Assembly (NCBI RefSeq): GCF_000317615.1
Contig: NC_019780.1
Location: forward strand, 2,067,840 to 2,131,839
DNA length: 64,000 bases
Source of the DNA: Dactylococcopsis salina PCC 8305
GTDB taxonomy: Bacteria; Cyanobacteriota; Cyanobacteriia; Cyanobacteriales; Rubidibacteraceae
Reading direction: 5' to 3'
Position 1 is the first letter of the stretch. Every line of letters begins with the position of its first letter. The translations under genes were made by a program, and so were the position numbers. The notes beneath the pieces are model-generated. The model did no database searches and was not told where the DNA came from. It saw only the letters and a list, made by a program, of their open reading frames with translations. Positions 1 through 64,000 of this stretch are shown in pieces.

Positions 1-1194
1 TTGTTTTTGACGCTGTTGGCGCATTCGGGAACGATGGGATTGTAATTGGTTCACTTCCTGCTGTAACCGTGAGACTCGCTTTTGAATGCGACGGCGTTCG
101 GTTTCCAGTTTCGTTTCTCCCGGTCCCCTTGTGCCAATTCCGCCACCGAGACGAGACATGGCTTCCCCACGCCCTACCAGACGGGGAAGGAGATATTCCA
201 GTTGGGCAAGTTCGACTTGCAGTTTTCCCGCGCGCGATCGCGCCCTTTGAGCAAAAATGTCTAAAATTAACTCCGTTCGATCGATCACCCTCACACCAAT
301 TTGTTGTTCTAAATTTCGTGCTTGTGCGGGACTCAAATCTTGATCAAACGTGACTAAACTCGCTCCTACCGTTTGCACCGCGATCGCGATTTCCTCCACT
401 TTCCCCGCACCAATCACCGTTTGTGGGTGAGGACGACTGCGACGCTGAGTAATGGTTTGTAACACCTCACCGCCTGCGGTATCCACCAAACGAGTTACTT
501 CTGCTAAACCTGCCTCAAACTGTTGTAAAGACAAATCGGCGGTCATCAACCCCACAACTACCACACGCTGATGAGAACTATCAACTTGCTGCGCCACATA
601 CTCCCGTTCAAATTCTTCCTCCAACCCTTCCACAAGGTTGAGAAAATCCTGCTTAGTGAGAATATCCAGACTTAACGGCGGTGAAATCGTCCAATACATT
701 CCCTCGTCATTTTCTGTGGCAGCCGCGCGATCGAATTCTGGGGCAAGATGGGCTAAATAAGCAGACTCCACGTAACCCGTTGCGCCCCCTCCCCGTCGTT
801 GAAACCCACTGCCAGTGAGAGTTAAAGTCACTAACGCATCTAATCGCTGTAACACCATTGCAGTGAGTGTGGGTTTATTGGGCGGTTCTGATTTCAGTGC
901 GGTAGTAACACAACGAATCCCAGACAAGCGTTTTGCACCGTAACGAGGCAATTCTAGAGGGGGAATTTGGGTTTGTCGAGGGTTTCCCACGCCCACTCGA
1001 ATCACCTGCCCCCGTCGGTTAATATAAGCAGACACCGCTTGATTAATTTCTGTACTGATGGCTGCAATCCGTTGGGCAAATTCGGGGGTGGTGGCAAGAT
1101 CGCGCGGTTGATTTTGGTGGTATAGCTTTTTGAGTTGTTTGATTTGGCTGGATTTTAGTCCTTTTAGATTGCCGTGAATTTGCTCGATCGACAC
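1..1194 (-). CDS. hflX: GTPase HflX, N-terminal part (runs off the window edge)
   Basis: The frame is open from a GTG at 1194 to base 1, giving 398 residues. The last ~80 visible residues carry the HflX signature [19 protein letters not shown] followed by a coiled-coil-like Arg/Gln-rich stretch. HflX is a ribosome-associated GTPase that splits stalled or hibernating 70S ribosomes. The G domain with its P-loop must lie beyond the window. A long N-terminal extension before the HflX core (roughly residues 1-190) is usual in cyanobacterial homologues. GTG at 1194 gives [14 protein letters not shown]; an ATG at 1198 is in another frame and is not used. Tandem repeats fill the upstream side. Confidence 0.9.
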
Positions 1195-1258
1195 TCATCT
1201 CCTTGTTTTCACTCTCCTTTCAATCTCATTTTAGCAGCAGAATGTTGCCACAAGAGAG

Positions 1259-1780
1259 TATCGCCCCCTAACCCCCAAGTTTGGGGGAACTACAAGCAGT
1301 AGGTTGGGTGATCACCCAACATAATTCCACGTTTGATTTACAATTAGCAGTATCGCCCCCTAACCCCAAGTTTGGGGAACTACAAGCAGTAGGTTGGGTG
1401 ATCACCCAACATAATTCCACGTTTGATTTACAATTAGCAGTATCGCCCCCCTAACCCCCAAGTTTGGGGGAACTACAAGCAGTAGGTTGGGTGATCACCC
1501 AACATAATTCCACGTTTGATTTACAATTAGCAGTATCGCCCCCTAACCCCCAAGTTTGGGGGAACTACAAGCAGTAGGTTGGGTGATCACTCAACATGAT
1601 CCTCATATCAGTAGCAGCAGTAGGTTGGGTGCTCACCCAACATGATTCCACATTTGATTTACAATTGGTGTTGGGTTTCGCTTCCCTCCACCCAACCTAC
1701 GTTTTAGTGTTGGGTGGAGGGAAGCGAAACCCAACCTACGTTTTAGCAGTAGGTTGGGTGATCACCCAACATGATCCTCA
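1259..1780. repeat. Tandem array of ~91-bp units with palindromic core
   Basis: Units start at 1259, 1351, 1441 and 1534 (spacing 92, 90 and 93 bp) and are nearly identical. Each contains a CCCCCTAACCCCCAAGTTTG block, then the palindrome GTTGGGTGATCACCCAAC, then TTTGATTTACAATTAGCAG. Degenerate copies of the GTTGGGTG palindrome continue to 1780, including a variant built from TGTTGGGTTTCGCTTCCCTC and its inverse. The rest of 1195-1840 shows no gene; an open frame at 1596-1844 is only repeat translated. The 1-3 bp length changes between units are in C/G tracts. Confidence 0.9.
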
Positions 1781-1840
1781 TATCAGGTTTTTCGCTGCAC
1801 AATTTCTCGACCTCACTACTAAATTAATTTCTAGGTTATT

Positions 1841-2770
1841 ATGACAAACTCTAATACTTTAAGAATCGTCTCTCTTTTACCAAGCGCAACCGAAACCGTT
1901 GCCGCTTTAGGTTTAACGGATCACTTAGTCGGGCGTTCCCATGAATGCGATTATCCCCCAAAAGTACAATCTTTGCCCGTTTGTACAGAAGCCCGCTTAA
2001 ATTCTCAAAAAAATAGTGCCGCTATTGATGAGGATGTACAATCTTTGATGCAGTCGGCGTTGAGTATTTATGAGATTAAAACTGATGTTTTAGAGAGATT
2101 ACAGCCCACTCATATTTTGACTCAAGATCAATGTGATGCTTGTGCTGTCAGTATGACCCAAGTACAGGAAGCTACCTCACAATTAGTTTCGAGTCAGCCA
2201 GAAGTAATTTCCTTACAGGGAAATGTTTTAACTCAGGTTTGGGCAGACTTAAAGCAAGTGGCGGATCGTCTCGGTGTGGACTCACAACAGGCGTTAGCTG
2301 ATCTCCAAAGTCGGGTGGATGCTTGTACTCGGATTACTGACCAAATTACAGCAGAAAACTGTCCGCGAGTGGTAACGATCGAGTGGATTGATCCCTTGAT
2401 GTCAGGGGGGAATTGGCTTCCAGAATTGGTAAAAATGGCAGGGGGCGAACCAATTTTAGATGAGACTGGAGAACGATCGCGCTATCTGGATTGGCAGAAT
2501 TTAAGCGATGCTGATCCTGATGCAATTGTGATTTTGCCCTGTGGCTTCGACCTCGATCGCACTCGCAAAGAGGCACAAGTTTTAAAAGAACGTTCACACT
2601 GGTCACAATTAAAAGCCGTACAAACCGATCGCGTTTACATTGCTGATGGTAATGCCTATTTTAATCGTCCTGGTCCGCGCTTAGTGGATTCCTTAGAAAT
2701 GTTGGCGGAAATGTTACATCCTCAACAGTTTTCTTATGGTTATCAAGGAAAAAGCTGGGAAAAATTGTAG
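1841..2770 (+). CDS. Cobalamin-binding BtuF-like protein
   Basis: This is a 309-residue periplasmic-binding-protein-fold protein of the BtuF/FepB class (COG0614). The N-terminus RIVSLLPSATETVAALGL and the following GRSHECDYPP match the cobalamin-binding BtuF-like group found in cyanobacteria. There is no obvious signal peptide before the fold, which is common in these stand-alone homologues, so location and exact ligand are uncertain. No permease or ATPase gene lies beside it. ATG at 1841 directly follows the tandem repeat block, so its promoter must lie in or very near repeat DNA. Function is by family similarity; corrinoid binding is inferred. Confidence 0.75.
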   Translation: MTNSNTLRIVSLLPSATETVAALGLTDHLVGRSHECDYPPKVQSLPVCTEARLNSQKNSAAIDEDVQSLMQSALSIYEIKTDVLERLQPTHILTQDQCDACAVSMTQVQEATSQLVSSQPEVISLQGNVLTQVWADLKQVADRLGVDSQQALADLQSRVDACTRITDQITAENCPRVVTIEWIDPLMSGGNWLPELVKMAGGEPILDETGERSRYLDWQNLSDADPDAIVILPCGFDLDRTRKEAQVLKERSHWSQLKAVQTDRVYIADGNAYFNRPGPRLVDSLEMLAEMLHPQQFSYGYQGKSWEKL

Positions 2771-2850
2771 TCAAAATTTCTGGTATGATCATGCAAATAA
2801 TGATTATTTAATTAAAGAAAGTCTCTTTAAAATAGTTTAATAAAAATAAC

Positions 2851-3141
2851 ATGATCTGCCGTTTATCTGAAAACTTGACGGTTGAGTTAACTAAGCACGC
2901 TCAAACGCAGTTGCTTGAACGAGAACTCAGATTAACTTGGATTGAGGAAACCTTACTCAATCCCATCGCAACCGAACCAGATCATAATGATCCAGACCTA
3001 ACTTGTGCTTTTGGGAAAATTTCTGATTGTGAGGATGAAGTCGAGCGAGTTTTTAAAGTCGTTTATAATAAAACCAAAACTCCTTGGCAAATTGTTACTT
3101 GCTACTTTGATAGGAATGCCAAAAGAAGGTTTCTATGCTAA
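2851..3141 (+). CDS. DUF4258 family protein (toxin-like)
   Basis: This 96-residue protein has the DUF4258 layout: an early TKHAQTQLLERELRLTWIEE segment (His and Arg at the putative active face), a central ERVFKVVYN strand and a C-terminal IVTCYFDRNAKRRF. The family is small, RelE/ParE-like in size, and suspected to be RNA-interacting, but its activity is not established. Its last codons overlap the ATG of the DUF2283 gene at 3135, so the two are translationally coupled. The pairing is a recurring two-gene arrangement in cyanobacteria that resembles a toxin-antitoxin pair. Confidence 0.7.
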   Translation: MICRLSENLTVELTKHAQTQLLERELRLTWIEETLLNPIATEPDHNDPDLTCAFGKISDCEDEVERVFKVVYNKTKTPWQIVTCYFDRNAKRRFLC

Positions 3142-3449
3142 TCAGATATGATCAGGAATCACAAGCTGCCTACATCAAACTTCTAGACTCAAAAGTTATT
3201 GAATCTGAAGAAATTGCTCCTGGTATTGTTTATGATTTTGATGTTAAGGATAAAATTAGAGGAATTGAGTTTTATCGCTTAGACTCTCTTTCTCGTGAAG
3301 AATTTATTAATCTAAATTTACCTCTGCAACTCCGAGACAAAGAGATTATAGAAACTTGTTTATTTTCTTTGTCAAAGTTGACTCCTAAATTTACGATTTT
3401 TTTCGGAAAAGAGTCCCCGAATCTTTCTGCTTTTTCAAAAACTGCATAA
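3135..3449 (+). CDS. DUF2283 family protein
   Basis: Residues 1-60 (MLIRYDQESQAAYIKLLD, then GIVYDFDVKDKIRGIEF) are the DUF2283 fold, a small beta-rich domain that is usually the whole protein. It overlaps the upstream DUF4258 gene by 7 bp and probably acts with its product. The last ~35 residues (KLTPKFTIFFGKESPNLSAF) do not look like the family and may be a tail created by loss of the original stop. DUF2283 proteins are candidate antitoxins; this is inference. Confidence 0.7.
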   Translation: MLIRYDQESQAAYIKLLDSKVIESEEIAPGIVYDFDVKDKIRGIEFYRLDSLSREEFINLNLPLQLRDKEIIETCLFSLSKLTPKFTIFFGKESPNLSAFSKTA

Positions 3450-3490
3450 CTCATTTTCCTTGACCTTAAAATTTTACTAGAGCAGTCTAT

Positions 3491-3543
3491 CTGTAGAGAC
3501 GTACCTGTTACTGAGCTTGTCGAAGTATCGCACATCTCTACAG
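3491..3543. repeat. Short inverted-repeat element
   Basis: A 53-bp segment starts with CTGTAGAGA and ends with TCTCTACAG, a perfect 9-bp terminal inverted repeat. The interior contains GAGCTTGTCGAAGTA, a sequence often seen in dispersed bacterial repeats. It lies between two convergent genes. Confidence 0.6.
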
Positions 3544-3549
3544 ACTTGA

Positions 3550-3825
3550 TTAATGTGTGCCGTGTGTGGGACAAGGTAGAGGAGAAACCGATCGATCGAG
3601 CCATCCCACTGCTTGCTGTAAGTGTGCCAGAGCCTCTTGGGTTTGTCCAGATTCCAGATAAACTAGGGCTGCGGTAATGTGTTGATTCGCTTGGGCTTTG
3701 CGGTTAGCTTTGAGGCGATGCCAATCATTGGGCGCGATCGCGCATTTTTCAGCGAGAAGTTGCGCTAATTCAAGGGTGCTTTTTTGTGCGAGATCATCTT
3801 GGGTGGTAGAAATAGATTGTGACAT
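3550..3825 (-). CDS. Small conserved cyanobacterial protein, helical
   Basis: ATG at 3825 gives 91 residues beginning MSQSISTTQDDLAQKS. A longer frame reaching 4026 would run back across the divergent gene at 3892 and is unlikely. The body is helical: LELAQLLAEKCAIAPNDWHRLKANRKAQANQHI, then a TPR-like pair (ALVYLESGQTQEALAHLQQAVGWLD). I recognise it as a conserved cyanobacterial hypothetical (possibly DUF6439). No catalytic residues are evident. Confidence 0.65.
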   Translation of the reverse strand: MSQSISTTQDDLAQKSTLELAQLLAEKCAIAPNDWHRLKANRKAQANQHITAALVYLESGQTQEALAHLQQAVGWLDRSVSPLPCPTHGTH

Positions 3826-3891
3826 AAATTTGATGCGTCTTTCAAGAGTACAATAGCTAACGAGCAGCGTGATTATTAATTCTATTCTAAA

Positions 3892-4194
3892 ATGTCTTCT
3901 TCCGATTCTCAGCCCCCCCAAGATGATCAACAGTGGGAAACTCGCCTTCAACAAGTAGAAGAAACGCTGATTAATCTCCGACGGCGTTATAGTCAAATCC
4001 AGCGCGATCGAGCCAGAAAAGAGCAATTAGAGGCGAAACTCCAGCGTCTTCAATCTGAACTAGAATCCTTAGAACATCACCTTGAAAGTAGTCTTGTCAC
4101 TTGGAAAGATTTTGCTGAACCCTTTTGGTTAGCTGTCCGTTTTGGCGGTTTAGGAATTATTATTGGCTGGCTTCTCAATTCTTCTAATAGTTAA
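3892..4194 (+). CDS. Coiled-coil protein with C-terminal membrane anchor
   Basis: This 100-residue protein has a Gln/Asp-rich start, a long coiled coil at residues ~15-65 (heptad Leu in LQQVEETLINLRRRY and LEAKLQRLQSELESLEHHL), a short WKDFAEPFWLAVRFGG linker and a single C-terminal hydrophobic helix GGLGIIIGWLL. It is probably a tail-anchored membrane protein with a cytoplasmic coiled coil. I do not recognise a function. It is divergent from the helical protein at 3550-3825. Confidence 0.65.
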   Translation: MSSSDSQPPQDDQQWETRLQQVEETLINLRRRYSQIQRDRARKEQLEAKLQRLQSELESLEHHLESSLVTWKDFAEPFWLAVRFGGLGIIIGWLLNSSNS

Positions 4195-4196
4195 TA

Positions 4197-4772
4197 CTAC
4201 CAAAATTTACTTAAACTCAAATTAAAACCTAATAAAACATTTTCCCCTGATAACGAGAAAGGTTTTTTAATAATTTCTGGGGTTTGATTTGGGCGATAAA
4301 TTTCTACAGTTTTGTGGCGACGGTTAATTAACCAACCTAAACGACAACCGTTGTCCATATATTCTGTTAATTTCTCTTGCGTCTGTTTTAGATTATCACT
4401 GGGAGAAAGCATTTCAATAACAAAATCTGGACATAAAGGAATAAATTTCTCTCGTTGTTCAAGAGTTAAAGATTCCCAACGAGACTTTTCTAACCAAGCC
4501 ACATCAGGAGCGCGATCCGAACCATTGGGAAGACTAAATCCTGTGGAAGAATCAAACACTTCTCCCTGTTGAGTCTGTTCATTCCACATCCACAATTGAC
4601 CAATCAAATTGGCATTTTTACGTCCTGTTTCTCCCCCAGTGGGTGACATAACGATTAAGTTTCCTTTAGCTGTCCGTTCTAATTTTAATTCTGGATTTTC
4701 TTCACAAATTTTATAAAACTGTTCACGATCTAATTGAATGATGGAATTTAGATTTAAGGTGAGTTGAGACAT
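4197..4772 (-). CDS. Uma2 family endonuclease (PD-(D/E)XK fold)
   Basis: This 191-residue protein has the Uma2/DUF820 pattern: an N-terminal region ending in LIVMSPTGGETGRKNANLIGQL, the metal-binding strand RAPDVAWLEKSRW, the core DFVIEMLSPSDNLKQTQEKLTEYM with Asp and Glu of the PD-(D/E)XK site, then GCRLGWLINRRHKTVEIYRP. These proteins are highly multiplied in cyanobacteria and are predicted nucleases of unknown role. The stop lies 3 bp from the convergent coiled-coil gene. A second, divergent copy lies at 32019-32594. Confidence 0.85.
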   Translation of the reverse strand: MSQLTLNLNSIIQLDREQFYKICEENPELKLERTAKGNLIVMSPTGGETGRKNANLIGQLWMWNEQTQQGEVFDSSTGFSLPNGSDRAPDVAWLEKSRWESLTLEQREKFIPLCPDFVIEMLSPSDNLKQTQEKLTEYMDNGCRLGWLINRRHKTVEIYRPNQTPEIIKKPFSLSGENVLLGFNLSLSKFW

Positions 4773-4787
4773 TTTTAATCTATTATT

Positions 4788-5921
4788 CTAATCCGATTCT
4801 GACATCGATCGAGCGAATCTTTTGGCTAAGGGAGGCGCAAATAAAAGGGGACTCGTAAAACCAGAAAAGACATAAATTCCTTGATAATTTTCTAATTGAC
4901 CGATCGTTGCTTTCCCTTGTGGACTAAATGCAATTAAACAATGTTGCCATTTCCCTGGAACATCTTTTAAATCTGGTAATAATGTTCCGATTTCTTCCCG
5001 TAACCAAGACTCACTCGCCTTCTCATCAATTTTAGGCTGAAAATCGCTAATTGTGCGACTAATTTGACCGATACATAAATGTCGATCGCAGAATTGAATC
5101 GCCCCTGGATCGATCACCGCTTCTGCTAGTTTCTGTTCTTTTTCCTCCCACAATTGTTCCTTTTCGGGTTGAGTTGCGTTGGTTTCTAAACTCAATCTCT
5201 GGTCATTTGCTGGCATAATCAAGCTATTTAATTTAAGATCAAGGGGAGGGGTTTCTAGTAATTCGGCGTGAGTAAAATAAATGGGAACTTTAATCCCCAA
5301 TTGCTTACCTAAATGACGAGTTTTTCCTCCCGCACAAATTACCGTATTTTTAGCCGAGTAAGTGTTTTTATTTGTCTTTACTCCTACTACCGTTTCTTGA
5401 TTAAATTGAAAGGAATTAACCGTTTCCTTAGCGATTTCTCCACCGAGACGAGTGAAAGTTTTTAGATAGGCTTCGTTAGTTTTTTTGGGATTAATATGAC
5501 CATGAGGAAAACAAATTGTCCCCTCGATCGCACTCGGATTTAATAACGGTTCTAACTCACAACTTTCCTCAACACTCAACAGTTGTGGCGGCATCTCACA
5601 GCCTTGATATTGCTTAACAACTTCTTCAGGAGACTCCCCTTTTCTAATCGTTAATAATAAATTGATTTCTCTAAATTCTGTCTCCCCATCTAAAACATCA
5701 GAAAGTTGTCGATGGAGATTAATTCCTTCTTGACAAAGTTCTCTAGTTTCGGGGGAATTTCCCGACCAAAATGGGAGTCCTCCATAACTATAACGAGTAG
5801 CATTTTCGAGAGTGGAAATCGGTTCTAAAAGTAAAACCTTCCACCCTTGATTCTGTAATTCATAAGCTAAACTTGCGCCTGTTATTCCGCCACCAATTAC
5901 CAACCAGTCATAAGTTTTCAT
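4788..5921 (-). CDS. FAD-dependent oxidoreductase, DAO family
   Basis: This 377-residue protein starts with the dinucleotide-binding motif YDWLVIGGGITGASLAYEL followed by the acidic end of beta-2 (LLLEP). A C-terminal GIYVFSGFTSPLLFAPPLAKRFA closes the FAD fold of the DAO superfamily (glycine oxidase / D-amino acid dehydrogenase relatives). The substrate cannot be read from sequence. It lies 15 bp from the Uma2 gene on the same strand, so the two could be co-transcribed. Confidence 0.8.
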   Translation of the reverse strand: MKTYDWLVIGGGITGASLAYELQNQGWKVLLLEPISTLENATRYSYGGLPFWSGNSPETRELCQEGINLHRQLSDVLDGETEFREINLLLTIRKGESPEEVVKQYQGCEMPPQLLSVEESCELEPLLNPSAIEGTICFPHGHINPKKTNEAYLKTFTRLGGEIAKETVNSFQFNQETVVGVKTNKNTYSAKNTVICAGGKTRHLGKQLGIKVPIYFTHAELLETPPLDLKLNSLIMPANDQRLSLETNATQPEKEQLWEEKEQKLAEAVIDPGAIQFCDRHLCIGQISRTISDFQPKIDEKASESWLREEIGTLLPDLKDVPGKWQHCLIAFSPQGKATIGQLENYQGIYVFSGFTSPLLFAPPLAKRFARSMSESD

Positions 5922-6027
5922 AACTTAAGCAGAACCCACTAACACTGACAATTCCTTCATAAATTCTAAACACTGCTTACTGTTCATTACCTTTGTTATT
6001 TGTTGTTTGTTGTTTGTTATTTGTTAA

Positions 6028-6128
6028 TATAGCAGTTCTAAATCATTCGTAAAAAGTTGATTAACCGTTCCCCCCGATCATTGGGGGGTTAGGGGGGATT
6101 AATTTACAATTCATTTAGGATTGCTATA
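6028..6128. mobile_element. MITE-like repeat, 101 bp
   Basis: The left end ATAGCAGTTCTAAAT (6029-6043) and right end ATTTAGGATTGCTAT (6113-6127) are inverted repeats with two mismatches, flanked by TA. The centre holds the CCCCCC..GGGGGG block. A copy lacking the right end sits at 44778-44850, and a right-end fragment lies at 55848-55875. There is no coding capacity, so mobilisation would need a transposase in trans. The remaining gap 5922-6297 also holds the micro-ORF described next. Confidence 0.65.
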
Positions 6129-6136
6129 GTATCTTG

Positions 6137-6226
6137 TTAACGAGAACGAGAGGCGAAAAAAACAGCAGCGAAAGCAATCAACCCCAAAAGTGCTAAAGGA
6201 ACTAAAAAATTAATCGGTTCAATCAT
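6137..6226 (-). CDS. Putative single-helix micro-protein, 29 aa
   Basis: ATG at 6226 opens a 29-residue frame: MIEPINFLVPLALLGLIAFA, then AVFFASRSR and a TAA stop. It has a polar start, one hydrophobic helix of about 20 residues and a positively charged end, the shape of the tiny subunits of photosystems, cytochrome b6f or NDH-1. I cannot match it to PsbT, PsbM, PetG, PetL, PetN, NdhP or another known small subunit. It is divergent from the polyferredoxin fusion at 6298. A purine-rich AGGGATTAAG lies upstream of the ATG. Confidence 0.45.
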   Translation of the reverse strand: MIEPINFLVPLALLGLIAFAAVFFASRSR

Positions 6227-6297
6227 AAAACTTAATCCCTAATCCTGAATAATTATCTTAAAATTGAAATCAACAAGAACGAGAGGAGGGAAAGGGA

Positions 6298-8868
6298 ATG
6301 AGTATTTCCCAAATCGTAACATGGTTACAAGAACGGACAGCATTAGCAGTTTTACCAGAAAACGTCCTTAGCGCGATCGCACCGTTATTAGAGGAACGAA
6401 TCGCAGGATCAAATCAAACCTTAGTCCAAGCAGAAACGCAGCCATTAGGACTGTATATCCTTCAGTCTGGACAAATAGAAAGTCAACCCTCACCGAAAAT
6501 TACTCCCCAAACTTCTAACAAACTGTCCTCAAATTTTAGTTTACTTCCAGGCAGTATTATCAACTTAAAATCATTAATTCTCAATCAACCGACAAGGGAA
6601 ACAATCATCACCAAAAGCGAATGTAAATTTTGGTTTCTCAATAGCGAGAAAATGCGAGCATTAATCGCAAAATATCCCGAAATTACTCAAGTTTTTTCCC
6701 AACAACTGGCGGAAGAATTAGCACTGGTTTCCTCACAACTTAACTTTGAACAAGAACGCTCCTATATTTTACGTCCATATTTGGTGACAAAAGCCAGACG
6801 AGGAATTGTCGGAAGAAGTCGGTATGCGGTGCGTTTGCGACAACAAATTAAACAAGCCTCAGAGAGTCGAGAATCAGTGTTAATTTTTGGTGAACCAGGG
6901 TTAGGAAAAGATAACACGGGGGCGTTGATTCATTTCGGTTCATCCCAGCGACGAGAACCCATTATCAAAATTGACTGTAGCACGTTACAAGCCAGTGGCG
7001 CACAATTATTTGGACGGTCTCAAGGCAAATTTGGTTTAATTGAAGCGTTAGGAAAGGGAACTCTCGTTTTCAATAACGTTCAAGAACTTGATCCAGAATT
7101 ATTGCCCTCGATCGCGCAACTCCTCAAAGATAACACCTACACCCCTGTTCCCCGCGCAGATGAACCTCCTCCTCCCCCAAAAACCTCTCAAGCTCGAATT
7201 ATTCTAATTTCCGAAAAAACCATCCCCGAACTCGATGGTTTAGTTCAACAGAGAATTAAAGTCCCGCCGTTGCGAGTGCGGAAAGGAGACATAGAAGATC
7301 AAGTCAAATACTACATTAGTTTAATTTGTCGCAGTAAAGGACTGAAAAAACCACAATTGACCACAGAAGCAACCCGACGCTTACAAGCCTATGATTTTCC
7401 TAACAATTTAACCGAATTGGAGAATTTGATCCGACGGGCGATCGTCCAATTACCAGAAGGACAACCCCTAACCGAGGAAATTGTCTGGCCCTCCCAAAGC
7501 AAAAAGAAACAATTTCGCCTGAATCTCCTGAACACCTTTCCCCGTTTCCGTCGCTTCCTGAGAAGTGTTTGGTATCCAGACCGCTTTAACTATTGGTTTG
7601 TTCTCCCAGCGTTTACCCTTGTGGTCGCCATTTTATTTCTTGGACCGCAAACTCGTTCCGAGAATTTTGCGCTGAATCTATTTTGGGCGTGGTGGTGGCC
7701 CGGTGTTCTCATTGCTTTTCCCTTTGTGGGACGATTATGGTGCGCTGTCTGTCCGTTTATGATTTATGGGGAACTCACCCAAAAAATCTCTCTGTGGTTA
7801 TTTCCTCGCGAACTGAAACGCTGGCCCCGTCAGTCGGCGGAACAATGGGGGGGTTGGTTTTTATTCGGCTTATTTGCCTTGATTTTACTCTGGGAAGAAC
7901 TGTGGCATTTAGAAAACACCGCTTATCTTTCCGCTTGTTTACTGCTTTTGATTACCGCCGGTGCTGTGATCTTTTCCCTACTATTTGAACGGCGATTTTG
8001 GTGTCGCTATCTTTGTCCCATCGGGGGGATGAACGGAATGTTTGCGAAACTCTCCATGACGGAATTACGAGCGCAACAGGGGACTTGTTCTGCTGAATGT
8101 ACCACTTATCAATGTTATAAAGGCGGTCCGGAAAAAGGAGAAGGACAAGAAACCATGGGTTGTCCCCTCTATTCTCATCCTGCACAATTGGACGATAATC
8201 GAGATTGTGTTTTGTGCATGACTTGTCTTAAAGCCTGTCCCCATCGTTCCGTAGAGGTGAATTTACGCCCTCCAGGGATCGAGTTATGGACGACGCATCA
8301 GCCCCACGCTTATGAAGTGGCGTTATTATTTCTCTTGTTAGATGTGGTGTTTTTGCATCGTCTCCCAGAAATTCAAGCGTATTGGGGACTGAGTTGGAAT
8401 TTAGAAAACTTTTGGGTGCATTTTCTGGTTTCTGTAGCGGCGTTAACTGTACCAGCTTTGATTCCCATTTTCGCCCAAATTAGCAGGGGGTTATTACATC
8501 AGTTGACCATCTTTCTTAACCCGAAAGGAGTCCACCAGAAACCGCTTCCTTTGCTGGAAAGTGCTTATGGCTATCTCCCTCTCGTTTTGGGGGCAAATTT
8601 AGCCCATTATCTCGATTTAGGGTTAGGGGAAGGAGGACGCTTACTCCCTGTGATGGCGGCGACGTTTGGGCTAAATGGTGAAGGTTTTCCGATCGCGGTA
8701 GCTGATCCGATAGTGATTGATTTTTTACAAGGGGTGACATTATTCGTTGGGGGGTTATTAGCTGTGATTTTGACTCAAAAAATCCTTCGCAGTTCTTTTT
8801 GGTCGCTCTTACCTCAATATTTGGCAATTTTGGCGTTATCGGTCTCGTTTTGGGAGTTGATTGTTTAA
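6298..8868 (+). CDS. cNMP-binding / sigma54-type AAA+ / polyferredoxin membrane fusion protein
   Basis: The protein has 856 residues. Residues ~10-150 resemble a cyclic-nucleotide-binding domain. Residues ~165-400 are a sigma54-activator-like AAA+ domain with Walker A GEPGLGKDNTG (K204). The GAFTGA loop is missing (residues 238-250 read FGRSQGKFGLIEA) and the Walker B acids are replaced (TLVFNN, N259 N260). Residues ~430-580 are membrane helices of the NapH/NosR polyferredoxin type with C482/C485 (WCAVCP) and C569/C573 (WCRYLCP). A Cys-rich stretch (C597, C601, C606, C622) and a 4Fe-4S motif C637-x2-C-x2-C-x3-CP follow, then more membrane helices to the end. The parts suggest a membrane redox sensor or electron-transfer protein with an N-terminal regulatory head. 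Cyanobacteria lack sigma54, so a classical activator role is unlikely. Confidence 0.8.
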   Translation: MSISQIVTWLQERTALAVLPENVLSAIAPLLEERIAGSNQTLVQAETQPLGLYILQSGQIESQPSPKITPQTSNKLSSNFSLLPGSIINLKSLILNQPTRETIITKSECKFWFLNSEKMRALIAKYPEITQVFSQQLAEELALVSSQLNFEQERSYILRPYLVTKARRGIVGRSRYAVRLRQQIKQASESRESVLIFGEPGLGKDNTGALIHFGSSQRREPIIKIDCSTLQASGAQLFGRSQGKFGLIEALGKGTLVFNNVQELDPELLPSIAQLLKDNTYTPVPRADEPPPPPKTSQARIILISEKTIPELDGLVQQRIKVPPLRVRKGDIEDQVKYYISLICRSKGLKKPQLTTEATRRLQAYDFPNNLTELENLIRRAIVQLPEGQPLTEEIVWPSQSKKKQFRLNLLNTFPRFRRFLRSVWYPDRFNYWFVLPAFTLVVAILFLGPQTRSENFALNLFWAWWWPGVLIAFPFVGRLWCAVCPFMIYGELTQKISLWLFPRELKRWPRQSAEQWGGWFLFGLFALILLWEELWHLENTAYLSACLLLLITAGAVIFSLLFERRFWCRYLCPIGGMNGMFAKLSMTELRAQQGTCSAECTTYQCYKGGPEKGEGQETMGCPLYSHPAQLDDNRDCVLCMTCLKACPHRSVEVNLRPPGIELWTTHQPHAYEVALLFLLLDVVFLHRLPEIQAYWGLSWNLENFWVHFLVSVAALTVPALIPIFAQISRGLLHQLTIFLNPKGVHQKPLPLLESAYGYLPLVLGANLAHYLDLGLGEGGRLLPVMAATFGLNGEGFPIAVADPIVIDFLQGVTLFVGGLLAVILTQKILRSSFWSLLPQYLAILALSVSFWELIV

Positions 8869-8940
8869 AGCTCGATTGTTACACAGTTGAATGAATTGCG
8901 CCCCCCAACCGCCTCAATATAGAGGAAACTCACTGGTAAA

Positions 8941-9056
8941 GTCCCCCAGACTTGGGGGATTTAGGGGGCAAGTCCCCCAGACTTGGGGGATTTAGGGGGC
9001 AAGTCCCCCAGACTTGGGGGATTTAGGGGGCAAGTCCCCCAGACTTGGGGGATTTA
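8941..9056. repeat. 31-bp tandem repeat, 3.7 units
   Basis: Units begin at 8941, 8972, 9003 and 9034. Each reads GTCCCCCAGACTTGGGGG followed by ATTTAGGGGGCAA. The fourth unit is cut at 9056 by the inserted element at 9057-9147, and its remainder (GGGGGCAAG) resumes at 9151. Each unit can fold as CCCCC/GGGGG. Confidence 0.9.
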
Positions 9057-9147
9057 TATCAGGTTCGGGTAATTGTTTATAATTGGTGTTGGGTTTCGCT
9101 TCGCTACACCCAACCTACTTTTTATCATTGATTGAGCGAACCTGATA
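9057..9147. mobile_element. 91-bp MITE with TTA target duplication
   Basis: Perfect 11-bp terminal inverted repeats TATCAGGTTCG (9057-9067) and CGAACCTGATA (9137-9147) bound the element. It is flanked by TTA at 9054-9056 and 9148-9150. Removing the element and one TTA restores the 31-bp repeat unit exactly. The interior carries the widespread TGTTGGGTTTCGCTTCGCTA hairpin. A 3-bp T-N-A duplication is known for one IS5 subgroup (IS1031), so that family is a possible helper; this is inference. The rest of 9151-9386 is the psbB upstream region, AT-rich, with no gene. Confidence 0.8.
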
Positions 9148-9386
9148 TTAGGGGGCAAGTGCGTAACTCCTGCTTGATTAAGGTTTAACCCTGATTCTTG
9201 CCAAGTTCCTCTAACAAAAGTTACACTTTGTAAAATATCTTTAATTTGTTTTCAGAACTTGTTAATAAGAACGAGAGCGAATTCGTACTGTTTTCTCCCT
9301 CGAAACAGGTTCGGTATCAAAAAAAAAGAATGATGTAAAATTTTTGTAAACGTTGGTTCTCATTTATTAAAGGAGGAGCGTAGTCT

Positions 9387-10916
9387 ATGGGACTACCTTG
9401 GTATCGAGTTCACACAGTGGTTTTAAACGACCCAGGACGTTTGATTTCTGTTCACCTAATGCACACCGCATTAGTCGCAGGTTGGGCGGGATCAATGGCG
9501 TTGTTTGAATTAGCAACATTTGATCCCAGTGACCCTGTATTAAATCCGATGTGGCGACAAGGAATGTTCGTGTTGCCTTTTATGACCCGTTTAGGGGTGA
9601 CGGAATCTTGGGGTGGCTGGAGTGTCACTGGGGAAACCGCAATTGACCCAGGCATTTGGTCTTTTGAAGGGGTTGCGATCGCGCACATTATCCTCTCGGG
9701 ATTACTCTTTTTAGCCGCTTGCTGGCACTGGGTTTATTGGGATTTAGATTTATTCTATGACCCTCGCACGGGCGAACCCGCGCTTGATCTTCCCAAAATG
9801 TTTGGGATTCACTTATTCTTATCGGGATTACTCTGTTTTGGGTTTGGTGCTTTCCACCTCACGGGTTTATTCGGTCCGGGGATGTGGGTGTCCGATCCCT
9901 ACGGTTTAACGGGTCATGTGCAACCAGTTGCTCCCGAATGGGGTCCGGCTGGGTTTAACCCGTTTAACGCTGGTGGTGTCGTCGCTCACCACATCGCAGC
10001 TGGAATTGTGGGCATTATCGCGGGAATTTTCCACTTGGCGGTGCGTCCCCCACAAAGACTTTACCGTGCGTTACGGATGGGGAATATTGAAACCGTCCTC
10101 TCTAGCAGTATCGCTGCGGTCTTCTTTGCTGCGTTCGTTGTTGCAGGAACAATGTGGTATGGTAGCGCAACTACCCCGATCGAGCTATTTGGTCCCACTC
10201 GTTATCAATGGGATCAGGGCTACTTCCAAGAGGAGATCGATCGCCGCGTCAATAGCTACATGGCGGATGGATATAGCCGCTCTGAGGCTTGGTCTAAAAT
10301 TCCTGAAAAACTTGCGTTCTACGACTATGTGGGAAATAACCCTTCCAAAGGTGGTTTATTCCGTGTCGGTCCCATGAACCAAGGTGATGGTCTAGCGCAA
10401 GCCTGGTTAGGACATCCCGTCTTTAAGGATGCAGAAGGTCGAGAATTAGCCGTTCGTCGTCTTCCTAACTTCTTTGAAACCTTCCCCGTCGTTTTAGAAG
10501 ACAAAAATGGCGTTGTTCGTGCGGATATTCCTTTCCGTCGTGCCGAATCGAAATATAGTATCGAACAAATGGGGGTTGATGTTACCTTCTTTGGCGGTGC
10601 TTTAGATGGTCAAACCTTTGAAAATGCCTCAAAAGTTAAGAAGTATGCTCGGAAAGCTCAACTCGGAGAAGTCTTTGAGTTCGATCGCGCGACTCTTGGC
10701 TCTGATGGGGTCTTCCGTACCAGTCCTCGGGGATGGTTTACCTTCGGTCACGCTGTGTTTGCGTTACTGTTCTTCTTTGGTCATATTTGGCATGGTTCTC
10801 GGACTCTCTACCGCGATGTTTTCGCTGGTGTGGAAGCCGATTTAGAAGAACAAGTGGAATGGGGTGCATTCCAGAAAGTTGGTGATAAATCGACTCGTAA
10901 CCCTAACCGCGCTTAA
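9387..10916 (+). CDS. psbB: Photosystem II CP47 chlorophyll apoprotein
   Basis: This 509-residue protein is the full length of CP47, the inner antenna of photosystem II in the thylakoid membrane. It starts [20 protein letters not shown], has six transmembrane helices with chlorophyll-ligating His residues (for example [39 protein letters not shown]) and the large lumenal loop between helices V and VI. The start has a strong ribosome site AAAGGAGG about 11 bases upstream. A hairpin terminator follows at 10947. psbT, normally the near neighbour, is 558 bp downstream beyond a gene remnant. Confidence 0.98.
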
Positions 10917-10946
10917 TTTAATCTGAAAGTAAAATCTAGATTTAGT

Positions 10947-10973
10947 CGTCCGAGGTTTCCTCGGGCGATTTTT
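10947..10973 (+). terminator. psbB terminator hairpin
   Basis: CGTCCGAGG-TTT-CCTCGGGCG forms a 9-bp stem with one G-T pair and is followed by ATTTTT. It lies about 30 bp after the psbB stop. Confidence 0.8.
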
Positions 10974-10983
10974 AGTAGAAGTA

Positions 10984-11008
10984 GTAGGGTGGGCATTGCC
11001 CACCCTAC
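10984..11008. repeat. GTAGGGTGGGCA palindrome
   Basis: A perfect 12-bp inverted repeat (GTAGGGTGGGCA / TGCCCACCCTAC) with a single central base. It belongs to the dispersed family also seen at 31925, 36561, 55876 and 60849. It sits just upstream of the truncated ORF at 11033. Confidence 0.8.
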
Positions 11009-11032
11009 AAGATGTAATATCTACTTTTTAAA

Positions 11033-11389
11033 TTGGTATTAGGACGAGATAGAGTACAAAGAGAAGCCATTGACGAATTAGAAAATCTCACAGAAGAAAA
11101 TCCATTTCGCCAAGTTGCCCTAGAATTGCTTTATACACTCAGGGAGAATCTAGAATTAAAAGAGGAACTCGAACTAGAGGAGAGAGAATTAATTATGCGA
11201 CTTGCCCCTCTTTACCAGCAAAAAAAAGAACAATTGCAACAAGAAGCGGAACAGCATGGAAAGACGATCGCGCAACGGGAAATTGCACAAAAACTCTTTC
11301 GTCAAGGAATGGAAATCAATCAAATTGCTGAATTAACCGAACTTTCCGTTGAAGAGATTGCTAAACTGAACCGTGACACCGCCGAATAG
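11033..11389 (+). pseudogene. C-terminal remnant of an Rpn-family (PD-(D/E)XK) nuclease/transposase
   Basis: The frame encodes VLGRDRVQREAIDELENL, a conserved ELLYTLRENLELKEELELEE segment, a Gln/Glu-rich linker and a C-terminal IAQKLFRQGMEINQIAELTE helix pair. This is the C-terminal part typical of cyanobacterial Rpn-family recombination-promoting nuclease proteins. The nuclease domain is absent. The only start is a TTG at 11033 without a ribosome site, and a GTAGGGTGGGCA palindrome lies immediately upstream. It is therefore probably a 5'-truncated remnant, lying between psbB and psbT. Confidence 0.6.
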
Positions 11390-11474
11390 TTCGACTTAAA
11401 ATCCTCCCCCGCTAACAATTTTCATTTTTGCTGGTAAACTGTTAGATGAAGGGATTAGGAACTTTATTAAAATC

Positions 11475-11570
11475 ATGGAAGCTGTAGCATATATACTCAT
11501 CTTAGCTTGCGGAATCGGTGTTTTATTCTTCGCGATCGCATTTCGTGAACCTCCCCGTATTAACAAATAG
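11475..11570 (+). CDS. psbT: Photosystem II reaction centre protein T
   Basis: The 31-residue protein [20 protein letters not shown] followed by [11 protein letters not shown] matches PsbT along its full length. It is a single-helix subunit at the PSII dimer interface near D1. The ATG at 11475 is supported by the conserved MEAVAYIL start. In many cyanobacteria psbT directly follows psbB; here the two are separated by a terminator, a repeat and a nuclease remnant, so psbT may need its own promoter. Confidence 0.95.
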
Positions 11571-11704
11571 TTGAACTTGTCACACTGAATACAACAATTG
11601 AGCCATCTTTCTGTTATCCCTGCTTTTGTCAAGGGGTAACGGGATGGTTCTAATTTTGTCGTCATTATCGCCATCGATCAACTAAAATTAAAAACAAACT
11701 AAGT

Positions 11705-11710
11705 TATAAT
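11705..11710 (+). promoter_or_regulatory. -10 element upstream of rps1
   Basis: A consensus TATAAT lies 105 bp before the rps1 ATG. No good -35 box is visible. The space between psbT (11570) and rps1 (11815) holds nothing else recognisable. Confidence 0.5.
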
Positions 11711-11814
11711 AGAATGTTTGTACCATATTTTTACTCAATAAACGTAAGTAGAAATCTGATTTGAGGAACAACTATCAACATAACGGAGATCAAAACATAG
11801 GAATTGAAACACAC

Positions 11815-13011
11815 ATGGTCAGTCAGAACGTAACATCGAATCGAGACATTGGTTTTACTCACGAGGATTTTGCCGCTCTTTTAGACGAATACGATTACCA
11901 CTTTAATCCAGGGGATATTGTCCCTGGTATTGTGTTCAGCGTTGAACCTCGTGGCGCATTGATTGATATTGGGGCGAAAACTGCAGCTTATATCCCCATT
12001 CAAGAAATGTCAATTAATCGTGTGGAAGAACCAGGGGAAGTCCTTCAACCGGAAGAAACACGAGAATTTTTTATTCTGACTGACGAAAACGAAGACGGTC
12101 AATTAACCCTATCCATTCGACGCATTGAATATATGCGAGCTTGGGAACGAGTGCGTCAATTACAAGCAGAAGATGCAACCGTGCGCTCAGGGGTATTCGC
12201 GACCAATCGCGGTGGTGCTTTAGTGCGGATTGAGGGGCTGAGAGGGTTTATCCCTGGCTCTCATATTAGCACTCGTCAACCAAAAGAAGATTTAGTGGCG
12301 CAAGATTTACCGCTAAAATTCTTAGAAGTCGATGAAGAACGTAATCGCTTAGTTCTCAGCCACCGACGCGCCTTAGTGGAACGGAAGATGAGTGGCTTAA
12401 AAGTGGGAGAAGTGGTGATTGGTTCAGTGCGCGGAATCAAGCCTTATGGTGCGTTTATTGATATTGGCGGTGTCAGTGGACTGCTTCACATTTCAGAAAT
12501 TTCTCACGACCATATTGATACGCCAAGCAGTGTGTTTGATATCAATGATGAATTGAAGGTGATGATCATTGATTTGGATGCGGAACGGGGACGGATTTCT
12601 CTCTCGACTAAACAGTTAGAACCCATTGCTGGTGCGATGTTGAACGATCGAGAATCGGTGTTTGAGCAAGCGGATAAAATGGCGCAACGCTTCCGTCGTA
12701 AGTTGCAATATCAAACTCAAGGATTGGCGAGTGAAGAAATAGATGCGAAACTGAACGAAGAGTTTGGTCCCATTGGTAAGCGTCCTGGTGAACAGGAAAA
12801 AGCAGAAGTTCCTTCCGAAACGGTGGAGTCTGAACAAACCAATGTTACCGCTACAGAAACCGAAACTGAAACTGAAGCAGTAGCAACAACAACGGAAGAA
12901 ACTACTGTTACTGAGGAAACGCCAGAAGAAACAGTGACAGAAGCAACTGAACCTTCTTCAGAAGAAACAAACACTGAGGAAGAGGAAATTGTTTCTGCAA
13001 GTAATGAGTAA
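11815..13011 (+). CDS. rps1: 30S ribosomal protein S1
   Basis: ATG at 11815 gives 398 residues starting MVSQNVTSNRDIGFTHEDFA, as in cyanobacterial S1. An upstream in-frame TTG at 11761 would add 18 unlike residues and is rejected. Three S1 RNA-binding domains follow at about 30-105 (PGDIVPGIVFSVEPRGALID), 120-185 and 195-270 (GEVVIGSVRGIKPYGAFIDI). S1 binds mRNA on the 30S subunit to help initiation. After residue ~300 there is an extra ~90-residue acidic, Thr/Glu-rich tail (ATETETETEAVATTTEE) beyond the common cyanobacterial length of about 330. A terminator follows. Confidence 0.95.
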   Translation: MVSQNVTSNRDIGFTHEDFAALLDEYDYHFNPGDIVPGIVFSVEPRGALIDIGAKTAAYIPIQEMSINRVEEPGEVLQPEETREFFILTDENEDGQLTLSIRRIEYMRAWERVRQLQAEDATVRSGVFATNRGGALVRIEGLRGFIPGSHISTRQPKEDLVAQDLPLKFLEVDEERNRLVLSHRRALVERKMSGLKVGEVVIGSVRGIKPYGAFIDIGGVSGLLHISEISHDHIDTPSSVFDINDELKVMIIDLDAERGRISLSTKQLEPIAGAMLNDRESVFEQADKMAQRFRRKLQYQTQGLASEEIDAKLNEEFGPIGKRPGEQEKAEVPSETVESEQTNVTATETETETEAVATTTEETTVTEETPEETVTEATEPSSEETNTEEEEIVSASNE

Positions 13012-13035
13012 GTTCAAACCATGACAAAATTAAAA

Positions 13036-13061
13036 AGAGAGGGGTCGCCCTCTTTTTTTTT
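13036..13061 (+). terminator. rps1 terminator
   Basis: AGAGGG-GTCG-CCCTCT is followed by nine T residues, a canonical intrinsic terminator 25 bp after the rps1 stop. Confidence 0.9.
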
Positions 13062-13100
13062 GAGAACAATTTTGAGACAAATTTTAGAGGTAAAAAATTG

Positions 13101-13838
13101 GTGACAATTGATTGTCAGGGTAAACAATTTAATGAGATTGAAGGGATTGTCTTTGATAAAGATGGTACATTAGCTGATTCTGAGCAATTTTTACGAGAAT
13201 TAGGACAAAAACGCGCTCGTTTGCTAGATGCAAAAATTCCGGGAGTCGGTGATCCTTTACTGATGGCGTTTGGGATTGAACAAGATGATCTCAACCCAGT
13301 GGGGTTGATGGCGGTGGGAAGTCGCTATGAAAATGAAATCGCAGCTGCTGCTTATGTGGCGGAAACGGGTCGCGGTTGGTTGGAGTCGATCGCGATCGCG
13401 CAGGCAGCTTTTACCGAAGCAGACGCACATTTTACCAGTGATGCAAAGACTTCTCCCTTATTTTCAGGGTGTCTAGAACAATTACAACGGTTGTCAGAAG
13501 TAGGATTGAAATTAGCGATTCTTTCGGCGGATACTCAAGCCAGCGTAGAAGCATTTATCGATCGCCACGAACTTTCCCCTTATTTTCAATTCGCCCAAGG
13601 CGTGACACCAGAGGGATTACAGAAACCTGATCCGCGATTATATTTACGAACTTGTGAACAGTTGCAAATTGAACCAAGAAAAACGCTCATGGTGGGAGAT
13701 GCTCCAGGAGACATCCAAATGGCAAAACAAGCAGGATGTGGCGGCGCGATCGGGATTTGTTGGGAAAATGCAGCAGCGAGTGATTTAAAAGAAGCAGATT
13801 GCACGATCGGGCAGCTAGACGAATTAAAAATTTCCTAA
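13101..13838 (+). CDS. HAD family hydrolase
   Basis: All four HAD motifs are visible: DKDGTLADSE (nucleophile Asp and general acid Asp), ILSADTQ (motif II), KPDPRLY (Lys of motif III) and MVGDAPGDIQMAKQAGC (motif IV acids). The cap is alpha-helical, the phosphoglycolate phosphatase-like type. The protein is about 245 residues. The start is either GTG at 13101 or TTG at 13098; AGAGG at 13086 fits GTG better. The substrate, probably a small phosphorylated metabolite, cannot be decided. Confidence 0.85.
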   Translation: MTIDCQGKQFNEIEGIVFDKDGTLADSEQFLRELGQKRARLLDAKIPGVGDPLLMAFGIEQDDLNPVGLMAVGSRYENEIAAAAYVAETGRGWLESIAIAQAAFTEADAHFTSDAKTSPLFSGCLEQLQRLSEVGLKLAILSADTQASVEAFIDRHELSPYFQFAQGVTPEGLQKPDPRLYLRTCEQLQIEPRKTLMVGDAPGDIQMAKQAGCGGAIGICWENAAASDLKEADCTIGQLDELKIS

Positions 13839-13901
13839 TCCCTTGTTGATGGGAGGAAAAGCAATCTCACCCAACATCAATTCCATGAGAATTATGACGC
13901 A

Positions 13902-13931
13902 TTGCCAGCTATCTGATATAGTGACTATGAA
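13902..13931 (+). promoter_or_regulatory. Possible metK promoter
   Basis: TTGCCA (13902-13907) and TATGAA (13926-13931) are separated by 18 bp, about 130 bp before the metK start. The long leader 13932-14062 has some inverted segments, but I could not fit a known SAM riboswitch class to it. Confidence 0.35.
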
Positions 13932-14046
13932 CGACAGGGAAGTAAAACAGATTATACATCCCCAAGCAGTAACCTGTATAACGGAAACGTCAATTTAACC
14001 TTGTCCGTCCATAGAGGTTGCTCAGAAACAAGTGAAACACACGATT

Positions 14047-14052
14047 AGGAGG
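14047..14052 (+). promoter_or_regulatory. metK ribosome binding site deciding a TTG start
   Basis: AGGAGG lies 10 bases upstream of TTG at 14063. No ATG or GTG in frame lies nearby, so the TTG is the likely start. Confidence 0.8.
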
Positions 14053-14062
14053 AAAAACTAAC

Positions 14063-15313
14063 TTGTCTAGTAAATATATTTTCAGTTCAGAATCGGTAAC
14101 AGAAGGTCATCCTGATAAGGTGTGTGACCAAATTTCCGATACAATTCTCGACGCATTACTCGCAGAAGACGATAAAAGTCGTGTTGCTGCTGAAGTCGTC
14201 GTCAATACTGGATTAGTTTTGGTGACAGGGGAAATTACCTCCAAAACCCAAGTCAACTTTGTGAACCTAGTTCGCGACAAAATCAAAGAAATTGGTTATA
14301 CCGACGCTGACAATGGCTTCTCTGCTGATAGCTGTGCGGTATTAGTTGCGCTTGATGAACAATCTCCAGATATTTCTCAAGGTGTTACCAGCGCACAAGA
14401 AAGCCGTGACCTCAGCGATGATGAATTAGACCAAATTGGGGCCGGTGATCAAGGTTTAATGTTTGGGTTTGCTTGCAACGAAACCCCAGAATTAATGCCA
14501 TTACCGATCAGTTTATCTCACCGTCTTACCCGTCAACTGGCAAAAGTCCGTAAAGACGGAACATTAAACTATCTTCGTCCTGATGGCAAAAGCCAAGTCA
14601 GTGTTGCTTACGAAAATGGTAAACCCGTTCGTATCGACACGATTTTACTTTCCACCCAACATGACGCAGAAGTCGGTGGAAGCACCGAAGAGAAAGCGGT
14701 TCACGACAAAATTAAAGCTGATCTCTGGGAAAAAGTGGTTCTCCCCATTTTTGAAGATATCGACATCAAACCCGATGCTGATACCAAGTATTTAATGAAC
14801 CCCACTGGTAAATTTGTTGTCGGTGGTCCTCAAGGTGACGCAGGTTTAACGGGACGGAAAATTATTGTTGATACCTATGGCGGTTATTCTCGTCATGGTG
14901 GCGGTGCTTTCTCTGGTAAAGACCCAACAAAAGTTGACCGTAGCGCAGCTTATGCAACTCGTTATGTGGCGAAAAACATCGTTGCTGCTGGTTTAGCAGA
15001 AAAATGTGAAGTTCAACTCAGCTACGCCATTGGGGTAGCTCGTCCCACCAGCGTTTTCGTTGATACCTTTGGCACTGGTAAAGTTGATGAAGATAAACTT
15101 CTCGAAGTGATTCGCGAAAACTTTGAACTTCGCCCTGCTGGTATTATCCAAGCGTTCGATTTACAATCTCTCCCGAAACAACGTGGCGGACGCTTCTATC
15201 AAGATACCGCAGCCTATGGTCACTTCGGACGACCTGACCTTGATTTGCCTTGGGAACGCACCGATAAAGTTGAGACGTTGAAAGAAGCTCTCAAAGCGGC
15301 TGCAGCCGTGTAG
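14063..15313 (+). CDS. metK: S-adenosylmethionine synthase
   Basis: This 416-residue enzyme makes S-adenosylmethionine from methionine and ATP in the cytoplasm. The N-terminus [20 protein letters not shown] is the family signature with the catalytic His of [25 protein letters not shown] and [20 protein letters not shown] are the two PROSITE-type motifs. Length is normal. The start is TTG, supported by a strong AGGAGG. A terminator follows at 15345, so metK ends its transcription unit. Confidence 0.97.
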
Positions 15314-15344
15314 ATTAGATTAGTTTAATCTCATTCATTTTTCA

Positions 15345-15377
15345 CCCTTCTCTCTTTCGGGGAGAGGGGTTTTTTTA
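15345..15377 (+). terminator. metK terminator
   Basis: CCCTTCTCTC-TTTCGG-GGAGAGGGG followed by seven T residues, 31 bp after the metK stop. Confidence 0.85.
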
Positions 15378-15425
15378 TGTGATTTTTAGGGAATTAAGAT
15401 TAAAAATAAAGAAGTCAAAAAATCA

Positions 15426-15443
15426 TATCCCCTAGGGGGGTAT
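15426..15443 (+). promoter_or_regulatory. G-tract palindrome, candidate Ni/Co regulator site
   Basis: TATCCCCTAGGGGGGTAT is centred on CCCCTAGGGG and lies 60 bp before the lipoprotein gene that opens the CbiM cluster. Operators of the CsoR/RcnR/InrS metal-sensor family are palindromes with G/C tracts and AT flanks of this type. The link to such a repressor is inference; no sensor gene is in the window. Confidence 0.4.
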
Positions 15444-15502
15444 TGAAATTAAGGGAAAAAGCGAAGAAGCTAGAGAATGAAATCAAGTAATCAGGAACAA
15501 TT

Positions 15503-16339
15503 GTGGTGAAGAAACAGACACTATTAACTTCTTTTTCCGTTGGACTGTCTTTATTGGCTTTTGGGTGTGGGCAAAACACCGATGGCGGTGCGGATAATAC
15601 GAACAATGAATCCACTGGCTCAGGGACAATTTCCCTAGTAGCAAATGGTGAGGATTTTGTTAGGCAAGGTTTTGTTGCTAAAGATGGCTGGAGAATTGAT
15701 TTTGATCATGTTTATGTCACCTTAAGTGACGTGAAAGCCTATCAAAGTGATCCTGCTTTTAATCCTGATGAAGATGAAGAAATTAAAGCGACTCAGGAAG
15801 TGACTTTGGTGAGTGAACCAATGACGCTTGATCTCGCAAAAGGGGGAGAAAATGCTGATTTGATTAGCGTAACTGAAAAATCAGGAGCGGCTGGGGCTTA
15901 TAATGCGATCGAGTGGAAAGTAATTAGTCCAGAAGCAGGAGAAACCAACAGCGCGATCGTGCTACAAGGAACAGCCCAAAAAGACGGAGAAACCATTGAT
16001 TTTACCCTCAACCTCGATCGACAGCTTGCTTATAAATGCGGAGAATATGTCGGGGATGTAAGAAAAGGATTTTTAGAACCCGATAGCAAAACCCAACTAG
16101 AAACCACCTTCCATTTTGACCATATTTTCGGGGACGCAGAAGCGCCCATGGATGACGCAATTAATACGGGTGCGGTGGGATTTGAACCAATGGCAGAACT
16201 TGCCAGTAATGGGACTCTAAATGCTGACCTCAATACCCTCCAACAAGAACTTTCTGACCAAGAATATCAAACCTTAGAAAAAGCAATCAAAAGTTTAGGT
16301 CACGTGGGAGAAGGACATTGCGAGGAAACAGCCACTTAA
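15503..16339 (+). CDS. Putative lipoprotein of the Co/Ni uptake cluster
   Basis: The 278-residue protein has an N-terminal hydrophobic segment ending LLAFGCGQN, a lipobox-like site, so it is probably anchored on the periplasmic side. The mature part has strands such as GWRIDFDHVYVTLSDVKAYQ, close to DUF4382-like domains, and several His/Cys residues (TTFHFDHIFGD and a terminal HVGEGHCEE) that could bind metal. Two GTG codons (15503 and 15506) are possible starts. It lies 28 bp before the CbiL-like gene and is presumably in one operon with cbiM. A metal-capture role is inferred from context. Confidence 0.6.
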   Translation: MVKKQTLLTSFSVGLSLLAFGCGQNTDGGADNTNNESTGSGTISLVANGEDFVRQGFVAKDGWRIDFDHVYVTLSDVKAYQSDPAFNPDEDEEIKATQEVTLVSEPMTLDLAKGGENADLISVTEKSGAAGAYNAIEWKVISPEAGETNSAIVLQGTAQKDGETIDFTLNLDRQLAYKCGEYVGDVRKGFLEPDSKTQLETTFHFDHIFGDAEAPMDDAINTGAVGFEPMAELASNGTLNADLNTLQQELSDQEYQTLEKAIKSLGHVGEGHCEETAT

Positions 16340-16367
16340 TCGGAATTGATCAGTAAATAAAAAAGTT

Positions 16368-16832
16368 ATGATGCGCTTACCATTTTTTCTCTCTTTAGCA
16401 GTTACTCTCCTCGGTGCGACTCCCGTTTTTGCCCATGGCGCATCGATCGAGCATCGGAAAACAAACGCCATTGAAATCCGAGCCACTTATGACGGTGGCG
16501 ACCCCATGTCCAATGCTCAAGTTGTGGTCTATGCACCCGATAACCCCACTGAACCTTTCTTAAAAGGAACAACCACCGAAGACGGAACATTTACCTTTGT
16601 TCCTTCTTCCGAAGTGGAAAGTGGTAGTTGGGATGTGAGAGTCCGTCAATCTGGACATGGGGACATTGTTAGTATTCCCGTTAACAACGCCCCAGAGCAA
16701 GCACAAGCAACTGGTGGCTGGGAAGGAGGAGATTATAGCCTCCAACAGAAAGTCGTCATGATCGCTTTAGGGGTTTGGGGGTTTGTGGGAACAGCCCTTT
16801 TCTTCGCTCGTCGTCAACCGAAAAACAAATAA
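16368..16832 (+). CDS. CbiL/NikL-like accessory subunit of a Co/Ni ECF transporter
   Basis: The 154-residue protein has a signal peptide (MMRLPFFLSLAVTLLGATPVFA) followed immediately by HGASIEH. A beta-sandwich domain follows (AIEIRATYDGGDPMSNAQVV ... WDVRVRQSGHGDIVSI), then one C-terminal helix (VVMIALGVWGFVGTALFF) and a basic tail. This matches the extra periplasmic CbiL/NikL-type component of cobalt/nickel ECF importers. Its stop TAA overlaps the ATG of cbiM by one base, so the two are coupled. Confidence 0.75.
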   Translation: MMRLPFFLSLAVTLLGATPVFAHGASIEHRKTNAIEIRATYDGGDPMSNAQVVVYAPDNPTEPFLKGTTTEDGTFTFVPSSEVESGSWDVRVRQSGHGDIVSIPVNNAPEQAQATGGWEGGDYSLQQKVVMIALGVWGFVGTALFFARRQPKNK

Positions 16833-17479
16833 TGCACATTCCAGACGGTATTCTTCCCCCAGCTTTAACCATTGGTGGTTATGCGGTGACTGGGGGCTTA
16901 ACTTGGTATGCTTTAAGACAAATCGATCGTTACCATGAACCCAGCGAGGAAATTCCCCGCGCTTCCCTGCTCACAGCAGGCTTTTTTGTGATTTCCTTAA
17001 TTAACATCCCGATTCCTCCCACCAGTATCCATTTAATTTTGAATGGTTTAGTGGGAGTCGTTTTAGGTTACTTTGCGTTTCCTGCGATTCTCATCGGATT
17101 ATTTTTTCAGGCGGTTTTATTCCAACATGGGGGAATTTCCTCTCTTGGCGTAAATGCTGCGATGATGGGACTTCCCGCTTTATTGGCGTTTCAGGTTTTC
17201 CAGTTTCACAAGTCTTTTCGTAAGCCAGCGTATTGGATTCCTGTATTTGCTTTTATTGCGGGTGCGGGGGCGTTAGCTTTATCAGCGTTGATGTTTGCCG
17301 CTTTAGTCGTCACAACGATTCCCGTCGAAATTAGTGCGGAATTAGAACGCAAAGCGATTTATATTGGTTTAGGGAGTTATGCTTTACAAGCTGTGGCGGA
17401 AGGAGTATTTACCACGCTTTTAATTTCTTTTTTCCAACGGGTGAAGCCAGAAATCCTAAAATTAACAATTGATAATTAA
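16832..17479 (+). CDS. cbiM: Co/Ni ECF transporter substrate-binding subunit CbiM
   Basis: The correct start is the ATG at 16832, giving 215 residues with the invariant N-terminus MHIPDG, whose His2 takes part in metal binding in CbiM/NikM. An upstream GTG at 16775 would remove this N-terminal position. Six membrane helices and the conserved loop QHGGISSLGVNAAMMGLPAL are present. The partners CbiQ and CbiO are not adjacent, so either they are encoded elsewhere or this is a reduced importer. Cobalt versus nickel cannot be decided from this gene alone. Confidence 0.85.
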   Translation: MHIPDGILPPALTIGGYAVTGGLTWYALRQIDRYHEPSEEIPRASLLTAGFFVISLINIPIPPTSIHLILNGLVGVVLGYFAFPAILIGLFFQAVLFQHGGISSLGVNAAMMGLPALLAFQVFQFHKSFRKPAYWIPVFAFIAGAGALALSALMFAALVVTTIPVEISAELERKAIYIGLGSYALQAVAEGVFTTLLISFFQRVKPEILKLTIDN

Positions 17480-17481
17480 TC

Positions 17482-17640
17482 GATGGGGAAGATGGGGGAG
17501 ATGGGGAAGATGGGGGAGATGGGGGGAGATGGGGGAGATGGGGGGAGATGGGGAAGATGGGGAAGATGGGGAAGATGGGGAAGATGGGGAAGAAAAATCG
17601 CTCCCTTGTCTCCCTTGTCTCCCTTGTCCCCCTTGTCCCC
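17482..17640. repeat. 9-bp minisatellite: GATGGGGGA array joined to CTCCCTTGT array
   Basis: A run of GATGGGGGA/GATGGGGAA units (17482-17590) is followed by the spacer GAAGAAAAATCGC and then CTCCCTTGT units to 17640. The same order, reverse complemented and much longer, occurs at 52858-53210. The G-rich strand has many G4 tracts at short spacing and could form G-quadruplexes. Open frames on both strands here are only translated repeats. Confidence 0.9.
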
Positions 17641-17670
17641 TCAAACTTAATTAGTAAAAGCGAATTTCTC

Positions 17671-17676
17671 TATAAT
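17671..17676 (+). promoter_or_regulatory. -10 element close to the GHL10 start
   Basis: TATAAT ends 16 bp before the TTG at 17693. If used, transcription would begin about 10 bases before the start codon, giving a very short leader. Confidence 0.4.
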
Positions 17677-17692
17677 ACAATGGTATAGAAAA

Positions 17693-18910
17693 TTGAAAAG
17701 ACAACAGAAATTAACTATATTTTTAGCAGTGATGATCAGTGTCATCTTTGCCTTACAAAGCGTGACCAATAGTTATTCTTTACCGAATCAAAAAGAAATT
17801 CGTGGCGTTTGGTTGACTAATATTGATAGTGAGATTCTCTTCTCAAAACAAGGCATTGATAGCGCGATCGAACGTTTAAATCGAATTAATTTTAATACAA
17901 TTTATCCCACCGTTTGGCAAGGGGGTTATTCTCTTTATCCCAGTGAAGTCGCAGAAACGGTTTATGGAGAAAAAATTTATCCCGACTCTCGTTTAAAAGG
18001 ACGAGATATGTTAGAAGAAACCATCAATAAAGGACATCAGTTAGGAATGACAGTGATGGCTTGGTTTGAATTTGGCTTTATGATGCCAGTGGATTCTTCT
18101 TTAGTCAAACAACATCCAGACTGGTTAACGGAACGTCGAGATGGAACACAAATTGAGATTAAAGGAGAAGATGAAGTGGTTTGGTTAAATCCATTTCATC
18201 CCGAAGTACAACAATTTATTTTAGATTTAGTTACAGAAATTGTTTCTAATTATGATGTCGATGGAATTCAGTTTGATGATCATTTTGGTTTACCTGTGGC
18301 TTTTGGTTATGATGACTATACAAGCAGTTTGTATCGACAAGATATTAACTTAAATCCTCCCGATGAGGCGCGAGATAGCTTTTGGGTGCGTTGGCGTGCG
18401 GATCAATTAAATGAGTTTATGGGGAGAGTTTTTCATACCGTAAAAGCAGCAAATCCAGATTGTTTAATTTCGGTTTCTCCTAATCCTCTCCATTTTTCTT
18501 TACCAGCACATTTACAAGACTGGTTTACTTGGGAGAGAAAAGGTTATATTGAGGAATTAGTTTTACAAGTTTATCGTCCCGATTTAGAACGATTTGTGGA
18601 TGAATTGAAACGAACAGAAGTCCAGTTAGCTAATTCTCATATTCCCGTTGCGATCGGGATTTTAAGTGGTTTAAAAAATCGTCCTACCCCGATCGAAATG
18701 ATTGAAAAACAAGTGCAAACCGTGCGCGATCGAGGCTTTAATGGCGTTTCTTTCTTCTTCTATGAAAGTCTTTGGCATTGGGCGGAAAAACCGCCGATCG
18801 AACGAGAAAAAGCACTTTATAATCTCTTTTCTTTTCCCGCCAGTCGGGTGGAAATGAGAAATAATTTATCTCAAAAAACTGATCAAAAACCCGATCGTCA
18901 TACTAAATAA
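17693..18910 (+). CDS. GHL10-type family 10-like glycoside hydrolase, secreted
   Basis: The 405-residue protein begins MKRQQKLTIFLAVMISVIFA, a signal peptide. The GHL10/DUF187 domain then starts at EIRGVWLTNIDSEIL and runs as a TIM barrel with LNRINFNTIYPTVW, GMTVMAWFEFGF, VDGIQFDDHFGLP and LISVSPNPLHFS strands. Acidic residues in FDDHFG and WFEFG are candidate catalytic positions. Homologues act on cell-wall or extracellular polysaccharide; the substrate here is unknown. The start is TTG at 17693; an internal ATG at 17732 would shorten the signal peptide. Confidence 0.8.
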   Translation: MKRQQKLTIFLAVMISVIFALQSVTNSYSLPNQKEIRGVWLTNIDSEILFSKQGIDSAIERLNRINFNTIYPTVWQGGYSLYPSEVAETVYGEKIYPDSRLKGRDMLEETINKGHQLGMTVMAWFEFGFMMPVDSSLVKQHPDWLTERRDGTQIEIKGEDEVVWLNPFHPEVQQFILDLVTEIVSNYDVDGIQFDDHFGLPVAFGYDDYTSSLYRQDINLNPPDEARDSFWVRWRADQLNEFMGRVFHTVKAANPDCLISVSPNPLHFSLPAHLQDWFTWERKGYIEELVLQVYRPDLERFVDELKRTEVQLANSHIPVAIGILSGLKNRPTPIEMIEKQVQTVRDRGFNGVSFFFYESLWHWAEKPPIEREKALYNLFSFPASRVEMRNNLSQKTDQKPDRHTK

Positions 18911-18931
18911 ACTGTCAATCCATGCTCAAAA

Positions 18932-19120
18932 GTAGGTTGGGTGTAGAGAAACGAAACCCAACATCAGACAAAAAACGTAGGTTGGGTGTAGAGAAACGAA
19001 ACCCAACACCAACCAGTGATCAGTTACCAGTAATTCTCAAATTTATAAAGTTAGGTTACAGTATATCCCCCCTAACCCCCCTTTGAAAGGGGGGAATAAT
19101 GGGATGGTGTGTAGCACCAA
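18932..19120. repeat. Cluster of dispersed repeats
   Basis: Two copies of GTAGGTTGGGTGTAGAGAAA ending CGAAACCCAACA (18932-19010) are followed by an element with TACAGTATATCCCCCCTA and GAAAGGGGGGAATAATGGG (19055-19105). The second element recurs at 28325-28385. It forms the 3' end of the truncated ORF on the minus strand. Confidence 0.85.
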
Positions 19121-19376
19121 TTCTTGAAAATGGCATTACTTCAGTTAGAATTGCGTTGGGAATCGCTTTTTTTACATCACGAATTGCGCTATAAATGGCT
19201 TGATATTCAGAAGAAGCAAATCGAATAAAGTTGAGTCCAATTTTTCCTTTACTACCCACTCCCACTAAAGCATCATCGCATCCCTCTCTCTCTAATGCTT
19301 CTACATAATCATTGGGATCAGTATGGGTTTCTTGTAGCTTAAATTTTAGTGTAAAATCATACTCTTGCATTTCCAT
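19056..19376 (-). pseudogene. Truncated DNA-binding-type protein, 3' end replaced by a repeat
   Basis: From ATG at 19376 the frame reads MEMQEYDFTLKFKLQETHTD, then YVEALEREGCDDALVGVGSK and SAIRDVKKAIPNAILTEV. This N-terminal domain is familiar from small bacterial proteins in which an HTH segment normally follows. Here the last ~20 residues (HHPIIPPFQRGVRGDIL) are encoded by the dispersed CCCCCC/GGGGGG repeat, so the HTH part is missing. Conserved family membership is from memory. The longer start at 19475 overlaps the next pseudogene and is unlikely. Confidence 0.55.
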
Positions 19377-19419
19377 TTTAGGCTTCCTCTTCTTTGAGAC
19401 TACGATATCAGTAATTTTT

Positions 19420-20035
19420 TCATATTTCCTCATATTTCGCCTTAAAATCTTGAACAATTCCGATGAAATGATCATCCAATCGTGAGGAAACTTCTCGGAG
19501 AATTGGATGTGGAATTTCTTGATAAAATGCTTCCGCGATTCCGCCTGTCATACAAGCAATGGTATCACTATCTCCTCCGATCGAAATGGCATTACGGATC
19601 GCATCTTCAAAATCTGTTGCTTCTAAAAAACAAATAATCGCTTGAGGAACTGAACCCTGACAGGAAACATCAAAAGCATAACTTCTTTGTAACTCAGAGA
19701 CAGTAGAATTAAAATTATATGCAAATGTATCTTCCATTTCTGCCTTGATTTGATCCTTATTATAACCCGATCGAGCTAAAAAAATAGCCGTTGCGATCGC
19801 CTGTGCGCCTTTAATTCCTTCAGGATGATTATGAGTCACCGCCGCCGTTTTTAATGCTTCTTTTTCCACTGTTTCTAAATCATTAAACCAATACGCAACC
19901 GAACTCACTCGCATCGCAGAACCATTACCATAACTATAATAAGGTTTGGTTTGATTAGAAGCCGCCCAACGTTTAAAGTTTCCTCCATAACCCACGTTAG
20001 GATAACGACGATAATAAGTTTTTAATTGCTCAGTA
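19420..20035 (-). pseudogene. ADP-ribosylglycohydrolase, C-terminal part (split by IS630)
   Basis: The frame encodes TEQLKTYYRRYPNVGYGGNF, the signature YSYGNGSAMRVSSVAYWF, THNHPEGIKGAQAIATAIFLA and SIGGDSDTIACMTGGIAEAF. These hold the di-Mg ligands of DraG-type ADP-ribosylglycohydrolases (GDSDT). The upstream part of the gene is at 21159-21324, on the other side of an IS630 element. Removing the element with one TA joins the two parts in frame. As it stands the enzyme cannot be made intact. Confidence 0.85.
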
Positions 20036-21158
20036 AGCAGTTAGGCAAAATGAATTTCCTAATATAGTATAATTTATGTAGGATTAAAGAGACCAAGTAA
20101 AATAGATTGCGCTTAGTGCATTTTAGCAAATTGGGGTTGCCTCGATCGAAAATTATGAGATTTATTAGAGACTTAAATCCAGAAACACAGAGCCTTCTTA
20201 CAAGAATTAGTTGTCAAAGTAAATCCCTTCAAGTAAGAAATCGGGCTAAATGTATTTTGTTGAGTTCCCAGAAATTTACAATTGACCAGTTAAAGGTAAT
20301 CTTTAACGTCGATCGAAAAACCATATATAACTGGTTAACGCGATGGGAAGATCAAAATCTTAAGGGCCTATATAATCAAAAAGGTGTGGGGAGAAAACCC
20401 AAATTAAGTCAAGAGCAAAAAGAACAAGTCAAAACTTGGGTAAAGGAAAATCCAAAGTCTCTCAATCAAGTTCAAAATAAAATTCAAAAAGAATGGGGGA
20501 TTGAGATTAGTAAAGATACGATAAAAAGAATTATAAAGAAGTTGAATATGCTCTGGAAAAGGATGAAGAGAGGAATCAGTAAAAGCCCATATGAATGGGA
20601 ATTAGAGGTAAAACTACCTCGGTTGGAAGAATTAAAAAAGCAAGCTCAAAAAGGAGATATTGCAATCAAATACTTAGATGAAAGTGGATTTTCTCTCAAG
20701 CCTGATGTTCCCTATGCGTGGCAGGAGAAAGGAGAAAGAATAACTTTGAAAAGCTGTCAAAGTAAGAGAATAAGTGTCTTGGGGTTAATGGATTGTGATT
20801 ATCATTTAGATTACGAAATATATCAAGGGACAATTAAAAGTGATACCGTTATTAAGTTTTTAGATAAAATTAGTGAAAACTTAACGAAAGTTACCGTAGT
20901 AGTTCTCGATCAAGCATCAATTCACACGAGCGATGAATTTGTAGAAAAACTGGAAGAATGGAGAGCAAAAAAATTGGAAATTTTCTGGTTACCCCCTTAT
21001 TCTCCTAAATATAACTTAATCGAAATTCTCTGGAGATTTATCAAATATGAGTGGATTGAAGTTTCAGCTTACGACAGTTGGAAGAATCTTATTAAATACC
21101 TAGAAAAAGTGTTGGATAATTTTGGAGCTGAGTATGCAATTCATTTTGCATAGGTGCT
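20036..21158 (+). mobile_element. IS630-family insertion sequence, 1123 bp
   Basis: The ends are AGCAGTTAGGCAAAATGAAT at 20036 and, read inward from 21158, AGCACCTATGCAAAATGAAT; 17 of 20 positions match. The element is flanked by TA at 20034-20035 and 21159-21160, the TA target duplication typical of IS630/Tc1-mariner. It carries one transposase gene and disrupts an ADP-ribosylglycohydrolase gene in the opposite orientation. Confidence 0.9.
20155..21153 (+). CDS. IS630 family transposase
   Basis: From ATG at 20155 there are 332 residues. The N-terminal part has HTH helices (FTIDQLKVIFNVDRKTIYNW) and a second winged-helix (KDTIKRIIKKLNMLW). The DDE catalytic domain shows YLDESGF (D175), VVLDQASIHTS (D252) and PPYSPKYNLIEILW (E290). 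Length is normal and no frameshift is visible, so it looks active. A TTG at 20107 gives a longer frame, but the conserved part begins at MRFIRDLNPE. The 3' end runs into the right inverted repeat. Confidence 0.9.
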   Translation: MRFIRDLNPETQSLLTRISCQSKSLQVRNRAKCILLSSQKFTIDQLKVIFNVDRKTIYNWLTRWEDQNLKGLYNQKGVGRKPKLSQEQKEQVKTWVKENPKSLNQVQNKIQKEWGIEISKDTIKRIIKKLNMLWKRMKRGISKSPYEWELEVKLPRLEELKKQAQKGDIAIKYLDESGFSLKPDVPYAWQEKGERITLKSCQSKRISVLGLMDCDYHLDYEIYQGTIKSDTVIKFLDKISENLTKVTVVVLDQASIHTSDEFVEKLEEWRAKKLEIFWLPPYSPKYNLIEILWRFIKYEWIEVSAYDSWKNLIKYLEKVLDNFGAEYAIHFA

Positions 21159-21324
21159 TATAACTTTTATTATTTAATAATGCGTCCGCGATCGCGATCG
21201 TCAAAACTGTATCATCGGTAAAATGACTGTGGGGCTTAAATAAGGGAAAATCTTTCCTTCTTATGTTGTTTAAAGGAGACTCATAAATAGAGCCAATTAT
21301 ATCTCCTGCAATTGCACCTAACAT
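21159..21324 (-). pseudogene. ADP-ribosylglycohydrolase, N-terminal part
   Basis: ATG at 21324 encodes MLGAIAGDIIGSIYESPLNN, then FPLFKPHSHFTDDTVLTIAI and ADALLNNKSY. This is the N-terminal domain of the same enzyme as 19420-20035, with the first metal-binding motif FTDDT. Translation now runs into IS630 sequence and stops after about 20 foreign residues. Confidence 0.85.
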
Positions 21325-21398
21325 AATTCTAATCTCAATTTTTTACCTAATTGTTGCTACAAATAATTGAATATCTGATCAAAAAATGGGGCGAGGGG

Positions 21399-22970
21399 CT
21401 AATTTCTTCTAATCAAAATAACTCCACCTCCGAAACCAATTAATATCCAATTCAACCAGTTTCCCCAACGAACATATAACGTTTGATTTTGCTGTTTATA
21501 AATTGTTCCGATGTGGGTTTCATACTGATTCATTTCTGATAACCAAAGCGTATTCCCACGCGGATCAACAATAGCAGAATAACCCGTATTCGTCGCACGA
21601 ACCATCGATCGATGCGTTTCGATCGCGCGCATGATATCCTGAGCGTGATGTTGTGCGGGCATAGTCTCGCTATAATGAGCATCATTAGACGCACTCAGGA
21701 TAAATGTCCCTCCTGCGGCGGCTTGACGGCGGAAATGTTCTCCATAAGCGGATTCATAGCAAATGCCAACGATCGCTTTTCCAAAAGGAGTCATAAAAGT
21801 TTGATCAGCGTCTCCTTTCGCCAAATGAGAATCAAGAGGAGACAAACGATTAATAATTTTTCCTAACCATGCTTCCAAAGGGATATACTCTCCCAACGGA
21901 ACCAGTTTCACCTTATCAAACCGACTGAGGGTTTCTCCTTCTCCATTGATACTGTATAAGCTATTAGTAGAACGCGATCCTTTCCTTCCAAACGCACCTA
22001 GCCAAACTGGAACTTTCTCCTCTAAAATTGCTTGATAGAAGTCGCTACGTTGATTAACTTGTTGTCTCCACTGAAACGGAAGCGCAGTTTCTGGAGTTAA
22101 AATTGCTTCTGCGCCATTTTTCGCCAGATTAATATATCCTTCAGTGTAACCGTCGATCGCTTTGCGCCATCCTTCGGGATAAAGTTTAATCTCATTGGGA
22201 ACATTCCCCTGAATAATTCCCACTCGAATCGCATCTTGGGGAGACGTTTCTACGGGTTGTAAATACAGTAACCAACCGCCAAGATGTAAACTAACCAATA
22301 GCGCGATCGCCCCTTGTATGAAACCCCGATTAACCGAAAACTGATTTTCCTGGCGACGAAACATGATAGACGCTGCAATCAAGCCATTAAATGCGACAAT
22401 CATTGCAGTGACAGTGGTTGTTCCTGAAACCGACAGGAATTGTAGAATCGGTAAATTGTGGGGACTTTGAGTAAACGCTAACGTTGTCCAATGGAGGGGA
22501 GTATAACTGCGAATGGTTTCTAAACTACACCACAACGCCACACCAACCACCACTCGCGAGAGAGGATGATGGAGAAAACGCTTTAAATAAAACATTCCCC
22601 ATGACCATAAAATAATGAGGAGACTTCCCCAAACGATCAGGAAAACCCAACAAAAAATCGCAATCAGAAGACTGGTTAACCAAGGTACACCCATCCATGT
22701 CATTGGATGGACTCCTGTAATCCAAAATAAGGCGATTCCATAATAACCGATCGAAAACATCACCCCTGGGACGATCGAGTAAGATGGTTTTTGTCGCACC
22801 ACTGAAAGCCATAATGGAATCAGCGCGATCCAAGCGAGAAACCAAGCATTAACGGGATCACAGGTAATTCCCATTAAAATTCCGCCACCCAAGCAACTCA
22901 CCGTCTCTAAACTGGCTTTTCCCTTCAGAAACCTTTTCCTGATTTGTCTTTGATCGATTTTTAGCGACAT
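21399..22970 (-). CDS. lnt: Apolipoprotein N-acyltransferase
   Basis: The 523-residue membrane enzyme adds the third acyl chain to the N-terminal Cys of lipoproteins. The N-terminal half has about six to seven hydrophobic helices. The C-terminal half is a nitrilase-type domain with the Glu-Lys-Cys triad visible in ILTPETALPF, KVKLVPLGEY and VGICYESAYG. NTGYSAIVDPRGNTLW and a final membrane helix close the protein. It is a stand-alone gene. Confidence 0.9.
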   Translation of the reverse strand: MSLKIDQRQIRKRFLKGKASLETVSCLGGGILMGITCDPVNAWFLAWIALIPLWLSVVRQKPSYSIVPGVMFSIGYYGIALFWITGVHPMTWMGVPWLTSLLIAIFCWVFLIVWGSLLIILWSWGMFYLKRFLHHPLSRVVVGVALWCSLETIRSYTPLHWTTLAFTQSPHNLPILQFLSVSGTTTVTAMIVAFNGLIAASIMFRRQENQFSVNRGFIQGAIALLVSLHLGGWLLYLQPVETSPQDAIRVGIIQGNVPNEIKLYPEGWRKAIDGYTEGYINLAKNGAEAILTPETALPFQWRQQVNQRSDFYQAILEEKVPVWLGAFGRKGSRSTNSLYSINGEGETLSRFDKVKLVPLGEYIPLEAWLGKIINRLSPLDSHLAKGDADQTFMTPFGKAIVGICYESAYGEHFRRQAAAGGTFILSASNDAHYSETMPAQHHAQDIMRAIETHRSMVRATNTGYSAIVDPRGNTLWLSEMNQYETHIGTIYKQQNQTLYVRWGNWLNWILIGFGGGVILIRRN

Positions 22971-23548
22971 TGTTCCACCCGATTTTAGAAAAATTTACAC
23001 CATGCGTGAATAATTGGTACTACATACCACTTCCCTTCTTTTCCCCCCGATCATCGGGGGGTTAGGGGGGATAAACTTAGTTTATTTATAAATAATAAAG
23101 GTTTATTCACTACAAGGACACTAACCACCTTGCTATAATCGTTAGTAGATATTGAACTGATAAAATTGAAAAGATGACAAATCAAAACCAATATTGATTC
23201 TATTGCTTAAATTATCTATTATCTCTTATTTTTTGTCAATCGTTTATTATTTTATTCTCATATCCATTTAAGCTTAAAACAAGCAGCTACTTATTAATAA
23301 ATGCTAACTAACACAATTTTATTAACTTTTATTTTATATTTAATCAATTTAGATTCCTTAAAAAAGCAGCCCATTAACTAAAAAGTGCTTTCTTTGAAAA
23401 CTTAGCTTTCCTCACTCCTAGTTGCAGAATTGGGAAACGGAGGGTTGTGGCTTTTTCTTGAATAATCCTATTTTAGGGCAACCTCAGTCGGTTGATGATT
23501 TCCTCGATCGAAACTTAATTTTATTTATTGTTAATTCCTATTTTTATT
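22971..23548. other. AT-rich intergenic region with one repeat
   Basis: The CCCCCC..GGGGGGTTAGGGGGG repeat lies at 23043-23072. The rest, very AT-rich from about 23130 to 23370, shows no ORF, tRNA or clear hairpin terminator. GGAAACGGAGGG and GGGCAACCTCAGTCGGTTGA at 23430-23500 are unusual for the region, but I cannot assign them. Confidence 0.5.
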
Positions 23549-24064
23549 ATGAATTGTAACTCGAACCGTCTCTCGATTTTTGTGGACGGAAATAATATGT
23601 TTTATGCACAACAGAAAAATGGCTGGTTTTTCGATCCAAGACGAGTTTTAGATTATTTTATTAATGAACCTAGCGTTAGTTTTGTGAATGCGTTTTGGTA
23701 CACTGGGCTTAAAGATTCTCAAGATCAAAGAGGGTTTAGAGATGCGTTGATTAGTTTAGGTTATACGGTACGGACAAAAATTTTAAAGGAATATTATGAT
23801 GATGTTTCTGGACGTTATTCTCAAAAAGCTAATTTGGATATAGAGATTGTGATTGATATGTTTAACACGGTTGAACAATACAATCGGGTAATATTATTTA
23901 GCGGTGATGGAGATTTTGAACGGGCGATCGAGCTTTTGCGATCGAAAAATACTCACATTACTGTTGTCTCCACAGAAGGGATGATTGCGCGAGAATTACG
24001 GAACGCAACCGATCGCTATATTGACTTAAATGATATTAGAGAAAGTATTGAAAAGATCGATTAG
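23549..24064 (+). CDS. NYN domain protein (LabA/DUF88 type)
   Basis: ATG at 23549 gives 171 residues. The PIN-like NYN nuclease fold shows RLSIFVDGNNMFYAQQ (Asp-Asn-Asn), ANLDIEIVIDMFNT and RVILFSGDGDFERAIELL, which together supply the acidic metal site. Relatives are predicted RNases, and LabA of this family affects circadian gene expression in Synechococcus; whether this one does is unknown. It lies 40 bp before leuA on the same strand. Confidence 0.8.
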   Translation: MNCNSNRLSIFVDGNNMFYAQQKNGWFFDPRRVLDYFINEPSVSFVNAFWYTGLKDSQDQRGFRDALISLGYTVRTKILKEYYDDVSGRYSQKANLDIEIVIDMFNTVEQYNRVILFSGDGDFERAIELLRSKNTHITVVSTEGMIARELRNATDRYIDLNDIRESIEKID

Positions 24065-24103
24065 AATTGAAAATCAGACGGTGTATTTAAAAGTGATTAA
24101 TTT

Positions 24104-25711
24104 ATGAGTAATCAACCCGATCGAATTATAATATTTGATACGACCCTCCGCGATGGTGAACAGTCCCCTGGCGCGACTCTCAACGCTGATGAAAAGTTGA
24201 CCATTGCTCGCGCTTTGTCCCGTTTAGGAGTAGATGTAATTGAAGCTGGTTTTCCCTACTCTAGTGTTGGGGATTTTGAGGCAGTAAAATCAATTGCAGA
24301 AACGGTGGGAACAGCCGATGGCCCGACGATTTGCGCTTTAGCCAGAGCGACGGAAAATGATATTAAAGCCGCTGGTGAAGCGATCGCACCAGCCATCAAA
24401 GGACGAATTCACACCTTTATTGCGACTTCTGATATTCATCTCCAATACAAGTTACGAAAAACCCGGGAACAGGTGTTAGAAACAATCCCGAAAATGATCG
24501 GGTATGCGACAACCTTCACCGAAGATGTCGAATTTTCCGCAGAAGATGCCACGCGATCCGATCGAGAATTTTTATATCAAGTTGTAGAAAGCGCGATCGC
24601 TGCGGGTGCGAAAACCATCAATCTCCCTGATACCGTCGGTTACACCACTCCCGAAGAATTTGGGAGCTTGATTCGAGGCTTAAAAGCAAATGTCCCCAAT
24701 ATCGAAGAAGCTGTGATTTCAGTTCATGGACATAATGATTTAGGATTAGCAGTGGCGAACTTCCTCTCGGCAGTCCAAAATGGTGCGAGACAGTTAGAAT
24801 GTACCATTAACGGCATTGGGGAACGGGCTGGCAATGCGGCGTTAGAAGAGTTAGTGATGGCGCTTCATGTGCGTCGTCAATTCTACAATCCGTTCTTCGG
24901 ACGTGAACCCGAATCAGAAGCACCGTTAACCAACATTAACACCAAAGAAATCTATAAAACCTCGCGATTGGTTTCTAATCTCACTGGAATGATCATTCAA
25001 CCGAATAAAGCCGTTGTCGGTGGGAATGCCTTCGCCCATGAATCTGGAATCCATCAAGATGGGGTGCTGAAAAACAAGCAAACCTATGAGATCATGGACG
25101 CAGAATCGATCGGTTGGACGAGTAACCAGATTGTATTAGGAAAACATTCTGGACGCAATGCTTTCGGAAGTCGGCTGCGAGATTTAGGCTATGAACTCTC
25201 GGAAACGGAATTAAATAAAGCATTTGTGCGGTTTAAAGACTTAGCCGATAAGAAAAAAGTCGTCACGGATTGGGATTTAGAAGCGATCGTCAATGATGAA
25301 ACTCAACAAGCCCCGACGATCTTTGGTTTAGAATTGGTACAAGTTTCTTGTGGTGACAATGCTCGTCCGACAGCAACGGTGACAATTCGCACTCCCAACG
25401 GTGATGAGTTAACCGACGCGGCGATCGGAACGGGTCCAGTAGATGCGGTTTACATGGCGATTAATCGGGTGGTGAAAGTCCCCAACGAATTAATTGAATA
25501 TTCCGTCAAATCCGTAACTGAAGGCATCGACGCGATCGGAGAAGTGACCATTCGCCTCCGCCACGAAGGAAACGTCTATTCTGGTCATGCGGCTAATACC
25601 GACATCATTGTCGCTTCCGCACAAGCATATATTAACGCCTTGAATCGTCTTTCTGCCGCTTTACAAGAAGGCAATAAATTAAACCCCCAAACCGCAACAG
25701 TTGCTCAGTAA
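24104..25711 (+). CDS. leuA: 2-isopropylmalate synthase
   Basis: The 535-residue enzyme catalyses the first step of leucine synthesis from 2-oxoisovalerate and acetyl-CoA. The DRE-TIM core has [20 protein letters not shown], the metal ligands of [16 protein letters not shown] and [17 protein letters not shown]. The C-terminal ~150 residues form the LeuA regulatory domain for leucine feedback. Length and motifs are complete. The start [20 protein letters not shown] is typical. Confidence 0.96.
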
Positions 25712-25727
25712 GGGGGCTTGGAGGCTA

Positions 25728-25870
25728 AAGTAGGTTGGGTGGAGACGTTCCATGGAACGTCTCCACGCGAAACCCAACACGAGTCTAGATAAGTTTTGCC
25801 CCCCTACCCCCCAAGTTTGGGGGGAAACTCATCAAGTCCCCCAGAATTGGGGGATTTAGGGGGTAAATCT
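25728..25870. repeat. Repeats between leuA and the channel gene
   Basis: GTAGGTTGGGTGGAGACG, a perfect palindrome around GACGTTCCATGGAACGTC (25744-25761) and CGAAACCCAACA are followed by a CCCCCTACCCCCC block and GTCCCCCAGAATTGGGGG with ATTTAGGGGGTAA. They may serve as a bidirectional terminator between convergent genes. Confidence 0.7.
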
Positions 25871-25886
25871 GTAACTCCTGATCAGT

Positions 25887-27506
25887 TTATTGATCTTGAT
25901 TCGACTTAAAGTTATTCAGCCATTCCCGTACCTGTTCGGCGGCAATATCGCGAGACCCCAAACCGAAAGCAAGAGCGATCGCAACGGCGATCGAGCCTAA
26001 AAGTAATCCAAAGGCAAGATTAACGATATTGGGAGCAATCCCCATTTGTTGGAGTCCCATCGCCAAACTGAACGCAATGATTACGATCCGAGCCGTTTGA
26101 GCAAGAGTGCGGCTTTGATTCATTCCAGAACTGAGAATGAGATTAAACGAAAGATTCGCAAAATATAGACCCACTGCGAACACAATTAAGCCCGCAATGA
26201 TTTGTCCTGAAATCAAAACGATACCACTGACTAATTCCGTGAGTGCTGGAATGTTCAGTATCTCTACGGCGGCGAGAGTCGCAAAGAGCATTATTCCCAC
26301 CAGAACGATGATGCCAGCTAATTCTGAGGGAGTGCGTTGTTGAATTTTGGAGGTATCGATATTTTGTGGTTCTTGGGTGAGGATAGTCGTTGCTTCTTCA
26401 CTTTCCCCTGATCTCTGTTGTAAACCAAGCCAAGAGAAGAGATTATCAAACCCAACATTAGAAAGAATATCACTGACAAACTCACAGATATATTGAGCAA
26501 GTAAGTAAGAAATAATTAAGACTAACGCTGCGGTAAAAATTCTCGGAAGTGTATTCAGAATCTGATCCAGCATTGAAACCGCAGGTTGGGAAATCGCTTG
26601 GATTTGGAGCGCTTCTAAGCCCGCGATCGCAACAGGAATTAGAATCAACACATAAACTAACGTGCCAATAATCCAAGATAAAGATTGACTCTCGCCACTA
26701 CCAGATAATCCAAAGCGGTTTCCCAGTTGATCCGTTCCAGTGCTGGCTAAAAGATTCGTAACAATTTTCCGCACCACTTGAGCAATGAGCCAACCGATCA
26801 CAACGATTAGAATCGTGCCTAAAATGTTCGGGAGAATAGAAAGAATGCGGTTTAATAACTCTTGAACTGGGCGTAATGTTCCTTCCAGTTGTAAAGTGCT
26901 GAGAATAGAAGGGAGAAACAGTAAGAAGATGAACCAGTAAAGGGTGTTACCAATGGTTTCACTGAGCGCCAGTTCATTTTCTGTATTTTCGGTTTGCTCA
27001 CCGAAACGCTGATCAATGTCAAACGTTCGTAAAACTCTAGTGACGACAATTTTAACCAGAGTAGCAAGTAACCAAGCCACACCCAGTAAAATGGCAGCTG
27101 CACCAATTTGAGGTAAGAAACCCGTAACTTCATTGAGGAGGGTATTCAGTGGCTCAGAAACCGCATCCAGTTGTAATCGTTGCAACGCAGCGACAATTAC
27201 AAATAGGAGGATTAACCAATAAACGACATCGGAAGTCCATTTTTCAACAGGGATCGGTTCGTCTCCTTGTTGTCCAGTTAACCAAGTAGCGATACGGTTA
27301 TCAATTTCAGTTCGTTTGAGCAAGTTACGGATAATTCCCGCGACTCCCCAAGCAACAATCCATCCCACCACTAAAATGATGATGGCATAAACAAAACTTC
27401 TAGAGTCTTGTAAAACTTGAGTGAGTAAGTCTGTACGAGAGTCTCCAGATTGAGCAAAAATAACTGGGGGTTGGGTAAATAGCATGGAGTGATTTGTCAA
27501 AATCAT
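25887..27506 (-). CDS. Multi-helix mechanosensitive-channel family protein (CmpX-like)
   Basis: The 539-residue protein has about 11 hydrophobic helices arranged as repeats: a helix ending in VVGWIVAWGVAGIIRNLLKR, then short amphipathic stretches with LLNEVTGFLPQIGAAAILLG, repeated as LLNRILSILPNILGTILIVV and MLDQILNTLPRIFTAALVLI. These are the conserved TM-helix repeats of MscS-related CmpX-type proteins. The C-terminus has a Gly/Ala-rich pore-like helix (GLLLGSIAVAIALAFGLGSR). A role in osmotic or envelope stress is inferred. Confidence 0.75.
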   Translation of the reverse strand: MILTNHSMLFTQPPVIFAQSGDSRTDLLTQVLQDSRSFVYAIIILVVGWIVAWGVAGIIRNLLKRTEIDNRIATWLTGQQGDEPIPVEKWTSDVVYWLILLFVIVAALQRLQLDAVSEPLNTLLNEVTGFLPQIGAAAILLGVAWLLATLVKIVVTRVLRTFDIDQRFGEQTENTENELALSETIGNTLYWFIFLLFLPSILSTLQLEGTLRPVQELLNRILSILPNILGTILIVVIGWLIAQVVRKIVTNLLASTGTDQLGNRFGLSGSGESQSLSWIIGTLVYVLILIPVAIAGLEALQIQAISQPAVSMLDQILNTLPRIFTAALVLIISYLLAQYICEFVSDILSNVGFDNLFSWLGLQQRSGESEEATTILTQEPQNIDTSKIQQRTPSELAGIIVLVGIMLFATLAAVEILNIPALTELVSGIVLISGQIIAGLIVFAVGLYFANLSFNLILSSGMNQSRTLAQTARIVIIAFSLAMGLQQMGIAPNIVNLAFGLLLGSIAVAIALAFGLGSRDIAAEQVREWLNNFKSNQDQ

Positions 27507-27758
27507 GTTGGTTTCTCAGATTAGAGTGAATGATTGTACAAGTGGTTTCAGGTTAAACCAATGTTAAACAAATATGTCGGAAAAATCCTGAACCGGCTTT
27601 ATTTTAGTATTAAAATCTCGTTCTCCAACATTAAACCAAAAAAAACAGTTATTGGAATAATTTTTTTAATAGGCGTTTCAGGGTACGTCTCCTCTGAATC
27701 GAGATTTTTTAGAATTGATGGGAAAGAGTAAAATTTTGCTGTCCAATCAAAGCGGTTA

Positions 27759-28223
27759 ATGAAAGACTATAAGGTATTTGAACAGTCCATTCAGATTAAT
27801 GCGAGTGCGGTGATGGTTGAACAATGTTTGAGCGATCGAACATTAATGCACCGTTGGCTGAATCCACGTTTACGTTGTGAACCGATCGGGGAATGGGAGA
27901 CGAAACTCGGCAGCCGCAGTCGGTTTATTATTGATTTACCGGGGATTGAACCGACTCTCAACAATACGGTGGTGGAACGAGAACCAGGATTGATCGTCTG
28001 GGAATTTGTGGGCTTTTTTCGAGGGCGCGATCGCTGGGAATGTCAGCCCAATGCACAGGGAACAAAACTAATTAATCGGTTTGAGTTTAAAATCCCTAAT
28101 CCCTTAGTCAAAATTGGTTTTGAAATCTTCGCCGCTCGTTCTACATCTGAGGAAATGTCCGCTCAACTGCGTCGCTTGAAACGAGTCGCAGAAGCACTTT
28201 ATATTCAAAGTGGCTTTCGATAG
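27759..28223 (+). CDS. SRPBCC family protein
   Basis: The 154-residue protein has the START/Bet v1-like fold pattern: FEQSIQINASAVMVEQCLSD at the N-terminus, RFIIDLPGIEPTLNNTVVER and GLIVWEFVGFFRGRDRWECQ strands, and a C-terminal helix TSEEMSAQLRRLKRVAEALY. These domains bind hydrophobic ligands in a deep cavity; the ligand is unknown. It is transcribed away from the channel gene. Confidence 0.8.
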   Translation: MKDYKVFEQSIQINASAVMVEQCLSDRTLMHRWLNPRLRCEPIGEWETKLGSRSRFIIDLPGIEPTLNNTVVEREPGLIVWEFVGFFRGRDRWECQPNAQGTKLINRFEFKIPNPLVKIGFEIFAARSTSEEMSAQLRRLKRVAEALYIQSGFR

Positions 28224-28230
28224 TAGAAAA

Positions 28231-28470
28231 GTAGGTTGGGTGAAGCGAAGCGAAACCCAACACCAATCAGTGACCAGTGATCAGTTAAGCAGTGACCAGT
28301 TAAGAAGTAATACCATTTCTAAAAAGTTAAGTTACAGTATATCCCCCCTAGCCCCCCTTTGAAAGGGGGGAATAATGGGATGGGGTGTCGCCATAGTTGA
28401 TCGAAATGGCATAAAAAGTTAGGTGGGACGGAACGAAGCGAAACCCAACACCAATTATAAGCAAGAGACC
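28231..28470. repeat. Cluster of dispersed repeats
   Basis: GTAGGTTGGGTGAAGCGAAG with CGAAACCCAACA (28231-28264) is followed by the TACAGTATATCCCCCC element, which is bounded by TACCATTT near 28309 and AAATGGCA near 28404. A further degenerate TAGGTGGGAC..AACCCAACACC copy ends near 28455. No gene is visible in 28224-28481. Confidence 0.8.
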
Positions 28471-28481
28471 TAAACCTGATA

Positions 28482-29303
28482 TTACTCAGACTGATCACTA
28501 ATTTGAGTGAGTAACAGTTGAATCATCGACGCATCAGAAGCATCGGGGGAATGCGCCAGATAAGTTTTTAGATCGGCGATCGCGCTGGGAATCCGTCCCA
28601 ATTGATAGGATAAAAGCCCTCGATCGCGCTGTTCGGTGATCGCATCGGGAAACACTAACAACAAGCGCTCAATCACCCCCAATGCTCGTTCTAAATCTTG
28701 ATGATTAATATAAATTAACTTCAAATTCGTTAACATTCGTGCCAAAAACTCTCGTTTGCTCACCGCTTCCAAGAATTCTGGCTGCAGATCGATCGGTTGA
28801 GCAAACACCTGTTGTAAGCGATCCTGACAATCTTGAGGAAATAAAATCTCTCCTTGATGAAACGCATCCACAAAAATCCCCGCATCTTCAAACTCAGGGC
28901 GAATCAAAAAATGTCCAGGCATTCCAATTCCCACCATCGGAAAATCAAGGCGACGGGAAACCTCCAAATAAACCAGCGCTAAACTAATGGGAATCCCCAC
29001 CCGTTGTTCCATCACCTGATCCAAAAAACTATTTCGCGGATCATAATAATCTTCCTCATTGCCGCGAAACCCTAACTCCTCATACAATATCTGATTAATG
29101 CCTTGTAGCACTCGCATCGGATAACGTTCCACAGGAAGCAACGATCGAACTTGCGCCGCCCATTGATCCAATTGTTTTAAATAATAATCCACCTCTAAAC
29201 TCGGATTCTCCTCCTGAGCAATATAAAGCGCCGCTTTTGCCAAATCAATCTCTTGATCGGGTAAACTCATTTCCTGAGCAAAGTTTTCTCTTCCTAATGA
29301 CAT
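28482..29303 (-). CDS. SirB1 family protein (transglutaminase-like with TPR)
   Basis: ATG at 29303 gives 273 residues. The N-terminal two thirds are the SirB1/transglutaminase-like domain (YEELGFRGNEEDYYDPRNSF, GIPISLALVYLEVSRRLDFP, GMPGHFLIRPE). TPR-like helices follow (ALGVIERLLLVFPDAITEQR, LLSYQLGRIPSAIADLKTYL). Function is not established. Its ATG overlaps the recR stop (TGATG), so it forms an operon with recR and is translationally coupled to it. Confidence 0.8.
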   Translation of the reverse strand: MSLGRENFAQEMSLPDQEIDLAKAALYIAQEENPSLEVDYYLKQLDQWAAQVRSLLPVERYPMRVLQGINQILYEELGFRGNEEDYYDPRNSFLDQVMEQRVGIPISLALVYLEVSRRLDFPMVGIGMPGHFLIRPEFEDAGIFVDAFHQGEILFPQDCQDRLQQVFAQPIDLQPEFLEAVSKREFLARMLTNLKLIYINHQDLERALGVIERLLLVFPDAITEQRDRGLLSYQLGRIPSAIADLKTYLAHSPDASDASMIQLLLTQISDQSE

Positions 29304-29899
29304 CAATCTAAATCTCGTCGTCCTTCTAAGGCTCTCGCCAACGTAACCTCATCAGCATATTCTAAATCTCCCCCCATTGGCAAACCGAAAGCAATGCGAG
29401 TGACACGAGTAAAGGGTTTTAGCAATTGTCCTAGATATAATGTCGTTGTATCCCCTTCCACACTGGGACTAATCGCCAAAATCACCTCTTTTACCTTCTC
29501 CTTACTCACCCGTTCCACTAAAGGCTGAATATGCAATTGTTCCGGACCAATGCCATCCATCGGAGAAATGACACCCCCTAAAACGTGATACTTTCCAGAA
29601 TACTCCCGTGTTTTCTCTAAAGCAATGACATCACGAGAATCAGGAACAACACAGATCATACTTTCATCTCGATTCGGGTTTCGACAAATTTCGCAAACCG
29701 AGTCGGCGGTAAGATGAAAGCAAACCTGACACAAGCCAATTTGTTTTTTTGCTTCCACAAGTGCTGTCGCCAAAGCCTCTACCTCCGTTTCTGGACGTTT
29801 GAGGATGTGAAAAGCGAGACGTTGGGCGGTTTTCGGTCCAACACCAGGTAGGCTTTGTAATCGTTCAATTAAACGCGCAAGAGGCGGAGTGTAGTTCAT
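29303..29899 (-). CDS. recR: Recombination protein RecR
   Basis: ATG at 29899 gives 198 residues; a TTG just before it is less likely. RecR acts with RecF and RecO to load RecA on gapped DNA. Visible parts are the helix-hairpin-helix [20 protein letters not shown], the C4 zinc finger [16 protein letters not shown], and the Toprim domain ([34 protein letters not shown]) followed by a Walker-B-like strand. Length is normal. Confidence 0.95.
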
Positions 29900-30125
29900 C
29901 AACAGTAACCTTTTAACTAAGCCCCCCTTAATAAGGGGGGTTTGGGGGGATCGATTGTCACTTTAATCAGTGTGGGTTGACCCTTAAAAAATGGTATAAC
30001 AACCGATGACTCGTTAAGAATAACAGATCGCTCGATCGACCGCTCATCAAAATCTCATGTCAAGGATTCTCGCCTATCTTGCTAAACTAACGGGTGTGAG
30101 ACAATAGAAAATATAGAGGGGAATT

Positions 30126-31715
30126 ATGGATAAGGCAAAACTTTGGCAACGTTACCAAGACTGGCTATATTACAATCCAGACTTAAACTTTTATCTTGAT
30201 ATCAGTCGGATGCGCTTCTCAGATGAATTTGTACAAGCAATGCAGCCGCGATTTGAAAAAGCCTTTCAGGATATGGCATCCTTAGAAACTGGAGCAATTG
30301 CTAACCCTGATGAAAATCGAATGGTCGGTCACTATTGGTTACGCAACCCCGATCTCGCCCCCAATGCCGAACTCAAAGCAGAAATTACCGATACCTTAGA
30401 ACAGATTAAAACCTTTGCCGCTCAAATTCACAGTGGTTATCTTCATCCTCCTCAAGAAAACCGCTTTACCGATGTCATTTCCGTTGGTATCGGCGGATCA
30501 GCATTAGGACCGCAATTTGTTTCCCAAGCACTAGCCCCCCTAGACGCACCGATTAACCTTCACTTCATCGACAACACTGATCCCACTGGCATTGATGAAC
30601 TTTTAACCACCCTGCGCGATCGATTAGCGCGAACCCTAGTCATCGTCATCTCCAAATCCGGCGGCACGCCCGAAACCCGCAATGGCATGATCGAAGTCAA
30701 ACAAGCATACGAAGCGCAAAACTTAGATTTTGGTTCTCATGCGGTTGCCATCACTGGCAAAGGGTCTAAACTCGATCAAATCGCCACCACCGAAGGCTGG
30801 ATCACCACCTTTCCGATGCACGATTGGGTGGGAGGACGCACCTCGGAAATGTCAGCCGTGGGATTAGTGCCAGCCGCCTTACAAGGCATTGATATTGATG
30901 CAATATTATCAGGTGCAAAAACCATGGACAATCTGACTCGTCGTGCAGAATTGAAATCGAATCCCGCCGCTTTACTCAGTTTAGCTTGGTATGCAGTCGG
31001 CAATGGCAAAGGCGAGAAAGATATGGTTGTTCTTCCCTATAAAGATCGTCTCAGCTTGTTTTCCCGCTACTTACAACAATTAGTCATGGAATCGTTAGGG
31101 AAAGAAAAAGACTTAGATGGGAATACCGTTTATCAAGGCCTTGCCGTTTATGGTAACAAAGGAAGTACCGACCAACACGCCTATGTTCAACAGTTGCGAG
31201 AAGGAGTTCCCAACTTTTTCGCCACCTTTATTGAAGTTTTAAAAGACCGTGACGGCAAATCTCCCGAAGTCGAAAACGGAGTCACCTCTGGCGACTATCT
31301 TTCTGGGTTATTACAGGGAACTCGGTTGGCACTGTATGACAATCATCGTGACTCGATTACCATTACCGTTGAAGATGTTACACCGCGTCACGTGGGCGCT
31401 TTAATCGCATTATACGATCGCGCCGTTGGCTTGTATGCGTCTCTGGTGAATATCAACGCTTATCACCAACCTGGAGTAGAAGCAGGGAAAAAAGCCGCCG
31501 CCTCAGTTTTGGACTTACAGCGAGAAGTAGTTTCCTTATTGCAACAAGAAAATACACCCCTTTCTGTCCCCGAAATTGCCCAAAAACTCAACGCGGCGGA
31601 GAAAGTAGAAATTATCTATAAAATTATTCGTCATTTATACAGTAATGGACGCGGTATCAAAGTAGAAGGAAACTTAGGCGAACCCAGTCGCTTACAAGTT
31701 TCGTGGCAAAATTAA
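30126..31715 (+). CDS. pgi: Glucose-6-phosphate isomerase
   Basis: The 529-residue enzyme interconverts glucose-6-phosphate and fructose-6-phosphate in the cytoplasm. SIS-type sugar-isomerase signatures are present: [58 protein letters not shown] and a catalytic region [18 protein letters not shown]. It matches the cyanobacterial/chloroplast type with a C-terminal winged-helix-like extension ([20 protein letters not shown]). The glk gene of the same pathway is 22 kb away. Confidence 0.96.
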
Positions 31716-31716
31716 T

Positions 31717-31892
31717 ACTGAAATCAAACGTAGGTTGGGTGCAGCGAAGCGAAACCCAACACTGAAATCAAACGTAGGTTGGGTGCAGCGAAGCGAAACC
31801 CAACACTGAAATCAAACGTAGGTTGGGTGCAGCGAAGCGAAACCCAACACTGAAATCAAACGTAGGTTGGGTGCAGCGAAGCGAAACCCAAC
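31717..31892. repeat. Four perfect 44-bp tandem copies
   Basis: Units begin at 31717, 31761, 31805 and 31849 and read ACTGAAATCAAACGTAGGTT, then GGGTGCAGCGAAGCGAAACCCAAC. They appear identical, so the array is young. Each unit has the TAGGTTGGGTG / CGAAACCCAAC hairpin. There are no unique spacers, so this is not a CRISPR array. Confidence 0.95.
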
Positions 31893-31900
31893 ACCAATTG

Positions 31901-31966
31901 TAATACCAATTTAAAAAGTCATTAGTAGGGTGGGCAAGGCAAACCCTACGGTCAATAATGGTATTA
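31901..31966. mobile_element. 66-bp MITE-like element with TAATACCA ends
   Basis: TAATACCA (31901-31908) and TGGTATTA (31959-31966) are perfect 8-bp inverted ends around the GTAGGGTGGGCAAGGCAAAC repeat. Related ends (ATACCATTTTGGAAAAG) flank the same core at 60828-60873 and, without the outer end, at 55876-55910. Confidence 0.65.
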
Positions 31967-32018
31967 GTGGGTTGGAGAATACCCACCTCGGAAAACAGTT
32001 TAACCGTAAGGATTAATA

Positions 32019-32594
32019 ATGAGTAATGTAATCACCAAAAACGAAAAACAGATTTGGACTGATGAAGCATTTATGGCTTTGTCTGAAGATGAAACTCGTT
32101 ATGAAGTGGTGGCAGGGGAATTAGTTGATATGGGAAACTCTGGCATGGAACATGGAGAAATTGGCTCATTTCTAGGAGGAATGTTAGCACTCCATGTCCG
32201 TCGAGAAAAACTGGGAACTGTTTGTGATTCTAGTACCGCCTTTACTCTAAAATCAGGCAACCGCCGTTCTCCAGATGTTTCTTTCGTTGCTAAAGCTAGA
32301 TTACAGGGAATGAGTCGTCCTCCTCAAGGCTTTTTTCAAGGTTCACCAGATTTAGCCGTAGAAATTCTTTCTCCAGGTAATACCTTTGAAGGAATGCACC
32401 AGAAAATTGTTGAATATTTCGAGAATGAAACGAAACTGGTTTGGGTGATTCATCCCAAAGAAAAGTTTGTTTTAGTCTATCATTCTCCTGAACCCGATCA
32501 GTTTTTGCGTTCTTCTGACTTTTTAGAAGGAGAAAGTGTACTACTAGGATTTAGTTTACAAGTGGGAGAACTATTTGCAGAATGGGAATTTTAA
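32019..32594 (+). CDS. Uma2 family endonuclease
   Basis: The 191-residue protein is of the Uma2/DUF820 PD-(D/E)XK class: RYEVVAGELVDMGNSGMEHG, the metal strand RSPDVSFVAKARL, LAVEILSPGNTFEGMHQKIVEYF with Glu and Lys of the active site, and TKLVWVIHPKEKFVLVYHSP. It is only distantly similar to the copy at 4197-4772. Upstream is repeat DNA. It overlaps the convergent DUF2079 gene by 4 bp. Biological role is unknown. Confidence 0.85.
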   Translation: MSNVITKNEKQIWTDEAFMALSEDETRYEVVAGELVDMGNSGMEHGEIGSFLGGMLALHVRREKLGTVCDSSTAFTLKSGNRRSPDVSFVAKARLQGMSRPPQGFFQGSPDLAVEILSPGNTFEGMHQKIVEYFENETKLVWVIHPKEKFVLVYHSPEPDQFLRSSDFLEGESVLLGFSLQVGELFAEWEF

Positions 32595-34252
32595 TCTTCC
32601 CGTTGCAAAATTGGACGAATCTTTGCTTTAAAATTCAACCAGTTGTTAACCGCTTGGGAGTTATTCTCTGCACCTTTTTCTAACAGAATAATCCCTTCTC
32701 TAAAATCAATGATTCCATATTCACCCTCATCGGTAATCGCTTCAATCTTTGCTGTCATTGTTTTTAATCGCGCTAAATCATCATCAAACGCCACTTGATA
32801 GCGACGTAAACGCCATAAGTCCGCTAAAACATATTCCACTGTTTCCACTTCTCTTTGATCATTTCGTAATTCTAAAGCGGGAAAACGAATAATCTCCCGT
32901 CGTCCAGATAAATGAGGAATAATATAAGTAGTGGTGGAAACGCTTGCTTGCTTGGGGATTCTATTCATTAAATTATAAAGGTTTCCCGATCGTTCCCATT
33001 GCGTGGGTAAAGAAACATAAACCAAAGGATCAATAGAATCTGGAATTAAAAAATAAAGCGTTCGATTGGGATTAGACGTGAGAGTAAAGAAGAGAGTAAG
33101 ACCAATACAAAATAGCCAAAAGCGACGAAATTTCCGCGATAAAGGTCGAGGCGTTAGACTTTCTAGGGGTTGATTAAATGTTAAAATTCCTTGTCCTCCC
33201 CACCATAAAATCGCACCGTAACATAATCCTGGCACGACTCCCATTGCATAGCGGATGGTAATGGCAAGTACAGAGAAGCCTTTTCCTAATAATAATTTTA
33301 ATAAGGGAAAACCAGCAATAAACCAAGCACCAGGGGCGATAGTGGGGATAAAAGCAAAGGGGAGAAGATGTCCTAATAGATAACGAATCGTTCGATCGAG
33401 CGGCGTGACTAACTCCCTTAATAATAGCCAAGGTTGGGTCAACATTGCCCAAATCACATCTAACGTCGTCGCTTCCTCTCCTTCGACATACTGTCCAAAC
33501 CGTTCTAGCATAAAGCGTTTCGAGATATCCTCAGAAAAAATCGGCATAATCAAGTTAGTGAGAATCAGAAGATAACTGAAACTAACGGTACACACCATTA
33601 AACCAATACGAGGAAAACGACCACTAAGAATCATATAAACCCCCACCCCAAATAAAGTAATACCGCTGTCTTCTCTCACCGCAAGAATGAAAACGCTAAA
33701 CAGTGCAAATAACCACCACCAGCGTTTCTCCATTGCCAGGAGTAACGTAAAAACAAACAGGGGAATTTGGCTAATATCATGGAAGTTAGCCAGAGTGGGG
33801 GCGAGGATGGCATTGGCACTATAAAAACTAATGCTGATTAATGTCGCGACAGTGTTGTCAACGTATTCTCTAGCGAGGAAATAAAGGATAATGCCAGCAC
33901 TGGTGACAAATAGCACCTGTAACACCGAAAGCGTCGCTGGGTAGGGAAATAACGCATAAATGGGTAACCAAAGCAACAGTGCTGGGGTAAAATGCTGTCC
34001 TAAGCGATGATAATACACTTCTGGGACTTCGTTGTTGTGAACCACATTAGTAGAAAGCTGTGAGGACAGAGAACTTTGGAAAAAGTCGCCATGAATCCCA
34101 TTCCAGAACACTTGATTAAAAATGCCTTGGTCGTAGGAAGAGTAAAACGTGAAGTGACGATGGAGAATCAAGACCAACGTGATCGCAAAAAAGATGATTG
34201 CACTCACAATAATTCCTCGTTTCTCCGTCATTTTGTCCAACTGCAATCCCAT
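32591..34252 (-). CDS. DUF2079 multi-spanning membrane protein
   Basis: The 553-residue protein has about ten hydrophobic helices and the DUF2079 hallmarks: FYSSYDQGIFNQVFWNG near residue 45, HRLGQHFTPALLLWLPIYAL, and LAVREDSGITLFGVG. The C-terminal 150 residues are soluble and likely periplasmic. The architecture resembles GT-C glycosyltransferases with an acidic first-loop motif (YDQG); enzymatic activity is inferred only. The start may be ATG at 34252 or the next ATG seven codons on (MTEKRG). Confidence 0.75.
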   Translation of the reverse strand: MGLQLDKMTEKRGIIVSAIIFFAITLVLILHRHFTFYSSYDQGIFNQVFWNGIHGDFFQSSLSSQLSTNVVHNNEVPEVYYHRLGQHFTPALLLWLPIYALFPYPATLSVLQVLFVTSAGIILYFLAREYVDNTVATLISISFYSANAILAPTLANFHDISQIPLFVFTLLLAMEKRWWWLFALFSVFILAVREDSGITLFGVGVYMILSGRFPRIGLMVCTVSFSYLLILTNLIMPIFSEDISKRFMLERFGQYVEGEEATTLDVIWAMLTQPWLLLRELVTPLDRTIRYLLGHLLPFAFIPTIAPGAWFIAGFPLLKLLLGKGFSVLAITIRYAMGVVPGLCYGAILWWGGQGILTFNQPLESLTPRPLSRKFRRFWLFCIGLTLFFTLTSNPNRTLYFLIPDSIDPLVYVSLPTQWERSGNLYNLMNRIPKQASVSTTTYIIPHLSGRREIIRFPALELRNDQREVETVEYVLADLWRLRRYQVAFDDDLARLKTMTAKIEAITDEGEYGIIDFREGIILLEKGAENNSQAVNNWLNFKAKIRPILQRED

Positions 34253-34423
34253 AATTCCTCTTTTAGATATTTTCTCTCATTAAACCAGCGCGATCGTCAT
34301 CATTTGGGAAACAGATCAGGGAAGTTACCGAAAAAATCAGGCAATTTGTGGTATGCTAAACGATTTTAGTAAATTTTCGACACCGAACCACAAAACATCG
34401 ATTTCTTGCTTACAATAGGAATA

Positions 34424-34493
34424 GCGGAGACAATCGTTTCCGTTCACTCCTCACACCACACTCCGTCCGGACAGAGTTCGGGCGGCTTCCTCA
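34424..34493 (+). ncRNA. yfr1: Yfr1 small RNA
   Basis: The segment has the three parts of Yfr1. A 5' hairpin GGAGAC-AATC-GTTTCC (34426-34441) comes first. The ultraconserved single-stranded ACTCCTCACACCAC (34446-34459) follows. A 3' hairpin CCGTCCG-loop-CGGGCGG then ends in CTTCCTC. A -10 box TACAAT lies at 34411-34416. It lies upstream of trxA, the same neighbour as in many marine cyanobacteria. Yfr1 pairs through its CU-rich loop with mRNAs, for example of outer-membrane porins. The rest of 34253-34716 shows no gene. Confidence 0.85.
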
Positions 34494-34716
34494 ATCACAC
34501 TTAGGGATAAAATTATCCTTAATCTTATCAATTGAGCGCAAAAATCACCAAAGACTTTGTTACTCTAAAAAACACCGCACTCATTTTAAGTTAAATTATC
34601 TTTCTACGGGGGCTTTGATCCCAAAGGAAGAAGCAAGAACTGATAAAATGTAACTAAATCAAGGTTGGTGTTCCCACTTGAGAGAAAAAGCCGATCATAA
34701 AAAAGGATGAAAAAAT

Positions 34717-35040
34717 ATGGTAGCAACCGCAGAAGTAACAGACAATAGCTTCCAAGAGGAAGTTTTAGAAAGCACCATGACAGTGCTTGTTGATTTTTGG
34801 GCGCCCTGGTGTGGCCCTTGCCGCATGGTCGCACCAGTGGTAGAAGAAATCTCACAACAATATGATGGTCAGGTAAAAGTGGTAAAAGTTAACACTGATG
34901 AAAACCCCAACGTGGCAAGCCAATATGGGATTCGTAGTATTCCCACTTTGATGATATTTAAAGATGGTCAGCGTGTGGATATGGTAGTTGGTGCTGTGCC
35001 TAAAACCACTTTGGCAAATACTTTAGAAAAGTATCTATAG
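34717..35040 (+). CDS. trxA: Thioredoxin
   Basis: The 107-residue protein is a classic m-type thioredoxin. [20 protein letters not shown] carries the redox-active CGPC, and [20 protein letters not shown] contains the cis-Pro. It reduces Calvin-cycle and other target disulfides in the cytoplasm. The start [17 protein letters not shown] follows an AAAAAGGATGA ribosome site. A terminator hairpin follows at 35130. Confidence 0.96.
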
Positions 35041-35129
35041 TCACTCCCAATTTGAACAACGAAGGATCAAAAAACTGATTTTAGAAAACTTAATTCGGTA
35101 ACATCTTAGTTACCCAAGCGCAAAATATG

Positions 35130-35174
35130 TAGGGGAAATTAACTGGCTAACCAGTGTCAATTTTCCCCTATTTT
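35130..35174 (+). terminator. trxA terminator hairpin
   Basis: TAGGGGAAATT and AATTTTCCCCTA form a long stem around an inner TGGCTAACCA hairpin, followed by TTTT. It lies 90 bp after the trxA stop. Confidence 0.7.
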
Positions 35175-35209
35175 CATCACTAGGGCTGCAATGCGGCTAA
35201 GAAGATTTT

Positions 35210-36277
35210 ATGGATGTCTCCCCTCGTCAAAATTCCTCTCTACCTCAAGAAATGGAAAGTCTGATTGATCGTCTTCCTGCTACAGAAAAGGCGCGTTGGA
35301 TCAAAGAAGCGATACAGGTTTTAAGTCGTCTGGTTGTAGAAGATACGACAACCGCAGACTGGAAAATTATTGCTCGAACGTTACAAGATTTAGAAGCAGG
35401 GTTGACCGTTTTTGCTCCTTATCGTCATACTCGTAAGGTAACTGTTTTTGGCTCGGCTCGTATCGCTCCCGAAACCGAAGAATATGCGCTGGCTAGAGAG
35501 TTTTCCCGTTGTCTTGCCAAACAAGGATTTATGGTGATGACGGGTGCGGGTGGTGGCATTATGGCGGCGGGAAATGAGGGAGCAGGTGGCGGTAATTCTT
35601 TTGGTTTAAATATTCAGCTTCCTTTTGAACAAGGCGCAAATGCTTATATTCAAGATGATGAGAAGTTAATCGGTTTTAAGTATTTCTTTACGAGAAAGTT
35701 ATTTTTCTTGAGAGAATGTGACGCGATCGCGCTTTTTCCAGGGGGATATGGCACACAGGATGAGGCGTTTGAATGTTTAACCCTCTGTCAAACAGGGAAA
35801 CAACCGCCAATTCCACTGGTTTTGATTGATAAACCGGGTGGTGACTACTGGAAAGCCTGGGATAGTTATATTCGGAAACATTTGATCAAAGGGGGGTTAG
35901 TGAGTCCAGATGATAATTGCATTTATACCATCACTGATGATTTAGAGGTGGCTTGTCATGCGATTAACCATTTTTATCGAGTTTATCATTCAAGTTGTTA
36001 TGTGGATGATTTGTTGGTGATGCGTTTGCATGGTGAACCCACTGACGCACAAGTGGCTTGGTTAAATCAAGCATTTAGCGATATTTTAGTGAAAGGGGAG
36101 ATTGAAAAAAGCGCCCCTCTCCCCGAAGAAAATGGTGATGGAACAAGTCAACTTTTCCGTTTGGTGTTTCATTTCAATCAGCGCGATTTGGGGCGGTTGT
36201 ATAAGCTAATTCGCACGATTAATGAGTTTCCGATTACTGTTCCTCCTCGTGTCGAAACTCATCCTGAACAAAAATAA
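35210..36277 (+). CDS. LOG family protein (lysine decarboxylase-like)
   Basis: The 355-residue protein contains the LOG/TIGR00730 nucleotide-binding core: VTVFGSARIAPETEEYALAR, VMTGAGGGIMAAGNEGAGGG and LFPGGYGTQDEAFECLTLCQ, the PGGxGTxxE motif. LOG enzymes cleave cytokinin-type or other nucleoside monophosphates at the N-glycosidic bond. The ~80-residue N-terminal and ~90-residue C-terminal extensions are typical of the long cyanobacterial form. The substrate here is unknown. Confidence 0.85.
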   Translation: MDVSPRQNSSLPQEMESLIDRLPATEKARWIKEAIQVLSRLVVEDTTTADWKIIARTLQDLEAGLTVFAPYRHTRKVTVFGSARIAPETEEYALAREFSRCLAKQGFMVMTGAGGGIMAAGNEGAGGGNSFGLNIQLPFEQGANAYIQDDEKLIGFKYFFTRKLFFLRECDAIALFPGGYGTQDEAFECLTLCQTGKQPPIPLVLIDKPGGDYWKAWDSYIRKHLIKGGLVSPDDNCIYTITDDLEVACHAINHFYRVYHSSCYVDDLLVMRLHGEPTDAQVAWLNQAFSDILVKGEIEKSAPLPEENGDGTSQLFRLVFHFNQRDLGRLYKLIRTINEFPITVPPRVETHPEQK

Positions 36278-36306
36278 ATCAAGAAAAATAAATTTTCGCT
36301 TCGGGG

Positions 36307-36336
36307 TTGACAAAGCTCGATCGAGTATGACATGAT
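36307..36336 (+). promoter_or_regulatory. tRNA-Gly promoter
   Basis: TTGACA (36307-36312) is followed, after 18 bp, by CATGAT (36331-36336), about 20 bp before the tRNA. The -35 is consensus; the -10 is weak. Confidence 0.5.
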
Positions 36337-36357
36337 TAAAGGGTGATTGAGTTTCAC

Positions 36358-36429
36358 GCGGGTGTAGCTCAGCGGTAGAGCGTCACCTTGCCAAGGTGAA
36401 TGCCGTGGGTTCGAATCCCATCACCCGCT
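36358..36429 (+). tRNA. trnG: tRNA-Gly (GCC)
   Basis: The cloverleaf is complete. The acceptor GCGGGTG pairs with CACCCGC. The D-arm is GCTCAGCGGTAGAGC. The anticodon stem CACCT/AGGTG carries loop TTGCCAA with anticodon GCC. The T-arm is GTGGGTTCGAATCCCAT. The discriminator is T. The CCA end is not encoded. It is 72 nt long. Confidence 0.96.
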
Positions 36430-36654
36430 TTCTAAAAGTTCTTCTATGTAAAAGTTCCAGCCTCTACCAATTAACTGCTCCGAAATATCCTTTGTCTGGG
36501 CTGGTCGTTTGTGCTGAGTGCCGAAGCATTTGTCATTTAGAAAATTTAACCTTAATAAAAGTAGGGTGGGCAAGGCAAACCTTAATTACAATTATAAAAT
36601 TTAACAATTAAAATCTTTCGTATAAGTTGGGTAGATTGTAGCGAAATCCAACAT
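36430..36654. other. Intergenic region with degenerate repeats
   Basis: GTAGGGTGGGCAAGGCAAAC (36561-36580) and a degenerate TAAGTTGGGTAGATTGTAGC with CGAAATCCAACA (36624-36655) are present. No gene is evident; a frame crossing the tRNA is spurious. Confidence 0.6.
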
Positions 36655-37020
36655 TTAGAAATCCCTATCTTCCCAACAGATCATTGCTGCTTCCTGTGTT
36701 TGATCCGCCCAGAGAGATTCTTCTTCAATATCGCTTTGAGAACGGTTTTGGTAAAACGATCGCAGCTGGTTTTCCATCTGTATGTTAATTTTTACGTGCG
36801 ATCGCGTTTCATAAACAGCTTGAAGACAATCTTCAAAATCATCCCCTTCCCAAGTTTCAGTATGACTTAGCAAAGACCCCTTAACCGTCTCAGATTGAAT
36901 TTCCTCTTGAGTTTCTTGTTCAGCTAAAAAAGTAATAAAATCTGCAACTAAACGCAAGCGTTCGCTGGATAGTTTTGACAAATTTTCCTCAATTTTTTCA
37001 CGAAATGATGAGACACTCAT
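36655..37020 (-). CDS. Antitoxin-like protein (DUF2281/VapB-like start)
   Basis: The 121-residue protein begins with MSVSSFREKIEENLSKLSSE and RLRLVADFITFLAEQE, the helical LSxERLxxVxDFIxFL motif found in cyanobacterial antitoxins. The middle has TWEGDDFEDCLQAVYETRS, also common in this group. The C-terminal 40 residues (ESLWADQTQEAAMICWEDRD) may bind a toxin. No toxin gene lies next to it. Function is inferred from family resemblance. Confidence 0.55.
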   Translation of the reverse strand: MSVSSFREKIEENLSKLSSERLRLVADFITFLAEQETQEEIQSETVKGSLLSHTETWEGDDFEDCLQAVYETRSHVKINIQMENQLRSFYQNRSQSDIEEESLWADQTQEAAMICWEDRDF

Positions 37021-37076
37021 AAATAATCTAAAAGTAATTGGTTACAATCATTCAATTGGTATGCTCGATAAAAAAG

Positions 37077-37352
37077 TTATTTTTCAAAAGAGATTTTTAG
37101 ATGGGTTCCAGTTGCTTTAGCGATACGTTCTAGGGTGGCAATTGTCGTATTTTGCTTACCACTTTCAATTCGCGCTATAGCAGACTGTTTTGCATTCATT
37201 TTTTCGGCTAACTCTTGTTGAGTCATTCCAGCACTGATACGAGCATAAATAATTGCAGAGGCTAAGTCAAATTCAGAAGCTAATTCTTCGTAGGCTTTTT
37301 GGTAATCTGGTTTTTTTTGCCACTCTTTGTGTAAATCTGTAATCTTTGTCAT
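37077..37352 (-). CDS. XRE-family antitoxin (HigA-like)
   Basis: ATG at 37352 gives 91 residues. The C-terminal HTH_XRE domain is clear: ISAGMTQQELAEKMNAKQSA, IARIESGKQNTTIATLERIA, KATGTHLKISF. The N-terminal MTKITDLHKEWQKKPDYQKA is typical of antitoxins that follow a Gp49-like toxin. The longer start at 37487 runs through the toxin gene in another frame. It probably represses its own operon. Confidence 0.8.
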   Translation of the reverse strand: MTKITDLHKEWQKKPDYQKAYEELASEFDLASAIIYARISAGMTQQELAEKMNAKQSAIARIESGKQNTTIATLERIAKATGTHLKISFEK

Positions 37353-37356
37353 TCCT

Positions 37357-37608
37357 CTATCTCCTTTGCTCTTTGTAAAGCAAGTTGGATTTCTTTTCGG
37401 GGGGTTTTTTGTTTTTTTTAATGAACACTCGAACCACAACGACTCGCTTAGGCTTTGCGGTGACATACAGAGCGCGAGAAATGCCATCTTTACCTGTCAT
37501 CCGAATTTCCCAGAGAGAACCTTCTAGATGTTTAACATAAGGCCTTCCCACATTGGGTAATCCATATTCAGCAATAAGTTCAGCAATTCGCACAAATCGC
37601 GCCTTCAT
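37357..37608 (-). pseudogene. Gp49/HigB-like toxin, frameshifted and 5'-damaged
   Basis: The frame reads MKARFVRIAELIAEYGLPNV, then RPYVKHLEGSLWEIRM and ISRALYVTAKPKRVVVVRVF, the core of phage-derived Gp49/HigB-like RelE-fold toxins. At an eight-A run (about 37415) the frame shifts. In the next frame the expected tail KKQKTPRKEIQLALQRAKEI and EE is intact and ends at the antitoxin ATG. Upstream, a TGA stands in frame before ETSFWASLPED, so the N-terminus is also cut. The toxin is therefore probably inactive while the antitoxin remains. Confidence 0.7.
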
Positions 37609-37772
37609 ATCCTCTGGTAAACTCGCCCAAAAAGACGTTTCTCACTTTTTAGCATTTACAGGAGTTGTCAAATCTGCGTCTAAACACGCTGATGAGGAGG
37701 CAGAAGACTTTTGAAACCTGCGCTAGGATAAGCTATACTTAGCAAATTAAGGAGATCGCAAATCTTCACTAT

Positions 37773-39338
37773 TTGTTAAAAATTCTCCCGCGGAGGCTGC
37801 TCAACTTAGAACAAACTCGACGCACGCCGTTGTTTAAGGGTCCCTATGTTAGTCTCAGTCGCAGTTTTCGCCAGGGTGCCGCGATCGCTGATCTTGCTTC
37901 GGAAAATATCCTTCATCCGCATCTGGAGAATATTGCAGAATATCCTTCTCTCTACGGACATCAAGAAAAAGCGGTTCGCGCTATCTCCCAAGGGAAAACC
38001 ACTTTAATCTCGACAGGAGGTCGGGGAAAACGGAATGTTTCCTTTATCCTATTATTAGCCATTGTCTGCAACTCAAAGACCAGAACGCCCCAAAAGGAAT
38101 TGTAGCAATTATTGTTTATCCCATGAATGCTCTTGCAGAAGATCAATTGGGACGTTTAAGGGAACTTCTCGCGGGACAAGGAATTACCTTTGGGATGTAT
38201 GTGGGGAAAACTCCAGAAAAGACGGCTGATGCACCTGGAAAACGCCTCAAAACAGGGTCATCGAAGAAGGATTATCAAGCAGCACTCAAAAAAGCCCAAA
38301 ACCGTGAACAAAACCAGACTATTTACCCGCCAGAGGAAGAGTTGGTCGTTCTCTTAGCCGTTAAGCAAAAAGACAAACAAGCAGGAAAACTCACCAGTTG
38401 CGTGGCGGCGGGTCAAGCGTCGGGAAGACAGAGTTTAGGACGATATCGAGAACCGATCCGAGAAATTCGCGCCACAACGGTTTCTGATGTTCATGTTCTC
38501 AGCCAAAACCTAATTCACCATGCGGAACGGAAACGGCTGTTAGTCTTTGCGGATAACCGTCAAGATGCAGCGTTTCAAGCGGGATGGATGCAAGATCACG
38601 CGAGACGCTATCGCTTGCGATCTTTTATGCTGGATTAACACCAGAACTAGATTTTATCCAAAACTGGGCAAATTTAACAGGAATTAACCCAGAAGAGTTA
38701 ACTAATGGTGTTGCTGCGTTACTGGATATGACTCGCCGTTCTGGAATATTGCTCGATCGAGAAGGGGGAATCTTTTCTAATACCATTTTGGAGAATTGGC
38801 GCTACAGTATCGACGACTTAAGCCCCCCAAACTTGGGGGGTTGGGGGGCTTTAAGGTAACTTGACTTTTCCAAAATGGTATAAATTGTGGCATGAAAGTG
38901 AGTTGGAAATCCAACGGGGTTATCTCCCACTGTTGCAAGGCGTTCTGTGTGGGGTTAAAATTGCAACGGGAAAGCACTGACCATAACCAACGGGTGAAAC
39001 AATGGTTAACGGAACGAGGGGAAACGATCGCGCTACAAGCCCCCAAAAAATGGGGAATGGCAACAGAGATCATTCCTGATTTTATCCGAGATTTGTGGCA
39101 ACTGCTCACAGAAGACTTAAACTTACTCGCCAATACCAAGTTAAGGGGAAAACGCAGCATTTTAAGAGGCTGTAATGATGTTTATCAGCTTGATGGGGAC
39201 TTTCTTTTGATGGTGTTGGATCAGCAGTTTTCGATGTTGCGTTCCCGTGAACATTCGGCGCAAGTTCCCGCTAAGGATCGGGAAAAGGTGGAAAATCTGT
39301 TTAAGAATGAACATCGGGAAGAGGTGAATACTTTAATC
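37773..39338 (+). pseudogene. DEAD-type helicase, N-terminal part, multiply frameshifted
   Basis: Fragments in all three frames belong to one large Lhr/YprA-like superfamily-2 helicase. The first is SLSRSFRQGAAIADLASENI, then LYGHQEKAVRAISQGKTTLI. A frameshift falls inside Walker A: STGG, then SGKTECFLYPIISHCLQLKD one frame over, followed by IVAIIVYPMNALAEDQLGRL (motif Ia). Motif II (DExH) is missing, so there is an internal deletion near 38330. RLLVFADNRQDAAFQAGWMQ follows, another shift near 38620, a dispersed repeat inserted at about 38815-38885, another shift near 38965, and a final intact stretch to ...EEVNTLI at 39338. An antisense group II intron then interrupts it. Confidence 0.75.
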
Positions 39339-41689
39339 GGGTAAGGTTCGAGAGTCGCCTCTCTCCCCTCCCCTAAGAACCGTACGTGACAGTTTCCCAT
39401 CATACGGCTCAAGCCTTGCTTCCAACCTTCGTCTTGGTTTTTGAACTGTGTACCTGCTTATGACACGCTTTGTGTAAGTGGATTAAATTCTCAGTGTCGT
39501 CTGAGCCACCGTCTTTCACAGGTATTATATGGTGAGTCTCAATTTCTTCCCCGTTATAGAGGCTTTCTCCACAGACAGGACACTTATGTTCTTGCATCTT
39601 GGCTACTTGTTCGTATTTGCTACCTTTCGCCCACTTTTGTTTTCCTATCTTGAGGTTTCGTTTTTGCCAATAGTCTCGGAGTGAGGGGTTATCAGGGCTT
39701 GCTGTCCCTTTGACCTTGACGTGCCTGATGATAGGAGTGCTACTGATATCGTAGAGCATAAAGAATTTCTCCTTACCTCCGCGACCAGTGCAATAACACG
39801 CAAAGCGATTTCTCCCTCGAATCCGATTAAAGTAGCGGTTGAAGACCCACGTTTTTGATTTATTCGGGTGTCGCCGTAACGCCCATTTATAGAGGTAGTG
39901 CCACACGCGATTTTCAATGTAGCTAAAGGTTTCTTTGCTTACCACACCTCTGTAGTAGTTAGCAAAACCTCGGAGAAGTGGATTTAGGACTTTGATGACA
40001 TCTTCTTGGGTGCAAGCCTTCATTTTATTTAGAGTTTCCCCAATCTTTTTACAGAAGGCAAGGACCTTCTTTTTCTGGGGCTTTATCAATAATTTGCCAT
40101 CGTAGTGGCGTAAGTTGAACCCAAGAAAGTCAAAACCTTCTTCCATCGAGACGATTCTCGTCTTCTCCGCGCTGATTTCCAGACCTCGTTCTGACATCCA
40201 CTGCTTTATCTGGTCAAGTATATGTTCTAGGCTTTCTTTATCCTTTGAGGTGACCACGAAGTCATCTGCATAACGAATAACTCCGAGCTTCGGATTGACT
40301 GATTTAATGAAGTCCTCCAACCCGTGTAATCCAATGTTAGCTAATAGAGGACTAATCACCCCACCTTGTGGTGTTCCCATGTCGGTCGGATTTAGTACAC
40401 CCTTATCGAGGTAACCAGCTTTTAACCATCCTTCAATTAAGTCTCCACGTGGTACAGACTCGATTGCTGTCAAGATGGCTTCATGGGCAATGTTGTCGAA
40501 GAAGCCCTTAATGTCAGCGTCTAGAACCCAGAGGTGTCCACCACTTGGACTTGAATTAAGTCGAATCCAACATTGAGCAATGGCATCGTGACAACTCCGA
40601 CCGCATCTAAATCCATAGGAGTTAGGCTCGAATACTGCCTCCCACTCGGGTTCTAGTATATTTTTAACCATTGCTTGTGCGACTCTATCCCGTACGGTAG
40701 GGATTCCGAGGGGACGTTTCTTCCCGTTAGGTTTGGGTAGGTAAACTCGTCGTGTCGGGTTAGCTTTGGGCATTTCCCAACTGTTCACAAGTTTCACTCG
40801 CTCGTCTGGGGTGTTCAGTACCTCCTTATCTACCCCTGCGGTACGCTTTCCTTGATTAATTTGAGTGATTTGTCGCACTGATAATAGCAAATTGGCTCGG
40901 CTTCGTAACAACAGCTTCTGCAACCGACGTAATTGCTTCCACTGACCAAGACTTCTAGCACGAAAGATTCGCATACGCAAGTTTCTAACAGACTTCTTGA
41001 CCTTGCGCCAGTTAATCTGACCCCAGTCTGAAATCTCTCCCCTTAGTCCATTTGTCAACGTTATAGATGACATCTAACTTCTCCTCGGGTTCGTCACCCT
41101 TGTAAACTTCACCTTCGTATAAGACCCAAGACAAGTCTGCTATTCCTTTCGGTCAGGGATAATGTTTCAACCCCTATCCATCCCGTTACAGGCTGGCGTT
41201 CGCTTTTTGTCTCATCTTCTACCCCCCAGAGAGTTGTAGGTTCGTTGCCTCCCCTCTACTCTTGGCTCGACCAGCCTTGAGACCCTGTGGGGCTTACTCT
41301 GTTGCGTCGATTGAACATACGAGTTGGTTAGGATGGCTGACTTTTCTGCGGAAGGAGTAAGTTTCCACGTTGTTACGAACAGACAGCGTAACAACCACCT
41401 TCTTACCATTTTGGTCACAGCCTATCAGGGATAATTTGGCTGTTTTCTAGTATGACGCAGTTTAATCATCAGCTTAGACTATGTTCATCCTTCCAATTCT
41501 CCTTCTAGCACGGAGACCAGTCAATCCCTACCAGCAACCGTTACATTTGGGGCGTGCATTCCACTGGATTCATTACTTACTACCAGTGTCGCCATTCTCC
41601 AAGTGTGGAGAACTTTCCACGAAGGACAGGGGTGGAAATCCCTGTGGTGTAAGGGTTACACCGCTTCAACCGACCAGTTCAGGTCGCAC
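39339..41689 (-). mobile_element. Group II intron with RT/HNH ORF, antisense to its host gene
   Basis: On the minus strand the element begins GTGCGACC (5' end at 41689), as group II introns do. It ends after a domain V hairpin and a domain VI helix. Domain V, at 39377-39410, runs from GAGCCGTATG through GGGAAACTG to CACGTACGGTTC. The domain V start overlaps the ORF stop (TGAGCC). The 3' boundary is placed at 39339 because joining 39338 to 41690 restores the helicase frame ([18 protein letters not shown]). A boundary at 39341, giving a standard AC end, is also possible. It cannot splice from the host gene transcript because it lies antisense. Confidence 0.85.
39409..41073 (-). CDS. ltrA: Group II intron reverse transcriptase/maturase with HNH endonuclease
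   Basis: The 554-residue protein has the RT fingers/palm (VYLPKPNGKKRPLGIPTVRD, YGFRCGRSCHDAIAQC, the TPQGGVISPLLANI block and catalytic IRYADDFVV), a maturase X domain (NPLLRGFANYYRGVVSKETF) and a C-terminal HNH nuclease with zinc Cys (CPVCGE) and ETHHIIPVKDGGSDDTENL. It supports splicing and retrohoming of its intron. No stops or frameshifts are seen. The ~600-nt leader 41074-41689 is the ribozyme domains I-IV 5' part. Confidence 0.93.
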   Translation of the reverse strand: MSSITLTNGLRGEISDWGQINWRKVKKSVRNLRMRIFRARSLGQWKQLRRLQKLLLRSRANLLLSVRQITQINQGKRTAGVDKEVLNTPDERVKLVNSWEMPKANPTRRVYLPKPNGKKRPLGIPTVRDRVAQAMVKNILEPEWEAVFEPNSYGFRCGRSCHDAIAQCWIRLNSSPSGGHLWVLDADIKGFFDNIAHEAILTAIESVPRGDLIEGWLKAGYLDKGVLNPTDMGTPQGGVISPLLANIGLHGLEDFIKSVNPKLGVIRYADDFVVTSKDKESLEHILDQIKQWMSERGLEISAEKTRIVSMEEGFDFLGFNLRHYDGKLLIKPQKKKVLAFCKKIGETLNKMKACTQEDVIKVLNPLLRGFANYYRGVVSKETFSYIENRVWHYLYKWALRRHPNKSKTWVFNRYFNRIRGRNRFACYCTGRGGKEKFFMLYDISSTPIIRHVKVKGTASPDNPSLRDYWQKRNLKIGKQKWAKGSKYEQVAKMQEHKCPVCGESLYNGEEIETHHIIPVKDGGSDDTENLIHLHKACHKQVHSSKTKTKVGSKA

Positions 41690-42043
41690 GTCTGTACACC
41701 GACTCTGGAAATGGGGGTGAATATTGGCAGTTTAGATACTGTTTTGATGCGGAATGTTCCCCCCCTTCCTGCAAATTACTGGCAACGGGCAGGTCGTGCT
41801 GGTCGTCAGCATCGGATGGCGGTTAATTTCACTGAGGCCCGTCAAGCGAGTCACGATCGCGCTTATTTCCAAGACCCTCTCAAACTCTTACAGGGAGAGA
41901 TTACTCCCCCTCGTTTCAATTTACGCAACCGACTGATGTTGGAAAAGCACGTCCACGCGACAATGCTCACTATTTTACACCAGTTAGCGCGATCGCGTTT
42001 TTATGGTCGATGCGAGTCGAGGATTCGTCAAAGATGGCAATAA
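41690..42043 (+). pseudogene. DEAD-type helicase, C-terminal part fused to hsdM debris
   Basis: After the intron the helicase resumes with [20 protein letters not shown] (motif V) and [20 protein letters not shown] (motif VI), then [20 protein letters not shown] and LTILHQLAR. At about 41990, beside a GCGATCGCG site, the sequence changes into a type I methylase in another frame. The helicase C-terminus is therefore deleted. Confidence 0.7.
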
Positions 42044-42855
42044 AAACCGTCTGCGAGAACAGGATATTCGTAAAATTGTCGATGTTTTTAATCAACAACT
42101 TGTTATCCCTCATTATTCTCGTTTAGTTCCCATTTCAGAAATCACAAAAAACGACTATAACTTAAATCTTCCTCGTTATATCGACAGTCAAGAAATTGAA
42201 GACATTCAAGATATCGAAGCGCATTTACAGGGAGGAATCCCCAAAGCCGATATTGAAGGATTAGCTGACTATTGGGAGATTTATCCGCAATTAAAACAAG
42301 AATTATTTACACCACAGCGAGACGGTTATCTTAACATTAAAATTCCCACCGAACAAGTTAAAAAATACGTTTTTGAACATCCAGAATTTACTGAATATGC
42401 AAGCGCGATCGCGCAAATCTTTAATCAGTGGTGGAATGAAAACCTTCCCAATCTCAAAGGAATTAAACAAGGAGATAATCCCAAACCAATCATCCGTTCA
42501 TTAGCAGAATCATTACTGACTGCATTTGAAAATAGAAACCTGGAAAAAAATATCAGGAGTTAACCGTTGAAGAGATTAAAATCTTAGTGGTTGATGACAA
42601 ATGGCTTCTGACATTATGGGAAGCAGTACGATCGGAAATGGAACGTATTTCTCAACGTTTGGCGTAACGGATTCAAGATTTAGCCGAACGTTATGATGAA
42701 CCGTTACCACAGTTAGAAGAGGAAGCAGAAACATTAACGCAGAAGGTTGAACATCATTTACATTTGATGATGGAAAATTAGACAATAGTAAGTCAGGAGG
42801 AAGAAAAAGAATCGACTTTAATGATTTATTGGATGAAATGGGGGAGAGTTGAATA
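42003..42855 (+). pseudogene. hsdM: Type I restriction-modification methylase HsdM, C-terminal remnant
   Basis: The frame starts [20 protein letters not shown] and continues SRLVPISEITKNDYNLNLPR, RYIDSQEIEDIQDIEAHLQG, the typical C-terminal region of HsdM. The catalytic N6-adenine methylase core (NPPF) is absent. At the A-run near 42545 the frame shifts. The next frame reads VEEIKILVVDDKWLLTLWEA, then SQRLA, a TAA at 42667 where Gln is expected, and RIQDLAERYDEPLPQLEEEA. A last shifted piece KSGGRKRIDFNDLLDEMGES ends at 42852 before the hsdS ATG. The modification activity must be lost. Confidence 0.8.
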
Positions 42856-44100
42856 ATGGAAAGTCAGGAAGTAAAAGAGGGGTATAAGTTAACAGAAGTT
42901 GGGGTTATTCCTGAAGATTGGGAAGTACCTTTATTAGATCAAGTTGCGAAAAGAGGAAGTGGACATACACCAGATCAAAAATATCCAGAGTATTGGAATG
43001 GAAATATAAAGTGGATATCACTTAAAGACTCAGATCGTCTCGATGCTGTTTATATTTATGATACTGTTGCGAAAATTACCCAAGCCGGAATTGATAATTC
43101 ATCTGCAAAAATACATCCACTAGGAACTGTTGTTTTATCTCGTGATGCAGGAGTAGGTAAAAGTGCAATAATGGCAGATGATATGGCAGTTAGTCAGCAT
43201 TTTATGGCTTGGATATGTATTAGCAAGTATTTAAATAATCATTTTCTTTATTACTGGTTGCAAAAACAAAAATCTGAATTTGAAAGAATTGCTATTGGTA
43301 GCACTATTAAAACTATAGGCTTATCTTACTTTAAATCTCTTAAAATTCCACTTCCACCACTACCAGAACAAGAAAAGATCGCGCAGGTGTTGAGTGATGT
43401 AGATAGCGCGATCGCGCACCTCGATAAACTCATCAACAAAAAGCGTAACCTCAAGCAGGGAACAATGCAACAACTGCTGACAGAAAAAAAACGCCTCTCT
43501 AGTTTTAGTGGTGAATGGGAAGTTAAACCACTAGGAGATTTTATAGATAGGATAGTTGGAGGTGGAACACCTAGTCGAGAACAAGTCAAGTATTGGAATG
43601 GTAAAATATTTTGGGCGACTGTGAAAGATATTACATCTTTTTGTCCTTATCAAACTGAGGAAACAATTACAAAAGAAGGATTAGATTCAAGTTCGTCTAA
43701 TCTTATTCCAAAAGGAACTTTAATTATTTCTACAAGAATGGCAGTAGGAAAAGCTGTTATTTATGATGTTGATGTCGCTATTAATCAAGATTTAAAGGCA
43801 ATTTACGTTAAGTCTGAAATTGATCCAGAATTTCTGTTGTATTGCTTTTGTTATTATTCTTTAACGATTCAAGCATGGGGAAGTGGAAGCACAGTTAAAG
43901 GTATAAATCTTGAAGATTTAAAGAAAGTAAAATTTCCTTATATTTCTTTTACTGAACAAAAAGCGATCGCGCAAATCCTAACAGATATGGACGCAGAAAT
44001 CGAAGCCTTAGAAAAGAAGCGAGACAAATATAAAGCCATCAAACAAGGAATGATGCAAGAACTCCTCACAGGAAAAACCCGACTCATCCCAAAAAACTGA
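42856..44100 (+). CDS. hsdS: Type I restriction-modification specificity subunit HsdS
   Basis: The intact 414-residue protein has two target-recognition domains: VGVIPEDWEVPLLDQVAKRG near residue 15 and GEWEVKPLGDFIDRIVGGGT near 220. Each is followed by a conserved helical spacer (PLPEQEKIAQVLSDVDSAIA and TEQKAIAQILTDMDAEIEAL). It would set the DNA sequence recognised by HsdM/HsdR. With both partners broken it is an orphan, although it could pair with a methylase encoded elsewhere. Confidence 0.92.
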   Translation: MESQEVKEGYKLTEVGVIPEDWEVPLLDQVAKRGSGHTPDQKYPEYWNGNIKWISLKDSDRLDAVYIYDTVAKITQAGIDNSSAKIHPLGTVVLSRDAGVGKSAIMADDMAVSQHFMAWICISKYLNNHFLYYWLQKQKSEFERIAIGSTIKTIGLSYFKSLKIPLPPLPEQEKIAQVLSDVDSAIAHLDKLINKKRNLKQGTMQQLLTEKKRLSSFSGEWEVKPLGDFIDRIVGGGTPSREQVKYWNGKIFWATVKDITSFCPYQTEETITKEGLDSSSSNLIPKGTLIISTRMAVGKAVIYDVDVAINQDLKAIYVKSEIDPEFLLYCFCYYSLTIQAWGSGSTVKGINLEDLKKVKFPYISFTEQKAIAQILTDMDAEIEALEKKRDKYKAIKQGMMQELLTGKTRLIPKN

Positions 44101-44231
44101 AAGTTAAAGGCAATACACAGAACCATAGTCTGTACATAAATGTCTGGAGAGCGTGTAACATGATAACTGACAAGCTAAAAAGTACCTCTTTCTTTTTTAG
44201 CTATCAGTACGAAGGAAGGGAAGCAAAAACC

Positions 44232-44753
44232 ATGTCTATCAGCACCTTACCTCATTCACAGGAATTAACTGACCTTCTCGGAGAGTGGGGAAATCTTCCT
44301 GTTGATTCCATACCCAATCGTGGAGAATCAGATTTTCCCTGCGATACCAATCAAGCTGACTTACATCATCGTAATCGGGAGTTAGTCCAACGTTTATGTC
44401 AACTCTCTAATCTCATTGCTTATATTGCTTCCCAAATCTCCAAAAAACCCTCTAATTTTACAAAAGAAGAACTGAATCAACTTGCCAATCTCGCTTCAGA
44501 TCAATTGGAAATCACCTCATATTCTCTAGTTGAAGTTGACGAAAAACTGTCATGGTTAGACCCCACCGCCAACGAATCCTATAAAAACTTATCTCTTTTT
44601 AAAAGAACCTTAGCCCATTTAGAAACCGTCACAGAAAACCTGATTCGTGTGGTGACTCAAGCAGAAATTAATCATTTTCAGTCTCAACAGCAATCAGCAT
44701 ACAGTAAAATCTCCTTAGATCAAATTCAGGAAGCTAGACAGAAACTAACTTAG
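44232..44753 (+). CDS. Uncharacterised helical protein in the type I RM locus
   Basis: ATG at 44232 (after GAAGGAAGGGAAG) gives 173 residues; a longer frame starts at 44160. The protein is largely helical (NRELVQRLCQLSNLIAYIAS, LNQLANLASDQLEITSYSLV, FKRTLAHLETVTENLIRVVT) with no catalytic motif I recognise. Its place between hsdS and hsdR suggests an accessory of the RM operon. It appears intact. Confidence 0.5.
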   Translation: MSISTLPHSQELTDLLGEWGNLPVDSIPNRGESDFPCDTNQADLHHRNRELVQRLCQLSNLIAYIASQISKKPSNFTKEELNQLANLASDQLEITSYSLVEVDEKLSWLDPTANESYKNLSLFKRTLAHLETVTENLIRVVTQAEINHFQSQQQSAYSKISLDQIQEARQKLT

Positions 44754-44925
44754 AATTAATTCTTACTAATTGATTGATAGCAGTTCTAAATCTTATGTAA
44801 AAAGTTAATGAACCGTTCCCCCCTTTCAAAGGGGGGCTAGGGGGGATTAATTTACAATTCTTACTAATTAACTTATTATTCCATGAGGCTAAAATGGTAG
44901 AGTAAACTCGCTACCTTAGCCAATA
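44754..44925. repeat. MITE copy and CCCCCC/GGGGGG repeat
   Basis: The left end ATAGCAGTTCTAAAT (44778-44792) and the C/G block (44818-44848) match the MITE at 6028-6128, but the right end is replaced by AATTCTTACTAATT. That sequence also flanks the left side at 44759, giving a 14-bp direct repeat around the element. Confidence 0.6.
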
Positions 44926-45456
44926 ATGAATTGTGCAATCCTATTAGATAGCGGACCACTGGGAAAGTTTGTCCATCAAAGGGAAACGTTTCAAGCAGAA
45001 ATTTCTCTGTTAAATAACTTTGCAAAAGCAGAAGGAATTAGCATCTTAGTCCCAGAAATTATTGAAATTGAATTAAAAGAAGAACTATTAAAACGAGATT
45101 TCATTAAAAGCATTTCCAAACTGAATAAATTTAAGCGACAGGATAGAATCATTCCGATCAATGACAGCGATCGCAGTTTATCCATCGTCATAGAAGAAGA
45201 CTTAAAATCGCAGGGTCAGCAAGTCGCCTCAACCATCCCCAGTAATGACGGGATTTTAGTCGCACAAGCCATCAATCTTAAATTATCGGGTCAATACAAG
45301 CAGGTTATAATTCTCACAGAGAATACCAAAGATATTCTTACTTTGTCTAATAAGCAAATCACCATTTGGGATTACTCCGAGGTTATTTATAAACTAACTC
45401 ACGACCTTGAGATTGATTTAGTAAACTTCGTTAATATCCTTCCTCCTAACTCCTAG
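44926..45456 (+). CDS. PIN-like domain protein in the type I RM locus
   Basis: The 176-residue protein starts MNCAILLDSGPLGKFVHQRE, the first acidic motif of a PIN-like nuclease. EIIEIELKEELLKRD, SNDGILVAQAINLKLS and QVIILTENTKDILTL give the other likely acidic positions. PIN proteins are metal-dependent RNases, often toxins. There is no adjacent antitoxin, and it sits between hsdS and the hsdR remnant. It appears intact; function is inferred. Confidence 0.65.
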   Translation: MNCAILLDSGPLGKFVHQRETFQAEISLLNNFAKAEGISILVPEIIEIELKEELLKRDFIKSISKLNKFKRQDRIIPINDSDRSLSIVIEEDLKSQGQQVASTIPSNDGILVAQAINLKLSGQYKQVIILTENTKDILTLSNKQITIWDYSEVIYKLTHDLEIDLVNFVNILPPNS

Positions 45457-45473
45457 CGAAAAACCAGTTTCTC

Positions 45474-46227
45474 ATGTCACAAGTCGGAAGCAAAGAACGG
45501 ATCACCCAAAACCGCATCATCAAACTTTTCCAGAATCATCTCCATTACGATTATTTAGGAAACTGGAAAGACCGCGAAAATAACCGTAACCTCGAACCTG
45601 ATTATCTCCATCCCTTCCTGAAACAACAAGGCTATAGCGACACCTTAATCAAAAAAGCGATCGCGCAATTCAATAAAACCGTCACCAACCAAAATCAAAC
45701 CCTCTACGAACTTAACAAAACCGTCTATAGCAGTCTCCGCTATGGCGTAAAAATCAAACCCGAAATTGGCGCAAATACCGAAACCGTCTGGTTAATTGAT
45801 TGGAATCACCCCTACTGATTATACCAGCGAAGCCTTAGAAAACTTCGATCGCGCTGATATTGAAGGCTTACTCAGCGATCGCCTTGAAACCGCAAAAGAT
45901 CGTCTTGAAGAAATGCTAGAACAAATCAGGATTTTATGTGAACCCGTCGCACCCCCCAAAGACACCCCCGCCTATCTCCGTTACTTTTGTGGTTCGCACG
46001 AACCCAACCAAGACCAGCTAAAAGCCAACGAACAGAAACGTCATGATCTCTACAAATATACCGCCTCTCTAGTTCGTGCTTATGCCAATCTCGCCAACGA
46101 CATGATAAAAGTTGGTTACACCCCCCAAGACGCATCCCAGATCAAAGCCGAAGTCAAACACTACGAACAAGCCCGTCAAGCCGTCAAACAAATCTTTGAA
46201 CTAGCGAAAAAACAAAACGACTATTAA
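45474..46227 (+). pseudogene. hsdR: Type I restriction subunit HsdR with large internal deletion and frameshift
   Basis: Frame 1 (45474-45818) has the HsdR N-terminus: QNRIIKLFQNHLHYDYLGNW, SLRYGVKIKPEIGANTETVW, LIDWNHPY, then a stop. Frame 2 (45796-46227) gives TDYTSEALENFDRADIEGLL, EPVAPPKDTPAYLRYFCGSH and a helical tail, the HsdR C-terminal region. The PD-(D/E)XK nuclease and all helicase/translocase motifs, normally about 600-700 residues, are missing between them. The deletion point is at about 45812. Restriction activity must be lost. Confidence 0.85.
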
Positions 46228-46228
46228 A

Positions 46229-46936
46229 ATGCACCAAATTGAAATTGGCGACCTGACCATCAACGTCACCCGCAAAAAAATCAAAAACCTAAATTTATCC
46301 ATTCATCCCCCTGACGGAGAAATTCGCATTTCCGTACCCTTACATCTTGATGATGAATCCGTGCGCTTATTTGCCATTTCGCGATTAAATTGGATTAAGA
46401 AAAACCAAGCCAAAATGATCGCCCAACCCCGTCAATCGCAACGGAAACTGGTGTCTGGAGAAAGCCACTATTTTCAAGGACAGCGTTATTTATTAAACGT
46501 TATCTATCGCGATCGCGCCCCTGAAGTTAAAATTAGAAATAAAACCTATATTGATTTATACGTCAGAGAAGGAAGCAGCGAAGAAAAACGGCGAGACGTA
46601 TTAAGAAACTGGTATCGCCAACACTTAAAAACCGAACTTCCCAAACTAATTGAGAAATGGGAAAAAATCATGGAAGTGGAAGTCAAAGACTGGGGAATCA
46701 AACGAATGAAAACCAAATGGGGAACCTGTAACATTCAAGCGCAACGTATCTGGTTAAACTTAGAACTCGCCAAAAAACCACCCTCCTGTTTAGAGTACGT
46801 GGTAGTCCATGAAATGACACATTTTTTTGAACGATATCATAACCAAAACTTTCGCAATTTAATGGATCAGTTTCTACCCAACTGGCGAAGCTGTCGCGAG
46901 GAATTAAATCAGACTCCCATTGAAACTAATTGTTGA
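46229..46936 (+). CDS. YgjP-like M48-type metallopeptidase
   Basis: The 235-residue protein is the YgjP/DUF45 zinc metallopeptidase-like family: TRKKIKNLNLSIHPPDGEIR at the N-terminus, WGIKRMKTKWGTCN, and the zinc motif YVVVHEMTHFFERYHNQNF (HExxH plus a downstream His). These genes very often lie directly behind hsdR in type I RM operons. The ATG is 1 bp after the hsdR remnant stop. It is intact although the RM genes are broken. Confidence 0.85.
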   Translation: MHQIEIGDLTINVTRKKIKNLNLSIHPPDGEIRISVPLHLDDESVRLFAISRLNWIKKNQAKMIAQPRQSQRKLVSGESHYFQGQRYLLNVIYRDRAPEVKIRNKTYIDLYVREGSSEEKRRDVLRNWYRQHLKTELPKLIEKWEKIMEVEVKDWGIKRMKTKWGTCNIQAQRIWLNLELAKKPPSCLEYVVVHEMTHFFERYHNQNFRNLMDQFLPNWRSCREELNQTPIETNC

Positions 46937-47106
46937 GGGAAAATTACAAAGACAGGTCAAGTAACTAAGACAGCTTTAGCTTTTATTGTTTATTGTGTAG
47001 AGGAACATTGCCTAAACCTTCGATACATTCACATTTTCAGTACCTTGAAGGGTTAACCGTGCTACACCCTTATTTAAGCTATCACTCATACTCTTGGCTA
47101 ATTCTT

Positions 47107-47364
47107 CTATTCTGCCAAGCAGACTTCTTCCTTATCCTCTGTTTTCACTTTGACCAAAGCCATTTGCGTCCAAAACTCAAAATAGGCTTCTACTGGTAAA
47201 GCATTTACCAAACGACACAACGTTCCCACTTGAATGTCTTTTTTGTCTCGACGATTGATATAGCGTGAAATTCTTGTCTGATTAATCCCAGTACGTCGGG
47301 CAATCTCAATCTCTTTGATTCCATACTTATCTAAAATTTGTCTTAATATATCTTGAGGTTCCAT
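47107..47364 (-). CDS. XRE/Cro-CI family regulator
   Basis: The 85-residue protein is a single HTH_XRE domain: ILRQILDKYGIKEIEIARRT, GINQTRISRYINRRDKKDIQ, VGTLCRLVNALPVEAYFEFW. A perfect palindrome CTTAACGGTTAAG lies 23-35 bp upstream of the start and is a likely operator, suggesting autorepression. It is divergent from the HTH/ParB-like module. The gap 46937-47106 shows nothing else. Confidence 0.8.
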   Translation of the reverse strand: MEPQDILRQILDKYGIKEIEIARRTGINQTRISRYINRRDKKDIQVGTLCRLVNALPVEAYFEFWTQMALVKVKTEDKEEVCLAE

Positions 47365-47386
47365 TGGTATTTGAGCTTTCAGATTA

Positions 47387-47399
47387 CTTAACGGTTAAG
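47387..47399. promoter_or_regulatory. Candidate operator of the XRE regulator
   Basis: CTTAAC-G-GTTAAG is a perfect 6+1+6 inverted repeat upstream of the XRE gene. A related, imperfect CTTGACGGTAAAT lies at 47512-47524 in the same divergent region, which would let the regulator control both sides. Confidence 0.45.
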
Positions 47400-47607
47400 G
47401 TCACAAGGATGAGCAAAAGTCATCCAATTGCGTTAAATTCCCCTACTTTTGCTTGATGGCTTGCAATCTCATTATTACCGCTCGGTAACTTTTTGTCAAC
47501 TTTTGCGGTTACTTGACGGTAAATAAAAGCAATGCTATTGTTGTAAACAAAGTTTAGTATTACCGAAATGTAAAACATCCCTTCAATTCTTTCTGCAAGC
47601 AAATTAT

Positions 47608-47895
47608 GTGGAATTAGAGTGTGTCGCTAGAATTCAAGGCTCTCTCTGGAGTGGACACTTGCGAAATAAAAAATGCTCCAAGAAACCACAATCAAAAAAG
47701 CAACAGAGACACTTAGGAGTTGTTTTAAGTGACTTACTGGAAGCGATGTATCAAAGTTGCTGTGAAAATGCAGAACCCCAAGAAAAGACCAACGGTTACA
47801 GCCTGCCTCTTCTGTTTAAGAAGGTGCAATCTGCAACTGGACTTACACTAAACTCATTTAACTTTAGTGTAATTAAAGCGGTCAAATCAAGCTAA
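47608..47895 (+). CDS. Small basic protein of the HTH/ParB-like module
   Basis: A GTG-initiated frame of 95 residues reads MELECVARIQGSLWSGHLRN, then KKPQSKKQQRHLGVVLSDLL and LFKKVQSATGLTLNSFNFSV. It is basic and helical with no known domain. The start is weak. The composition is protein-like and it precedes the HTH gene on the same strand, so I treat it as a probable gene of unknown function. Confidence 0.4.
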   Translation: MELECVARIQGSLWSGHLRNKKCSKKPQSKKQQRHLGVVLSDLLEAMYQSCCENAEPQEKTNGYSLPLLFKKVQSATGLTLNSFNFSVIKAVKSS

Positions 47896-47984
47896 TCAGA
47901 AGCGGAAAGCTCTTAGCGGTATAAAGAAAGACTCCCTCAACCAAAGGGGAGTTAAGCAATAAAACACGATAATCAAACAATAAC

Positions 47985-48383
47985 ATGGGACACCCAGCAC
48001 TTAACATCCCTGCACGGGAAAAGACTCAACAAAGACCCCCAATTTTTGTTCATTCTTGCATTGACGACCTCGATTTAAGTCTCGAAGCCTTCCGAGTTTA
48101 TTCTCACCTCTCTCGTCGTTGGGGAGATGGTACACACGATTCCGTAGGCAGTTACAGCAAAATCGGTGAGCATTGTTTTCGTTCCAGTTTTCCTTGTGCG
48201 AGTAAAGCCACATTGAAACGAAAGGCGATCGCTGCTATCAAAGAACTCGAAGAATACGGGCTAATCGAAAAGCACAAACATCAGGGGTACGACGGGCGCG
48301 ATATTGCCAATTCCTATACCCTCCGTCATCGAAACGAAATGGACGGGGATTTATCGGGGGATTACTCAGAGATTTTTCTGTAG
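47985..48383 (+). CDS. HTH domain protein, C-terminally truncated
   Basis: The 132-residue protein starts MGHPALNIPAREKTQQRPPI and has a winged-helix domain: LDLSLEAFRVYSHLSRRWGD, SKIGEHCFRSSFP, ATLKRKAIAAIKELEEYGLI. The family is common on cyanobacterial mobile DNA and resembles HTH domains of replication initiators. Homologues I know are longer. Here a stop at 48383 is followed, in another frame up to 48504, by TPDEQTQIYKLLLNNSFTKE and WAKTLIEQKMNYDF, which look like the lost C-terminal part. A frameshift is likely. Confidence 0.6.
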   Translation: MGHPALNIPAREKTQQRPPIFVHSCIDDLDLSLEAFRVYSHLSRRWGDGTHDSVGSYSKIGEHCFRSSFPCASKATLKRKAIAAIKELEEYGLIEKHKHQGYDGRDIANSYTLRHRNEMDGDLSGDYSEIFL

Positions 48384-48493
48384 CGCCATTGTGCATTCCA
48401 CTCCTGATGAACAAACCCAAATTTACAAACTATTGCTCAACAACTCATTCACCAAAGAGTGGGCAAAAACTCTAATCGAGCAGAAGATGAATT

Positions 48494-49537
48494 ATGACTT
48501 CTAACCACCTGTGGCGAGGCGACTATTCCACCAATACTGAAGTAATGGAAGACATCAGCTTATCTTCCCCGTCTCTTACACCCAAACTCTCTGATCTGCG
48601 ATTGGATGGAGGAACTCAGCCTCGTATCGAACTCAACCCAGAGGTGATTGCTGAATATGCTGAACTGCTATCCAATGGCATCAAGTTTCCCTCTATTACT
48701 GCGTATTTTGATGGGGTGAGCTACTGGCTTGCTGATGGCTTCCACCGTTATTGGGCAGCATTAGAAGCTAAAGTTGAGTTAGAGATTAATGTTATCAATG
48801 GCACTCAGCGTGATGCAGTTTTACATTCAGTTGGCGCAAATGCCACTCATGGCTTACGTCGGAGTAATCAAGATAAACGCAAAGCTGTTACTACCCTCTT
48901 ACAGGATGAAGAATGGTCTCAGTGGAGCAACCGCGCAATTGCTCGTCAGTGCCAAGTTAATGACAAAACAGTTGCGAAAATTCGTCGTGAGTTATCCAAT
49001 AATATCTGCGGAAATCCGCAGATGGGAGATAATCACACTCGTAAGGTGAAAAGAGGCGAACAAGTTTATGAACAACGGCAACGCAACCCTTTCAAAATGA
49101 AAGCATCACAAAAGCAAGAATCATCCAATCCTAAGAAATCCGTGATTCCAGAAATTCGTCCTGATGTTCACGAGGCAATCTGTCAATTCCTGAATTTGGA
49201 AGTTGAGGCTCAACCCAATCAGTATTATCAGGAGGACGATCGCGCTTATCTCATTGTTAGCCATGACCCCGATGAAATGGATTTATCCTTGGAACGGCTG
49301 TTTTCTCAACTTGAAGGAGAAAAAATCCTCAATGCGATTGTTGTGACTCCCAATCAAGCGGGACCGCAAAACAAGATTAAGGAAAAAGCCAATGCTGTAT
49401 GTTTGATAAGCAATTCCCAATGTTTCTGTCATCGGCTGGTGTGGTATTTCGGGAAGCAACGACATCGGTTTTATTCCAGATTTGAACCGTTGGGCTTGGC
49501 TTTCCTATTCGGTGATGAGGCGGTGATCCATAATTAA
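48494..49537 (+). CDS. ParB-like protein with uncharacterised C-terminal domain
   Basis: The 347-residue protein has an N-terminal ParB/sulfiredoxin domain: SLTPKLSDLRLDGGTQPRIE, then SYWLADGFHRYWAALEAKVE (the GFHR box) and GANATHGLRRSNQDKRKAVT. An HTH follows (WSNRAIARQCQVNDKTVAKI). From residue ~215 a separate domain starts IPEIRPDVHEAICQFLNLEV and ends HRFYSRFEPLGLAFLFGDEA; I do not recognise it. That domain is duplicated as a broken copy at 52486-53336. It may work in partition or regulation of a mobile element; there is no ParA here. Confidence 0.7.
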   Translation: MTSNHLWRGDYSTNTEVMEDISLSSPSLTPKLSDLRLDGGTQPRIELNPEVIAEYAELLSNGIKFPSITAYFDGVSYWLADGFHRYWAALEAKVELEINVINGTQRDAVLHSVGANATHGLRRSNQDKRKAVTTLLQDEEWSQWSNRAIARQCQVNDKTVAKIRRELSNNICGNPQMGDNHTRKVKRGEQVYEQRQRNPFKMKASQKQESSNPKKSVIPEIRPDVHEAICQFLNLEVEAQPNQYYQEDDRAYLIVSHDPDEMDLSLERLFSQLEGEKILNAIVVTPNQAGPQNKIKEKANAVCLISNSQCFCHRLVWYFGKQRHRFYSRFEPLGLAFLFGDEAVIHN

Positions 49538-49927
49538 AATTTTGTTAAAATACATCATTAAATCAATGATCAAGGCAATTCCTGTAAAGAGGTAAATAAT
49601 GGGAACAATGACTGCACAAATTTTGGAATGATGTGGCTGAGACGGCGGTAAGGATATCAACGGGGGCGCGATGGTTTAGGAGAAGTAGGGGTGCGCGGTC
49701 TCGCTACGAAGCTACTGCTCATCTTGATTAATAAGTTGAGTGACTTCTGCTGGGAAAAGTTCAGTGACTTCTGCAATCTCCTCATTAGTCCTTTGTTTCC
49801 TGCATACTCTTGATGGGTTGCTTCGGAGATTCGCGCTTAGTGACGAATGACGAATGACGAATGATAATCGTCCGCAATGTGATCGCTTTTGGGAAGGAAA
49901 GATTGGGCTTTTCACTTGGAAAGAAAG
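49538..49927. other. Intergenic region
   Basis: An AAATACATCATTAAATCAATGAT inverted stretch lies at about 49549-49571. Near 49845, GTGACGAATGACGAATGACG is a short direct repeat. No gene is visible; a short minus-strand frame here has no recognisable content. Confidence 0.45.
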
Positions 49928-52093
49928 ATGGAACGGCAGGAATATATAGGGATTCAAGAGTTGGCGCTGGAGAATGAGCCAAATTTTGGGCTAGAAACGT
50001 TACTGGAAACCGTGAATCAACGACTGATCGAGTTTTCTAGCAGCGATCGCGCTACAGTTGTTTTAGAAACAGCGTTTGGCGCTGAAGACAGCACAACAGA
50101 CATCGAAACCTTACAAGAAGCTCTGCAAAGTGGAGCTTTTTTTAATGGGATTAATGTAGAAGTGATTCCTAGTGCTGCTTTAGAAGGAGCTTTGGGCGCT
50201 TACGCACTCGCGCATAATCAGATTTATTTGTCTGAGGAGTTGCTGGTGTCTTCTCCTCAAGAAGCCAGTGCAGTGTTGCTGGAAGAAGTCGGACACGCGA
50301 TCGATGATTTTCTGAATGTTAGAGATAGTGCTGGGGATGAGGGCGCAATTTTTTCATCTCTAGTGCATGGAGAAGAGTTGAGCCAAGAGACTTTAACGTT
50401 ACTGCAGAGTGAAGATGATAGGAGAGTGTTTGAGATAGACGGAGAAACATTTATTGTCGAACAGTCAGAAACATTTGAGACTACCCTGGGACCAGCACAC
50501 CGAGGAACTGGGTTTCGACCAACGCTTGAGGATGCTGCCCCGTGGGGTGACTCTTGGGGAGCGTCGGTTTTGCGCGGTGACGACGGACTCTACCATATGT
50601 GGGTTTCAGTCATTGCCAATAATGCCGATATGGAATACTGGCCCGTTAACTCATACGTCATTCACGCCACTTCTATAAATCCTCAAGGGCCATATGAATA
50701 TGTGGCTGATGCCTTTCCCGTATTCGCCCACGCCGTTGACGTCAAGCGCGGCCCCGAAGGCAAATGGGTCGCATTTCTTACTGCCGGAGTGGTCGATGGT
50801 CAGCTTGGTCCGTCGAGCTATGGGCCGGCCGTTGAGTTCAATGAAGATGGACAACCAACGAGAGAGATCAATTTAGGTGCATCAAACGAAGCGACCGTTA
50901 TAGTCACCGCTGACTCACCTTACGGACCCTGGTCTGACCCAATTGTAATCCTTGAGCCACGAAAACTTCTCGACGGCATCGATGCCAACTTCTCGGCGGT
51001 AGTTCATCAAGACGGCTCCTTAGTTGGGCTCTGGCGAACGTATCCCAAAGGCTCCCAGGTCCACTGGGTAAGAGCTACCAACTACCTTGATCCCAAGACT
51101 TATGAATGGCAGGAACAAGAAACACCTTTGTTCAAAACACCTTATGATGGGTACACTCCAGAAGGTCTCGAGGACATGTTCGTATGGTACGACCAAGAGG
51201 AGAAACTTTACCACGCTCTTTTTCATGACATGGTCATCCCTGAGGGCGAGCTATTCCAAGACGCTCTCGGCCACGCTTATTCAGTTGATGGGAAGAGCTG
51301 GGTGTACACTGGTGAGGTGGACACTGGTGAGGCTGCAAGCACGGTTGTCAGGTATACCGACGGGACAACAACTCGATCCTCCCGAGCTCGGCCCCATCTG
51401 TTGATCGTGGATGGTCAGATTACACACCTTATTTCCGCTGAACAGGAACCCGAAGATGGAAGGAATTTCACGTTGATCGAACCCGTATTGCGCGTTGAGT
51501 TAAGGAGAAACAGCGAACAAGAGAATGCACCCAATGATACCCCGACTGGGGAGAATCCACCAACGGTTACCCTTACTATTGATCCCACTCAGGGCAGTGA
51601 AGCTGAACAAACCAAGTTTACCCTTACCGCAACGGCATCGGAAGCTGTGTCAGGGGAACAAACTGTTAGTTTAACTACCAGTGGCGATGTTGATGGCGAT
51701 GACTTTACGGGTAATCTTCCAAGCGCGATCGCGATCGCTGATGGGGAAACTACAGCCACCGTGGAATTAACCGTTAACGATGATGATGCGGTAGAGGGAG
51801 AAGAAACTGCTGCCTTTATCCTCTCTAATCCCAGTGATGGTATTAGTCTTGGTGCTAACACTAATGTTGACTTCAGCATTGCAGATAATGAGACAACAGA
51901 GGAATTGCAAGGGGATTTCAACGATGATGGCATCACTAACTTAGATGATTTAGGTCTTTTTGCCGCGGCTTTTGGTTCAGCAGAAGGAGATGATAACTAT
52001 AGCACCACTGTCGATCTCACTAACGATGGCTTGATTAATAATGATGACTTAGGTCAACTGGCTACCTTCTTTGCCGAAGAGTTTAGTCTGTAA
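49928..52093 (+). CDS. Chimeric secreted-type protein: protease-like N-domain, beta-propeller glycosidase-like domain, Calx-beta, dockerin
   Basis: ATG at 49928 gives 721 residues; the TTG start upstream is less likely. Residues 1-175 resemble the N-domain of large cyanobacterial exoproteins (ALAHNQIYLSEELL, AVLLEEVGHAIDDFLN). Residues ~178-530 form a five-bladed-propeller-like glycosidase domain of GH43/GH130 style (GDDGLYHMWVSVIANNADME, HAVDVKRGPEGKWVAFLTAG, YTPEGLEDMFVWYDQEEKLY, RSSRARPHLLIVDGQITHLI). Residues ~541-650 are a Calx-beta-like repeat. Residues ~657-720 are two dockerin-type Ca-binding loops (DFNDDGITNLDDLGLFAAAF and DLTNDGLINNDDLGQLATFF). No classical signal peptide is seen. 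The propeller segment has base use unlike its flanks. Confidence 0.7.
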   Translation: MERQEYIGIQELALENEPNFGLETLLETVNQRLIEFSSSDRATVVLETAFGAEDSTTDIETLQEALQSGAFFNGINVEVIPSAALEGALGAYALAHNQIYLSEELLVSSPQEASAVLLEEVGHAIDDFLNVRDSAGDEGAIFSSLVHGEELSQETLTLLQSEDDRRVFEIDGETFIVEQSETFETTLGPAHRGTGFRPTLEDAAPWGDSWGASVLRGDDGLYHMWVSVIANNADMEYWPVNSYVIHATSINPQGPYEYVADAFPVFAHAVDVKRGPEGKWVAFLTAGVVDGQLGPSSYGPAVEFNEDGQPTREINLGASNEATVIVTADSPYGPWSDPIVILEPRKLLDGIDANFSAVVHQDGSLVGLWRTYPKGSQVHWVRATNYLDPKTYEWQEQETPLFKTPYDGYTPEGLEDMFVWYDQEEKLYHALFHDMVIPEGELFQDALGHAYSVDGKSWVYTGEVDTGEAASTVVRYTDGTTTRSSRARPHLLIVDGQITHLISAEQEPEDGRNFTLIEPVLRVELRRNSEQENAPNDTPTGENPPTVTLTIDPTQGSEAEQTKFTLTATASEAVSGEQTVSLTTSGDVDGDDFTGNLPSAIAIADGETTATVELTVNDDDAVEGEETAAFILSNPSDGISLGANTNVDFSIADNETTEELQGDFNDDGITNLDDLGLFAAAFGSAEGDDNYSTTVDLTNDGLINNDDLGQLATFFAEEFSL

Positions 52094-52431
52094 TTCTGCT
52101 AGCTCTTAACATAATCATAGCCCAAATCCCATTCCTATGATCAAGCGGCGATCGCGCTTGGTAAACCTCCTTATCTTGTTCGCGATCGCGCTCTTTTTAA
52201 CCTTGTTGCCTTTTTGATGCGCGATCGCGCGACCTGCACCACAAATTTAAATTCTCTATTCCCACACATGGCATCACTATAGCGCTACGCGCGGTTGCAA
52301 AAGGCAAGAGGCTTGCATGCAAGAGTAAGGTATAGGTGAGTTTCAACATTTTGGAATGTCCTAACCTAATTTTGTAGCGCTATATTATATTTAGGGCAGA
52401 TGAAATTAAATTTTGTCGAACGGTTCGACTT
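52094..52431. other. Intergenic region rich in HIP1 sites
   Basis: Four GCGATCGC-type sites lie within 52147-52228. The rest holds no ORF with recognisable content; it may be worn-down coding DNA. Confidence 0.45.
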
Positions 52432-52485
52432 TTGATAGAGAAAATTTCAGGTTTACCCAGTCGATTTTCTTCCCATTACTGTATT

Positions 52486-53336
52486 CCAGAAATCCGTCCC
52501 GATGTTCACGAAGCGATCTGTCAATTTCTCAATTTGGAAGTTGAGACTAAACCCCATCAATATTACCAGCAGGACGATCGCGCTTATCTCATTGTTAGCC
52601 ATGACCCCGATGAAATGGATTTATCCCTAGAACGGCTGTTTTCTCAACTTCAGGGTGAAAAAATCCTCAACGCGATCGCAGTGACTCCCAATCAAGCGGG
52701 ACCGCAAAATAAAATCAAGGAAAAAGCGAGTGCCGTTTGTCTGATTAGTAACTCCCAATGTTTCTGTCATCGGGTGGTGTGGTATTTAGGGCTTACTGAA
52801 TAAAACTGAAACCTTTACCCAATGAGGCTTTAAGGCTCTTAACCCCTCAAAAAAGTGCAAGGGAGACAAGGGAGACAAGGGAGACAAGGGAGCAATGGGA
52901 GACAAGGAAGACAAGAGAGACAAGGGAGACAAGGGAGACAAGGGAGACAAGGGAGACAAGGGAGCGATTTTTCTTCCCCATCTTCCCCATCTCCCCCATC
53001 TCCCCCATCTCCCCCATCTTCCCCATCTCCCCCATCTCCCCCATCTCCCCCATCTCCCCCATCTCCCCCATCTCCCCCATCTCCCCCATCTCCCCCATCT
53101 CCCCCATCTCCCCCATCTTCCCCATCTCCCCCATCTCCCCCATCTCCCCCATCTCCCCCATCTCCCCCATCTTCCCCATCTTCCCCATCTTCCCCCTCTT
53201 GCCTTTTGCCTTACTAAACCAACCAATGGACTTTTTCAGCAACCCCTATTTAAAGGATGCAACGCCATCGGTTTTATTCTAGGTTTGAACCGTTGGGCTT
53301 GGCTTTCCTATTCGGTGATGAGGAAGTGCAAGTGTA
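52486..53336 (+). pseudogene. Second copy of the ParB-like C-terminal domain, split by an inserted element
   Basis: PEIRPDVHEAICQFLNLEVE, DDRAYLIVSHDPDEMDLSLE and CLISNSQCFCHRVVWYL are nearly identical to residues ~215-315 of the protein at 48494. After codon Leu at 52788 an inserted element follows (52789-53246). The copy resumes as RHRFYSRFEPLGLAFLFGDE near 53263 and stops at 53336. The ParB and HTH parts are absent, so this is a partial duplication that was later interrupted. Confidence 0.8.
52789..53246. mobile_element. 458-bp non-autonomous element carrying two 9-bp minisatellites
   Basis: The ends are GGGCTTACTGAATAAAAC at 52789 and, read inward from 53246, GGGGTTGCTGAAAAAGTC. They are imperfect inverted repeats (14 of 18 positions). 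TATTTA is duplicated on both sides (52783-52788 and 53247-53252). Inside are GGGAGACAA units (52860-52965), the spacer GAGCGATTTTTCTTC, then about 25 CTCCCCCAT/CTTCCCCAT units (52974-53195). Long frames on both strands here are only repeats. The minisatellite pair matches 17482-17640 in reverse orientation. Confidence 0.75.
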
Positions 53337-53604
53337 ATCTCGAAAGATAAGCGATCGCACTCGTAATACTCGTAATCATGAATGACTAACATTTGCTCAG
53401 AAAGAAAGAAAACAGGTCGTAAGTTATCACCGAGCTAACAAGAGAGCCCATTTTTTAAGTTCATTGCGGGTTTGGCGATTGATGCTTCGCTTGTCTTGCG
53501 CGGAGCGCAATCGCGCTGTTAGCGCAATTGAACAAAGCTCACCGAATCGAAGATTCGATCGCGCACGCCTTATCTTTTTATCATAAAATGCTCCCTTCCG
53601 CTCC

Positions 53605-53859
53605 TTGGCAGGTTTTACCGGTGATGCGCTGATTAATGGTGCAATTGGCAGCGATGCCACTCGTTCTGATGCTAGCGCGATCGCGAACCATATCCAAAGC
53701 TTTCTCTCTCTGGAAGAGGAGGCAACACTGCCTGAAATGGCCTCACTACCAACGCTATCCTTCCCGGAAAACTTAGGAGAAGAGGCAAGCCTAGGTCTGG
53801 ATGGGGCTGTCAATGGTATCGTTGATTTTAATCAGGTGGAAATCAATGCCAATGGGTGA
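53605..53859 (+). pseudogene. C-terminal fragment of an unidentified protein
   Basis: The frame GFTGDALINGAIGSDATRSD, HIQSFLSLEEEATLPEMASL and LGLDGAVNGIVDFNQVEINA is protein-like with an acidic, Ala-rich composition. It has no clear start and no known domain. It may be debris of a larger gene. The minus-strand frame over the same bases is basic and Ser-rich and looks like a shadow. The preceding 53337-53604 shows no other gene. Confidence 0.3.
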
Positions 53860-54038
53860 AGCGCGATCGCGCTCTACTAAAAGGATTTTATCATCAGTAA
53901 GGTATTAATTCGTAACAGATTGTAAGCTACTAAGTAACTGATTAGATCAAGAACAACTGGTAACTGGTCACTGGTCACTGGTCACTGATTGATGTTGGGT
54001 TTCGTAAACTTCACCCAACCTACGAGATGAGTCACGGA
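53860..54038. repeat. Short direct repeats and TGTTGGGTTTCG element
   Basis: CTGGTCACTGGTCACTGGTCACTG (53966-53989) is a 7-bp microsatellite (CTGGTCA), followed by TGTTGGGTTTCGTAAACTTC with ACCCAACCTAC. No gene is present. Confidence 0.7.
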
Positions 54039-55064
54039 TTAAAAGTGATTAATGCCGTATAAAATTGAACCTAATAATCCCACTTCTGGGTTGAGGATAA
54101 TGTTAACGGGAATGGCATCTAAAATGGGGCTGACTCTTCCTTTTTGTTTGAAGATTTCAAGGAAACGGCTTGCTTTGATTAATTCTAGGTTTTTGGCGGC
54201 AATTCCTCCCGCAAGGTAAAGTCCGCCGTAAGGTAAGATTTTTAAGGCTAAATTTCCCGCTTCTGCGGCGTAGGCTTCAATGAAAATTTCCATTGTTTTC
54301 TCGGAAAGCGGATCAGTTTTTGCTTGCGCGGCTTGGGAAATTATGGCAGCGGGATCAATGTCTGAGGTGGGATTTTGTTCCCATTGTTTGATAGTATCCG
54401 CTATTTTTTCATTCTTTTCGGTAATGATTTCTAAGTCTCTTAAAGCCTGATAAATGGAGATAATTCCTTGTCCAGAAACTACTCTTTCTACTGAGATTCG
54501 ATCGAGCTTTTTTTCTCGACAAATATACTGAGAAATCTGATATTCAAGTTCCGATCGAGCCGCAAAATCCGTATGTCCTCCTTCCGTACCAAACACCTGA
54601 TAATCCCCATCTCCTTTGGGAATTAAAAACCCTTCTCCTAACCCCGTTCCAGCGCCAAGAATTGCAATGGGAGCGTCATTTTGCGCCTCTACGGTTTGTA
54701 AAGAAGCTAACTCATTAGATTTCAATCCTAAAACCCCATAACTCACCGCCGCGAAATCATTAATTAAATTCACGGTTTCCAAGTTTAATTGCTGTTGGAG
54801 ACGAGTCGCGTCTAAATACCAACTCAGATTCGTTAATTGTGAAGTTTGTTTAATGACGGGTCCGGCAATGGCAAAACAAGCAATTTCAGGAATATAATTA
54901 GTTTGGGCAAGAAATTCTTGCACCATCGGCACTAAATCAGAATAATTTTGAGAGGGATAGGTAACTTCAAAAAGAGGCTTAAAATCAACAGCTTGGTCAG
55001 TTACTTCTACTAAACGTAAAATCGTTTTTGTGCCGCCAATATCACCAGCAATGAGTAAGGTCAT
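54039..55064 (-). CDS. glk: Glucokinase
   Basis: The 341-residue enzyme phosphorylates glucose with ATP. LLIAGDIGGTKTILRLVEVT is the phosphate-1 loop, ILGAGTGLGEGFLIPKGDGD contains phosphate-2, and FGTEGGHTDFAARSELEYQI bears the substrate-binding residues of the Glk (COG0837) family. PYGGLYLAGGIAAKNLELIK completes the ATP site. Length is normal. It lies 8 bp after the histidine phosphatase gene on the same strand. Confidence 0.92.
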   Translation of the reverse strand: MTLLIAGDIGGTKTILRLVEVTDQAVDFKPLFEVTYPSQNYSDLVPMVQEFLAQTNYIPEIACFAIAGPVIKQTSQLTNLSWYLDATRLQQQLNLETVNLINDFAAVSYGVLGLKSNELASLQTVEAQNDAPIAILGAGTGLGEGFLIPKGDGDYQVFGTEGGHTDFAARSELEYQISQYICREKKLDRISVERVVSGQGIISIYQALRDLEIITEKNEKIADTIKQWEQNPTSDIDPAAIISQAAQAKTDPLSEKTMEIFIEAYAAEAGNLALKILPYGGLYLAGGIAAKNLELIKASRFLEIFKQKGRVSPILDAIPVNIILNPEVGLLGSILYGINHF

Positions 55065-55072
55065 CTTTTTTC

Positions 55073-55711
55073 CTAATTAAAACGAACTGTATTTTCTGGA
55101 TCAGATAAATGAGAAGTATCCCCAGCCAGTTCAACTTCCCAAACCTTATTATTTTGTACTAACTTTGTCAAACAACAAAAAGAAGCCCGAATATTTAGCG
55201 GTTCTCCTAATAACCCTTCTGCTGTTCCTAAAACTGATGCCCCATGTCCTATAAATAATAACTCCCCTGCAAATTCAGAGGCTAATTTTTGTGCTGTTTG
55301 TGCCGTTCGTTTCATCACCATTTCTTCACTTTCTGGATATTGAGGAATGATTCGTGACTGATAGCTTAAATCAATGTTGGGATAGGTTTTGCTTAAGGTT
55401 TCTGGGGAACGAATTTCGGGATTGTAATCCATCCAATTGGGATTTAACCATTCTCCTAATCCCGCTTCTAATTTAATTGGTAAATCAAGAATTTTGGCGA
55501 CTTCATAAGCGGTTTGAACAGTACGAAGGAAAGGAGAGGAAAAAATATGAGTGATCACTTCTGAATTTAATCTTTGTCCCAGTTGTTGCGCTTGTATAAT
55601 TCCATCTTCTGCTAGATGTGGATCATAACGACGTTTTGCTGTAATAAACCATTCTGGGTTCACAAAGTCATAGCGATTACCATGACGGGTTATCCAAATT
55701 GTTTTCGCCAT
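55073..55711 (-). CDS. Histidine phosphatase family protein
   Basis: The 212-residue protein has the catalytic KTIWITRHGNRYDFVNPEWF (RHG with phospho-His), SSPFLRTVQTAYEVAKIL, and the second His in LLFIGHGASVLGTAEGLLGE. These are phosphoglycerate mutase-like phosphatases. The N residue after RHG and the extended first loop set it apart from glycolytic mutases, so a phosphatase of unknown substrate is more likely. It is probably in an operon with glk. Confidence 0.85.
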   Translation of the reverse strand: MAKTIWITRHGNRYDFVNPEWFITAKRRYDPHLAEDGIIQAQQLGQRLNSEVITHIFSSPFLRTVQTAYEVAKILDLPIKLEAGLGEWLNPNWMDYNPEIRSPETLSKTYPNIDLSYQSRIIPQYPESEEMVMKRTAQTAQKLASEFAGELLFIGHGASVLGTAEGLLGEPLNIRASFCCLTKLVQNNKVWEVELAGDTSHLSDPENTVRFN

Positions 55712-55799
55712 TAGCTATCGTTCTCAAATCTAAATAAAGGATAATTCATCAAAAATGACGATTCAAGTATATAGTATTTCTGAATATGTTGACTTACGA

Positions 55800-55912
55800 A
55801 AGCCCCCCAGAATTGGGCCGGAGCGAAGGTGAGGATTGGGGGGTGAATAATTTACAATTCATTTAGGATTGCTATAGTAGGGTGGGCAAGGCAAACCCTA
55901 CTTTTCCAAAAT
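55800..55912. repeat. Dispersed repeats upstream of bioF
   Basis: GCCCCCCAGAATTGGG..GGGGGG (55801-55842), the AATTTACAATTCATTTAGGA right-end fragment (55848-55875) and GTAGGGTGGGCAAGGCAAAC (55876-55895) lie end to end. Confidence 0.8.
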
Positions 55913-55931
55913 GTATTAGGAAATTGAAAGC

Positions 55932-57095
55932 ATGAGTCAAAATCGAGCTTATGACTGGATTGAAAAATCCCTTTCTACCATTGAAAAAGCGGGTTGGTAT
56001 CGTCAAGTTAAAACCATTAATAGTCCCCCTGGTGCAATGATTGAAATCGAAGGGAGATCATTAATTAATTTTGCCAGTAATGATTATTTAGGATTAGCTG
56101 CAGATCAGCACTTAAAACAAGCTGCGATTGAAGCAATTAATTATTATGGTACAGGAAGCACTGGTTCTAGATTACTTAGTGGTCATCGCCAATTACATCA
56201 TGATTTAGAAGGCGCGATCGCGCAACTAAAAAAAACAGAAGACGCACTTGTTTTTAGTTCTGGTTATTTAGCGAACTTGGGAACAATTACCGCACTTGTA
56301 GGCGTTAGAGACTTAATTTTAGCCGACGAATATAACCATTCTAGTCTCAAAAAAGGCGCGGTTCTCACTGGGGGCAAAGTCATCAATTATAAACATTGTG
56401 ATCTCGCAGATTTAGAACAAAAATTGAGTGCTAATCGTGCATCTTACCGCCGTTGTTTAATCATTACAGACACCGTTTTTAGTATGGATGGCGATATTTG
56501 TCCCCTCCCTGAAATTTTACACTTAGGGGAAACCTATGAAGCAATGACTTTGGTTGATGAAGCTCACGCAACAGGAGTAATGGGAAAAGAGGGTGGGGGC
56601 TGTGTTGAATATTTTAACTGCACCGATCGCGCCCCGATTCAAATGGGAACATTAAGCAAAGCATTAGGAAGTTTAGGCGGTTATGTCGCCGCTTCATCGA
56701 CTTTAATTGACTTCCTGCGTAACCGCGCCCCCAGTTGGATTTATACAACAGCCTTATCTCCTGCTGCCACTGCGGCTGCTCTAGAAGCGACCAAAATCAT
56801 CCATGAACAGCCCCAACGTCGTCAAAACCTGTGGAATCATATCAACTTTCTGAAAGAAGCACTCAGCGACCATTCTCTTCTCCCTTCCCACTCTCCCATT
56901 CTTTGTCTTGGCTTAGACAACCCTCAGCAAGCCGTCAAACTCTCCCAACACCTACAAGCTAACGGTATCTTTGCCCCTGCGATTCGCCCCCCCACTGTGC
57001 CTTTTAGCCGCATTCGTTTCTCTCTCATGGCAACTCATCAACCCGAACATATCGAGCAATTGGTGGCTGTTTTGAAGAATGTTAATAGGGGTTGA
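55932..57095 (+). CDS. bioF: 8-amino-7-oxononanoate synthase
   Basis: The 387-residue PLP enzyme condenses pimeloyl-ACP/CoA with alanine in biotin synthesis. [60 protein letters not shown] (PLP Asp and His) and [20 protein letters not shown] (Schiff-base Lys) are all present. The family also includes related alpha-oxoamine synthases, but the overall match favours BioF. No other bio gene is nearby. Confidence 0.88.
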
Positions 57096-57114
57096 TCCGC
57101 CTAACCTCCATTAA

Positions 57115-57350
57115 TAACGTAGGTTGGGTGGAGGGAAGCGAAACCCAACACCAATCAGTCATTAGTCATTCGTCATTCGTCATTAGGACAACCATGTAGG
57201 TTGGGTGGAGTTTACGAAACCCAACACCAATTCTAAGCAATGACCTGAACTGATCTAAAGCCCCCCAGAATTGGGGGGTTGGGGGGCAAACGTAGGATTT
57301 GGGGGGTTTGGGGGGCAAACGTAGGATTTGGGGGGTTGGAGGGGCAAACC
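57115..57350. repeat. Cluster of dispersed repeats
   Basis: Two TAGGTTGGGTGGAG..AACCCAACACC copies (57119 and 57197), a CATTAGTCATTCGTCATTCGTC microsatellite-like stretch (57159-57180), and three GGGGGGTT(T)GGGGGGCAAACGTAG units (57275-57350) fill the gap between convergent genes. Confidence 0.85.
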
Positions 57351-57362
57351 TACGGCAACGTA

Positions 57363-57902
57363 TCAATCGCGATCGCAACGTTGAAGCGGTAGAGACTGCT
57401 GTAACTGAATTAACTCATCCCGATGCGCCTTCACGGTGATTAACGTTTGTTCTGCTTCAGAAGACTCATTTAATTTCACAGAAACTTGTTCCACACGCCC
57501 TGCTTTTTTCCAGTAAAAAATACCCGCCAAAGGAGTCAAGAGAGTAATTAAAAAGAACGCACTGCGATAACTCCACTCACTGAAGTAGAGAAATAAAACT
57601 AAGCCGATGCAAACGAAACCTGATCCCGCAAGGAAAGATAAGAAAATCGCAAGAAACCAACTCGGTTGAACAAACCCCTCTAAAGTCACCGCTTCTTGAT
57701 CTGGATCAAGAGATTTTACCTCATAGGATCGTTGGAAAAAGTAATTTTTGATTTGCGGCAATAAGCTCGTTTCTGGGAGATTCGATCGAAATTGAGCTTC
57801 GGTGGTGCGATCCTTCACCGAAGCGCGAATAAAGAAAAATAGCCCAATTAAGAGCAAAACGGTTAAAAATAGGGTTGAAGATAAAATCGGAGGATTAGTC
57901 AC
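57363..57902 (-). CDS. Cytochrome b6f cofactor-assembly protein of the CCB family
   Basis: The 179-residue protein has an N-terminal helix LFLTVLLLIGLFFFIRASVK, then DRTTEAQFRSNLPETSLLPQ, a two-helix hairpin (WFLAIFLSFLAGSGFVCIGL, YRSAFFLITLLTPLAGIFYW) and a soluble C-terminal strand region. This matches the CCB1-like DUF3529 family, which helps attach heme c(i) to cytochrome b6 in the thylakoid. CCB2/CCB4 paralogues are an alternative. Confidence 0.65.
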   Translation of the reverse strand: MTNPPILSSTLFLTVLLLIGLFFFIRASVKDRTTEAQFRSNLPETSLLPQIKNYFFQRSYEVKSLDPDQEAVTLEGFVQPSWFLAIFLSFLAGSGFVCIGLVLFLYFSEWSYRSAFFLITLLTPLAGIFYWKKAGRVEQVSVKLNESSEAEQTLITVKAHRDELIQLQQSLPLQRCDRD

Positions 57903-57942
57903 GTTAAGTTAAGAAATAGACTCAACGTTAATATATCAGTTT

Positions 57943-58290
57943 TTAATGAGATTGTCTTCGAGCATAATTGCGCCAAAGATTCGCTAATTCTTGAGCTTGG
58001 GCTTGTTTTTCGGGTACAATTTCATACATTTTACGAGGACGACCGCGCCCTTTTAGCTTATACCAATAACCCTTAATTAACCCTGATTCTTCCAGAAACT
58101 TTAAAGCGCCATAAAGAACAGTATCGGAAAGTCGATACTGTGGGAATTGCTCGGAAAGTCGATTAATTAAAGCCATACCATAAGACTCTTCTTCTAATAA
58201 AGCATCAAGCACATAACAAACCGCAAGCTCACGGTTTAGATAGGTAGGCGGCGGGTCATCAAAAAATTGATAGATGTCTTCAAATTTCAT
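57943..58290 (-). CDS. PadR family transcriptional regulator
   Basis: The 115-residue protein has the PadR winged helix: YVLDALLEEESYGMALINRL, SDTVLYGALKFLEESGLIKG, and the wing LKGRGRPRKMYEIVP. It is a phenolic-acid/stress-type regulator in other bacteria; here the target is unknown. It is transcribed away from DUF3611 and toward the CCB gene. The 264-bp gap to 58555 is AT-rich and could hold its operator. Confidence 0.85.
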   Translation of the reverse strand: MKFEDIYQFFDDPPPTYLNRELAVCYVLDALLEEESYGMALINRLSEQFPQYRLSDTVLYGALKFLEESGLIKGYWYKLKGRGRPRKMYEIVPEKQAQAQELANLWRNYARRQSH

Positions 58291-58554
58291 AAGTTTGACC
58301 GCATCAGGTGTCGGTAGAGGAAGTGCGTTTCAGTGAGAAAGGAAACTATATAAAATTACTTATTGAACTACTAATAAAGTAAGGTGAAACGTGATCATTG
58401 TCCATGAATTTATTTTTATTTCCTGACAAAAAATAAACCGAAACAAAACAGCCTCAGAGTTGATGTCAACCAAAACTTAAAGAAATTCCTCCTAGACAAT
58501 TAACATCAGTCATCTAGAATAAGGACAAAGCGTTATGTCTGAAACTTAGGTTAG

Positions 58555-59124
58555 ATGAATAATAAGCCAGAAGTAAGCTCCTCTCTCCCCCTCGCAGTCA
58601 AACGTGCCTCTTCTTCCTTAAAAGTCGGTGGTAATTTTGGTTTGTGGGTACAACTTGTTCTCGGTGTTGTTTCCGCGATTACATTGTTAGTAGCTTCTCC
58701 GAATTTAGTGGGAAGTCAAGATACGACTCAAGCCACTGGTGTGGGAGTATTTTTCGCTCTCGGTGGCATTGTTGCTTTAGGGGTTAGTATTTATTTTTGT
58801 TTTCGTTATACTCGCATCTCCCGTCGTTTGTTAGTCACTGATTCTAATTCTCGTCCCAGTCGGGCGGTAATTTTGCGGCAATTACGCATTGGCTTAATTG
58901 TTAATTTAGTGGGATTATTATTAACAATTTTGGGAGCGCAAGCCATTGTGGGGATTGTTTTAATTAAGTCTTTGACGCAACCACAATTAGTTATTGGTGC
59001 GAAACCGCAAGAGTTTGTTAACTCAATTGACTTGCTAATTATTCAAGCAAATGTTAATATAATTGCTGCTCATTTTGCAGGGATTCTTTCTTCTCTATGG
59101 TTAGCAGAACGACTAAATAAATAA
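58555..59124 (+). CDS. DUF3611 membrane protein
   Basis: The 189-residue protein has four hydrophobic helices: LWVQLVLGVVSAITLLVA, TGVGVFFALGGIVALGVSIY, IGLIVNLVGLLLTILGAQAI and a C-terminal VNIIAAHFAGILSSLWLA. It matches DUF3611, found in cyanobacteria and chloroplasts; function unknown. The ATG at 58555 follows a tiny MSET frame (58534-58548) that ends 7 bp before it. It is upstream of serS by 76 bp. Confidence 0.75.
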   Translation: MNNKPEVSSSLPLAVKRASSSLKVGGNFGLWVQLVLGVVSAITLLVASPNLVGSQDTTQATGVGVFFALGGIVALGVSIYFCFRYTRISRRLLVTDSNSRPSRAVILRQLRIGLIVNLVGLLLTILGAQAIVGIVLIKSLTQPQLVIGAKPQEFVNSIDLLIIQANVNIIAAHFAGILSSLWLAERLNK

Positions 59125-59182
59125 GTTATTTTGTTGTTATTTCTACATAAGGAGAAGAACTTTAATTGATTATTTATTTTGA

Positions 59183-60490
<1,308 letters not shown>

Positions 60491-60497
60491 AAATCAA

Positions 60498-60740
60498 CTA
60501 GCTTTTTTCCCATTGACCATGACGCTTTTCATAATAGTTTAAAATTTCTTGTAAGCGTTGTTTTTCTCCAGTGGCGAGAGTGGAGGGATAACTTAACCGT
60601 AACCCTTCCACTTGACTTTTGAAATAGCTAAACGTTGTAGAAGACTGGGGAATAATTTCCACTTCTACCCCATCGAGTTGCTGTAAATGAGCGGCAATTT
60701 CTCGATAAACGGCGAGGGAAAGGGAAGGAATTTTGATCAT
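60498..60740 (-). CDS. Small conserved cyanobacterial protein
   Basis: ATG at 60740 gives 80 residues: MIKIPSLSLAVYREIAAHLQ, then LDGVEVEIIPQSSTTFSYFK and a C-terminal helix ATGEKQRLQEILNYYEKRHG. I recognise it as a conserved cyanobacterial hypothetical without known function. A longer start at 60788 adds 16 non-conserved residues. It converges with serS, 7 bp apart. Confidence 0.65.
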   Translation of the reverse strand: MIKIPSLSLAVYREIAAHLQQLDGVEVEIIPQSSTTFSYFKSQVEGLRLSYPSTLATGEKQRLQEILNYYEKRHGQWEKS

Positions 60741-60788
60741 TTCTTCTTGCTGAGAATAAGACACAATAAGTTTTTTTCGTGAATGCAA

Positions 60789-61000
60789 ATCAACAATTTT
60801 TTACTGTACCATGAAGCCATTAGTTATACCATTTTGGAAAAGACCGTAGGGTTTGCCTTGCCCACCCTACAAGATGTAAATACTTTCCTCAGCCAACCGA
60901 CATTAAATTAAGCTCATCAAGTTCCCCCAAGATTGGGGGTTAGGGGGCTGACTATAACCAGTGTTGGGTTACGCTTCGCTCCACCCAACCTACATTGATG
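60789..61000. repeat. Cluster of dispersed repeats
   Basis: ATACCATTTTGGAAAAG followed by GTAGGGTTTGCCTTGCCCAC (60828-60871), a TTCCCCCAAGATTGGGGGTT block (60921-60948) and TGTTGGGTTACGCTTCGCTC with ACCCAACCTAC (60962-60993). Confidence 0.85.
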
Positions 61001-61058
61001 ATGTCGCATTCCTTTTTAGATTTCATATTACTCCCTTAAAATTAGAAGAGAATTGATT

Positions 61059-61784
61059 ATGCAGGAAGAAACCAAAAACATGAGCGATACAGAACCAACA
61101 AAGTTATTATTAGTTGATGATGAACCGAGCTTGCGAGAAGCCGTAGAAGCCTATTTAGAGGATGAAGGTTTTATTGTCAAAGTCGCCAGTAATGCGGATG
61201 AGGGATGGGAGTTCATGGAACAGGAAACGCCTGATTTAGTCATTACTGACATTATGATGCCGCGAGTGGATGGTTATCAATTCTTGGAGAAATTACGGGA
61301 TGATCCGCGTTACAAAGGATTACCTGTGATTCTTCTCACCGCTAAGGGCATGACCAGCGATCGAATTAAAGGGCATAATGCGGGTTGTGATGCTTATCTG
61401 TCTAAACCCTTTGATCCAGACGAGTTGGTGGCGATCGTCAAAAACCTGTTATCCCGTCGGGAAACGGTAAATAATACCAGTGAAAATAATACAGATTTAG
61501 GCGCGATCGCGCAACAGATCGCAGAAATTAAAACTTTACTTGGACAACAGGGAAACTTCAAAACAACACCAAGTCCGATTAAAATTGATCTCACCCCTAG
61601 AGAACAAAGTATCCTGAATTTAGTTGCCGAAGGGTTAATGAATAAAGAAATCGCCCGCCGCTTAGAAACCAGTGTCCGCAATGTGGAAAAATATGTCAGC
61701 CGTTTATTTAGTAAAACGGGAACGAATAGTCGCACGGAGTTAGTTCGATTTGCGTTAAAACATGGTCTTACCGATATTGGTTAG
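61059..61784 (+). CDS. rre1: Response regulator Rre1 (Ycf29 type), LuxR-class
   Basis: ATG at 61059, after AGAAGAG, gives 241 residues; TTG 61053 is also in frame. The receiver domain has KLLLVDDEPSLREAVEAYLE, phospho-acceptor DLVITDIMMPRVDGYQFLEK and switch Lys in AYLSKPFDPDELVAIVKNLL. A linker with IAQQIAEIKTLLGQQ leads to a NarL/LuxR HTH: LTPREQSILNLVAEGLMNKE, IARRLETSVRNVEKYVSRLF. The overall match is to Rre1/Ycf29, which with Hik2/Hik34 controls stress genes in cyanobacteria. The partner kinase is not in the window. Confidence 0.88.
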   Translation: MQEETKNMSDTEPTKLLLVDDEPSLREAVEAYLEDEGFIVKVASNADEGWEFMEQETPDLVITDIMMPRVDGYQFLEKLRDDPRYKGLPVILLTAKGMTSDRIKGHNAGCDAYLSKPFDPDELVAIVKNLLSRRETVNNTSENNTDLGAIAQQIAEIKTLLGQQGNFKTTPSPIKIDLTPREQSILNLVAEGLMNKEIARRLETSVRNVEKYVSRLFSKTGTNSRTELVRFALKHGLTDIG

Positions 61785-61939
61785 AATTTAATCCCCCCTA
61801 ACCCCCCGATGATTGGGGGGAATTAGCCGTAGGTTGGGTGGAGAGTAGCGAAACCCAACGTTTTCTCCCCTTCAATCCCCCCCTACCTTAGCAAGGGGGG
61901 AATTAGAGAGTAGCAAAACCCAACATTTAACGGAGTGTG
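61785..61939. repeat. Dispersed repeats between rre1 and the TnpB element
   Basis: CCCCCCTAACCCCC..GGGGGG (61791-61819), GTAGGTTGGGTGGAGAGTAG with CGAAACCCAACG (61829-61861) and a second CCCCCC..GGGGGG block (61873-61904) occur in a row. Confidence 0.8.
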
Positions 61940-63262
61940 AGCGAGAAGTCCCCAATTGAGCGCGAAGCGAATTGGGGTGAAGCGCGAACTTAGAACATAG
62001 ACCAACAAGTTTGTGCTACAATGATTTTATCACTAAAAGTTTTGTTGAATCATGTTGAGAGCAACTAAGGTTAGAATCTATCCGACAAAAGAGCAAGAAC
62101 AGCACTTAGCTAAGAGCTTTGGGTGTTATCGCTTTTTGTGGAATTACTCGCTCAACTTGACTAATGAAACTTATAAAGCAACGGGAAAAGGTCTAAACCG
62201 ATTCGCTATTCAGAAAGAAATAAAAAAACTAAAACAAGAATACGAATGGCTTAAAGAACCTTATTCTCAATGCTTACAATTAGTGGCTCTCAACTTATCT
62301 CGTGCTTTCATCAATTTCTTTGAAGGTCGTGCTTCTTTCCCTAACTTCAAGGCTAAACATCGTAAACAATCAATTACTTATCCTCAAAATGTTTCTTTAG
62401 TTGATAATGGCTTAAAGTTCCCAAAAATGGGAGTTGTTTATGCCAAAATCCACAAAGAAATTGAGGGGACAATTAAAAGTGTTACGGTGTCTCTAAATTG
62501 TCAGGGTCATTATTATGCTTCAATTTTGACAGAAGATGGGAAAGAGATTCCTGAACAATCCAGTGAAGGAAAAGCTATTGGGATTGATTTAGGAATCAAT
62601 CATTTCGCGATTACCAGCGATGGGTCTAAATTCGAGAATCCCAAATGGTTAGAGAAACACGAGAAAAACCTAAAAGCAAAACAAAAACGTTTATCTAGGA
62701 GACAGAAAGGTTCTAACAATCGAAATAAAACTAGAAAGCAGGTTGCCAGAGTTCATAAAAAGATTGCTGATTGTCGGTTAGATTTTCATCACAAGCTATC
62801 ACGCAGGATAGTTGACGAAAACCAAGTTATTTGCGTTGAAAATTTAGCTGTCAAAAATATGGTTAAAAACCACAACCTAGCTAAAGCGATTAGTCAAGTA
62901 GGTTGGGGTCAATTTTGTACCATGTTGAAATATAAAGCAGAATGGGAAGGGAAAGTGTATCAAGAAATTGATCGTTTCTTCCCTAGCTCTAAGACTTGTC
63001 ATGTATGTCTAAATCAAGTAAGAAGCCTGACCCTTGATGTTAGAAATTGGCAGTGTGAAAAGTGTAGAACTAATCACGACAGAGACATAAATGCTGCCAT
63101 CAATATAAAAGAAGAAGGACTGCGTATTTTGACCTCTGGAACGGGGGTGACCGCCTATCGCCCAGATGTAAGTCGAGATAGTAGGGGTCGTAAGACTTCT
63201 ACTGTGTCGCAGTCTGTTGGGTAGGAAGCGCAAAGCTCAACGAAGTGGCTTTGCGTAGTTCA
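61940..63262 (+). mobile_element. IS200/IS605-type element with tnpB only
   Basis: The candidate left end holds the hairpin CCCCAATT...AATTGGGG (61950-61977). The right end holds CGCAAAGC-TCAACGAAGTG-GCTTTGCG (63229-63255) followed by TAGTTCAC. There is no tnpA. The right-end segment, overlapping the 3' end of tnpB, is where the guide (omega) RNA of TnpB elements is made. The right end touches the stop codon of the convergent FAD oxidoreductase. Exact boundaries are uncertain. Confidence 0.65.
62052..63224 (+). CDS. tnpB: TnpB RNA-guided endonuclease (IS605 OrfB)
   Basis: The 390-residue protein is intact. It starts MLRATKVRIYPTKEQEQHLA (HTH/OrfB N-domain). The RuvC triad is visible: D179 in AIGIDLGINHFAIT, E263 in ICVENLAVKNM and D345 in NHDRDINAAINI. 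The zinc ribbon has C316/C319 and C335/C338 (CHVC, CEKC). TnpB cuts DNA guided by an RNA from the element right end and helps to keep the element after excision. As no tnpA is present, mobility would depend on another copy. Confidence 0.93.
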   Translation: MLRATKVRIYPTKEQEQHLAKSFGCYRFLWNYSLNLTNETYKATGKGLNRFAIQKEIKKLKQEYEWLKEPYSQCLQLVALNLSRAFINFFEGRASFPNFKAKHRKQSITYPQNVSLVDNGLKFPKMGVVYAKIHKEIEGTIKSVTVSLNCQGHYYASILTEDGKEIPEQSSEGKAIGIDLGINHFAITSDGSKFENPKWLEKHEKNLKAKQKRLSRRQKGSNNRNKTRKQVARVHKKIADCRLDFHHKLSRRIVDENQVICVENLAVKNMVKNHNLAKAISQVGWGQFCTMLKYKAEWEGKVYQEIDRFFPSSKTCHVCLNQVRSLTLDVRNWQCEKCRTNHDRDINAAINIKEEGLRILTSGTGVTAYRPDVSRDSRGRKTSTVSQSVG

Positions 63263-64000
63263 CCGCCAGTCTTGCCAATCGTTATTAAAAATGGAAGTGT
63301 TGGGAAAAGTGGTGGGATTACCATTGGCTTCTAAAAGCTGACGTAATTCTTGTAATTGCTTTTCTTTGATCAATTGTTCATCGACTAACTGGTAGGGAAA
63401 CAGATCATTATCTAAAGCAAAAACCGCAGTGGTCCCGGCGGCGACTCCTGATGACCATTCAAAGGAATGGACGCGATAGGCGGCGGCTGCGATGTGGCTG
63501 GTGGCGATACTTTTACCAGCGATGAGAAAATTATCAATTTCTTGGGGAATTAAGGCTCTTAAAGGAATTTGAAAGGGATAGGGGAGTCCAGCGCCGCGTC
63601 TTTCTCCTTCTTTTTCTGTATTCCCTGGTTTTTCTGGTGGATGCTCTGTCATACAGGGATGGAAGTCGATCGCGTAATGAGCAATCCCCACAGAATCGGG
63701 ATAAATGCGCGATCGGGTTCGATTTTTCCCTGTTTCTCCCATGATGACATCAAAGGTATCTCGTCCCGCTACTTCCTGTTGTAAGTTTTGATACGCTTCC
63801 TCGGAAAGAACTTCTTGATAATAGGGATCAGTGTAATCCTTGCGAGAAATATCCACCTCCGAGACGGTAAACCCATCAGGGTAGCCATAACCCGATCGAC
63901 CGATAATGCGCCGTCCTTCCCGCATATAAGGGTATTTAGACAATCCATGTTCCGTTCCCATAGGCGAGTCTAAACCGCTTAAAAATTTGTAATTCGGATG
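63260..64000 (-). CDS. FAD-dependent oxidoreductase, C-terminal part (runs off the window edge)
   Basis: The frame is open to base 64000, giving 246 residues of the C-terminus. GRRIIGRSGYGYPDGFTVSE, YPDSVGIAHYAIDFHPCMTE, FQIPLRALIPQEIDNFLIAG and KSIATSHIAAAAYRVHSFEW match FAD-dependent oxidoreductases of the FAD_oxidored/PF12831 class. The FAD-binding N-terminus is outside the window. The internal ATG at 63961 is not the start. The stop codon is immediately at the right end of the TnpB element. Confidence 0.8.
   Translation of the reverse strand, partial: HPNYKFLSGLDSPMGTEHGLSKYPYMREGRRIIGRSGYGYPDGFTVSEVDISRKDYTDPYYQEVLSEEAYQNLQQEVAGRDTFDVIMGETGKNRTRSRIYPDSVGIAHYAIDFHPCMTEHPPEKPGNTEKEGERRGAGLPYPFQIPLRALIPQEIDNFLIAGKSIATSHIAAAAYRVHSFEWSSGVAAGTTAVFALDNDLFPYQLVDEQLIKEKQLQELRQLLEANGNPTTFPNTSIFNNDWQDWR

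Follow-up and report, generated by a model that had tools for sequence, protein, structure and literature searches.

A predicted membrane polyferredoxin fused to an AAA+ domain of sigma54-activator type that has lost its catalytic motifs in cyanobacteria

Results

A fusion gene joins three modules of known kinds

The window, i.e. the 64,000-nucleotide stretch of Dactylococcopsis salina PCC 8305 (NC_019780.1) analysed here, contains a complete gene on the forward strand that starts with ATG and encodes a fusion protein of 856 amino acids with full-length homologues. Its features are as follows, in positions of the window:

6298..8868, forward: fusion-protein gene, 856 aa (open reading frame, full-length homologues)
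6412..6675, forward: cNMP-binding-like domain, residues 39-126, lacking the canonical phosphate-binding cassette (PF00027; motif in 0/144 members)
6790..7497, forward: sigma54-activator-type AAA+ domain with lid, residues ~165-400 (Pfam; model compared with PDB)
6889..6912, forward: Walker A, GEPGLGKD, residues 198-205 with K204 (sequence, family alignment)
7012..7035, forward: site of the GAFTGA-loop deletion, residues 239-246, GRSQGKFG (alignment with true activators)
7063..7077, forward: dead Walker B, LVFNN, residues 256-260 (family alignment, true activators)
7498..8865, forward: membrane polyferredoxin module, residues 401-856 (Fer4_5, sub-threshold NapH match, models)
7741..7755, forward: CX2CP pair, C482 and C485 (invariant in the family alignment)
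8002..8019, forward: CX3CP pair, C569 and C573 (invariant in the family alignment)
8086..8166, forward: first four-cysteine set, CX3CX4CX15CP, residues 597, 601, 606 and 622 (invariant; model pLDDT below 50 over 594-634)
8206..8241, forward: second four-cysteine set, CX2CX2CX3CP, residues 637-648 (Pfam, family alignment)
8308..8865, forward: C-terminal helices, residues 671-856, beyond the NapH-like core (models; common to the free-standing Deinococcus protein)

Matches above the curated Pfam cut-offs were obtained for cNMP_binding (residues 39-126, 7.5e-8), Sigma54_activat (170-287, 2.1e-13), AAA_lid_14 (326-392, 4e-10) and Fer4_5 (two stretches, 3.5e-9). They bear out the domain order given by the first-pass annotation, a cNMP-binding-like domain followed by an AAA+ domain of sigma54-activator type and a membrane polyferredoxin. 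The last three models matched all 43 family members scanned, and cNMP_binding matched 42 of them. The full-length AlphaFold model reached a mean pLDDT of 82.8 with a pTM of 0.58, at which the relative placement of the predicted domains is uncertain.

The family is widespread in the class and under purifying selection

At E <= 1e-10, 119 of the 386 sampled genomes of the phylum matched the protein. These comprise 104 of the 186 genomes sampled from the window's class and 15 genomes outside it, the latter with the AAA or the ferredoxin part only. Within the class sample, 183 genomes have a PF00124 (reaction-centre) match and three do not; none of the small f25 genomes (1.6-1.9 Mb) is among the family matches. 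A second type, hereafter GKT, was found at 40-47% identity in about ten genomes, as counted from match rows. Most of the query was also recovered from 2 of 72,556 plasmid records, both cyanobacterial. In the viral library, the top 50 matches listed contained weak AAA matches and one Crp-like row.

The motif census drew on 144 members, none identical to another and none shorter than 600 aa: 71 belong to the window's subfamily, 64 to the GKT subfamily and nine are picocyanobacterial. Besides identical sequences and shorter members, it left out L051, which has an internal stop, L055 and L056, and the outgroup loci (five, L077-L081). Three sequences with in-frame stops (L145, L151 and L161) and four others, because of their size, were kept out of the structure alignment. 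Some members carry an in-frame TGA, and one GKT gene consists of two overlapping open reading frames (match rows of G109, G119, G376 and G116 C175; L091); decay or assembly error are possible causes of both.

In three congeners, dN/dS was 0.055-0.071 over the AAA stretch and 0.054-0.070 over the membrane stretch. These values are rough since dS is near saturation (1.1-2.1), and neither L011 nor the CNB stretch of L010 yielded a usable dS. Purifying selection acts on the defunct AAA domain no less strongly than on the membrane part, which rules out a decaying relic within the limits set by that saturation. One congener (G054) has two gene copies, one of them at L057 4081-6777 on the reverse strand; the copy beside psbB, the position of the window's gene, evolves faster than the other (branch 0.31 vs 0.05).

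The AAA+ domain keeps the activator fold and loses its motifs

The predicted AAA domain superimposes on the bacterial enhancer-binding proteins (bEBPs) FleQ (6jdi; Z 25.1, 2.2 A, 227 residues) and NtrC1 (1ny6; Z 24.3, 1.9 A, 225 residues) and on VpsR (7v2b; Z 22.4, 3.3 A, 225 residues). Together with its conservation, this fold match rules out a chance resemblance to activator AAA domains.

The lysine equivalent to K204 is kept in all 144 members in the alignment. At the Walker B acid positions the window's protein has N259 and N260; the catalytic glutamate occurs in 0/144 members (asparagine in 131/144), and the first aspartate in 46/144 and in none of the 71 members of the window's subfamily. 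No GAFTGA-like pattern was found in the 144 sequences. We further aligned 19 members with five true activator AAA domains, taken from three proteins of non-photosynthetic relatives. In all 19 the GAFTGA loop is gone through a short deletion, a gap replaces FREDLYYRLNV, the arginine-finger segment of activators, and the sensor I Thr-Asn is lost. The sensor II arginine varies among the members compared. Every ATPase or activator element examined has thus been lost, bar the P-loop lysine. The disabled activator domain proposed in the first-pass annotation, with K204 kept, Asn-Asn at Walker B and GAFTGA absent, was thereby recovered as a property of the whole family.

The same annotation had also supposed that the domain binds nucleotide and does not hydrolyse it. 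The second half of this claim is supported by the missing Walker B glutamate; the first half fares worse, as the residue before the Walker A lysine is glutamate in 43/71 members of the window's subfamily (glycine in 25/71, including the window's protein) and in 8/9 picocyanobacterial members. In the GKT subfamily this residue is glycine in 64/64 members, and threonine follows the lysine in 63/64. Judged by sequence, a canonical Walker A is confined to the GKT subfamily, and the P-loop of the window's protein looks normal. Nucleotide control thus seems plausible for the GKT type and doubtful for most proteins of the window's type.

The host genome has no rpoN match

The rpoN model PF04552 had no match in the D. 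salina genome (3,781,008 bp in one contig, 99.99% complete), as the first-pass annotation had expected for a cyanobacterium, and all four controls (E. coli, B. subtilis, Caulobacter and Bacteroides) were positive. Five other Sigma54_activat matches in this genome scored 23.6-33.1 bits, vs 54.9 for the gene described here. Francke and co-workers (PMC3162934) report sigma54 and its activators as absent from all 29 cyanobacteria sequenced at that time. The four lost motifs and the lack of an rpoN match rule out a sigma54-dependent activator. Neither of the findings that would have refuted the first-pass annotation, homologues with intact GAFTGA and Walker B or rpoN in this genome, was made.

Three observations from related genomes are of note. 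The cyanobacterial genome G123 contains an open reading frame of 202 aa (L175 1459-2067, reverse strand) with a sigma54 DNA-binding domain at 62.1 bits; PF00309 and PF04963 gave no match in this genome, making it an orphan rpoN-box fragment. Only one other of the 386 genomes, G224, exceeded the PF04552 cut-off, at 23.1 bits, and its open reading frame looks sigma70-like by eye. The non-photosynthetic relatives L077-L080 (G321, G106, G325 and G134) encode activator AAA domains in which the Walker motifs are intact and a GAFTGA-like loop is present, in three of the proteins as two tandem domains, in genomes with no match to PF04552, PF04963 or PF00309.

The cNMP-binding-like domain lacks the canonical cassette

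The PF00027 match indicates a CRP-type cyclic-nucleotide-binding fold, so this part of the first-pass assignment stands. Cyclic-nucleotide binding itself is weakened, as GE..RTA, the phosphate-binding cassette pattern of such domains, occurs in 0/144 members; in 133 of these the domain covers the glycine column used for the test. The nine picocyanobacterial members have no CNB-like domain. Taken with the AAA motifs, the census suggests that little or nothing of the canonical ligand chemistry is left in either N-terminal domain.

The membrane module carries twelve conserved cysteines

At least one 4Fe-4S motif had been predicted from the sequence, and the family alignment exceeds this prediction: twelve cluster-type cysteines in four motif groups are all present in 143/144 members and probably carry [4Fe-4S] clusters. 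Hydropathy gave seven membrane segments, the full-length model nine long helices; nine helices would bring the whole set of twelve cysteines to the same side as the N-terminal domains, and the putative clusters and the AAA domain would then share one face, probably the cytosolic one.

Modelled alone, the membrane part reached a pLDDT of 78.6 and a pTM of 0.80. It had no PDB match at E <= 0.001 and a best VIA Z of 5.6; this is no proof of a new fold. With TIGR02163 (NapH/MauN) it scored 52.1 bits, below the cut-off of 213.05, over residues 476-654, and with the NosR model 15.8 bits, below the cut-off of 1000. The whole module is present in a free-standing protein of the 450-aa type from Deinococcus ficus (WP_027463891; 31% identity over 414 aa, hhalign 100% over 408 columns). 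A free-standing haloarchaeal protein matched by profile (99.6% over 368 columns) with several cysteine positions not kept, and an FtrD-like 4Fe-4S protein of Azospirillum, whose gene has P19-like, cupredoxin and FTR1 genes as neighbours, matched over 200 columns (hhalign 98.9%). The simplest reading of these comparisons would be that an existing polyferredoxin became fused to a defunct activator core.

GKT-type genes often lie near cysteine-synthase and sulfide-related genes

An initial hint came from nine GKT-type loci, of which five are followed by a cysteine-synthase gene. We assembled 61 GKT loci, 59 from a genome scan of the best 80 of 523 relatives, seven of them on contigs that by their equal lengths are those of the initial set, and two from plasmids. 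Twenty-one loci of the window's subfamily from the same scan served as controls, with similar flanks (means of 12.0 and 13.5 kb in total). The cysK and marker counts below refer to these best 80 of 523 relatives plus the two plasmid loci. The cysteine-synthase gene and the markers were picked after the clusters had been seen, the p-values are uncorrected and the loci are related to one another.

A cysK-like gene lies within 8 kb of the family gene in 37/61 GKT loci vs 0/21 controls (p 2.1e-7), and on the same strand at most 600 bp downstream in 33/61 vs 0/21. All ten further markers were likewise found at GKT loci and at 0/21 control loci: rhodanese at 17/61 (p 0.003), PetC at 12/61 (p 0.02), psbA and an SQR-like gene at 9/61 each (p 0.06 each), ETHE1-like and CydA at seven each, TauE at six, HemN and heme oxygenase at four each and an HdrB-like gene at three. 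Singly, psbA, the SQR-like gene, CydA and the other weaker markers do not reach p 0.05. Any of the ten occurs at 31/61 GKT loci vs 0/21, and cysK or any marker at 45/61 vs 0/21. After clustering at 80% identity the latter count is 17/27 vs 0/18 and at 70% 1/3 vs 0/6; for cysK alone, 12/27 and 1/3 of the GKT clusters at these two levels. These counts support a link of the GKT subfamily to cysteine synthase and to sulfide and low-oxygen genes.

CysK and PetC representatives pass the NCBIfam cut-offs; those of the SQR-like, ETHE1-like and HdrB-like genes are clearly related but stay below the equivalog cut-offs. D1 genes are present at ten loci. Scored at the manganese-ligand positions, six have changed residues (L093, L107, L112, which is truncated, L115, L128, which is in pieces, and L143) and four look normal. 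A C-terminal isoleucine was considered as a hook for cysteine synthase and rejected: it ends 25/64 GKT and 0/71 window-type proteins, and directly follows a membrane helix.

The two plasmid genes are L092 9881-12595, on a plasmid of Aulosira laxa NIES-50 typed as conjugative, and L093 9902-12595, from Pseudanabaena galeata CCNP1313. Both are accompanied by cysK, PetC, D1 and rhodanese genes, from which the kit appears to be mobile. That sqr lies close to alternative psbA genes has been published (PMC5061849); the terms '4Fe-4S', 'cyclic nucleotide' and 'sigma' do not occur in that paper.

Neighbours of the window's subfamily are not informative

Among the best 80 of 523 relatives the window's subfamily has 21 loci, and neither cysK nor any of the ten markers was found at any of them. 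In four loci of the window's genus, the window included, the gene is followed by psbB; the window's psbB copy is CP47 by NCBIfam. Six window-type loci have an RNase III-like gene at a distance of 0.4-1.0 kb downstream, and in four a DUF4330-like gene comes immediately before the family gene (both named by eye). As far as seen, these three kinds of neighbours are lineage effects, and the neighbourhood of the window's own subfamily is not informative.

Searches of the upstream regions for NtcA, SqrR-like, FNR, CRP and Rex sites and for palindromes gave no convincing excess and no shared motif. A loose SqrR-like pattern occurred 7 times vs 2.5 expected in the window's and picocyanobacterial subfamilies (80 upstream regions), and 3 times vs 2.2 expected in the GKT subfamily (62 upstream regions). 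The promoter/terminator scan returned 10 promoter-like sites vs 5.7 expected, which is nothing to build on.

Discussion

The domain architecture, the loss of motifs, the twelve cysteines, the purifying selection, the free-standing relatives and the GKT neighbours together favour a membrane redox protein facing the cytosol, in which a pseudo-ATPase acts as a dock or switch and not as a gene activator; we hold this reading with about even confidence. Such a protein would be membrane-bound and transfer electrons with its iron-sulfur side toward the cytosol, probably linking a quinone or soluble carrier with an acceptor. The two N-terminal domains, formerly ligand and ATP modules, would now form a non-catalytic dock, an oligomerisation platform or a conformational switch, and the AAA part may convey to the redox part that an effector or partner is present. 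The neighbours of the GKT subfamily suggest a setting in sulfur redox and in acclimation to low-oxygen or sulfidic conditions, where the protein perhaps supplies or senses reduced sulfur for cysteine synthesis, and the window's subfamily could be a general-purpose version. This setting is supported for the GKT type; since the window's subfamily has none of these neighbours, we infer it for the window's protein by carrying it over at about 40% identity. The 'nucleotide-controlled' part of the device suggested by the first-pass annotation we keep as a hypothesis. A bolder version, which we regard as distinctly improbable, is that a non-hydrolysing activator ring gates the polyferredoxin, with the pseudo-AAA domain sensing nucleotide, sulfur or redox state and switching electron flow; the GKT version would then belong to a mobile kit for stopping oxygen evolution and living on sulfide.

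Other functions can be read from the same modules. The remote relationship of the membrane core to the Azospirillum protein could indicate metal uptake or reduction in the manner of FtrD of FtrABCD or the CcoG-type copper reductases, with regulatory domains added. This seems unlikely, as that match covers the core and not the C-terminal helices, and no recurrent permease, cupredoxin or P19 cluster accompanies the family among the neighbour clusters listed. A role in the biogenesis of photosynthetic or respiratory complexes, where the pseudo-AAA domain recruits clients and the polyferredoxin gives electrons or clusters, would agree with the alternative PetC, the D1 subunits and CydAB at GKT loci and with the position ahead of psbB in the window's genus; these links are specific to one subfamily or one genus, and we give such an assembly factor little credence.

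The activator origin of the AAA part, with VpsR as its best single-sequence PDB hit, also raises a membrane-tethered transcription regulator that still works after the loss of sigma54, like the sigma70-dependent TyrR or VpsR. We consider this very unlikely, as no helix-turn-helix or other DNA-binding domain appeared in the Pfam scans of the window's protein and 43 members, and the chain runs on into nine predicted membrane helices. VpsR and similar GAFTGA-less activators are soluble DNA-binding regulators; they resemble the window's protein in having an activator fold without a working GAFTGA and differ from it in that the latter is membrane-bound with cluster motifs. Sigma70 dependence with a changed GAFTGA is reported for TyrR, DhaR and HupR (PMC3162934).

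The membrane redox protein that we favour can also be set against known systems. With NapH/MauN (TIGR02163) it shares paired CP-type cysteine motifs after membrane helices, a cytosolic 4Fe-4S segment and Fer4_5 (PF12801), but it has extra C-terminal helices, the fused CNB-like and AAA domains and a score below the cut-off. The free-standing Deinococcus ficus and haloarchaeal 4Fe-4S proteins share the membrane module without the N-terminal domains, and the FtrD-like protein shares the polyferredoxin core only, in a different gene setting. In common with bEBPs such as NtrC1, FleQ and PspF it has the AAA core and lid fold; unlike them it lacks GAFTGA, the Walker B acids, the arginine-finger segment and a DNA-binding domain, in a genome without PF04552. 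We found no description of the fusion protein family in the openly licensed literature searched. The modules are all of known kinds; their combination, the family-wide loss of catalysis and the sulfide-linked subfamily are undescribed as far as the literature was searched.

One practical consequence is an annotation correction, as the copy on the Aulosira plasmid is labelled 'nitrogen assimilation regulatory protein'. More broadly, an activator-type AAA domain has been kept under strong selection in many cyanobacteria with its catalytic parts gone and joined to a membrane redox module. Through the sulfide-linked GKT subfamily it may become possible to study how cyanobacteria redirect electron flow where sulfide is present and oxygen is low, which bears on the history of oxygen.
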